Assembly: GCA_012840805.1 (NCBI GenBank)
Contig: DUVY01000082.1
Span: 1-41,244 of the forward strand
Reading direction: 5' to 3'
DNA length: 41,244 nucleotides
DNA from: Clostridiales bacterium
Lineage (GTDB): Bacteria > Bacillota > Clostridia > Christensenellales > DUVY01
Part shown: positions 1 to 41,244 of the stretch, in pieces
Layout of the letters: the number at the start of each line of letters is the position of its first letter
How positions within the stretch are numbered: the stretch's first letter is position 1
The notes under the pieces: generated by a model
The model's input: only the letters and a program-made list of their open reading frames with translations
Told to the model about the DNA's origin: nothing
The model's database searches: none
Position numbers and translations under genes: made by a program

Positions 1-590
1 AAAAAACTCGCCATATCAAAATCCAAAGGCGATCCCACGCGGTCGCTAAGTTCAATAATTGTGGTATTAATTGACGCCGATGCTAAGTTTTCAGCCATTT
101 CAAGACCTATCGCGCCGCCTCCAATTATTACGGCGTTTTCAGGTTTATTTCGCTCAATAAATGACTTTATTTTTAATGTGTCAGGAATATCCCGCAAGGT
201 AAATACTTCGGGGATATTTTTCGTTCCTTGAAGAATAATTGGCTCGGCGCCTGTTGCCAAAATCAAATAATCGTATTCTTCTTGATATTGCTCATTTTTG
301 ACATGGTCTATTATTGTCACTTCTTTTTTTTCTATATCAAGAAATACCGCTTCATTTTTTATTCTGACATCAATATTATACCAAGCGGAAAAACCCGAAG
401 GCGTCATAATTGTTAAATCATTTTTATCCTGAATTACGCCGCCTATATAATAAGGTAATCCGCAATTTGCATAAGATATATAATCGCCTTTTTCTAGCAT
501 TATTATATCCATATCTTCATTGAGCCGTCTCAATCTTGCCGCGGCGGTCGCGCCTGCGGCGGAGCCGCCAATAATAATCGTTTTAGCCAT
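1..590 (-). CDS. CoA-disulfide reductase-like FAD/NAD(P) oxidoreductase (3' part beyond window)
   Basis: The gene starts with ATG at 590 and reads 196 codons without a stop to the left edge, so the C-terminal half is missing. The visible N-terminus has an FAD-binding GGSAAG glycine motif (about residues 8-13). It is followed by SYANCGLPYYIGG, whose Cys43 matches the single redox cysteine of the CoA-disulfide reductase/NADH oxidase/persulfide reductase family. A second glycine motif, IIGGGAIGLE, begins the NAD(P)-binding domain. Family members use NAD(P)H and FAD to reduce CoA disulfide, CoA persulfide or oxygen; which substrate applies cannot be told here. The start overlaps the stop of the upstream rhodanese gene by 8 bases, so the two are one operon and sulfur chemistry is the likeliest role. 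Confidence 0.85.
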   Translation of the reverse strand, partial: MAKTIIIGGSAAGATAAARLRRLNEDMDIIMLEKGDYISYANCGLPYYIGGVIQDKNDLTIMTPSGFSAWYNIDVRIKNEAVFLDIEKKEVTIIDHVKNEQYQEEYDYLILATGAEPIILQGTKNIPEVFTLRDIPDTLKIKSFIERNKPENAVIIGGGAIGLEMAENLASASINTTIIELSDRVGSPLDFDMASF

Positions 591-945
591 CTTTTATTTG
601 TTTCCTTTTATTATTTCCGTCAGTTATCATCTCGCCTTTATAAGCATTTAAACCGCCTAAATCCACAACTTTAGTATACCCCATCTTTTTTAATATAGCA
701 GCGGCGTGAACGCTTCTAGCGCCGTTTTGACAATATAGATAAATTTTTGCATTATAATTATCTATATTATTCTTAGCCCAATCGCCAATTTTTAAAAAGG
801 GCACATTAATACTATTTGGCAATCGCCCTTCTTTAAATTCATTATTACTTCTTAGATCAATAAGATATTCATTTACGCCTAATATGTTATTTACTTCATT
901 GATATTAACTTTATTAATATCATATCTTTTGTGAAAAGTTGCCAA
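583..945 (-). CDS. Single-domain rhodanese (sulfurtransferase)
   Basis: This is a 120-residue, single rhodanese-homology-domain protein. The active-site loop is CQNGAR with catalytic Cys72, which would carry a persulfide. The LIDLRSNNEFKEGRLPNSINVPF stretch is the usual conserved region ahead of it, split here into LIDLRSNNEFKEG and RLPNSINVPF. There is no signal peptide, so it is cytoplasmic. The start is TTG, chosen because a clear GGAGG lies 6 bases upstream (952-956). It overlaps the following CoA-disulfide-reductase-like gene by 8 bases. The pair suggests transfer of sulfane sulfur followed by reduction. It is divergent from a Crp/Fnr regulator that probably controls it. Family assignment is firm; the physiological donor is inference. 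Confidence 0.88.
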   Translation of the reverse strand: MATFHKRYDINKVNINEVNNILGVNEYLIDLRSNNEFKEGRLPNSINVPFLKIGDWAKNNIDNYNAKIYLYCQNGARSVHAAAILKKMGYTKVVDLGGLNAYKGEMITDGNNKRKQIKDG

Positions 946-1002
946 TTTGCGCCTCCGCTAAAATTTATCTTTTGTATTTCAATATATTTTTAATATTAGT
1001 TC

Positions 1003-1031
1003 TTGAAAAATGCATTTTGTTTATGTATAAT
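1003..1031 (+). promoter_or_regulatory. Sigma-A-type promoter of the Crp/Fnr gene
   Basis: TTGAAA (1003-1008) and TATAAT (1026-1031) are separated by 17 bases. The predicted start point is near 1038, giving a leader of about 21 bases that contains AGAGG before the ATG at 1060. The -10 box lies inside a long palindrome. Confidence 0.75.
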
Positions 1032-1043
1032 GTATTATACATA
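1022..1043. promoter_or_regulatory. 22-bp perfect palindrome over the -10 and start point (candidate operator)
   Basis: Two 10-base arms (left arm TATGTATAAT) flank a 2-base GT centre and form a perfect inverted repeat. It covers the -10 hexamer and predicted transcription start of the Crp/Fnr gene. Crp/Fnr proteins bind as dimers to symmetric sites of about this length, so autoregulation by occlusion is plausible. The half-site is not the textbook TGTGA or TTGAT. An A/T-rich palindrome could also arise partly from the TATAAT itself. Confidence 0.55.
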
Positions 1044-1059
1044 TTTTAGAGGTATTTAC

Positions 1060-1737
1060 ATGATAAAACAAGAATGTATTGATTTTCTAAAGTCTTATCT
1101 ACCATTTTTAAAAAAGATGTCGTTTGACGATAGGCAAGACTTTTTTAATAAAGCTGTTTTAAGGAATTACGCTACAGGCGAAATTATTTCTAATAATGAA
1201 ACTTGTAGCGGTATGATTATTGTCTTTAAAGGACAAGTCCGCGCTTTTATTGGGTCCAAAAACGGAAAGCAAATCAGTATTTATAGATTATTAGAAGGCG
1301 ATGTTTGCGTGCTTTCGGCTTCTTGCGTAATGAATAACTTGACATTCGATGTCACGATTGAAACCGAAAAAGACAGTCAAATAATCGTCTTGCCTTCTGA
1401 GCATTTTGAGCGCTTTGTAAAAAACAACACCTTTATTAAAGATTATGTCCTAGCTATCATGTCGCAACGACTGTCGGACGCGTTGTTTCTTATAGAACAA
1501 ACTTTGTTTTCAAGCTTCGATAAGCGCCTAGCGGATTTTATTTTGGAACAAGCTAATATTGACGGCGCTAATGTGGTTAAGATAACCCAGGATACCATAG
1601 CCAACCATTTAGGAACCGCTCGAGAAGTCGTAACCCGCATGATGAATTATTTTGAGAATGAAGGTTACATAGAGTTGTTTCGCGGCGGTTACAAAATCAT
1701 TAACGACAAAGCGTTGGCAGATATTGCTAATTTATAA
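1060..1737 (+). CDS. Crp/Fnr-family transcriptional regulator
   Basis: A 225-residue regulator with an N-terminal cyclic-nucleotide-binding-type beta-roll (about residues 20-130), a dimerisation helix, and a C-terminal winged helix-turn-helix. The recognition region reads ITQDTIANHLGTAREVVTR, typical of the family. The start at 1060 is preferred over an in-frame TTG at 1003, because that codon lies in the promoter -35 box while AGAGG precedes 1060. Cysteines occur at 6, 49, 83 and 89, the last two in DVCVLSASC; they do not form the classical Fnr 4Fe-4S pattern. It is divergent from the rhodanese/disulfide-reductase pair, which suggests a redox or sulfur signal. Effector unknown. Confidence 0.88.
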   Translation: MIKQECIDFLKSYLPFLKKMSFDDRQDFFNKAVLRNYATGEIISNNETCSGMIIVFKGQVRAFIGSKNGKQISIYRLLEGDVCVLSASCVMNNLTFDVTIETEKDSQIIVLPSEHFERFVKNNTFIKDYVLAIMSQRLSDALFLIEQTLFSSFDKRLADFILEQANIDGANVVKITQDTIANHLGTAREVVTRMMNYFENEGYIELFRGGYKIINDKALADIANL

Positions 1738-1894
1738 ATATTATATTATAAGTTCAAATCATTTTCTGTAATTTTATCACTATGTTTTATATTTCTTTAT
1801 TAAAAAATCTTTAATAAAAAAAGTAGCTATAAGCAAAAAAATCATTGACTAAACATTTATTAATACTACAAAGTATGTCGGTATTAATTATAAA

Positions 1895-1939
1895 AAAAAC
1901 CTTCTATGATAAATTTCTTTTCATAGATAGAAGGTTTTT
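1895..1939. terminator. Hairpin between convergent Crp/Fnr and nitroreductase genes
   Basis: AAAAACCTTCTAT (1895-1907) pairs perfectly with ATAGAAGGTTTTT (1927-1939) across a 19-base loop. A-tracts and T-tracts on both sides fit a bidirectional intrinsic terminator. The remaining gap from 1738 to 1894 is AT-rich and shows no gene. Confidence 0.6.
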
Positions 1940-1963
1940 ACATTGTTTATATTAAGAATTTTA

Positions 1964-2560
1964 TTATCTAAAAACTCTAAATGTTTTTTCCACAGGCGCA
2001 AATTCTTTTTCTCCCGCCTCGCCCAAAACTTGTCCAAACGGCATTTGCGCTAATAGTTTCCATTCAACCGGCAAATTCCAACGAACTTTGACAGCGTCGT
2101 CAATTAACGGGTTATAATGTTGCAAGCTTGCGCCCAAACCCATTTCAGACAACGCGGTCCAAATAATATGTTGAAACATACCAGACGCTTGCATTGCCCA
2201 AACCGAAAAAGATTCCTTATAGGAAGGAAATTTCTGCATCAAAGAATTAATTACTTTTTCATCCTCAAAGAAAAGTATTGTTCCATATCCATTTTTGAAT
2301 GATTGTATTTTTTCTTGCGTCTTAAGAAAGTTTTTTGCGTGAACAATTTTTTTCAAATTTTCTAACACAATATCCCACAAATCGTCATGATCTTCTCCAA
2401 TCAACAAAACAGCCCTATTAGTTTGAGAATTATACGGCGTTGGCGAGTGCAACAACGCCTGTTTGATCATATTAATTATTTCATCGTCAGATACGGTAAT
2501 ACTTTTTCCTATTGAATATATAGAACGCCTATTTTTTATCGATTCAATGAATTTTTTCAT
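1964..2560 (-). CDS. Nitroreductase-family flavoprotein, Frm2/Hbn1 type
   Basis: A 198-residue FMN-dependent nitroreductase fold. The opening FIESIKNRRSIYSIGK carries the RRS phosphate-binding motif of the family, and HSPTPYNSQTNRAVLL is the FMN-pocket strand. SGMFQHIIWTALSEMGLGASLQHYNP and WKLLAQMPFG match the subgroup that includes yeast Frm2/Hbn1 and bacterial homologues of about 200 residues, in which nitro or quinone substrates are reduced with NAD(P)H. The physiological substrate is unknown. It has its own promoter and is flanked by hairpins, so it is monocistronic. AGGAG precedes the ATG. Confidence 0.85.
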   Translation of the reverse strand: MKKFIESIKNRRSIYSIGKSITVSDDEIINMIKQALLHSPTPYNSQTNRAVLLIGEDHDDLWDIVLENLKKIVHAKNFLKTQEKIQSFKNGYGTILFFEDEKVINSLMQKFPSYKESFSVWAMQASGMFQHIIWTALSEMGLGASLQHYNPLIDDAVKVRWNLPVEWKLLAQMPFGQVLGEAGEKEFAPVEKTFRVFR

Positions 2561-2607
2561 ATTCTAATGTCTCCTTATTAATAATATTATCTTTAGTATT
2601 AATCTTT

Positions 2608-2635
2608 ATATTAACCTTAAATTAAATAATGTCAA
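2608..2635 (-). promoter_or_regulatory. Promoter of the nitroreductase gene
   Basis: Read on the minus strand, TTGACA (2635-2630) is followed after 16 bases by TAATAT (2613-2608). The predicted start near 2601 leaves a leader of about 40 bases with AGGAG. Confidence 0.6.
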
Positions 2636-2810
2636 CATTCATAGTGACACATTTACAAAGTTTTTTAAAATTTTTGTAGAATTTATTAATATATTTTCAA
2701 CTAATTTTTAGATATATAGTATGGAAAAAGCGCGTTTTTTATAAATTTTTCAAAAAAATGATACTTCATAATAGTAGTATGTCTGACATAGCATTCAAAA
2801 ACCTTATTAA

Positions 2811-2834
2811 ATGGCGAGAAAATTTCCCCGCCAT
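2811..2834 (-). terminator. Hairpin downstream of the GH3 gene
   Basis: ATGGCG and CGCCAT form a 6-bp GC-containing stem around a 12-base loop, 30 bases past the beta-glucosidase stop. The T-rich tail is interrupted, so this would be a modest terminator. Confidence 0.4.
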
Positions 2835-2863
2835 AAAAATGATATTCATAATTTAAAATTAAA

Positions 2864-5224
2864 TTACCACTTTCCTTTTCTGGATTTTATGAGCTTTTTT
2901 AGTCCTTTAATATATTTATGATTAGCTAAGTCTATTAGTCCCATCATCATTTCTTTTGGAAGCATTCCTTCGCTTAGCATCGCAAGCATTCTAAAAGGGA
3001 GCCTAATAACTGACTCAATAGTTTGTTCGTTACCCGGCATGTTGCTATGTAGCGTATTAAACTTTTTAGCCAATATCTTTTTTAATACTCGCCCTATAAT
3101 AGTCTTACTTATATCTTCAATTGTTGAATTAAAATCATAGGGTCGTTGTTTTTTTAGGGTTTTAGGCGTTAGCGGTCTTTTTAAAAGCTTAGAAAATTCT
3201 TCGTCATTTAAAATAGGCTTTTTGTGGGGAACATAATCAGAAAACATAAACTCGTCGCCCTTAATATTAATTATTTGTTCAAAAGCTATATCTTTAGAAG
3301 ATACGCCTACAAAAACTTTGTATTCACCTCCCTCAATAGTCCAATTTTTTGATGAAGTATTATAAAAAGCCAAAGATTGTATAGGTATTGAAAGATTTAT
3401 TTCTTTGGTTTCTCCTTTTTTCAAAAAGACTTTTTCAAACGCCTTAAGTTCTTTTTTAGGTCTTACTAAATTGCTTTGAGGCATACCAATATAAACTTGA
3501 ACCACCTCAGCGCCGTCAAAATCTCCCGTATTTTTGATTGTAAGATTAACCTTTATATTATCATTATCAATTTTTACATTAAAATTATATAACTCAAAAG
3601 ATGTGTAACTTAATCCATACCCAAATGGAAAACTTACATTTTTGCCAAAAGTATCGTAATACCTATACCCCACAAAAAGCGTTTCTTTATAATGCGCCGA
3701 ATTATTGTCTTGCGTAAAGTTTGGATAAGAAGGATTATCTTCAAGTTTTATTGGCCAAGTTTCAGCGAGCTTGCCCGAAGGATTTACACTGCCGAACAAA
3801 ATATCTACGCCTGCGTCTGCGGCTTCCCCTGTAAGATATTGCAAAACTATCGATTTCGCGCCAATTATATTATCAAGTTCAACAGGCGAGCCGCCGCTTA
3901 GCGCCACAACAAAATCAGAGCGAACTTTTAGTAATTCATCAATCAAAGAATAATGCGCTTGAGGCAATCTCATATGCTTTCTGTCGTATCCTTCGCTTTC
4001 ATATTCTTCTGTCAAGCCTATAAATACGACAATGTTTTTGTAGGCTTTGGCTGCAGAAACAGCTTGAGAAATTAAATTATAATCGACAACATCATTATCA
4101 ATATTATAGCCGTCTAGGTATTCATAACTTATGTTATGATTATTCAACCCGTCCAAAAAGCTTTCAAGCCTAAATGGATTAATTTTTGAGCTACCGCTAC
4201 CTTGATATCTAGGATATTTCGCAAGCGCGCCTATAACCAATAATTTTTGGTCTTGGCAAAAAGGCAATAATCTATCATCGTTTTTTAATAAAATTATTGA
4301 ATTTTGCGCTATCTTTTTAGCCAAAAGATGTCTTTGTTCTTGGTTGTATATGACTGTCTTTTTCGCTGATTTTACTTTGGATATCAATTCTAAAATTCTC
4401 AAAACACAGCAATCTATTTGATGTGTGGTAATTTCGCCATCCAAAACAGCTTTGAGGACGCATTCATAATTAAATTTGCCCGAATATGGAAATTCAATAT
4501 CAAGCCCCGCTTTGACGCCCTGCGCCCTGTCGTCCACAGCGCCCCAATCGCTTATAACCGCGCCCTTATAGCCCCAAAAATCCCTTAATACATCTGTCAA
4601 TAGATATTTGTTTTGACTTGCGTAAACGCCGTTTAGCCTGTTATACGAGCACATAACAGTCCAAGGCTGGGTTTGTTTTATGGCGATTTCAAAAGGCTTT
4701 AGGTATATTTCATGCAAAGTCCGTTCGTCTATTTCAGCGCTTATTATCGCCCTGTATGTCTCTTGATTATTTGCCGCAAAATGCTTTATAGACGTTCCAA
4801 CGCCTTGATTTTGGACGCCTTTTATAAATGACGCTGACATCATCCCAGCAAGATAAGGGTCTTCGGAAAAGTATTCAAAATTTCTGCCGCATAATGGCGA
4901 ACGCTTAATATTAGTTCCTGGACCTAAAATTATATCAACGTTTTGTTCTATTGCCTCGCTCGCTAACGCTTCGCCCATTTTTTCAATAAGCTCGGGATCA
5001 AAGCTGCAAGCGCTAAGCGCGGCGGGCGGAAAACATACGGCTTTTTGATTGAATTTTTTATCATTTAAGATAATTTCATTTCTAAGTCCATGAGGACCGT
5101 CAGACATCTTTATACTGTCTATGTTAAGACGGCTTATGCTTTTGGTATTCCACCAATCAGCCGCAAAAAGCAATGACACCTTTTCTTTGAGCGTCATTTT
5201 TTCTAAAACATCTTTTATGTCCAT
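2864..5224 (-). CDS. Glycoside hydrolase family 3 beta-glucosidase
   Basis: 786 residues with the GH3 layout: an N-terminal barrel with MSDGPHGLR, GPGTNIKRSPLCGRNFEYFSED, KHFAANNQE (K147, H148) and VISDWGAV, whose Asp226 is the expected nucleophile. An alpha/beta sandwich with GGSPVELD and GYGLSYTSF follows, then a fibronectin III-like domain. A C-terminal helical extension of about 120 residues is of a kind I know from clostridial GH3 enzymes. No signal peptide is visible, so it should act inside the cell on imported oligosaccharides or glycosides. It stands alone with its own promoter and no transporter beside it. Exact sugar specificity (glucoside, xyloside or other) cannot be read from sequence. 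Confidence 0.9.
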   Translation of the reverse strand: MDIKDVLEKMTLKEKVSLLFAADWWNTKSISRLNIDSIKMSDGPHGLRNEIILNDKKFNQKAVCFPPAALSACSFDPELIEKMGEALASEAIEQNVDIILGPGTNIKRSPLCGRNFEYFSEDPYLAGMMSASFIKGVQNQGVGTSIKHFAANNQETYRAIISAEIDERTLHEIYLKPFEIAIKQTQPWTVMCSYNRLNGVYASQNKYLLTDVLRDFWGYKGAVISDWGAVDDRAQGVKAGLDIEFPYSGKFNYECVLKAVLDGEITTHQIDCCVLRILELISKVKSAKKTVIYNQEQRHLLAKKIAQNSIILLKNDDRLLPFCQDQKLLVIGALAKYPRYQGSGSSKINPFRLESFLDGLNNHNISYEYLDGYNIDNDVVDYNLISQAVSAAKAYKNIVVFIGLTEEYESEGYDRKHMRLPQAHYSLIDELLKVRSDFVVALSGGSPVELDNIIGAKSIVLQYLTGEAADAGVDILFGSVNPSGKLAETWPIKLEDNPSYPNFTQDNNSAHYKETLFVGYRYYDTFGKNVSFPFGYGLSYTSFELYNFNVKIDNDNIKVNLTIKNTGDFDGAEVVQVYIGMPQSNLVRPKKELKAFEKVFLKKGETKEINLSIPIQSLAFYNTSSKNWTIEGGEYKVFVGVSSKDIAFEQIINIKGDEFMFSDYVPHKKPILNDEEFSKLLKRPLTPKTLKKQRPYDFNSTIEDISKTIIGRVLKKILAKKFNTLHSNMPGNEQTIESVIRLPFRMLAMLSEGMLPKEMMMGLIDLANHKYIKGLKKLIKSRKGKW

Positions 5225-5261
5225 AAGAAAACCCTTAAGTTAAATTAATTATAATAAATAC

Positions 5262-5290
5262 ATTTTAGTTAATAATATTTCCTAAGTCAA
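5262..5290 (-). promoter_or_regulatory. Promoter of the GH3 beta-glucosidase gene
   Basis: Minus-strand TTGACT (5290-5285), a 17-base spacer and TAAAAT (5267-5262). The predicted start is near 5255, about 30 bases before the ATG, with AAGGG in between. Confidence 0.65.
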
Positions 5291-5324
5291 TATAGCATAA
5301 TGTTCTTGTATATAAAACGCAAAA

Positions 5325-5356
5325 AACCGCGGTATCTAATAAAAGATACCGCGGTT
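5325..5356 (-). terminator. Strong intrinsic terminator after rny
   Basis: A perfect 13-bp stem (AACCGCGGTATCT with AGATACCGCGGTT) and 6-base loop sit 4 bases beyond the rny stop. On the minus strand it runs into a TTTTTT tract. Confidence 0.9.
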
Positions 5357-5360
5357 ATTA

Positions 5361-6956
5361 TTATTTTGCGTATTCTGTGCTTCTTAACTCTCTTATCACA
5401 TTGACTTTTATTTGTCCAGGATAATCAAGTTCGTTTTCAATTTTTTTAGCTATTTCTTTGGCGATAAAGATTGTAGAGTTATCGTCAACCTCTTCAGGTT
5501 TTACCATAATTCTTACTTCTCTTCCCGCCTGTATCGCAAACGATTTTTCAACGCCAGCAAAAGAATTGGCAATTTCTTCTAATTTTTCAAGCCGCTTTAC
5601 ATAGTTTTCTAAAGATTCTCTTCTCGCCCCGGGTCTTGCGCCCGAAATTGCGTCCGCTGCCTGTATTATAACAGCCTCAGGCGTTTCGGGTTCAATATCA
5701 TTATGGTGAGCGGCAATACAATGAATAACTTCTTTGCTTTCTTTGTATTTTTTAGCCAAATCAACCCCAATAGAAATATGCGTTCCCTCAACATCGTGAT
5801 CAACAGCTTTGCCTATATCGTGCAATAATCCCGCTCGTTTGCAAAGCATTACATCCAGTCCAAGCTCCGCCGCAAGCATTCCCGCCAGATGAGAAACTTC
5901 GATTGAATGTTTTAAAATATTTTGACCGTAACTTGTGCGGTATTGTAGCCGTCCTAACAACTTCACAAGCTCGGGGTGAATTCCATAAACACCAGTTTCA
6001 AATATCGCGTTCTCGCCGGCTTCTTTTATATGGTTTTCAACTTCTTTTTTGACTTTTTCTACAACCTCTTCTATTCTTGCCGGATGAATTCGACCGTCGG
6101 CAATAAGTTTTTCCAAAGTTATTCTGGCAATTTCTCTCCTAACCGGATCAAAGCCTGATAATATAACAGCTTCAGGCGTGTCGTCAATTATCAGATCAAT
6201 TCCGGTAGCGTTCTCTAGCGCCCTTATATTTCGTCCTTCGCGCCCTATTATGCGCCCTTTCATCTCGTCATTAGGCAAAGACACTACCGAAACCGTTATT
6301 TCGGCGGTATGTTCTACCGCGCATTTTTGAACAGCTTGGCTTATTATTGCTTTGGCTTTTTTGTCTGCCTCTTCCTTTGCGGTTTGTTCGATATTTCGCA
6401 CGAGCACTGCTGCGTCCTTTTTGGCTTCTTGCTCAAATTCGGCTATTAACAATGCTTTGGCTTCATCTTTGGTCAATGAGGCAACTCTTTCTAATTCTTG
6501 AATAATCTTGGCTTCAGTTTGTTTTATGAGCTCGTATTCGCGTTCTAGTTCTTGTTCTTTTAAAGCTAGATTCTTGTTAGTTTGTTCCAAAGCTTCAAGC
6601 TTTTTTTCAATGGTCTCCTTTTTCTTGTCAAGGTACTCTTCTTTTTGAATTATACGGCTTTCACTTCTTTGAAGTTCATTGCGTCTTTCTTTTACTTCTT
6701 TATCAAAATCTATTCGCATTCTATGCACTTCTTCTTTGGCTTCTAATATTGCTTCTTTTTTTATCGTTTTGGCTTCCATATTAGCATCTTTGATAATTTT
6801 ATCGGCCGTTATTGTCGCGCTGCCGATTTTACTTTTTACTATTCTAGCATTTATTATATAACCTATAATCGCGCCTAAAATTAATGTCGCGATAGGTATT
6901 AAAATTATCAAAAGAAGGTCTATTTTAGCCAAAATGTTCAGCAGGTCGCCGTTCAT
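5361..6956 (-). CDS. rny: Ribonuclease Y
   Basis: 531 residues, the usual length. One N-terminal membrane helix (about residues 12-33) is followed by a long charged coiled coil (about 40-200). Next come a KH RNA-binding domain with [15 protein letters not shown] and an HD phosphohydrolase domain with [10 protein letters not shown] and LLHDIGKA (His-Asp near residue 379). RNase Y is the membrane-attached endonuclease that starts mRNA decay in Firmicutes. AGAGGAGG precedes the ATG. The gene lies directly downstream of recA but has a strong promoter of its own and its own terminator. Confidence 0.97.
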
Positions 6957-7048
6957 TTTTTACCTCCTCTATTCAATTTTCAATCTGCGTTAATATGACT
7001 TATAATTTTAAGAAATTTTCTTATAATAAATCAAAGTGCACTATTTCA

Positions 7049-7077
7049 ATAATAGCCAATTAAAAATCAAATGTCAA
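7049..7077 (-). promoter_or_regulatory. Near-consensus promoter of rny
   Basis: Minus-strand TTGACA (7077-7072), 17 bases, TATTAT (7054-7049). The -35 box begins only 7 bases past the recA stop codon. The predicted start near 7042 gives an 85-base leader. Confidence 0.8.
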
Positions 7078-7083
7078 CTTACT

Positions 7084-8091
7084 TTATAACGATAAAGCGT
7101 TTTTATCGCTTTTGGCATACTCTTTTATTTTTTGTTCTATTTCTTGACATATTTCGGGATTTTCAACAAGATATTTTCGGACATTTTCCCTGCCTTGTCC
7201 TAGCCTATCGCCATTATAACTAAACCAAGAACCGCTTTTTTCCAATATTCCAAATTCAACGCCAAAATCAATTATACAGGATTCGTTAGAAATTCCTTCG
7301 CCATAAATAATATCAAATTCCGCGACTTTGAATGGAGGCGCAAGTTTATTTTTAACTATTTTTGCCTTAGTGCGATTGCCCACCATTTCAGAGCCGTCTT
7401 TTAAGGTTTCAGCCCTTCTGACATCAATTCTTATGCTTGAATAAAACTTCAGCGCCTTGCCGCCTGATGTAACTTCGGGCGAGCCAAATAATACGCCGAC
7501 TTTTTCGCGCAACTGATTAATAAAGATAACGCAAGTTTTGGTACGGCTAATTATGCCCGCAAGCTTTCTCAACGCTTTGGACATCAGTCTTGCTTGCAGT
7601 CCTATATGGCTATCGCCCATTTCGCCGTCTATTTCAGCCTTCGGCGTCAATGCAGCAACCGAATCTATTACTATTACATCCAAAGCCCCACTTGAAACCA
7701 AACTCTCGGCTATGTCCAATGCTTGCTCTCCATTATCAGGTTGTGAAATATAAAGATTGTCAAGATCGACGCCTAATTTCTTGGCATAAACAGGATCAAG
7801 CGCATGTTCGGCGTCAATAAAAGCCGCCGCGCCACCGTTTTTTTGCGCTTCCGCTATCACATGCAAACTAACAGTGGTTTTGCCCGAAGATTCTGGTCCG
7901 TATATTTCAATAATTCTTCCTCGAGGCAAGCCCCCTATGCCTGTCGCAAAATCCAACGCCAAACACCCTGTCGGAATGGTTTCAATAGGCAAAGTAACCT
8001 TTTCGTTAAACTTCATTATAGAGCCTTTTCCAAATTGCTTTTCAATTTGAGAAATGACTTGTTCTAACGCTCTCTTTTTATTTTCATCCAT
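7084..8091 (-). CDS. recA: Recombinase RecA
   Basis: 335 residues. It forms the ATP-dependent filament on single-stranded DNA for strand exchange and SOS signalling. The Walker A box GPESSGKT is at residues 65-72, with [31 protein letters not shown] and the L2-region [22 protein letters not shown], split in sequence as usual. The acidic C-terminal tail is short. It is preceded by the CinA-like gene (gap 29 bases), the normal Firmicutes arrangement. No GAAC-N4-GTTC LexA/DinR box is seen upstream of this gene or of the CinA-like gene. Confidence 0.98.
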
Positions 8092-8120
8092 TTTTTTATG
8101 TAATCTCCTTTACAAAATTA

Positions 8121-9164
8121 CTAATTATAATTTTTTAGATATTGTATCAATCTAAAGAACGCGTTATCGCATCCTTGTAAGATTATTTGTTCTCTATCCC
8201 CCTCAAAATTGTTTTCGAAAATATGTATGCCGTCTTTATCGCCTAACGCCAAATAACAAAGCCCTACATTTTGCCCTTCGGGCCCGGCAAAACCTGTGGT
8301 AGCCATTGCAATATCAGCGCCCGCTTTAATTAGCCCCGTCGCCATTTGGTAAGCGGTTTCGCTACTTACAATCCCGTTTTTTTCTAAAACGCTTTTGTCT
8401 ATCTCAAGTCTTGATAATTTTGATTTTTCAGCGTATGTTACCAAGCCCTCTATCAAAACTTTGCTAGCGCCCGGATTGCGCACAAGCTGCGAAACAATGC
8501 ATCCGCCCGTATATGATTCGGCGATAGAAATCTTTCGATTGGTTTGAAGCAAAATTTCAAAAGCGGCCTGACTTAATGTTACATCGCCTTCTGCATATAG
8601 ATATTTATCTAACTTTTCTTTGATGTTGTTAATGACATTTAAAACTTCTATCCCAGACATATTATCGGTATAGCCGATTATTATATCGCATAAAGAGCGA
8701 TTTTGGACATAATCAATATTTACTCTAGCCTTGGCTCTTGAAACATCTTTTATTAACTCTTTGCACATTTCAGCATTAACGCCATAAGTTCTTAACACAT
8801 GCTTATAACGATGAGTTATTGATTTGGAGATAAGGACAGGTAAAACCATATCTTCAAATAATTTTATCCCCTGCTCGTCCGTATCAATAAAGGCGATTTC
8901 GCAAGAATTATACGATGTATAAATATCCGACGGCGCCGCGCCCAAAACTTCTTTAACTTTTTTATCAGCGTTTAGAATAAGTATATATGAAGAAATTTTC
9001 CCCGCATATTTCAAAAAAATTAAAAAATCATCCTCAAAATATCTAGTATTTGTCGCGCTATTAACATCAATGCCATTATCGGATAATAATCCGACAAGTT
9101 TTGATATATGTTGTTCACAGTCATTTGCTTGACCGTATTGTAGCGCCAAAATTGATACTTTCAT
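8121..9164 (-). CDS. cinA: CinA-like protein: intact PncC (NMN amidohydrolase) domain, degenerate N-terminal domain
   Basis: 347 residues, against about 410 for a full CinA. The C-terminal domain (about residues 195-345) is a good PncC-type nicotinamide mononucleotide amidohydrolase: SIAESYTGGCI near 215, then VTYAEKSKLSRL, GIVSSETA and TTGFAGPEGQNVG. The N-terminal molybdopterin-binding-like domain (COG1058) is hard to recognise: the usual GTELLLG and GGLGPT motifs are absent. The linker region RYKHVLRTYGVNAE still matches the CinA hinge, so the domain looks eroded rather than replaced. It sits upstream of recA as in many Firmicutes. NAD salvage is the likely retained job. Confidence 0.85.
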   Translation of the reverse strand: MKVSILALQYGQANDCEQHISKLVGLLSDNGIDVNSATNTRYFEDDFLIFLKYAGKISSYILILNADKKVKEVLGAAPSDIYTSYNSCEIAFIDTDEQGIKLFEDMVLPVLISKSITHRYKHVLRTYGVNAEMCKELIKDVSRAKARVNIDYVQNRSLCDIIIGYTDNMSGIEVLNVINNIKEKLDKYLYAEGDVTLSQAAFEILLQTNRKISIAESYTGGCIVSQLVRNPGASKVLIEGLVTYAEKSKLSRLEIDKSVLEKNGIVSSETAYQMATGLIKAGADIAMATTGFAGPEGQNVGLCYLALGDKDGIHIFENNFEGDREQIILQGCDNAFFRLIQYLKNYN

Positions 9165-9206
9165 AGATACCTTGTTTTAAATATATGTTTTATACTATAT
9201 AAGTCT

Positions 9207-9235
9207 AGAATATAGCTTTTTATTGTTTTTGTAAA
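9207..9235 (-). promoter_or_regulatory. Candidate promoter for cinA-recA
   Basis: Minus-strand TTTACA (9235-9230), 17 bases, TATTCT (9212-9207). It lies in the 89-base gap after pgsA. The -10 match is moderate. No LexA-type palindrome overlaps it. Confidence 0.4.
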
Positions 9236-9253
9236 GAGATAAATTGACTTTTT

Positions 9254-9835
9254 TTAATCACGAATAACCGCGCGGCCTTTGACAAAATAATGGATTCCCG
9301 AAAAGATTGTCAATACCAAAGATATCAAAAACAGCGCAAAGCCTCCAATATACAAATATATGTAATTAAAATCAAAAAGACCGCCTAAGTCTCGCGCGCA
9401 CATAAACATAGGAATAGCTATTGTTTGCAAGGCTGTTTTTGCTTTTCCAAAAATATCTGCCGCCATTATATAATTTTTGGATGCGGCTAACATTCTGATA
9501 TTATTAACAATCAAGTCGCGAACTAATATGATTATTATTGCTACAGCGAGTATGATATTGAAGCCATAATCGGTTGGCGCTGCCAATAATATCAAAATCA
9601 AAGAAGAAGACACTAATATTTTATCGGCTATAGAATCCAAAAATTTTCCCAAATTTGTTATAAGATTATATTTTCTGGCGATATAACCGTCAAAAAAATC
9701 AGTTATCGCCGCCAAAATAAAAACCAATGTAGCATAAAGCCTTGAATAAGGAATAACCGAATCCAACAAAAACAAAGTTATTATCAAAGGCACAAGACAA
9801 ATTCTTAAGATAGACAGCCTATTGGGCAAGTTCAT
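9254..9835 (-). CDS. pgsA: CDP-diacylglycerol-glycerol-3-phosphate 3-phosphatidyltransferase
   Basis: 193 residues, a multi-pass membrane enzyme that makes phosphatidylglycerol phosphate from CDP-diacylglycerol and glycerol-3-phosphate. The CDP-alcohol phosphotransferase signature is complete: DFFDGYIAR, then eight residues, GKFLDSIAD, supplying the metal-binding aspartates. The MNLPNRLSILRI opening is typical of PgsA. The ATG overlaps the stop of rimO by 4 bases (ATGA), so the two are translationally coupled. The rimO-pgsA-cinA-recA order is a common Firmicutes block. Confidence 0.94.
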   Translation of the reverse strand: MNLPNRLSILRICLVPLIITLFLLDSVIPYSRLYATLVFILAAITDFFDGYIARKYNLITNLGKFLDSIADKILVSSSLILILLAAPTDYGFNIILAVAIIIILVRDLIVNNIRMLAASKNYIMAADIFGKAKTALQTIAIPMFMCARDLGGLFDFNYIYLYIGGFALFLISLVLTIFSGIHYFVKGRAVIRD

Positions 9836-11142
9836 TGCATTTCTCCTTTCAAATCATAAGTCAAAATATCTGTGATCTTTACATCATAAAAATTGCCTAT
9901 TTCGGCGTAATTACCGCTAAAATAAACTAAAGTATCTACTTCTGGAGCGTTATATTGAGTTCTTCCAAAAAACAGATTTTTGTCAAAATCTATACCCTCG
10001 TATAAAACTTTAAGAGTTTTATTGAGACGCTTCTTTTTATTATTTTCAACAACAATCTTTTGTTGAACGGCGGCGGCTTGTCTTAGGCGCGAGTTTTTAA
10101 TTTTGGATGGGATTTGATTAGGCATATTTGCCGCTGGCGTTCCTTCTTCGCGCGAATATGTAAAGAAACCTACATTGTCTAATTTAAACTCTTCCAAAAA
10201 AAACAATAATTTTTCAAATTGACTATCGCTTTCTTGAGGAAAACCCAAAATAAAAGAGCTTCTTATGCTGATATCCCCTGATTCGCGGATTTTATAAATA
10301 AGATTTTTTATACCGTCTTCGGTTATACGACGGTTCATTCTCTTTAAAATCATATTATCAATATGTTGTAAAGGTATATCCAAATAATCGCAAATCTTAG
10401 GTTGCGAAACTATCAAGTTAAGCAATCTTTCATTAATGGTTTCTGGATAACAATATAACAGCCTTATCCATTCTATCCCGTCTATTTTTGTAAGGTCAAA
10501 TAATAAATCAGTTATATCATAATCTTTATACAGGTCGCTGCCATACCTGCCTGTGTCTTGCGCGACTAAGATAAGTTCTTTTACTCCCATATCCGCAAGG
10601 TTTTTGGCTTCGTCCAATATCTTATCTTTGGTTCTCGAAGTATATTTTCCTCTTATGCTGGGGATTGAGCAAAATGTGCAATAATTATCGCATCCTTCGG
10701 CAATTTTTAAATAAGCGTAATGTAAAGGCGTGGTAAGCACCCTGTCAATTACATCATTATCTTTAGGAATATTGCTGTAATAAGTCTCGCCGTTGTATAG
10801 CCGCTTTATAACCTTAACAATCTCAGAATAATTAGAAGTACCCAAAAAAGCGTCAACTTCTGGCAATTCCTTTTTTAATTCGTCAAGATATTTTTGACTC
10901 AAACACCCGCTCACGATAATTTTGCGGCAATTATTTTGTTTTAAATCAATAGCATCCAAAATAGTATCTATTGATTCTTTTCGGGCTTTGTCTATAAACG
11001 CGCAAGTATTGATTATAATTATCTCAGCCGTATTCAAGTCATCGACAATTTCCAAATCCGAACCTTTCAAATAGCTGAGCATCTTTTCGGTATCCACTCT
11101 GTTTTTGTCGCATCCTAACGATATAATACCTAGTTTTTTCAT
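9832..11142 (-). CDS. rimO: Ribosomal protein S12 methylthiotransferase RimO
   Basis: 436 residues. An N-terminal UPF0004 domain (GIISLGCDKNRVDTE, with further cysteines in INTCAF and SGCLSQ) binds the auxiliary iron-sulfur cluster. The radical-SAM core has CDNYCTFC near residue 148-155. A C-terminal TRAM domain is last. RimO methylthiolates an aspartate of ribosomal protein S12. SLGCDKNRVD favours RimO over the tRNA enzyme MiaB, as does the neighbouring pgsA. It begins 9 bases after ftsK and overlaps pgsA by 4 bases. Confidence 0.94.
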   Translation of the reverse strand: MKKLGIISLGCDKNRVDTEKMLSYLKGSDLEIVDDLNTAEIIIINTCAFIDKARKESIDTILDAIDLKQNNCRKIIVSGCLSQKYLDELKKELPEVDAFLGTSNYSEIVKVIKRLYNGETYYSNIPKDNDVIDRVLTTPLHYAYLKIAEGCDNYCTFCSIPSIRGKYTSRTKDKILDEAKNLADMGVKELILVAQDTGRYGSDLYKDYDITDLLFDLTKIDGIEWIRLLYCYPETINERLLNLIVSQPKICDYLDIPLQHIDNMILKRMNRRITEDGIKNLIYKIRESGDISIRSSFILGFPQESDSQFEKLLFFLEEFKLDNVGFFTYSREEGTPAANMPNQIPSKIKNSRLRQAAAVQQKIVVENNKKKRLNKTLKVLYEGIDFDKNLFFGRTQYNAPEVDTLVYFSGNYAEIGNFYDVKITDILTYDLKGEMQ

Positions 11143-11151
11143 CTTTTTTTC

Positions 11152-14100
11152 TTACTCTCGCGGGTCAAATGGCTCGCCAAATTCTTCCTCAAATTGCTCG
11201 GGCGTAATCAAAACTTTTCGAGGTTTGTTAGTGCCATCAAAAGGTGTTATAATTTTTTTTAATTCTAATTGGTCCATTATTCTTGCCGCCTTGGCGTATC
11301 CGTATCTAAACCGTCTTTGTATTAATGTCGTTGACGCCTGTCCTAGCTCCAAAAACATCCGCACAATATTGGCAAGATTAGGATCGGGCTCGTCAACAAA
11401 ATTAGCGACCGTAACGCCGTTAGCGTCGGCGTCATTTTCTTTGAATATTAGTTCTTCTATTTCTTTATCAAAATCTGAAGGATTGTTTTCTCTAATAAAA
11501 TCAACCACATCATAAACTTCGTCATTGGTAACATATGCGCCCTGCACTCTAAAAGGCTCGGGCTTATCCACAGGCGCGTAAAGCATATCCCCTCTACCAA
11601 GCAGCCGTTCGGCGCCTCCTTGATCAAGAATTGTTTTTGAGTCCGCAAAAGATGTTACAGAAAACGCTATTCTTGACGGTAAGTTAGCCTTAATAGTACC
11701 CGTAATTACATCAACAGAGGGGCGCTGTGTCGCTAAAACAAGATGAATCCCTGCCGCTCGGGACTTTTGCGCTATAACTCTAATTTTGTCCTCAAAATCT
11801 CTTTTCGCCTGCGCCATCAAATCGGCAAGCTCATCTACTACTATCACAACAAAGGGCAACTTTTCTACATCGCCATTTTTTACAATGGATAAATTATTAA
11901 AATCGTGAATATCTCTGACCTTATAAGAAACAAACAATTCAAATCTTTTTTCAGCTTCGTCTATCGCCCATTCAAAAGCGTTAAGCGCATGGTCAGGCTC
12001 GGTTATAGGGTTTTCGGTCAACATATGAGGCAATCCTCTATAACTTGTAAACTCAACTCTTTTTGGGTCTATAAGAATAAACCTTAAATCCTGGGGAGAA
12101 GATTTGAATATTAAGCTGGTAATCAAGGCGTTAAGACAAGACGATTTTCCCGAATTAGTCGCCCCGGCTACCAGCAAATGCGGCATGTTTATTAAATCGG
12201 TTACGATATTTTTTCCCGCTATATCTTTGCCCAGAGCAAAACAAAGCGGCGATGAATGGTTGATAAATTCTCTAGATTCAATGATTCCCCTTAACGAAAC
12301 CACATCTATGGTATTATTAGGTATTTCTATGCCTACAGCCTGCTTACCCGGTATCGGCGTTTCTATACGCACTTTGCCGTTGGAAGCCATAGTATAAGCT
12401 ATGTCGTCCGCTTTATCGGCAATCTTTTTGACAGAGATTCCTGGCGGCATTTGAAGTTCGTATCTTGTAACGGCAGGTCCTTTGGTAACGCCTATTACTT
12501 TTGCCGGTGTCTTAAAATTATCCAAAACTTGCTCTAGGATCGCTATATTCTCGTTTATATCATCATCTATTTCGCCGGTATATGTTGAATTGTTTTGCAA
12601 AAGGTCAATTGGCGGTTTGAGATATTTTTTATATAAGGATTTCGGCTTAGCGCTCTTAGGCGGCGTGTGTGGATTATCGGCGTATAAAATATCTTCTACC
12701 TTAATTTGCTCTTCATCGGAAATCGCCGTTTTTTTGGTTGTTATAGACTCTACTTCGTTGATTTTTTTGTCAATATCCGAAGATTGTTTTGGAGGATTGA
12801 TTGTAAGATAAAGCGAATCCTCATAAGGTTGTTCAGAAGACTTCAATGATTGATTTAAGTTTTGTTCGCTCAAAAATCTCAAAGGTTCAACCTTTACTTC
12901 CTCGGACTTATTGTCGTCTTGGTCTTTGGGCGGGGTAGGAATTTTTTGCATTGAGGCCTGTGTTTGATCGGTATAAATCTGAGGCTCGTTATAAATTTGG
13001 TTTTTTGAGCCTCTCTTTAATATTTCCTTAAACTCTTTAATAACGCTATCTTCAGCCTTAGTGGCTTTGCTTTCTCTAATTTTTTGGCTAACTAATTCGG
13101 CGTCAATAATGTTAGGAATTTTGGGCGCGGTTTGCGATTGATTTGGAATATTATCTTTCAATTCTTTGCTCAATCTCGCTTCTAATATTTCTTTACTTCT
13201 TTTTTCAGCGTCAATCACATTAGCCGCTACTATTTTTTTGGGCGGCGGCACAAAATCGGCTTTGTCTTTATGAACTATTTTTTCTGGTTTTGGTTCTGTA
13301 TAAATACTTGTTTTAATAGGGTCTGATTTTATATCAGAAGACTCAAAAAAAGACGCAGAAGACGAAGCGTAATCAGCCCTAAAAGTATTTATAGCGCCTT
13401 TAAATGACTGTAGCTTTTTATCTATTCCAAAATCGCCGTATTTCTTTTTGTTTTCTTCCAAAGCCGAATAGTAATCATGGCTTAAGTTGTATATTTTTTG
13501 GATGCCTTTTTTGTCGCCTCTTTCAAAAGCGCTTGCTTTTTTGTCGCTCTTTATAATGTTTGAAACAAACAACGTGTTAGTCTTTTTCTCTCCAAGTTGT
13601 TTTTTAAATTCTCTTTGACTATTTGCTATAATATTTTTCGTTTTAGTATGACGCTTGATTTTTTCAAAATCAATAAATGTTACTCCAAAGATTACAAATA
13701 AAACCGAAAACAAAATGTAGCTTCCAATGAGCTTCAAAACCATATATATGGGATATACGACAACGCCCAAAATTATTCCGCCAAAAGTAATCGAAGAATC
13801 ATAACATTTAGAGATATAACTAGCAAAAGATACATCCGCGGCCAAAAATCGCGCGGACGAGATAAGATGTAAAATCAAAAGGGCGCAAAAAAACATGCCC
13901 GATACAGAAAAAGTTTTTTTCAAAGAAACTTGAACGGTATAGCCTTTAAAAAGAATCAATCCCAAAGAAAACAGAGTCACAAATAAGGCGTAATGAGAAT
14001 AACCAAACACGCCCATTATAAAATTTTTGACCGCTTTTGCGCCAATTGGCGCCAAAAAAGCGTCAAAAACCGTAAAAATTAAAATGACTACTGACAAAAT

Positions 14101-14160
14101 CATCAGAGCCAATCCGTTAATTTCGCTTCCTTTGTTTGAATATCTGTTTTCTTTTTTCAA
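11152..14160 (-). CDS. ftsK: DNA translocase FtsK/SpoIIIE
   Basis: 1002 residues. Several N-terminal membrane helices (about residues 10-165) anchor it at the division or sporulation septum. A long polar linker (about 180-510) follows, then the RecA-like motor with Walker A GATNSGKSS near residue 670, Walker B VIVVDELADLM, and ATQRPSVDVITG. The C-terminal gamma winged helix recognises oriented chromosomal sequences. The linker makes it longer than B. subtilis SpoIIIE. The start is TTG with AGGAG upstream. Whether it serves vegetative division, spore chromosome packing or both cannot be decided here. Confidence 0.95.
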   Translation of the reverse strand: MKKENRYSNKGSEINGLALMILSVVILIFTVFDAFLAPIGAKAVKNFIMGVFGYSHYALFVTLFSLGLILFKGYTVQVSLKKTFSVSGMFFCALLILHLISSARFLAADVSFASYISKCYDSSITFGGIILGVVVYPIYMVLKLIGSYILFSVLFVIFGVTFIDFEKIKRHTKTKNIIANSQREFKKQLGEKKTNTLFVSNIIKSDKKASAFERGDKKGIQKIYNLSHDYYSALEENKKKYGDFGIDKKLQSFKGAINTFRADYASSSASFFESSDIKSDPIKTSIYTEPKPEKIVHKDKADFVPPPKKIVAANVIDAEKRSKEILEARLSKELKDNIPNQSQTAPKIPNIIDAELVSQKIRESKATKAEDSVIKEFKEILKRGSKNQIYNEPQIYTDQTQASMQKIPTPPKDQDDNKSEEVKVEPLRFLSEQNLNQSLKSSEQPYEDSLYLTINPPKQSSDIDKKINEVESITTKKTAISDEEQIKVEDILYADNPHTPPKSAKPKSLYKKYLKPPIDLLQNNSTYTGEIDDDINENIAILEQVLDNFKTPAKVIGVTKGPAVTRYELQMPPGISVKKIADKADDIAYTMASNGKVRIETPIPGKQAVGIEIPNNTIDVVSLRGIIESREFINHSSPLCFALGKDIAGKNIVTDLINMPHLLVAGATNSGKSSCLNALITSLIFKSSPQDLRFILIDPKRVEFTSYRGLPHMLTENPITEPDHALNAFEWAIDEAEKRFELFVSYKVRDIHDFNNLSIVKNGDVEKLPFVVIVVDELADLMAQAKRDFEDKIRVIAQKSRAAGIHLVLATQRPSVDVITGTIKANLPSRIAFSVTSFADSKTILDQGGAERLLGRGDMLYAPVDKPEPFRVQGAYVTNDEVYDVVDFIRENNPSDFDKEIEELIFKENDADANGVTVANFVDEPDPNLANIVRMFLELGQASTTLIQRRFRYGYAKAARIMDQLELKKIITPFDGTNKPRKVLITPEQFEEEFGEPFDPRE

Positions 14161-14210
14161 AAAAAGACTCCTGGCAAAAACCCTAAGATCAATGAAATTG
14201 CTTTTTGATA

Positions 14211-14239
14211 ATTATACCATAATACGATTTAATAGACAA
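14211..14239 (-). promoter_or_regulatory. Promoter of ftsK-rimO-pgsA
   Basis: Minus-strand TTGTCT (14239-14234), 17 bases, TATAAT (14216-14211). The predicted start near 14204 is about 43 bases before the TTG start codon. Confidence 0.65.
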
Positions 14240-14277
14240 TGGATAAAAATCTTAAGCGTTACTAAGTTATCGACAAT

Positions 14278-15006
14278 TTACAAAACATTATTCAATGATT
14301 TTAGCGAACACCCGACAAGCTCGCAAAACACATTCGCTATAAAACACAACAATTTTTTGGACGCTGTTGAGTCTATTTTTATGGTTGACAATCTTTCATA
14401 ATCCGAATTATCTATAAATTTTAGGTTATTGATTAAACTAAGCTGTATCGGTGAACCATCAATATCCTTACATAATGGGCACAGCAACCCCCCTCTTAAC
14501 GCTGAGAAATACGGTCTTGAAACGCTAGCGCGGCAAGACGAACACTTGGTAAAATTCATTTTATACCCTATTAACGCTAAAGTATCTATAATAAATTTGG
14601 CTGTAATCACATTTTCATTAGTCGTTTCGTAAGTAAGTTCTTTTAAAGCTTTAAGGCTTTGCAAAAACAGCTTTTCATTGGGTTGCCCTTCAATCGTGGC
14701 GTAATCAATAACCTCTAAAACGACACAACCTGCAAAAAATCTTTCTGTTTGATACGCCAAATCATAAAAAGATTCGGTCAGCGTGCAATTGGTTGTTATA
14801 TAATTATTTCCGCGTTCAGACAAAATAAACTCGCCAAAACAAAAAGGTTGCGCCGCCATTTTCATCTTTGCTTTGGGTTTTTTGACGCCTCTAAAGATAG
14901 CGCTTAATTTTCCTCTTTGCAAAGTAAAAAGGACGACAATTTTGTCGTTATCCTTATAATCTTTGGCGTTTAAAACCAAACCCGTTACTTTTATATTATC
15001 TTCCAT
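14278..15006 (-). CDS. recO: DNA repair protein RecO
   Basis: 242 residues. An N-terminal OB fold opens with VTGLVLNAKDYKDNDKIVVLFT. A helical domain follows, with a zinc site made by CSSC (about residues 158-161) and CPLC (about 176-179). RecO loads RecA with RecF/RecR on SSB-coated DNA. The start ATG has no Shine-Dalgarno sequence, and a TGATATAAT extended -10 lies so close that the predicted transcript begins at the ATG itself. It is head-to-head with the YqzL-family gene; in Bacillus yqzL is instead just upstream of recO in the same direction. Confidence 0.95.
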   Translation of the reverse strand: MEDNIKVTGLVLNAKDYKDNDKIVVLFTLQRGKLSAIFRGVKKPKAKMKMAAQPFCFGEFILSERGNNYITTNCTLTESFYDLAYQTERFFAGCVVLEVIDYATIEGQPNEKLFLQSLKALKELTYETTNENVITAKFIIDTLALIGYKMNFTKCSSCRASVSRPYFSALRGGLLCPLCKDIDGSPIQLSLINNLKFIDNSDYERLSTIKIDSTASKKLLCFIANVFCELVGCSLKSLNNVL

Positions 15007-15012
15007 AATTAA

Positions 15013-15041
15013 ATTATATCAAAAAAAATTTTTTGGGTCAT
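15013..15041 (-). promoter_or_regulatory. Promoter of recO, predicted to give a leaderless mRNA
   Basis: Minus-strand ATGACC (15041-15036), 17 bases, TATAAT (15018-15013), with a TG extended -10 element at 15021-15020. Counting the usual 6 bases after the hexamer puts +1 at 15006, the A of the recO ATG. Confidence 0.6.
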
Positions 15042-15075
15042 TAGATGTCTCTCATTGTCTGTTATACATAATTTA

Positions 15076-15104
15076 TTGATTTTTGAACATACTACAACTA
15101 TAAA
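15076..15104 (+). promoter_or_regulatory. Candidate promoter of the YqzL-family gene
   Basis: TTGATT (15076-15081), 17 bases, TATAAA (15099-15104). The predicted start at about 15111 would put GGAGG at the very 5' end of the mRNA, 12 bases before the ATG. That is unusually short but not impossible. Confidence 0.35.
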
Positions 15105-15122
15105 AAAATAGGAGGTTTACAT

Positions 15123-15266
15123 ATGTTTTTTGGAGACGATCTTTCAGGCTTGTCGTGGAAATTATTTTCCGCGACAGGAGAAATAGGATATTATATGTTA
15201 TATAAACGCCTAAATGAATTAGACGATGAAGTTAATCCTCCTGTTAATAGAGACAAGTTTGATTAG
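15123..15266 (+). CDS. yqzL: YqzL-family small protein
   Basis: This is a 47-codon gene. AGGAGG lies 7 bases before the ATG and a hairpin follows the TAG stop. The core LSWKLFSATGEIGYYMLYKR matches what I recall of the YqzL family (WK-F-x-x-TG followed by Y-x-L-[YF]-K), small Firmicutes proteins of unknown function. Location supports this: in Bacillus the order is era-yqzL-recO, and here it is directly divergent from recO. No membrane segment is present, and the C-terminal half is acidic. Function is unknown; the association with recO is synteny only. Confidence 0.8.
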   Translation: MFFGDDLSGLSWKLFSATGEIGYYMLYKRLNELDDEVNPPVNRDKFD

Positions 15267-15280
15267 ATTAATACAAGATT

Positions 15281-15309
15281 ACAGACCTTAAGAATTTTTT
15301 AAGGTCTGT
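15281..15309. terminator. Bidirectional terminator shared by yqzL and the dUTPase-like gene
   Basis: ACAGACCTTAA (15281-15291) pairs with TTAAGGTCTGT (15299-15309) around a 7-base loop. The right arm includes the last codons and stop of the minus-strand dUTPase-like gene, so coding and termination signals overlap. Confidence 0.75.
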
Positions 15310-15658
15310 AGTCTTTTTGGCTGGAGTTTCCGACTTGTCTATTTAGATTTTCTTTATTTTTATCTAGATATATTTGATATAGTTCTTCAGCGGTCATGCC
15401 CGCATGAAGACACATGCTTACAAAAAAATGCAACACATCCACAAGTTCTTCTTTTAAAGCCTGCCTATCAATCGCCTTAGGATTTTTCCACCATTTAAAA
15501 TTAACTTCGTCCAGTATCTCGCTTAATTCAGATATAAGCGCCAATATATTTTTTTGAATCCAGACTTCAGAATTATATTTATTGCACAAGTTATGGTTAT
15601 TTATAATAAAATTATTTAGCTTTTCTTGCATCTCAAAAATGTGATCAAGTTTATCCAT
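15299..15658 (-). CDS. Dimeric dUTPase-like all-alpha NTP pyrophosphatase
   Basis: 119 residues, all helical. ALISELSEILDEVNFKWWKN followed by KEELVDVLHFFVSMCL gives the E-x2-E and E-x2-D type metal-binding helices of the MazG/dimeric dUTPase superfamily. The WW pair and the GMTAEELYQIYLDKNKEN tail fit the short dUTPase-like branch common in Firmicutes and their phages. It would hydrolyse dUTP (or a related nucleotide) to the monophosphate, keeping uracil out of DNA. AGGAG precedes the ATG. The substrate is inferred from family resemblance only. Confidence 0.82.
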   Translation of the reverse strand: MDKLDHIFEMQEKLNNFIINNHNLCNKYNSEVWIQKNILALISELSEILDEVNFKWWKNPKAIDRQALKEELVDVLHFFVSMCLHAGMTAEELYQIYLDKNKENLNRQVGNSSQKDYRP

Positions 15659-15711
15659 AAAAATCTCCTTTTGTATCCTATACTAATAATTATAATAACA
15701 TAGCAATAAAG

Positions 15712-15739
15712 AAAAGCCATAGCAACTACTATGGCTTTT
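15712..15739 (-). terminator. Terminator after the M16 peptidase gene
   Basis: AAAAGCCATAG (15712-15722) pairs with CTATGGCTTTT (15729-15739) around a 6-base loop, 25 bases past the peptidase stop. On the minus strand it is followed by TTTTCTTT. Confidence 0.75.
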
Positions 15740-15763
15740 TAAAAAATTAATAAATAAAAATCA

Positions 15764-17026
15764 TTAATTAAGAAACTGTAACAAATCTTCAGCCGGTCTA
15801 TTTGCCACGCATGAAACACAAGCCCGCTCAAAGTCTAAATATTGACGGGCAGCGTTCATCACATCGTCTTTGGTAATAGAATTAATGGCTTTTAGTTTTT
15901 GGTCCAAATCAAAAATCTGATCGGATACTAATAGCATTTTTCCATAAACATTCATAATAGATGTGGTGTTTTCTTGTCCTAAGATAATATTGCCTTTAAG
16001 CTGTTCTTTGCCACGCTCAAACTCATCGTCGGTTACGCCGTCTTTTAAGAATTTTTTTAATTCGTCAACGACGGTCTGCACGGCTTTTTCTATATTTTGA
16101 GGATTAGTGCCGCAATAAATAGAAAAAATTCCGTTATTCTTATAAGAAGACATAAAACTATATACGGAATACGCCAAACCTAACTCTTCCCTAATTTTTT
16201 GAAAGAGCCTTGAACTCATAGATCCGCCTAATACATTGGAAGCAATCATCATAGGATGAGAGTCTACTGTGTTAAACATTGGAGAAGGAAATCCTATGGC
16301 TATGCTCGCTTGCTCCAGCTGTTTTATTTTGCATCCAGCTTTGGGCACTGATAAGTGCTTGGGCGCGGGCTCAGCTTTTAGACAGTTCTCTTGACTCTCA
16401 AATTTTTGATTAAAATACTTATCAACAAGTTCTGTAAGTTTGTCAAAATCAAAATTTCCTGCAATTGATATTACCACATTTTGCGGACAATAATGGTCAG
16501 ATACAAATTTTAGCAATTTATCTTTGTCAAAACTATTAACATTATCGGCATTGCCAACAATAGGTTGTCCCAAAGGATTGCCTTCAAAAAATAGTTTCGC
16601 AAGATTTTCATGACAGACATCCTCAGGCGAATCTTCTACCATAGAAATTTCTTCTAAAATTACCTTTTTTTCTTTTTCTAGCTCTTTCTCGTCAAAAGTC
16701 GAGTTAAAAAACATATCGCTCAAAATATCAATGCATTTTTCAAGATGCTCGTCTATTGACTTGGTATAATAACATGTAACTTCTTTGGCTGTAAAAGCGT
16801 TAATCTGTCCGCCTATTTTATCTATTGAGTCCGCGATATCAAAAGACGAACGATTGGTCGTTCCTTTAAAAAGCATATGTTCAATAAAGTGCGATATACC
16901 ATTGACATTGCTTTTTTCATAAGCGCTACCCGCTCCCACCCAAACGCCTACTGAGACAGACCTTAAAAAATCCAGCTTTTTCATTATTAATCTTAACCCG
17001 TTTGGATAAGAAATCATCTTATGCAT
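15764..17026 (-). CDS. M16-family zinc metallopeptidase (YmxG/MlpA-like)
   Basis: 420 residues with two M16 domains. The inverted zinc motif HFIEHMLFKGT (HxxEH, near residue 46) and the downstream glutamate in EEISMVEDSPEDV form the catalytic site. The C-terminal domain has GLAYSVYSF, the usual R/Y-containing substrate-binding segment. Bacillus MlpA/YmxG is the nearest named relative; these proteases are cytoplasmic and their substrates are poorly known. The YlxY-like deacetylase gene is immediately upstream in the same direction, matching the ylxY-mlpA pair of Bacillus. GAGG precedes the ATG. Confidence 0.92.
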   Translation of the reverse strand: MHKMISYPNGLRLIMKKLDFLRSVSVGVWVGAGSAYEKSNVNGISHFIEHMLFKGTTNRSSFDIADSIDKIGGQINAFTAKEVTCYYTKSIDEHLEKCIDILSDMFFNSTFDEKELEKEKKVILEEISMVEDSPEDVCHENLAKLFFEGNPLGQPIVGNADNVNSFDKDKLLKFVSDHYCPQNVVISIAGNFDFDKLTELVDKYFNQKFESQENCLKAEPAPKHLSVPKAGCKIKQLEQASIAIGFPSPMFNTVDSHPMMIASNVLGGSMSSRLFQKIREELGLAYSVYSFMSSYKNNGIFSIYCGTNPQNIEKAVQTVVDELKKFLKDGVTDDEFERGKEQLKGNIILGQENTTSIMNVYGKMLLVSDQIFDLDQKLKAINSITKDDVMNAARQYLDFERACVSCVANRPAEDLLQFLN

Positions 17027-17065
17027 AAAAAAATACCTCTATTTTGAAAAATTTAATAATAGTAT

Positions 17066-17094
17066 ATGATAGATTACATATTTTATTGAATCAA
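17066..17094 (-). promoter_or_regulatory. Candidate promoter of the M16 peptidase gene
   Basis: Minus-strand TTGATT (17094-17089), 17 bases, TATCAT (17071-17066). The predicted start near 17059 leaves a 32-base leader. Confidence 0.5.
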
Positions 17095-17140
17095 TATTAG
17101 TTTATACCAATAAATGTAAACAGTCAAACAAGCTTTTGTT

Positions 17141-17896
17141 TTAAATTTTGATGAGCGCAGCTATGTTTTCGCTTACAGGAACAAGACAAAATTCTTTTTC
17201 TTTTAAAGTTTTGATTATATCGGGCAATGCCTCTAGCGTGTTTTTGGTAGGATGCATAAGTATCAGATCGCCGTTTGACGCTTTTGTGGTCGCTCTTTTA
17301 TAAATTAAGGATGTGTTTTTGTCGCGCCAGTCAATAGTGTCTTTTGTCCACATAATAGTTTTGTAACCAAGCTCATCGGCGACTTCCAGTGTAAGCTTAT
17401 TATATGAGCCCGAAGGCGGCGCAAAAAGCGTGGTTTTTTTGCCGCATATGCTTTCAATTAATTTTTCAGTTACATATATTTCTTCGCGATTTCGTTCGCG
17501 AGATAAGTTTTTATGGTCCTTGTGAAAATATCCGTGATTGCCAATTTCATGACCGCGCCGCGCTATATCTTTTAGAACATCTTGATTATTGGCCGCCCAA
17601 CTCCCGCCTATAAAAAAAGTGCATTTTATATCGTAATTATCAAAAATCAAAAGCATATCGTCAATATATTCTGTCCCCCAATATACATTTATCATAAGGC
17701 TAATATTATTCTTTGAGGTGTCGCCATTATAATAAGCCTGCGGCTCGCCGCTTTTGAAGACTTGGGCAATATCGTCTTTTATCGCAATCCCCAAAACAAA
17801 CAAAACCGCAATCGCTATAATGATATTGCTAAGAACATCTATAAAGTATTTTTCTTTTTTGGTTACGCTTTGATTCATATTAATAAATATATTCAT
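17141..17896 (-). CDS. ylxY: YlxY-like sporulation polysaccharide deacetylase-family protein
   Basis: 251 residues: one N-terminal membrane helix (about 23-42), then an extracytoplasmic CE4 (NodB) domain. The metal-binding HGYFH is present in HEIGNHGYFHKDH, and the later FAPPSGSYN and ILMHP motifs are intact. The first motif, normally TFDDG with the catalytic Asp, reads MINVYWGTEY, so Asn stands at the catalytic position. I recall the same INVAWG-type motif from the YlxY sporulation subfamily, and the neighbouring M16 peptidase fits ylxY-mlpA synteny. It may be a non-catalytic or altered member. No Shine-Dalgarno is visible before 17896 or the alternative ATG at 17878, so the start is uncertain. 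Confidence 0.8.
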   Translation of the reverse strand: MNIFINMNQSVTKKEKYFIDVLSNIIIAIAVLFVLGIAIKDDIAQVFKSGEPQAYYNGDTSKNNISLMINVYWGTEYIDDMLLIFDNYDIKCTFFIGGSWAANNQDVLKDIARRGHEIGNHGYFHKDHKNLSRERNREEIYVTEKLIESICGKKTTLFAPPSGSYNKLTLEVADELGYKTIMWTKDTIDWRDKNTSLIYKRATTKASNGDLILMHPTKNTLEALPDIIKTLKEKEFCLVPVSENIAALIKI

Positions 17897-18001
17897 ATAA
17901 CTATAAAAAAAGTAATATTACCATTGAAACCATATGTTCTTAATTATAAAAGCGCAAAAAACACATAAACTAAATAAAAACTTCAAAATAATGGTAATCG
18001 A

Positions 18002-18030
18002 TAGACAATCTTTTTGAGATATATTATCAT
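18002..18030 (+). promoter_or_regulatory. Candidate promoter of eno
   Basis: TAGACA (18002-18007), 17 bases, TATCAT (18025-18030), each one mismatch from consensus. The predicted start near 18037 is 28 bases before the ATG. Confidence 0.5.
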
Positions 18031-18037
18031 TAAATAG

Positions 18038-19360
<1,323 letters not shown>

Positions 19361-19382
19361 TTTTTAAAACTTTAAAAAAACA

Positions 19383-19413
19383 AAAAAGACCTTCTAAAAA
19401 AGAAGGTCTTTTT
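19383..19413. terminator. Bidirectional terminator between eno and yloV
   Basis: AAAAAGACCTTCT and AGAAGGTCTTTTT form a perfect 13-bp stem with a 5-base A loop. Both strands end in T-tracts, serving the convergent eno and yloV genes. Confidence 0.88.
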
Positions 19414-19437
19414 AAATCTAATCTTATAAACAATCTT

Positions 19438-21084
19438 TTATTCTAACGCTACTATATAATAATACAGCGGCTGTCCGCCAAAATGACAGTCAACATCGCA
19501 TCTTGGGTATTTTTCGCTCAATTCTTCTACTATTTTTCGGGCGTCTTGCTCGTCAACATCGCTACCAAAATATAATGTTATATTAGAAACATTATTATCC
19601 ATCATTTTCTCTATCAAATCTTTTGTCACAACGCTGACATCTTGACCAGTCGCGACAATATCTTTGCTGTCAATTCCAATGATATCGCCTTGGCTAAGCT
19701 GCTTGCCATCAGCGTAACTAGTGCTTCTAACAGCATAAGTAACTTGACCCACTTTAACAGATTGCAAAGCTTCCATCATAGATTCGCGATTTTCTTCAAG
19801 ATCTGATTCAGGATCGTAACATAAGGCGCAAGCAATGCCTTGCGGAATATTTACAGTAGGGATAATAATCAAATTTCGTTTTGTGATTTCTTTTGCCTGT
19901 TCGGCAGCCAAAATTATGTTCTTATTGTTGGGAAAAATAAAGACATTTTCAGCCATAACTTTGTCGGCGGCTTGGGCGATATCGTCGGCGCTGGGATTCA
20001 TAGTCTGACCGCCCTCTATAATATAATCCACCATTAAGTCCTTGAATATGTTAGATAATCCTTCGCCTACGCAAACGCTTACCATACCAAAAGGTTTTAA
20101 TTCTTCTTGGGATTGTTTTAGCGCTCTGTTTTGCTCAAGCATATTCTCTATTTTTAATTTATCAAGTTCGCCCAATTTTAAAGCGTATTGCAACGCGGTG
20201 CCGGGATTATTGGTATGGATATGGACTTTTACCAAAGATAAGTCGCCTATGACTAAGACGCAATCGCCAATAGCCATAAGTTTTTCTCTAAATCTATCAA
20301 TATCGGCTTCAGTAGTCTTTTTGAATAGATTTATTATGAAAAATTCTGTGCAATAAGCAAACTCAATATCTTCAAGACTATCAAGATCAGCATGGAATTG
20401 TTTATAAGTGTTTAAAGACTGAGAAGAAGAAATTCTGTCATTATACTCTAAAATTTCAGGCGATTCGGTATTGGTTATTACATTATAAAAGCCGGTAAAA
20501 ATAATCAGCAATCCTCGTCCGCCCGCGTCTATAACGCCCGCTTTTTTTAATACCGGCAACATCTCGGGTGTTTGTAACAAAACTTGTTCTCCATACTCAA
20601 TAACAGATTTCAAAAAATCTTCCATTTCTATGGCTTTTTTGGTTATGGACAATGCGTGTTCAGCCATTCCTCTTATAACTGTAAGCATTGTGCCTTCTTT
20701 GGGTTTTGTTACAGCCTTGTATGCAACATCAGAACCTTCTTTTAGCGCCCTCGCGAAAATTTTAGGCGTTATCTCTTCATTTTCTTGAACAAAAATAGAT
20801 GACATCCCCTTAAAAATCTGCGATAAAATGACGCCTGAGTTACCGCGAGCCCCCCTAAGCGCGCCTTTTGAAAGCGCGTTTGACAAGTCAATGATATTAT
20901 TGTTGGGACAATTTTCTACTTCTTTGGACGCTGCCATCATTGTTAATGACATATTCGTTCCTGTGTCGCCGTCGGGTACTGGAAAAACATTTAATGAATC
21001 AACATAGCTTTTGTTTTGATCCAATAATTTTGTGCTACTTAAAATTAGCCTCCTAAGCACCGCTCCATTAATATTTTTCGACAT
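19438..21084 (-). CDS. yloV: DAK2-domain kinase-like protein YloV (FakA-type)
   Basis: 548 residues from the ATG at 21084. An upstream in-frame TTG at 21102 is rejected because the codons between are the Shine-Dalgarno sequence itself (AGGAGGGGAGC). The N-terminal DAK2 (dihydroxyacetone kinase L-like) domain carries NVFPVPDGDTGTNM, the aspartates that hold Mg-ATP. A middle domain and a DegV-like C-terminal region follow. Homologues named FakA phosphorylate fatty acids held by a FakB (DegV) partner, feeding exogenous fatty acids to phospholipid synthesis. No fakB is in view. It is 64 bases downstream of yloU in the usual rpmB/yloU-yloV arrangement. Confidence 0.92.
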   Translation of the reverse strand: MSKNINGAVLRRLILSSTKLLDQNKSYVDSLNVFPVPDGDTGTNMSLTMMAASKEVENCPNNNIIDLSNALSKGALRGARGNSGVILSQIFKGMSSIFVQENEEITPKIFARALKEGSDVAYKAVTKPKEGTMLTVIRGMAEHALSITKKAIEMEDFLKSVIEYGEQVLLQTPEMLPVLKKAGVIDAGGRGLLIIFTGFYNVITNTESPEILEYNDRISSSQSLNTYKQFHADLDSLEDIEFAYCTEFFIINLFKKTTEADIDRFREKLMAIGDCVLVIGDLSLVKVHIHTNNPGTALQYALKLGELDKLKIENMLEQNRALKQSQEELKPFGMVSVCVGEGLSNIFKDLMVDYIIEGGQTMNPSADDIAQAADKVMAENVFIFPNNKNIILAAEQAKEITKRNLIIIPTVNIPQGIACALCYDPESDLEENRESMMEALQSVKVGQVTYAVRSTSYADGKQLSQGDIIGIDSKDIVATGQDVSVVTKDLIEKMMDNNVSNITLYFGSDVDEQDARKIVEELSEKYPRCDVDCHFGGQPLYYYIVALE

Positions 21085-21166
21085 GCTCCCCTCCTGTTTC
21101 AAATAAACAATATAATAAAAACATTTTTCTAGTATAAATATATGGTCTTAGCATAATCAAAATACT

Positions 21167-21517
21167 TTAAACTTTGACTCCCACAACATTAACATTTAGC
21201 GAGTCAACTACCATTCCTGTAAATTTTTCAACATTGTATTTCACGGATTTTTTTATTGATTCGGCGACAGCCTCAATTGAAACGCCGTATTTTAGTATAA
21301 CAAACAAGTCAATAAAAATCCGATCGCCATTAGTAATGACTTTGACGCCCTTACTTATAGATTGTCTTTTGAAGAGTTCGGCAATATAATCCGAGAGTCT
21401 TTTTGAAACCAAATCAACTATACCATAGCAATCCAAGGCAGTATATCCCGCAACCTGCGCTATGGCTTCTTCGGTAACTGATATTTTGCCGTAAGCATTT
21501 GTGGTATGAACAGACAT
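21167..21517 (-). CDS. yloU: Asp23/Gls24 family protein YloU
   Basis: 116 residues of the Asp23/Gls24 (alkaline shock) family: GKISVTEEAIAQVAGYTALDCYGIVD at the N-terminus in the normal order, and VNVVGVKV at the end. Family members are cytoplasmic or membrane-associated and linked to envelope stress; the molecular function is unsettled. Paired with yloV and divergent from rpmB, as in Bacillus. It has a near-perfect promoter. AGAGG lies upstream of the ATG. Confidence 0.9.
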   Translation of the reverse strand: MSVHTTNAYGKISVTEEAIAQVAGYTALDCYGIVDLVSKRLSDYIAELFKRQSISKGVKVITNGDRIFIDLFVILKYGVSIEAVAESIKKSVKYNVEKFTGMVVDSLNVNVVGVKV

Positions 21518-21565
21518 ATTACCTCTTTCTTTGGTTACAAAAACTATACTCTTTTAATCCAATTT

Positions 21566-21594
21566 ATTATACTATATCATTAATCTTTTTTCAA
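21566..21594 (-). promoter_or_regulatory. Near-consensus promoter of yloU-yloV
   Basis: Minus-strand TTGAAA (21594-21589), 17 bases, TATAAT (21571-21566). The predicted start near 21559 gives a 42-base leader. Confidence 0.78.
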
Positions 21595-21696
21595 TAATTT
21601 AAACCGCGATACTTAATTATTTAAATAATATGTGATAATTGTAAGCTAAAAATAATGTCATAATCTATCTTAATGCTCAAAAATAAGCGGGTTTGC

Positions 21697-21725
21697 TTGC
21701 AAAAACAAAAAAACAATGCTAATAT
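21697..21725 (+). promoter_or_regulatory. Promoter of rpmB with extended -10
   Basis: TTGCAA (21697-21702), 17 bases, TAATAT (21720-21725), with TG at 21717-21718 as an extended -10. The leader would be about 30 bases and includes CGGAGGAA. Confidence 0.5.
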
Positions 21726-21761
21726 ATATGAGTTGAATTTTGAACGCGGAGGAATTATATA

Positions 21762-21953
21762 ATGTCAAGAGTTTGCGCTGTATGCGGCAAAGGTAAAATG
21801 AGCGGCAATAATGTCAGCCATTCTAACCGCAAAACTAGACGGGCTTTTAATCCAAATCTGTTAAAAACAGATGTTGAGATAAACGGCAAAAAAGTGCGAG
21901 GTTATATATGCACTCGTTGTCTTCGTACTTCTAGAAAGCAGCTAGAAGCATAA
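21762..21953 (+). CDS. rpmB: 50S ribosomal protein L28 (zinc-binding form)
   Basis: 63 residues. [22 protein letters not shown] with C5/C8 and [12 protein letters not shown] with C50/C53 gives a complete four-cysteine zinc site, so this is the C+ form. The [12 protein letters not shown] segment is the conserved rRNA-binding region. CGGAGGAA precedes the ATG. It is divergent from yloU-yloV and convergent with mpg, sharing a terminator with it. No zinc-free L28 paralogue is visible in this window. Confidence 0.97.
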
Positions 21954-21977
21954 AAATAGCTTATTATTAAAACAAAA

Positions 21978-22008
21978 AACTCTCGCTCTATTAAAATAAG
22001 CGGGAGTT
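21978..22008. terminator. Terminator shared by convergent rpmB and mpg
   Basis: AACTCTCGCT (21978-21987) pairs with AGCGGGAGTT (21999-22008) with one T-G wobble and an 11-base loop, then ATTTTTA on the plus strand. The stem and loop include the last codons and stop of mpg on the minus strand. Confidence 0.65.
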
Positions 22009-22623
22009 ATTTTTATGTCTGGACACATATGGGTTGTCCTTTATAAAAAAGCGCCATGGATTTTTAGCGGCCTCAGGCGCGTAATCAATATTTATCCTTG
22101 GCGAAATCGCTATTTGAGATTGGTTAATGTCCTTATACTCAGTAATTGTAATGTTGTTATCAATAATCAAATTTGTCCCGTAATCAGCCTTGGATATCCC
22201 CAACGCCTGACACACTTTGCCCGGTCCCGACGTCAAAGCAATAGGTTTTGTCTTAGAAAGGTCAATTTTTCTCAATCTTGCCATTGTGTCTATGTTTTGC
22301 AAAGGCTCTACGGCTCTTATCAACACTCCCGCGGGCGTTCCCCTGGGTTCTGTAATCACATTCATACAAAAATACATGCCGTAAATTTGATACACATATA
22401 ACCTGCCGCCGTCTTCCCACATTATTTTGTTTCGATCGGTCATCCCTCTATATGAATGAGCGGCGGCGTCAATAGTACCTATATACGCTTCGGTTTCCAC
22501 AATCATTGCTTCCAAAATGACGCCGTTAAGGTTTCTTACAACGCGTTTCCCTAATAATCGCTTGCTAACCGTTAGCGTATCGTTATTATAAAAATCTTGA
22601 CTAAGTCTTTTGTATTGATCCAT
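21991..22623 (-). CDS. mpg: 3-methyladenine DNA glycosylase (AAG/MPG family)
   Basis: 210 residues. It excises alkylated purines and hypoxanthine from DNA. Recognisable segments are the VETEAYIGTIDAAAHSYRGMT active-site region (in which the second E of VETEAY is catalytic), GRLYVYQIYGMYFCMNV, and TSGPGKVCQALGI. The ATG is 5 bases after the spoVM stop and has no separate Shine-Dalgarno, so it depends on translation of spoVM. This partner is not the Bacillus arrangement. Its 3' end is built into the terminator shared with rpmB. Confidence 0.94.
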   Translation of the reverse strand: MDQYKRLSQDFYNNDTLTVSKRLLGKRVVRNLNGVILEAMIVETEAYIGTIDAAAHSYRGMTDRNKIMWEDGGRLYVYQIYGMYFCMNVITEPRGTPAGVLIRAVEPLQNIDTMARLRKIDLSKTKPIALTSGPGKVCQALGISKADYGTNLIIDNNITITEYKDINQSQIAISPRINIDYAPEAAKNPWRFFIKDNPYVSRHKNNSRLF

Positions 22624-22628
22624 AAAAA

Positions 22629-22706
22629 TTAGTTGAGGTGTTTTCTAAAAATTAATCTTAAAATTCCTCTCAAAAATCTAGGCGGCTTGATGCATATAAT
22701 CTTCAT
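22629..22706 (-). CDS. spoVM: Stage V sporulation protein M (SpoVM), 25-residue amphipathic peptide
   Basis: A 25-codon gene with GGAGGA 5 bases before its ATG (22711-22716). The peptide begins MKIICIKPPRFLRGILRLIF. It aligns without gaps to B. subtilis SpoVM (26 residues, MKFYTIKLPKFLGGIVRAML start), sharing the K7-x-P-[KR]-F-L-x-G-I core and the helix-breaking Pro at position 9. SpoVM recognises the convex forespore membrane and anchors SpoIVA during spore coat assembly. Position supports the call: in Bacillus spoVM lies in this same block near rpe and rpmB. Here it is followed by mpg. Confidence 0.9.
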   Translation of the reverse strand: MKIICIKPPRFLRGILRLIFRKHLN

Positions 22707-22727
22707 AAAATCCTCCAAAAATAATTC

Positions 22728-22754
22728 ATTATAAGCTATCTAATTAATATATGC
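22728..22754 (-). promoter_or_regulatory. Sigma-E-like promoter candidate for spoVM-mpg
   Basis: Minus-strand GCATATA (22754-22748), 12 bases, CTTATAAT (22735-22728). This resembles a mother-cell sigma-E promoter (KMATATT / CATACANT, six of eight at the -10), one to two bases short in spacing. As a sigma-A promoter the TATAAT has no -35 at 16-18 bases (TTGATG lies 20 away). Confidence 0.3.
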
Positions 22755-22786
22755 ATCAAAGACATAATCTGCCACAAAAAGATAAT

Positions 22787-23455
22787 TTACGCGCCCCTTA
22801 ATCTCATAATCGCGGTTTTTTTGTCGTCCGCGCTAAATACCGTATTGCCCGCGACAATAATATTCGCGCCCGCGTCTATTACGCTTTGAACATTGTCAAA
22901 ATTGATTCCCCCATCAACTTCCAAATCAATGTCTTTGCCTAAGGCAGTTATCATTGATTTTATTTCTTTTATCTTTTCAATTGAGCTTGCGATAAATTCT
23001 TGCCCTCCAAAGCCCGGATGAACGCTCATAACTAGGACCATGTCGCAAAAAGGCAAAACATCTTTTATCGCGCTAACGGAAGTTTCTGGATTTAAAACTA
23101 TGCCCGCGGAAACTCCAAAGGATTTTATTTGTTGAATTGCCTCAACGGCGTTTTTTACGGCTTCTATATGTATCGTAATTATATCTGCGCCGGCTTTGGC
23201 AAAACGCTCTATATACTTTTGGGGCTCTACAATCATAAGATGAGCATCAAGCTTGAGATTTGTTATTTTTTTTATGTCTTCTATCATTTTTATCCCAAAT
23301 GTAATATTGGGGACAAAAACTCCATCCATTACATCGCAATGTAACAAGTCAGCTCCCGCGCTTTCTAACTCTTTAATATCTCTTGCCATATTGGCGAAAT
23401 CTGCTGAAAGAAGGGAAGGCGCTATCTTGATTAATTCTTTTGTTTCTTGTCTCAA
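22787..23455 (-). CDS. rpe: Ribulose-phosphate 3-epimerase
   Basis: 222 residues, a TIM barrel that interconverts ribulose-5-phosphate and xylulose-5-phosphate. The motifs IAPSLLSADFANM, DVMDGVFVPNITFG, DAHLMIVEP, MSVHPGFGGQEFI and LEVDGGIN supply the metal and phosphate sites. The start is TTG at 23455 with AAGGAG 6 bases upstream. It is 13 bases downstream of rsgA, the same pair as in Bacillus. The thiamine pyrophosphokinase gene that usually follows is missing. Confidence 0.96.
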   Translation of the reverse strand: MRQETKELIKIAPSLLSADFANMARDIKELESAGADLLHCDVMDGVFVPNITFGIKMIEDIKKITNLKLDAHLMIVEPQKYIERFAKAGADIITIHIEAVKNAVEAIQQIKSFGVSAGIVLNPETSVSAIKDVLPFCDMVLVMSVHPGFGGQEFIASSIEKIKEIKSMITALGKDIDLEVDGGINFDNVQSVIDAGANIIVAGNTVFSADDKKTAIMRLRGA

Positions 23456-23468
23456 TTTTTTCTCCTTT

Positions 23469-24326
23469 TTAAGTATAGCTTTGTTCTTTTTTTAAATCGC
23501 TATATATATCTATATACCTTAAATAACGCTCTTTGCTGATTTTATCTTCATTTGCCGCCTGTTTTACAGAACATTGCGGCTTGTTAATATGCGCGCAGCT
23601 TGAAAACTTACAGTCATTTTTATATTGATTAAATTCAACATAATAATCTTTTAGTTTATTATACTCCAAATTATCCAATTCCAACAAATTAAAACCGGGC
23701 GTATCTGCCACATAATAATCATCAAGACTGATTATCTCAGTGTGCCTTGTGGTATTTTTTCCTCTCAAAATCTTTTGACTCAAATCGCCTACAATAGAAT
23801 AATCGCATCCTAATATAGCGTTAATCAAGCTTGATTTTCCTACGGCTGATTGCCCCGCGAAGCAATTAATCCCGCCCTTTAAAATTTGAATTAACTTATC
23901 AATATTATAGCCTGTTTTGGCTGATACTTGAATAAACCTTATATTAGATTGTTTGTATTGGTTTTGGATTTTTTTAGCCAAATCGTCGTTATCTAGATCA
24001 ACCTTATTAAAGCATAACACAGGCTCTATTTGATTAATTTTTGCGGCGATTATTAACTTGTCAACTAGATGCAAATCAACATAAGGCACGCAAGACACAA
24101 CTATAATTATTCTATCTATATTAGCAATCGGCGGGCGAATGAGTTTATTTTTTCGCGGCAAAATATTCTCTATTACGCAGTTTTGGTCGTCAATCTCCAC
24201 GATATCGCCCGCAAGCAACTGCTCTTTTTTAAATTTTTTGCGCGCGTAACATTCTATAAGCGTTCCTTCAACAAACACGGTAAATTTGCCCGCAATACAT
24301 TTTGTTACCGTTCCTTTTTTTAACAT
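23469..24326 (-). CDS. rsgA: Ribosome small subunit-dependent GTPase A
   Basis: 285 residues. An N-terminal OB fold is followed by a circularly permuted GTPase with NKVDL (G4) before GQSAVGKSSLIN (G1) and DTPGF (G3). A C-terminal zinc finger has Cys-x4-Cys-x-His-x5-Cys (DCKFSSCAHINKPQC). RsgA acts late in 30S subunit maturation. It begins 9 bases after rlmN with no strong Shine-Dalgarno, so coupling is likely. In many Firmicutes prpC and prkC lie between rlmN and rsgA; they are absent here. Confidence 0.96.
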   Translation of the reverse strand: MLKKGTVTKCIAGKFTVFVEGTLIECYARKKFKKEQLLAGDIVEIDDQNCVIENILPRKNKLIRPPIANIDRIIIVVSCVPYVDLHLVDKLIIAAKINQIEPVLCFNKVDLDNDDLAKKIQNQYKQSNIRFIQVSAKTGYNIDKLIQILKGGINCFAGQSAVGKSSLINAILGCDYSIVGDLSQKILRGKNTTRHTEIISLDDYYVADTPGFNLLELDNLEYNKLKDYYVEFNQYKNDCKFSSCAHINKPQCSVKQAANEDKISKERYLRYIDIYSDLKKEQSYT

Positions 24327-24335
24327 AGTCTTATG

Positions 24336-25376
24336 CTACCTTAACTCTTTCAAAACAGTGTTTCTTAATTGTCCGCAAGCCCCCTCTATATCGCTTCCCA
24401 TTGAGCGTCTTATGGTTACCGAAACATTATGTTTTTTTAATTTGTTTGCAAAATCTTTGGCTTGCCCGTAAGCGCAAGGCTTTAAGCCTTTTTCTTTTAC
24501 ATAATTTAGCATAATAAGATTAATATGGCAAGAATAGCCTTTGGTAATTTTAACCAACTCTTCTAAAGATTTATTGTCCATATTCTTATCGGATATCATA
24601 GCGTATTCATATATAATTCTTCTACCGGTTTTTTCAAAATAATATTTTGCCGCGTTTACTATATCGCTGACTGTGTATTTATTAGCTATGGGCATTAGGG
24701 TTTTTCGAATTTTATCTATTGCCGAATGAAGCGATATTGTCAAGGTAATTTTAAAGCCATCATCGGCAAGCCTAATAATATTATCGCATATGCCGCACGT
24801 GGATAGCGAAATATTTCTTTGGCTAATATTAATGCCTTGGTGACAGCTTACAAGATTTAAAAACTTAGTCACATTTTGATAATTATCCAAAGGCTCTCCG
24901 CTGCCCATTAGAACGATATTGGTAATTTTTCTATCTGTTATTGTCCCGCCAAGATATCTATTAATCTCGATTACTTGACCCAAAATTTCGCCCGCACTAA
25001 GATTTCTAACAAGCCCGCCTATGCCTGACGCGCAAAAAGCGCAACCCATACGACATCCTACTTGCGTACTCACACAAATAGTAAAGCCGTGCTTATATTC
25101 CATTACAACGCCTTCAATTACATTGCCGTCATTTAGTTGATATAAAAATTTCTGGGTATTGTCTTTTTGAGAACTCAATGTTTTGATAATTTTCAAAGAT
25201 GACGCGTCATAATTTTGCGCCAAATACTCCCTAAAATTTTGTGGTATGTCAGTCATATCGGCAAAATCCGCGCCATTATGAAGCCACTTAAAAATCTGCT
25301 TTGCTCTAAATTTGGGCTGATCGCCAAATAATTTATTTAATTCTTCAATATTATAATCGGCAAGTAGTGCTTTCAT
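24336..25376 (-). CDS. rlmN: Dual-specificity 23S rRNA/tRNA adenine C2-methyltransferase RlmN
   Basis: 346 residues, a radical-SAM enzyme that methylates A2503 of 23S rRNA and A37 of some tRNAs. The cluster motif CRMGCAFC gives C108, C112 and C115. GSGEPLDNY binds SAM, and the methyl-carrying cysteine is in EGACGQL near residue 334. The SMGSDIEGACGQL tail is diagnostic of RlmN. The ATG overlaps the rsmB stop by 4 bases. Confidence 0.97.
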   Translation of the reverse strand: MKALLADYNIEELNKLFGDQPKFRAKQIFKWLHNGADFADMTDIPQNFREYLAQNYDASSLKIIKTLSSQKDNTQKFLYQLNDGNVIEGVVMEYKHGFTICVSTQVGCRMGCAFCASGIGGLVRNLSAGEILGQVIEINRYLGGTITDRKITNIVLMGSGEPLDNYQNVTKFLNLVSCHQGINISQRNISLSTCGICDNIIRLADDGFKITLTISLHSAIDKIRKTLMPIANKYTVSDIVNAAKYYFEKTGRRIIYEYAMISDKNMDNKSLEELVKITKGYSCHINLIMLNYVKEKGLKPCAYGQAKDFANKLKKHNVSVTIRRSMGSDIEGACGQLRNTVLKELR

Positions 25377-26620
25377 TTGCGCTGGACCTTTGCGATAAAA
25401 AATCCATCGGTATCCGAGATATGCGGCATTAATTGAACATAATTGCCTATATTTAAAGAATTGACAGCGATGTTCACAGGCGCGGACTCAAAATCGGGGT
25501 TATTTCTTAAAAATTTATTAACTATATCTTGATTTTCTTTTTTTAAGATTGTGCATGTGGAATAAATTAGACGACCGCCTTGTCTTACATATTTTGATGA
25601 AGTTGAGATAATTTCGTATTGCAACTTAGTAAGTTCGTTAATAATGTCTAGCGTTTTATGTTCAAATATATCGGATCTAGAATTTAAAACTCCCAACCCG
25701 CTGCAAGGAACATCGCACAAAACAACATCAAATCGTCTTTCCCATTGAGGAATGAATTTTGTAGCGTCGTTTAAGATAACTTCTATATTGTTTTCGCCCA
25801 TTCGCGATTTGTATGAGTTTATAAGTTCTAATCTATGAGGATGTATATCGCAAGAAATCAAAGATATTTTGGCTAATTGACTCAAAAACACGCTTTTGCC
25901 GCCCGGAGCTGCGCAGACATCCAACACTTTATCGCCGTCTTGGACATCAGCCGCCATACAAACAGCCATAGAACCCAAACTTTGAACGGTAAATAGCGAA
26001 TTATCAATATTATTTAGCTTTTTTAAAGTGTTATGACAGACATAATACCCGTATTCAGTCTTTTTATCCCTTTCAAAATCCAAGTATTTTTCAAAATCTT
26101 GGGATGTTATCTTTTTTGGGTTATGTCTTATATGAATTAATTGTTTTTTCGGATGAGAAAAGAACAAATCCGCCGTTTGCCGTCCATAATCTTTTTCTAG
26201 TTCTTTAATCGCCCAAACAGGCGCGTTATATTCTAAAGACTTTTTTTGATAATCGTCTTGAGGCATTTTAACATCTTTGCATCTTCTCAAAACTGCGTTT
26301 ATAAACGAAGGACTGCGTTTAAGTTTTTTTGCCAATTTAAGCATATTATTAACAACCGCATATTCGGGCTCATTCATAAAATAAATCTGATAAATGCCAA
26401 TTTTTAATATAACCGCATCGCTTATATGCGGATATTTTTTGGTAAGTTGCTTAATTATATACTCTAAGAAAAGATTTTTTTCAATGACGCCGTAAACTAT
26501 GCGCGTTATAACCTTTTTGTCTTTTTCGTTAACAGACTTTAAACCTGAATTAAGCGCTATATTGACATAGGCAGATTTAGCTAAAACTTTATATAATATC
26601 TGATAACTTTTAAAAATCAT
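25373..26620 (-). CDS. rsmB: 16S rRNA (cytosine-967-C5) methyltransferase RsmB
   Basis: 415 residues. An N-terminal NusB-like RNA-binding domain (about 1-135) is followed by a Rossmann SAM domain with DVCAAPGGKSVFLSQL. The two catalytic cysteines appear in DVPCSGLG (near 308) and YSTCTIL (near 355), as in RsmB/NOL1 enzymes. It overlaps both neighbours by 4 bases (fmt stop at its start, rlmN start at its stop), indicating tight translational coupling in the fmt-rsmB-rlmN block. Confidence 0.95.
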   Translation of the reverse strand: MIFKSYQILYKVLAKSAYVNIALNSGLKSVNEKDKKVITRIVYGVIEKNLFLEYIIKQLTKKYPHISDAVILKIGIYQIYFMNEPEYAVVNNMLKLAKKLKRSPSFINAVLRRCKDVKMPQDDYQKKSLEYNAPVWAIKELEKDYGRQTADLFFSHPKKQLIHIRHNPKKITSQDFEKYLDFERDKKTEYGYYVCHNTLKKLNNIDNSLFTVQSLGSMAVCMAADVQDGDKVLDVCAAPGGKSVFLSQLAKISLISCDIHPHRLELINSYKSRMGENNIEVILNDATKFIPQWERRFDVVLCDVPCSGLGVLNSRSDIFEHKTLDIINELTKLQYEIISTSSKYVRQGGRLIYSTCTILKKENQDIVNKFLRNNPDFESAPVNIAVNSLNIGNYVQLMPHISDTDGFFIAKVQRK

Positions 26621-27540
26621 TCAAATCTTTCGCCTACATATCTTTTATGTCCCCTTAAATAATCTGCGACATTCATTGCTTTTTTGCCCGACGCTTGAAT
26701 AGTCAACAAATCTAATGATTGCTTGCCGCACATTACCGTAATAACCTTATTATCAATATGGGCTATTGTGCCCGGTTTGACGGGGTATTCTTTGGGATTT
26801 ATTTTGGCTTTGATAATCTTAAATTTTTGCCCCCATAAAGAACTGTAAGCGCCAGGCCAGTTATAAAGACCGCGGATTAAGCAATCAATTTCCTCGGCGC
26901 TTTTGACCCAATCTATCTTGCCCATTTCTTTCTTTAGCATAGGATAATAAGAGGCTTGCTCGTTGTCTTGAGGAGTAAACACGGCTTGACCTTTTTCTAT
27001 TAAGTCAAGAGCCTCTATCAAAGCCTGAGCTCCCAAAACGCTAAGTTTTTCCCCAAGCGTTACGGCGTTATCTTCAATCTCTATAATAATTTCTTTGGAT
27101 AATAATATATCGCCCGTATCTAAACCTCGGGCAGTTTGCATAATCGTTACACCAGTTTTGCGCTCGCCTTTTATTATCGTCCATTGAATAGGCGCGGGAC
27201 CGCGATATTTAGGAAGCAATGATGCGTGAATATTAATTACGCCATAAGGGGCTAGGTTTAAAATTTCTTCGGATAAAATTTGACCATAGGCGGCGGTTAC
27301 CATAATATCAGGTTTGAGATTGAGAAGAGTCTGGATTTCTTTGTTAATGTTTTCAAATTGATATACCGGTATATTATGCTGCCTTGCACAATCAACCACA
27401 GGCGGAGATACAACCTTATATCCCCTGCCTTTTGGTCTATCCGGTTGGGATACTACCGCCAAAACCTTATGCGAAGAATTAATTAATTTTTCCAAAGGCA
27501 ATACTGCAAATTGCGGAGTGCCCAAATATACAACATTCAT
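26617..27540 (-). CDS. fmt: Methionyl-tRNA formyltransferase
   Basis: 307 residues. It formylates initiator Met-tRNA with 10-formyltetrahydrofolate. The N-terminal formyltransferase domain has MNVVYLGTPQFAV, then NIHASLLPKYRGPAPIQW with the catalytic Asn/His, and RGLDTGDIL. A C-terminal OB-like domain binds the tRNA. It follows def by 25 bases; the def-fmt pair couples formylation with later deformylation. Confidence 0.97.
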   Translation of the reverse strand: MNVVYLGTPQFAVLPLEKLINSSHKVLAVVSQPDRPKGRGYKVVSPPVVDCARQHNIPVYQFENINKEIQTLLNLKPDIMVTAAYGQILSEEILNLAPYGVINIHASLLPKYRGPAPIQWTIIKGERKTGVTIMQTARGLDTGDILLSKEIIIEIEDNAVTLGEKLSVLGAQALIEALDLIEKGQAVFTPQDNEQASYYPMLKKEMGKIDWVKSAEEIDCLIRGLYNWPGAYSSLWGQKFKIIKAKINPKEYPVKPGTIAHIDNKVITVMCGKQSLDLLTIQASGKKAMNVADYLRGHKRYVGERFE

Positions 27541-27565
27541 AAAAAATGCTCCAATAAAAACTTTT

Positions 27566-28036
27566 TTATTCTTTGGGTGTTATTGTTTCTAAAGTGCCTT
27601 CTATAACCTTATCTATGTATAATATGCCGTCCAAATGGTCAATTTCATGCGATATCGCTTGCGCAAAATAGCCTTCGGCGTTATATTTCACTTTTTTGCC
27701 GTGTCTATCATAAGCCACGACAGTCAAAGTTTGAGGGCGCATCACCTTCCCGCGTTTGCCAGGAACGCTAAGACACCCTTCTTCGCATTCTACCATATTG
27801 CCTATTTTGGTAATTTTGGGATTGACCAATTCTACCAATCCTTGCCCTACATCTATTACCACAACGCGCTTTAGTATGCTTACCTGAGGCGCGGCAAGTC
27901 CCGCGCCCTGATTATGATACATAGTTTTCGCCATATCGTCTATAAGTTCGGATAGACTCTGGTCGAACTCGGTAACTTCTTTTGCCTTTAATCTTAAAAT
28001 ATCATCGCCAATAAGCGCGATTTCTCTCAATGCCAT
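27566..28036 (-). CDS. def: Peptide deformylase
   Basis: 156 residues with all three deformylase motifs: GAGLAAPQV, EEGCLSVPG with the metal-binding Cys, and QAISHEIDHLDG with the HExxH-like HEIDH. It removes the N-formyl group from new proteins using a metal ion, usually Fe2+. It is 8 bases downstream of priA and leads into fmt. The length is typical of the type 1 enzymes. Confidence 0.96.
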   Translation of the reverse strand: MALREIALIGDDILRLKAKEVTEFDQSLSELIDDMAKTMYHNQGAGLAAPQVSILKRVVVIDVGQGLVELVNPKITKIGNMVECEEGCLSVPGKRGKVMRPQTLTVVAYDRHGKKVKYNAEGYFAQAISHEIDHLDGILYIDKVIEGTLETITPKE

Positions 28037-28044
28037 ATTGCTAT

Positions 28045-30249
28045 TTAGCTTAAGTCCTGAGGATTGATTTCCGAATAGACTAAAACATCCTTTTTGTCAT
28101 TATTTTTATTTATTATATTATAAATTTCAGCCAAATTCTTGTCAACACCGTCAGCAGTCAATCGCATTAATATCTGAACGCGATATTTTTTCTTAATGCG
28201 TTTTATAGGGGATTTCATCGCCTTTAAATACAAAAAGCGCTCCCTATCGCGCTCCGTCAAAGGTTTTATCTCGTCGTATATGTTTTTCAAAACTTCAATT
28301 GCGTTTTCCTCAATTTCCGAACATGCCAAAATTCTTATTATCGTGGAAAACGGCGGATATTTTGTTACGCTTCTGATATTGATTTCCTTTTGATAAAAAC
28401 CAAGATAATCATAGTTTTGCGCAAATTTATAAACATAATGTCTAGGCGAATAAGTTTGCAATATTACCAACCCTTCTTTTTGATCTCTGCCCGCTCTGCC
28501 CGAAACTTGAGTTATTAATTGAAATGTTCTCTCTGTGCTACGAAAATCTGAAAAATACAAGCTAAGATCAGCGTCCAAAATACCTACTAAGGTAACGTCC
28601 GAAAAATCATGTCCTTTGGTAACCATTTGCGTGCCTAACAAAATTTGCGCTTTATGCTCGGCGAAATCTTTTAATATTTTCAAATGCGCGTCTTTCGTGC
28701 GCGTCGTGTCATTATCCATTCTTAAAACGCTTACATCGGGAAAAAGTTTTTCTAACTCTTCTGTTACTCGCTGCGTGCCATATAATCCTTGTCTTATATG
28801 CTCGCTTCCGCATTGAGAACAGACTTTTAACACATGCGACCTTTTGGAGCAGTAATGGCATTTTAAAGCATTTTCTGCCCTATGAAAAACCATCGAAACA
28901 TCGCAATCCGAGCACTTTACCACATAACCGCACGAACGGCACATTTGATAAGAAGCGTATCCCCTGCGGTTTAAGAACAAGATGATTTGGTCGCCTTCTC
29001 TTAACGCGTCGCTCATACAGTCAATTAGCTCAAGAGAAAAAATACCGTGATTGCCCCGTCTTAACTCTTGAGTCATATCGACTATTTTGATTTTTGGCAA
29101 AGGTTTTTGATTGATACGATTGGGCATCTCTATCATATGAACTTTTTTTGATTGCGCCAAATAATAGCTTTCAATTGACGGCGTAGCGCTACCCAAAATC
29201 ATTACGGCTTTATTGTATCGGCGTCTAAATTCAGCTATCTCGTGCGTAAAATATCTTGGATTGTTTTCGGATATGTAACTAGGATCGTGCTCTTCGTCAA
29301 TAATAATAATCCCTATATCTTTAAGCGGCGCAAAAATCGCCGACCTCGCGCCTATTACTATAGAAGCCTCGCCTTTCAAAATTCGCCTCCATTCGTCGTA
29401 TCGCTCGCCCGTAGATAATCCACTGTGCAATATAGCGACATTATCGCCAAACCTGCTTTTAAACAATGAAAAAACTTGGGGAGTAAGCGAGATTTCGGGA
29501 ACTAATAAAACAGCGGTTTTATTGTTTTGGATGCAATCGTTGATGCAACGAATATAGATTTCGGTCTTGCCGCTACCCGTCACGCCATGCAATAAAAAGA
29601 TCTGGTCTCGGGCGTTTTTTATAGTATCATAAGCGTTAAGTTGTTCTGAAGTTAAACTAAATATTTCATTTTTGGCCTTGATATCTTTATAAGGCGTTCT
29701 TTTAATCTCTTTTGAAACAATCTCAATCAAACCTTTTTGCTCTAGCGCCCTTAACGGCGCCGAAGAAAAGTTATTATTAATATAAGAGCTTTCAACTTCT
29801 TCTTCGCAGGATAATAAATATTCCATCAATTCTATTTGGGACTTTGCCCTAGGATTAATAATATCAAAGATATCGCCTTTTGACAATCCGCTTTTAACTT
29901 TGACATAGTTTTTGGTCAAAGCTTTTATCCTGCCGCCGCGCATCTGCGCGGGAATAAATAGTCTCAAAGCGTCAACTTTTTTTAAATTATAACGCTCAGT
30001 CATAAAGCGCATAAGCGCAAGCATTTCGTTACTGATAACGGGAACTTCATCTAAAGGTCTTATAATTTGTTTAAGTTTTTCAAAATCATAATCGGGAGTT
30101 TGTTTTTGACCTATAATAAAGCCTTCTATATACTGTCTGCCAAACGGAACATAAACTCTGCTGCCTATCGGGATATTGTCTGGATTGAGATATTCAAAAA
30201 CTTTATCAACATTGGAATGATTGATATCTACGATAACCTCGGCTATCAT
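28045..30249 (-). CDS. priA: Primosomal protein N' (replication restart helicase PriA)
   Basis: 734 residues. It has an N-terminal 3' DNA-binding domain, an SF2 helicase with GVTGSGKTEIY (Walker A) and IIIIDEEHDPSY (DEEH box), and a zinc-binding insert of cysteine pairs (CRSCGYVVKCSDC ... CHYC ... CSQCG). The C-terminal lobe has QVSGRAGR. PriA reloads the replisome at stalled forks. It lies 4 bases after coaBC and 8 before def, in the conserved order. Confidence 0.97.
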   Translation of the reverse strand: MIAEVIVDINHSNVDKVFEYLNPDNIPIGSRVYVPFGRQYIEGFIIGQKQTPDYDFEKLKQIIRPLDEVPVISNEMLALMRFMTERYNLKKVDALRLFIPAQMRGGRIKALTKNYVKVKSGLSKGDIFDIINPRAKSQIELMEYLLSCEEEVESSYINNNFSSAPLRALEQKGLIEIVSKEIKRTPYKDIKAKNEIFSLTSEQLNAYDTIKNARDQIFLLHGVTGSGKTEIYIRCINDCIQNNKTAVLLVPEISLTPQVFSLFKSRFGDNVAILHSGLSTGERYDEWRRILKGEASIVIGARSAIFAPLKDIGIIIIDEEHDPSYISENNPRYFTHEIAEFRRRYNKAVMILGSATPSIESYYLAQSKKVHMIEMPNRINQKPLPKIKIVDMTQELRRGNHGIFSLELIDCMSDALREGDQIILFLNRRGYASYQMCRSCGYVVKCSDCDVSMVFHRAENALKCHYCSKRSHVLKVCSQCGSEHIRQGLYGTQRVTEELEKLFPDVSVLRMDNDTTRTKDAHLKILKDFAEHKAQILLGTQMVTKGHDFSDVTLVGILDADLSLYFSDFRSTERTFQLITQVSGRAGRDQKEGLVILQTYSPRHYVYKFAQNYDYLGFYQKEINIRSVTKYPPFSTIIRILACSEIEENAIEVLKNIYDEIKPLTERDRERFLYLKAMKSPIKRIKKKYRVQILMRLTADGVDKNLAEIYNIINKNNDKKDVLVYSEINPQDLS

Positions 30250-30253
30250 AGAA

Positions 30254-31447
30254 TTAAAACTTCCTTAAAGTTAATATGTTATCAAAAATTATCTCAGCTA
30301 ACTCTGTCTTTAACATTTTGTCAAGATTTACTATCTTATCTTTAAATATCAAAGAGGCTATATTAGTATCAATATCAAAACCCGCGCCTTCCAATGTAAC
30401 ATTATTTGCCACAGCCATATCCGCGTTTTTTTTGATAAATTTATCTTTGGCGTTAACGGTAGCGTCTTGTGTTTCGGCCGAGAAAATAACCAAAATCTTA
30501 TCGCCTTTTACCTTGCCTAACTCTTGCGCGATATCTATATTTTTTTCAAGTTCTAAAGTAATCTGCTCGGATTTTATTTTTTGGTTAAATTTATCTTTGA
30601 TACGATAATCCGACGGCGCGGCGGCCATAATGATAATATCGGCTAATTTATAGTGTTGCATTACAGCATTATACATATCATCGGTTGAAAAAACGCCGAT
30701 TTTTTTAGCCTCAAAATCCATAGGCGCTTTGATATTGCCGTGTATAAAAATAACCTCAGCACCGCGGCTTACAGCTTCCTTAGCCAAAGCTATGCCCATT
30801 TTCCCGCTGGAGTAATTGGTTATACATCTTACCCCGTCAATATCTTCTCTTGTGGCGCCCGCGGTTATCAAAACTGTTTTGTTGACTAAATCTTTTTTGG
30901 GATAAATTATTTTTTTGATATGCCGTTCGATAACTTCGGGTTCCGCCATTCTGCCCGAGCCTTGATCGCCACAAGCTAAATGCCCTTCTTCGCCATATAA
31001 AATATGATAGCCAAGACTTTGAAGCTTTTTTATGTTTTCTTGCGTTATAGGATTGCGCAGCATTTCGGTATTCATAGTCGGACAAACCAGTTTGGGCGCT
31101 GTGGACGCCAAAGTATTAGTAGTCAAAAAATCATCTGCTATGCCATGCGCGATTTTAGCTATTACATTTGCGGTGGCGGGCGCGATTACCAAAATATCAG
31201 CCTTTTTAGCCAAAGAGATGTGCTGGACATTAGGCTCAAAATTGGTATCAAACATATCCATAATAACTTTGTTTTTGGACAAAGTTTGTAGGGTTAAAGG
31301 GGTTACAAAATGTTGCGCGTGCTTAGTCAAAATAATATGCGTATCAGCGCCCTGTTTTTGCAAACGGCTCGTAAGCGCACATATCTTATACGCGGCAATC
31401 CCGCCGCTTATCCCTATAACTATTGTTTTGTTTTTGAGATTATCCAT
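30254..31447 (-). CDS. coaBC: Bifunctional phosphopantothenoylcysteine decarboxylase / phosphopantothenate-cysteine ligase
   Basis: 397 residues. The N-terminal CoaC flavoprotein (about 1-180) has GISGGIAAYK, APATANVIAKIAHGIADDFLTT, TMNTEML and the GSGRMAEPE substrate-clamp region with active Cys nearby (ACGDQGSGRMAE). The C-terminal CoaB ligase has ITAGATREDIDGVRCITNYSSGKMG and AAAPSDYR. Together they make 4'-phosphopantetheine for coenzyme A. The ATG overlaps the rpoZ stop by one base (TAATG). Confidence 0.96.
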   Translation of the reverse strand: MDNLKNKTIVIGISGGIAAYKICALTSRLQKQGADTHIILTKHAQHFVTPLTLQTLSKNKVIMDMFDTNFEPNVQHISLAKKADILVIAPATANVIAKIAHGIADDFLTTNTLASTAPKLVCPTMNTEMLRNPITQENIKKLQSLGYHILYGEEGHLACGDQGSGRMAEPEVIERHIKKIIYPKKDLVNKTVLITAGATREDIDGVRCITNYSSGKMGIALAKEAVSRGAEVIFIHGNIKAPMDFEAKKIGVFSTDDMYNAVMQHYKLADIIIMAAAPSDYRIKDKFNQKIKSEQITLELEKNIDIAQELGKVKGDKILVIFSAETQDATVNAKDKFIKKNADMAVANNVTLEGAGFDIDTNIASLIFKDKIVNLDKMLKTELAEIIFDNILTLRKF

Positions 31448-31641
31448 TATCCTTTCGCGATTTGAACTTTTCCTTCATAAACTTCTTGAGCGGCGTAAGA
31501 TATAGCGTTAATATTGGTTTCTTCCAAAAGCTCGGGTTTTTTATCTAATAATTGACGAGCTCTTTTTGCAATCAAACAACATAAAGCGTATTTGCTGTCA
31601 ATCATTTCAATCAATTTATCAATGGGGGGTTGTGTCATCAT
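31447..31641 (-). CDS. rpoZ: DNA-directed RNA polymerase omega subunit
   Basis: 64 residues. The helix-rich SKYALCCLIAKRARQLLD and INAISYAAQEVYEGKV segments are the conserved omega region that wraps the beta-prime tail. Length is typical of Firmicutes omega. The first ATG overlaps the gmk stop (ATGA); a second ATG follows immediately and either could be used. It sits between gmk and coaBC as in Bacillus. Confidence 0.95.
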   Translation of the reverse strand: MMTQPPIDKLIEMIDSKYALCCLIAKRARQLLDKKPELLEETNINAISYAAQEVYEGKVQIAKG

Positions 31642-32255
31642 ATTATATTTTCTCCTTTTAACAATTTGTCAATTTTATTTTTATTTCTAGAAGTTTTTGC
31701 TTTTTCGGCTGAAATTATATCAACAACTTTTTTAGCGGCTTTATCTATGTTATTATTTACAACAAAATAGTCATAAAAGCTAGCTTCTTCAAGCTCTTGT
31801 TTTGTTTGCGACAGCCGCAAAGCCTTGACTTCTTCGGTTTCAGTGCCTCTTTGGTTAAGTCTATTGGAAAGCTCATCTATTGATGGCGGCGATATAAAAA
31901 TTCTTACGCAATCGTTATACGTCTGTTTTATTAATCTAGCGCCCTGTATATCAAGCTCAAATATCATATCATCGCCTTTTTCTAACGCCTCCAAGACAGG
32001 CTTTTTAGGCGTGCCATAAAAATTTTGATATACCTGTGCGTATTCCAAAAGCCCATCATCTTTGACAAGAGCGTCAAATTGTTCTTGAGTAATAAAGTGA
32101 TAATGAACGCCGTCTATTTCATTTGGTCTGCGCGGTCTTGTCGTTACCGATATAGATTTTTTTAAATTTGGCAACAACTCTCTTACTCTTTTGTTGACTG
32201 TTCCCTTTCCTACCCCGCTTGGACCCGATAATACTATTAATATGCCCTTGGACAT
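31638..32255 (-). CDS. gmk: Guanylate kinase
   Basis: 205 residues. Phosphorylates GMP to GDP with ATP. VLSGPSGVGKGTV is the Walker A loop, and SVTTRPRRPNEIDGVHYHF is the GMP-binding segment; DIQGA and the lid arginines in RLNQRGTE are present. It begins only 3 bases after yicC. The small remA (DUF370) gene that lies between yicC and gmk in Bacillus and many clostridia is absent here. Confidence 0.97.
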   Translation of the reverse strand: MSKGILIVLSGPSGVGKGTVNKRVRELLPNLKKSISVTTRPRRPNEIDGVHYHFITQEQFDALVKDDGLLEYAQVYQNFYGTPKKPVLEALEKGDDMIFELDIQGARLIKQTYNDCVRIFISPPSIDELSNRLNQRGTETEEVKALRLSQTKQELEEASFYDYFVVNNNIDKAAKKVVDIISAEKAKTSRNKNKIDKLLKGENII

Positions 32256-32258
32256 TTT

Positions 32259-33125
32259 TTACTCCACATTGCGCGTATGTTCTTTTAGTTTTTCTAATTG
32301 GCATTTCATTTCAATCAAAAGCTTAGAGACATCAATGTCGTTACACTTACTGCACATTGTGTTAACTTCCCGCAACATTTCTTGCAAAATAAAATCCAAC
32401 TTTTTTCCTGAACACTCTTCGCTTATTATCTCGAATGAAAACTGATCAATATGCGAATTCATGCGGCTTAATTCCTCATTTATATCAGCTTTATCGGCAA
32501 AAAACGCCACTTCGTTAAGCAATCTAGCTTCATCCAAAGAATAATCTTTTAAAATTTCTTGTATGCGGGATTTTATTTTTTCTCTATATTCGTCCACAAT
32601 AATAGGCGCTCTTTTGGCAACTATATCAAGCAAAGATTGCAAGCTGTTTATGATATTTCGCATATCTTCTTGTATGCTCTTGCCTTCAATTTGACGCATT
32701 TTATCGTATTCAAGAAGACAATTATTCAACCCCTCAATAACAACATCATCCCAGATATCAGAGTTATTATTGACTTTTAAAACATCGGGCAATTTTAGCA
32801 TAACCGAAGTAGTAAAATCGTCAGGCAAATTATATTTTTCTTTTAGTGTTTTTGAGGCGTCTAGATACGCCGATACAGCAGACAAATCAAGCTCTATAGG
32901 TTTGGGGATATCGGCGTTAAGCGAAAATAAAAAATAAACATCAACACTGCCCCTTTTAATAAAGCTTTGGATACATTTTCTTATCTGGTCCTCGTTTAAT
33001 GCCATACTTTTAGGTATATGGGTATTTATATCCAAAAATCTGTTGTTAACAGATTTGATCTCAATTGTCAATTCTCCATAATCGTTTTTTATGCTGTATT
33101 TTCCATATCCGGTCATGCTTTTCAT
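32259..33125 (-). CDS. yicC: YicC-family endoribonuclease
   Basis: 288 residues beginning MKSMTGYGK, the hallmark start of the YicC/YloC family. The C-terminal DUF1732 domain includes the conserved VNTMCSKCNDIDVSKLLIEMK. E. coli YicC is an RNase that acts with PNPase on small RNA, and B. subtilis YloC is its homologue. It heads the long cluster and has a strong promoter that overlaps the ligA stop codon. Confidence 0.93.
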   Translation of the reverse strand: MKSMTGYGKYSIKNDYGELTIEIKSVNNRFLDINTHIPKSMALNEDQIRKCIQSFIKRGSVDVYFLFSLNADIPKPIELDLSAVSAYLDASKTLKEKYNLPDDFTTSVMLKLPDVLKVNNNSDIWDDVVIEGLNNCLLEYDKMRQIEGKSIQEDMRNIINSLQSLLDIVAKRAPIIVDEYREKIKSRIQEILKDYSLDEARLLNEVAFFADKADINEELSRMNSHIDQFSFEIISEECSGKKLDFILQEMLREVNTMCSKCNDIDVSKLLIEMKCQLEKLKEHTRNVE

Positions 33126-33176
33126 TTGTTTCCGCCTATTTTGCTACAAGTTTTTATACCAAGAATTTCAATTTTC

Positions 33177-37345
<4,169 letters not shown>

Positions 37346-37350
37346 CGTTA

Positions 37351-37641
37351 TTATTTGCCTTTAAGTCGCTCTATTACTCTTTTGTAGCCATTTTCCCCAT
37401 AATTTAAACTTTTGTGCACGCGACTAATAGTGGCAGCGCTGGCGCCGGTTTTTTTTGTTATTTCGGTATAGATTTTACCTTTGTCTAACATAAGCGCGAT
37501 CTCAAACCTTTGAATCATAGCTCGTAATTCAGCCACGGTGCATAAATCTTCAAAAAAATCATAGCATTCGTCAATAGATTGCAACGACAAAATCGCATCA
37601 AATAATTGATCGGCTTGAGGAGATTTAAATTTTGATGACAT
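37351..37641 (-). CDS. yerC: YerC/YecD family TrpR-related protein
   Basis: 96 residues, a helical TrpR-like DNA-binding fold. AELRAMIQRFEIALMLDKGKIYTEITKKTGASAATISRVHKSLNYG contains the helix-turn-helix, split here as AELRAMIQRFEIALMLDKGK and TGASAATISRVHKSLNYG. No tryptophan-operon link is seen; regulons of YerC proteins are poorly known. It leads the yerC-pcrA-ligA operon, 5 bases ahead of pcrA. Confidence 0.92.
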   Translation of the reverse strand: MSSKFKSPQADQLFDAILSLQSIDECYDFFEDLCTVAELRAMIQRFEIALMLDKGKIYTEITKKTGASAATISRVHKSLNYGENGYKRVIERLKGK

Positions 37642-37664
37642 TTGTTTTTACCTCTTATGTATGT

Positions 37665-37693
37665 ATTTTAACAAAAAACAAAATAACAGTCTA
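37665..37693 (-). promoter_or_regulatory. Promoter of yerC-pcrA-ligA
   Basis: Minus-strand TAGACT (37693-37688), 17 bases, TAAAAT (37670-37665), preceded by a TG extended -10. The predicted start is near 37658, with a 16-base leader containing AGAGG. Confidence 0.5.
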
Positions 37694-37769
37694 GCAGAAG
37701 AATACAACAATTAGTTTATAAAAAAATACGAAAATTAAATATGATTTAATTAACAGGCGCAAAAAAACA

Positions 37770-37786
37770 ACCTTCAATATGAAGGT
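37770..37786 (-). terminator. Terminator after the DtxR-type regulator
   Basis: A 7-bp stem, ACCTTCA with TGAAGGT, and 3-base loop, followed on the minus strand by TGTTTTTTT. It lies 13 bases past the stop. Confidence 0.8.
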
Positions 37787-37798
37787 CTGAAGATATTT

Positions 37799-38191
37799 TT
37801 ATCTTTCTTCAAGCTTATTTATTAACAATTTCATCTTAAAGACTGTATCGTCGCTGATTATATGTTCTATCTTACAAGCCTCGACTTCGGCGGTCACTTC
37901 ATCCACGCCCAAAACCTTTATCAAAAACGATTTTATGTTAGTATGCTTAGTTAAAATATATTCTGCGCGCCTTTCTCCCGCTTGAGTCAATTCAACAAGC
38001 CCGTATCTTTCTTGATTGACAAACCCTTTATCCTTTAATAAGCTAATAGCGTTATTGACGCTTGGCTTGGCTATGCCTAATTCAATAGCTATATCTGTAA
38101 CTCTAACGCTTGAATTAAGTCTCCTAAGGTTATAAATCGCTTCCAAATAATCTTCTAAAGAAGGTGAAATTTTTTTACCCGAATTACTCAT
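37799..38191 (-). CDS. DtxR/MntR-family metal-dependent repressor
   Basis: 130 residues. The N-terminal winged helix opens with ISPSLEDYLEAIYNLRRL, continues with VRVTDIAIELGIAKPSVNNAISLLKDKGFV, and has GLVELTQAGERRA. The dimerisation/metal domain has a His in TKHTNIKSFL and CKIEHIIS with Cys, Glu and His ligands, as in MntR and IdeR. There is no C-terminal SH3-like domain, so it is the short MntR-like form. Whether it senses Mn2+ or Fe2+ cannot be told, and no metal transporter is nearby. It has no Shine-Dalgarno, and its promoter and palindrome run into the start codon. Confidence 0.9.
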   Translation of the reverse strand: MSNSGKKISPSLEDYLEAIYNLRRLNSSVRVTDIAIELGIAKPSVNNAISLLKDKGFVNQERYGLVELTQAGERRAEYILTKHTNIKSFLIKVLGVDEVTAEVEACKIEHIISDDTVFKMKLLINKLEER

Positions 38192-38227
38192 AATATTATA
38201 ATATTACAAAAAGCTATCCAAAGTCAA
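38191..38227 (-). promoter_or_regulatory. Promoter plus 16-bp palindrome at the start codon of the DtxR-type gene
   Basis: Minus-strand TTGACT (38227-38222), 18 bases, TATTAT (38203-38198). The predicted +1 is at 38191, the A of the ATG. The -10 box lies within the perfect palindrome TAATATTATAATATTA (38191-38206), a candidate operator for autoregulation. Confidence 0.55.
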
Positions 38228-38245
38228 TACAAGCCCCAAAACGCG

Positions 38246-39031
38246 CTATTTGTCTCTTTCTTTTTGAATTCTATATACCATATTTCTAATAAATTTTCTA
38301 GGAAGTAATTTAACGCCTATTGTCGCGATCTTATTATAGAAACCAGGCACGGCTATTACCTTGCCTTTTTCCATTTTCTTGTAACCAAATTCCGCTACCT
38401 TTTTAGCATCGGCAATTTGCAAATTTACAAATAAGCCTGACATTCCCAAATTAGCGGATTGGGCAAAATTTGTTTTTGTAGGCCCGGGGCACAAAGCTGT
38501 AACGCTAACGCCTGTTCCTTTTAGTTCTCTTGATATTGCTTCAGAAAACGACAAAACATAAGCTTTTGAAGCGTAATAAACCGCCATTAATGGACCGGGC
38601 TGAAAGCCGCCAAGCGAGCTTACATTTAAGATTTTGCCGCTTTTTTGTAGGAGCATTTTGGGCAAAAATAAGCGAGTTAATTTGGTTAAGGTATTGATAT
38701 TGAGTTCTATCATAGCGTCAATCTTGAAAATGTCAGATTTCTCAAACTCGCCAAAATCCCCTAAGCCCGCGTTATTTACCAACACATCTATATTTATATT
38801 GGCTCTTTGGATCTCATCAAAAACCTCTTGCGCCGAATTCGGCAATGACAAATCCTTTGTAATATTTATTATTTCTATGTCAAATTGATTTTGCAAATCC
38901 TGTTTTAATTTGTTTAATTTGTCTTGACTTCTGGCGATTAAAACCAAATTATATCCATCTCGCGCAAATAAATACGCGAACTCATACCCTATTCCGCCGC
39001 TAGCGCCTGTAATTAAAGCAGTTTTTCTCAT
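38246..39031 (-). CDS. Short-chain dehydrogenase/reductase (DltE-type SDR)
   Basis: 261 residues, classical SDR. TGASGGIGYEFA is the nucleotide-binding motif, NNAGLGDFGEF stabilises the core, and the catalytic tetrad includes Ser in NVSSLGG and YYASK (Tyr-x3-Lys). RSQDKL after strand 2 suggests NADP(H). A positively charged C-terminal tail is present. It lies 18 bases downstream of plsY, the position where gpsA is often found, so a role in lipid metabolism is possible but unproven. Substrate unknown. Confidence 0.88.
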   Translation of the reverse strand: MRKTALITGASGGIGYEFAYLFARDGYNLVLIARSQDKLNKLKQDLQNQFDIEIINITKDLSLPNSAQEVFDEIQRANINIDVLVNNAGLGDFGEFEKSDIFKIDAMIELNINTLTKLTRLFLPKMLLQKSGKILNVSSLGGFQPGPLMAVYYASKAYVLSFSEAISRELKGTGVSVTALCPGPTKTNFAQSANLGMSGLFVNLQIADAKKVAEFGYKKMEKGKVIAVPGFYNKIATIGVKLLPRKFIRNMVYRIQKERDK

Positions 39032-39049
39032 ATAGATAACCTCTAATAA

Positions 39050-39775
39050 TCAAAGAAGCTTGCCTTCTCTCTTTTTTTGTAATTGCCGCCTAATATTAAT
39101 ATCGCTCTCAGTCCCTTTAAATAGCCTTAATATGTTTGATCTATGCGCCCAAATTATCAAAGCCAATATGCTTGCAACAAGGATTATTACAGCCAAATTA
39201 TCTTTGAAAACGATAGCCAAAACAATCTCGGATATGCCTGTAATAGATAAAAATATAAACGACGCCACAGAACCATATTTGCCAATATAAAGATAAATAA
39301 AGGCTATCACAAAAGCTATAATCGTTATTATTGGATTGGCTACCAAAAATATACCAACGCTACTTGCGACGCCTTTGCCGCCTTTAAAACGCTTTAAAAT
39401 AGGATACATATGACCTATTATGACGCTAATCCCGCCAATATAGAATCCTGTTTTTGAGCCGTTAGGAAAATAATAACCTAACCAAAACGGAGCGTTTCGC
39501 ATAACTCCGCCCAATAACTCATTATCGTGCAACAAAAAATAACCTAATAAGGCAGGCAGCGCGCCTTTTAACGCGTCCAAAATTAAAGTTAAAGCGGCAA
39601 TTTTTACGCCAAAATTTCTTAACATATTCATAGTGCCTGGATTGCCGCTACCCAAAGTTTTTATATCTACGCCTTTTATTTTTGAAATTATAGTAGCAAA
39701 ATGAACACCGCCCAAAAAATACGCAAGAATAAACAACAACGCTATTTTCAAAAATAATATCAAACCGGCTGACAT
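39050..39775 (-). CDS. plsY: Acyl-phosphate:glycerol-3-phosphate acyltransferase
   Basis: 241 residues, multi-pass membrane protein. Motif 1 is GSGNPGTMNMLRNFG and motif 2 is KRFKGGKGVASSVG, the glycerol-phosphate site. It makes lysophosphatidate from acyl-phosphate and glycerol-3-phosphate. It is longer than the usual 190-215 residues, apparently from an insert of about 30 residues (HDNELLGGVMRNAPFW region, about residues 78-110) in the loop before motif 2. The ATG is one base after the der stop. Confidence 0.94.
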   Translation of the reverse strand: MSAGLILFLKIALLFILAYFLGGVHFATIISKIKGVDIKTLGSGNPGTMNMLRNFGVKIAALTLILDALKGALPALLGYFLLHDNELLGGVMRNAPFWLGYYFPNGSKTGFYIGGISVIIGHMYPILKRFKGGKGVASSVGIFLVANPIITIIAFVIAFIYLYIGKYGSVASFIFLSITGISEIVLAIVFKDNLAVIILVASILALIIWAHRSNILRLFKGTESDINIRRQLQKKREGKLL

Positions 39776-39776
39776 A

Positions 39777-41096
39777 TTAATCCCCTTTTGCTTTGTTTTT
39801 TAGTTGAATTGAAATCGGCGTGCCCGAAAAATCCAAAGCGCTTCTTAAGCAGTTTTCCAAATATCTTTCGTAAGAAAAATGCATTAATTTATAATCATTA
39901 ACAAACAACACAAATGTAGGCGGCGCTGTTTTTGTTTGTGTTGCGTAATATATCTTTAGCTGTCGGCCCGAACTTGTGGGGGGCGGGGTCGTCGCGACAG
40001 CGTTGCTTATAATTTCATTAAGAATGCCTGTGGATACTCTGCGTCGGTTGTTTTCATATACTTCTTTTATCATTTCCGTCAATTTATTTAGCCTTTTGCC
40101 TGTTTTGGCGGATAAAAATATTGCCCGATAATAACTCATAAATTTGAGTTTTTCATCAAGCTCTTTTTTGTATTTATCTATCGTATAAGTATCTTTTTCT
40201 ACAAGGTCCCATTTGTTCATAACGATTATTGACGGCTTACCCTCGTCGTGAACATATCCCGCTATCCTTATGTCTTGCTCGGTAATGGAAGTTTCCGAAC
40301 TGTCTATCATTATAAGCGCTATATCGGCTCTTTCTATGGCTTTTATGGACTGTATCGCGCTTATCGCTTCTACGGGACAATCAACCGACCTTTTTCTTCT
40401 CAATCCCGCCGTATCTATTATGACATAATTTACGCCATTAATTGTCACAGGTGTGTCAATTGAATCTCTTGTAGTGCCTGGAATATCGCTTACAATTACC
40501 CTTTCTTCGCCTAAAATACTGTTAATTAATGATGATTTCCCCGTATTTGGCTTTCCAACTACGGCAATTTTAATGTAATCTTTATACTCTTCTTCCGCTT
40601 CAATTTTTGGAAAGAAGCTGACTATCTTGTCCAGCAAATCCCCAAGCCCCAAGCCTTGTTCAGCGCTTATGCCAAAAACATCTGCAAAACCCAGACTATA
40701 AAAATCATATAATAATTCAGGGTCATACACATCCAACTTATTAACCGCCAAAATAACAGGCTTGCCTATTGTTCGTAACAAATCGGCAATTTCATAGTCT
40801 GACGCAGTTAAGCCTTGTTTTACATCGGTAAAAAAGATAATCACATCGGAGGTAGCGATAGCAAGCTCAGCCTGTTTTTTTATATGGCGTTGCATTTTGT
40901 CTTCCGATGTGGGCTCTAATCCGCCGGTATCTATAAGATTAAAGTTATTGCCCGCCCAGTCGGCTTCTGACAAAATTCTATCCCTGGTAACGCCCGGGAT
41001 ATCTTGAACGATAGAAATACGGCGACCGCTGATTCTATTAAAAAAAGTTGATTTTCCTGTATTAGATTTGCCTACAATGGCGACTGTGGGTTTCAA
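39777..41096 (-). CDS. der: Ribosome biogenesis GTPase Der (EngA)
   Basis: 439 residues with two tandem GTPase domains and a C-terminal KH-like domain. The first has GKSNTGKST, DTGG and NKLD; the second has GKPNTGKSS, DTAGLRRK and NKWD. The PTSSGRQLKIYYATQ and PPTFVLFVN stretches are the conserved KH region. Der is needed for 50S subunit maturation. The start is TTG with AAGGAG 6 bases upstream. It leads a der-plsY-SDR group. Confidence 0.97.
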   Translation of the reverse strand: MKPTVAIVGKSNTGKSTFFNRISGRRISIVQDIPGVTRDRILSEADWAGNNFNLIDTGGLEPTSEDKMQRHIKKQAELAIATSDVIIFFTDVKQGLTASDYEIADLLRTIGKPVILAVNKLDVYDPELLYDFYSLGFADVFGISAEQGLGLGDLLDKIVSFFPKIEAEEEYKDYIKIAVVGKPNTGKSSLINSILGEERVIVSDIPGTTRDSIDTPVTINGVNYVIIDTAGLRRKRSVDCPVEAISAIQSIKAIERADIALIMIDSSETSITEQDIRIAGYVHDEGKPSIIVMNKWDLVEKDTYTIDKYKKELDEKLKFMSYYRAIFLSAKTGKRLNKLTEMIKEVYENNRRRVSTGILNEIISNAVATTPPPTSSGRQLKIYYATQTKTAPPTFVLFVNDYKLMHFSYERYLENCLRSALDFSGTPISIQLKNKAKGD

Positions 41097-41200
41097 TTAA
41101 ATCTCCTTAAGCTAAAATACTCTAGCCATAAAAATAATAACATAACAGCAAAAAAAAGAAAAACGCTTTATTATGTCTTACTCTTTTATTTTAGAAAAAT

Positions 41201-41233
41201 CAAAAACAGCTGTTATATTAACAGCTGTTTTTG
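41201..41233. terminator. Perfect hairpin near the right end, probably ending the gene beyond the window
   Basis: CAAAAACAGCTGTTA pairs perfectly over 15 bp with TAACAGCTGTTTTTG around a 3-base loop. T-tracts occur on both strands. It lies upstream of der, so it most likely terminates a minus-strand gene to the right. Confidence 0.8.
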
Positions 41234-41244
41234 AAGGGGGGGGG

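Follow-up and report, generated by a model that had tools for sequence, protein, structure and literature searches.

Leaderless genes with a TA-like signal some 12 bp ahead of the start codon have been surveyed across bacteria, and they occur in 56 of 209 Firmicutes genomes, at a mean of 4.2%, with a concentration within this phylum in the Lactobacillales and Mycoplasma (Zheng, 2011; PMC3160421). Many leaderless transcripts have also been described in clostridia (PMC4533764), and two further reports place them at about 2–4% of transcripts or start sites (PMC9045289, PMC5171806). For the metal-dependent repressors IdeR and DtxR, a 14-bp spacing of TTAGGNNNNCCTAA half-sites has been proposed (PMC8464063), and a review states that the SH3-less members of the family reported to date show no response to Fe2+ in vivo (PMC7762939). 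Among the titles and abstract openings returned when an open-access library was searched for leaderless autoregulated repressors, none describes a DtxR gene of this kind.

The window considered here is a stretch of 41,244 nucleotides that forms one whole contig of a Clostridiales bacterium assembly (G000; 1.71 Mb in 231 contigs), and it carries on its minus strand a dtxR-type repressor gene encoding a protein of 130 aa (37799–38191). The gene lies downstream of a short-chain dehydrogenase (SDR) gene on the same strand (38246–39031; Pfam adh_short) and upstream of yerC, a TrpR-related gene also on the minus strand (37351–37641; NCBIfam TIGR02531). The order SDR-dtxR-yerC-pcrA is kept in both other members of the genus (G001 and G002), whose orthologous proteins are 88% and 87% identical to that of the window. 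No linkage of yerC to dtxR was seen outside the genus, as among 113 dtxR loci only L068, which is the contig of G001, had yerC.

The protein contains the N-terminal helix-turn-helix domain (PF01325, Fe_dep_repress; 45 bits, cut-off 26) and the metal-binding and dimerisation domain (PF02742, Fe_dep_repr_C; 55.4 bits, cut-off 27) that characterize the DtxR/MntR family, and Pfam gives neither an SH3 domain nor any further domain. It belongs to neither of the two named types proper, scoring 37 bits against a cut-off of 290 for the NCBIfam DtxR equivalog, and 88.2 against 153 and 74.3 against 138 bits for the MntR equivalogs. Alignment to MntR gives D14, E17, H83, C106, E109 and H110 as the residues that we take, from the MntR ligands, to be the metal ligands; D14, E17, H83 and H110 are present in all 80 relatives examined, and E109 and C106 in 79 each, so that the conserved ligand set of the family is retained. 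Like the MntR proteins of Bacillus and E. coli, the protein is small and lacks an SH3 domain, and its D14, E17, H83, E109 and H110 match D8, E11, H77, E102 and H103 of MntR; unlike MntR, it has C106 in place of E99. This cysteine, kept in 79 of 80 relatives, is of the DtxR type, and Fe2+ would therefore be the likelier signal, although the SH3-less members covered by the review cited above do not follow this pattern in vivo (PMC7762939). The protein differs from IdeR/DtxR, apart from the missing SH3 domain and the low equivalog score, in the MntR-like aspartate and glutamate of the first metal-site helix. No Nramp-type manganese transporter gene was found in any of the three genus genomes, which also sets the genus apart from MntR systems and led us to reject a manganese transporter as target; the ZnuA locus of G000, likewise considered, lies near a gene that by eye looks Fur-like.

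The start region of this gene is compact. On the minus strand, a -35 element TTGACT (38227–38222) is followed by an 18-base spacer, a -10 element TATTAT (38203–38198) that begins 12 nt before the ATG, six further bases, and the start codon itself (38191–38189), so that transcription is predicted to begin at the A of the ATG or at a base beside it. The 20 bases before the ATG contain a single G and no AGG, GGA or GAG, meaning that no Shine-Dalgarno (SD) sequence was found there. The choice of start codon is forced, because the open frame extends just four codons upstream of the ATG and holds no other ATG, GTG or TTG. A consensus TATAAT that lies 3 bases further downstream is a poorer candidate for the -10 element than TATTAT, because it would need a spacer of 21 from TTGACT and would put the transcription start inside the gene. 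The promoter thus described fits within the 54-bp gap between the SDR and dtxR-type genes. Both same-genus orthologs have TTGACT, a spacer of 17 and TATTAT 15 nt before the ATG, again with no SD; TTGACT and TATTAT at a spacer of 17–18 are therefore kept in all three genus members while the gap sequence otherwise diverges. As the -10 element sits at -12 in the window and at -15 in both orthologs, 3 nt further up, the leaders of the latter are expected to be about 3 nt rather than 0, that is, near-leaderless. Most of 27 order-level and family-level loci viewed, with starts picked by rule rather than curated, have an SD-like word, L014 being an exception. Overall, with a -10 element some 12 nt ahead of its first codon and no SD, the gene has the architecture of a leaderless gene, and its start is most likely leaderless, as judged from sequence. 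The arrangement TTGACT-N18-TATTAT-N6-ATG reported in the preliminary description, together with the missing SD and a perfect 16-bp palindrome at 38191–38206, is exact to the base.

This architecture recurs elsewhere in the genome. Open reading frames were called by a simple codon-usage script with first-ATG starts, strict -10 hexamers were located in genes without SD-like words, and the counts expected at -12 were derived from offsets -60 to -18; these leader statistics draw on 532 kb out of the 1.71 Mb of G000 and on smaller samples from the other genomes. An initial count with TANNNT at -12 was set aside in favour of strict hexamers without in-frame stops, because in-frame TAA and TAG stops inflate the in-frame offsets. 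Among no-SD genes of G000, 8 of 129 have a -10 hexamer at exactly -12, against 1.07 expected, an expectation that is somewhat low because the no-SD filter favours A/T-rich starts. The corresponding figures in the same genus are 7 of 69 against 0.60 (G002) and 2 of 54 against 0.67 (G001, not significant alone, p 0.15), and in another genus of 54% GC (G004) they are 3 of 51 against 0.09. The remaining family genomes gave 1 of 11 against 0 (G005) and 0 of 7 against 0.05 (G003), and three order-level genomes gave 1 of 41 (0.28 expected; G006), 0 of 15 (0.09; G008) and 1 of 27 (0.23; G058). Offsets -11 and -10 are low, at 0 to 2, for no-SD genes in every sampled genome. When all genes of G000 are taken together in a smaller sample of 310, 8 lie at -12, where the mean is 3.5, and the nearby offsets hold 0 (-14), 3 (-13), 2 (-11) and 0 (-10).

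Comparison of orthologs leads to a similar picture. With a range of -15 to -12 that was set after the -15 of the dtxR orthologs had been seen, the leaderless architecture is present in both members of 3 of 68 ortholog pairs (0.26 expected), 5 of 88 (0.41) and 4 of 37 (0.43), the dtxR-type gene being one member of each of these three sets. Another case lies in the window itself, as had been proposed earlier: recO (14278–15006, minus strand; Pfam RecO_N and RecO_C) has a TATAAT that begins 12 nt before its ATG (15013–15018, minus strand), and this element is at -12 in all three genus species. The divergent yqzL (15123–15266, plus strand), for which a 12-base leader had been suggested, does not belong with the SD-less genes, since AGGAGG is kept before its start in all three species.

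DtxR-type genes elsewhere in the family show the architecture to a varying extent. Those of G004 and G005, both of the other genus, have TATACT or TATAAT at exactly -12; since the encoded proteins share just 38% and 36% identity with that of the window and the preceding neighbour is different, clear orthology cannot be claimed. G003 has two DtxR-type genes, both with SD-like leaders, and G001 has a second one, at whose start a clear -10 box is lacking. In total, five of eight DtxR-type genes in the six genomes of the family have a -10 box 12–15 nt before the ATG and no SD, and these five span two genera (about 34–39% and 54–56% GC in the sampled stretches) and two divergent DtxR branches. Leaderless starts would most likely be a modest, conserved habit of this uncultured Clostridia family, and the earlier proposal that very short leaders may be a trait of the organism agrees with the -12 peak in no-SD genes and with the excess of ortholog pairs. 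The genes resemble those of the bacterial survey in having the -10 element at -12 without an SD and in being a minority of genes; they differ in coming from an uncultured Clostridia family and in an architecture common to orthologs (PMC3160421). The leaderless genes of C. phytofermentans generally keep a ribosome-binding site and another upstream start (PMC5171806), whereas the candidates here have no SD.

The close spacing of genes might suggest that the main source of dtxR message is instead a longer transcript through the SDR gene, giving an SD-less but leadered start, with the promoter at the start weak or unused. The shared strand, the 54-bp gap and the conserved gene order are consistent with such read-through, and SD-less genes that do not depend on leaderless mRNA have been discussed for many bacteria (PMC5397173). 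However, one would not then expect TTGACT and TATTAT to be held at their 17–18 spacing in three species across an otherwise diverging gap, nor the peak in -10 box position over the sampled genome, and we regard read-through as the main source as unlikely.

From the palindrome at the start, the preliminary description had suggested that the repressor may bind its own start site. Its sequence, TAATATTATAATATTA (38191–38206), consists of two tandem copies of TAATATTA, itself an 8-bp palindrome, and spans from the start codon through the -10 element. As a perfect palindrome of at least 16 bp it is the only one in the window, against a mean of 1.45 in first-order shuffles (n = 40, maximum 3), which does not exceed chance for the window. 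Simulated TATTAT-N6-ATG in sequence of 90–96% AT yields such a palindrome in 1.3–2.6% of cases, and at a start codon it is rare, as the region -30 to +3 of 359 sampled G000 genes holds no other of this length. At the corresponding position, a perfect 16-bp palindrome of other sequence, ATTATATCGATATAAT, is present in G002, the only one among its 178 sampled start regions. In G001 the palindrome is imperfect, with 6 of 8 positions paired, and none of the 140 start regions sampled there holds one of 16 bp. This recurrence in G002, with a chance of about 1–3%, is a mild hint of constraint.

A perfect palindrome placed exactly on promoter and start, with a second one in G002, would lead one to think of an operator through which the repressor, bound over its own -10 element and start codon, represses its own gene, and DtxR-family repressors often bind over a -10. 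Nevertheless, the palindrome is unlikely to be an operator of this protein, because the letters of the arms differ between species and the register is shifted by one base, with only 6 of 8 positions pairing in G001, yet the recognition helix AKPSVNNAI is identical in the window protein and both orthologs. Furthermore, the palindrome is not repeated at other promoters: a scan of the 1.71-Mb assembly for similar sites, as had been recommended, returned the exact sequence once and one other place at 1 mismatch (C53), which precedes a small ORF with its own GGAGG and was taken as chance. The earlier account had named absence from relatives and from the rest of the genome as evidence against binding, and this absence largely holds, the qualification being the unlike palindrome of G002 and the imperfect one of G001. 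Centred on the palindrome, the candidate operator GTTAG-N6-CTAAC described below shares 0 of its 10 fixed bases with it, and in relatives whose dtxR is in one operon with feoAB, sites of the GTTAG-N6-CTAAC type are what lie before dtxR. Autorepression through the palindrome is accordingly a doubtful proposition that we think improbable. That the palindrome serves another regulator or an A/T-binding protein is very unlikely, since palindromes at the same place in two of three species are all that would favour it, against the lack of recurring genome copies and of any sequence common to the species. We consider the palindrome most likely to have arisen incidentally where an A/T-rich promoter runs into the start codon.

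A more plausible operator emerges from 80 loci around relatives from many phyla. In these, 54 sites were counted for TTAG-N6-CTAA where 7.2 would be expected, none of the other spacers from 2 to 11 is in excess, and the longer GTTAG-N6-CTAAC, of the IdeR/DtxR half-site type, occurs at 30 sites against 0 expected. The spacing equals the 14-bp spacing of TTAGGNNNNCCTAA half-sites proposed for IdeR/DtxR, which the window's protein further resembles in its helix-turn-helix and metal domains and in iron-uptake targets that are here predicted (PMC8464063). A TTAG-N6-CTAA site is present in 40 of the 80 loci, a feoB-like gene in 43 and both in 29, and most sites lie 20–140 bp before dtxR where dtxR heads the feo operon, or before feoA. 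The nearest clostridial relatives are mostly without boxes and without feo genes in flanks of up to 4 kb, and a G003 homolog beside feoB has, by eye, just one site, at 1 mismatch.

In G000, the exact GTTAG-N6-CTAAC 16-mer occurs once, in the feoAB leader, and a second 20-mer with 1 mismatch lies directly after the -10 element of the same promoter. Both sites are kept in G001; since the feoAB leader of G002 falls off its contig, they were seen in these two genomes. One further GTTAG-N6-CTAAC site each is found in G001 and G002 before a DUF3793-flavodoxin pair, a gene pair whose DUF3793 member is cut at a contig end in G000. Because the 16-mer count in the whole of G000 (1 place) is not above that of a reversed-pattern control (2), the assignment of targets rests on position and conservation. 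A 1-mismatch site at G000 C87:32117, which overlaps the start of an ORF resembling, by eye, an ABC permease, was taken as chance. At the start of the dtxR-type gene itself no such site was found with up to 2 mismatches, the nearest, at 38732 and 37474, lying inside the neighbouring genes; a cognate operator kept in orthologs at its own promoter, as autorepression would entail, is therefore lacking, and the model of a self-binding repressor put forward earlier gives way to sites at feoAB and DUF3793-flavodoxin. With predicted TTAG-N6-CTAA operators near feoAB, the gene is an SH3-less, Feo-type member of the DtxR family, an ordinary regulator with a modestly interesting start.

Taken together, the reading that we hold to be probable is that of a leaderless gene started from its own promoter, encoding an Fe2+-type repressor that acts at the feoAB and DUF3793-flavodoxin sites, with an incidental start palindrome. 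Transcription of the dtxR-type gene would be driven by a promoter of its own, whose position in the 54-bp gap behind the SDR gene is shown by sequence and comparison, and RNA polymerase would start at the ATG or a few bases from it, to judge from the position of the -10 element, so that the mRNA would have no leader and ribosomes would begin on a 5'-terminal AUG. The Fe2+-loaded SH3-less protein would most likely bind GTTAG-N6-CTAAC before feoAB and the DUF3793-flavodoxin operon, and the bound repressor would turn off genes for iron uptake and iron sparing; when iron is limiting, flavodoxin takes the place of iron-sulphur proteins. Since the likely sites lie before iron-uptake genes, the start palindrome is probably not a binding site. 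A further, speculative and rather unlikely possibility is that leaderless starts are a selected property of the metal-repressor genes of the family, with start palindromes adding control of RNA polymerase. If so, synthesis of the repressor would rely on leaderless initiation and not depend on SD-led translation, and the palindromes, unlike in sequence but present in two of three species, could control RNA polymerase at that place.

The comparison points to an uncultured Clostridia family in which a few conserved genes, recO and the iron repressor among them, have leaderless starts. For a widespread branch of Feo-linked DtxR proteins that lack the SH3 domain, it also yields an operator that can be tested and a small predicted iron regulon consisting of feoAB and DUF3793-flavodoxin, and it corrects an attractive model of autoregulation that is probably wrong. 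In G004 (L285), ATTAGCGTACGCTAAC is located just upstream of the -35 element, about 60 bp before the leaderless DtxR-type gene, so that autoregulation may exist there.

Some minor features of the predicted regulon may be added. The DUF3793-flavodoxin pairs that follow GTTAG-N6-CTAAC in the two species are at L272:487-1117 and L273:521-1150, and the palindrome in L272 extends to ATAATGTTAG-N6-CTAACATTAT; the identity of DUF3793 comes from the full frame, a 49-aa peptide alone giving no Pfam match. In the feoAB leader (L157, G000:C205:6953-7019, minus strand, and L168:3265-3331), a short hairpin, ACATCC..GGATGT, followed by a T run, lies between two DtxR-type sites and looks like a terminator between promoter and feoA. 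Searches of this leader in four sources gave no Rfam riboswitch match at the gathering threshold, and because the leaders of the two species fold differently, no attenuator is claimed. Finally, feoAB and dtxR are on one contig in G001 (L168:3438-10804; G001:C207), about 5 kb apart, and in that genome a -10 box likewise lies 14 nt ahead of the ATG of the helix-turn-helix regulator gene beside feoB.
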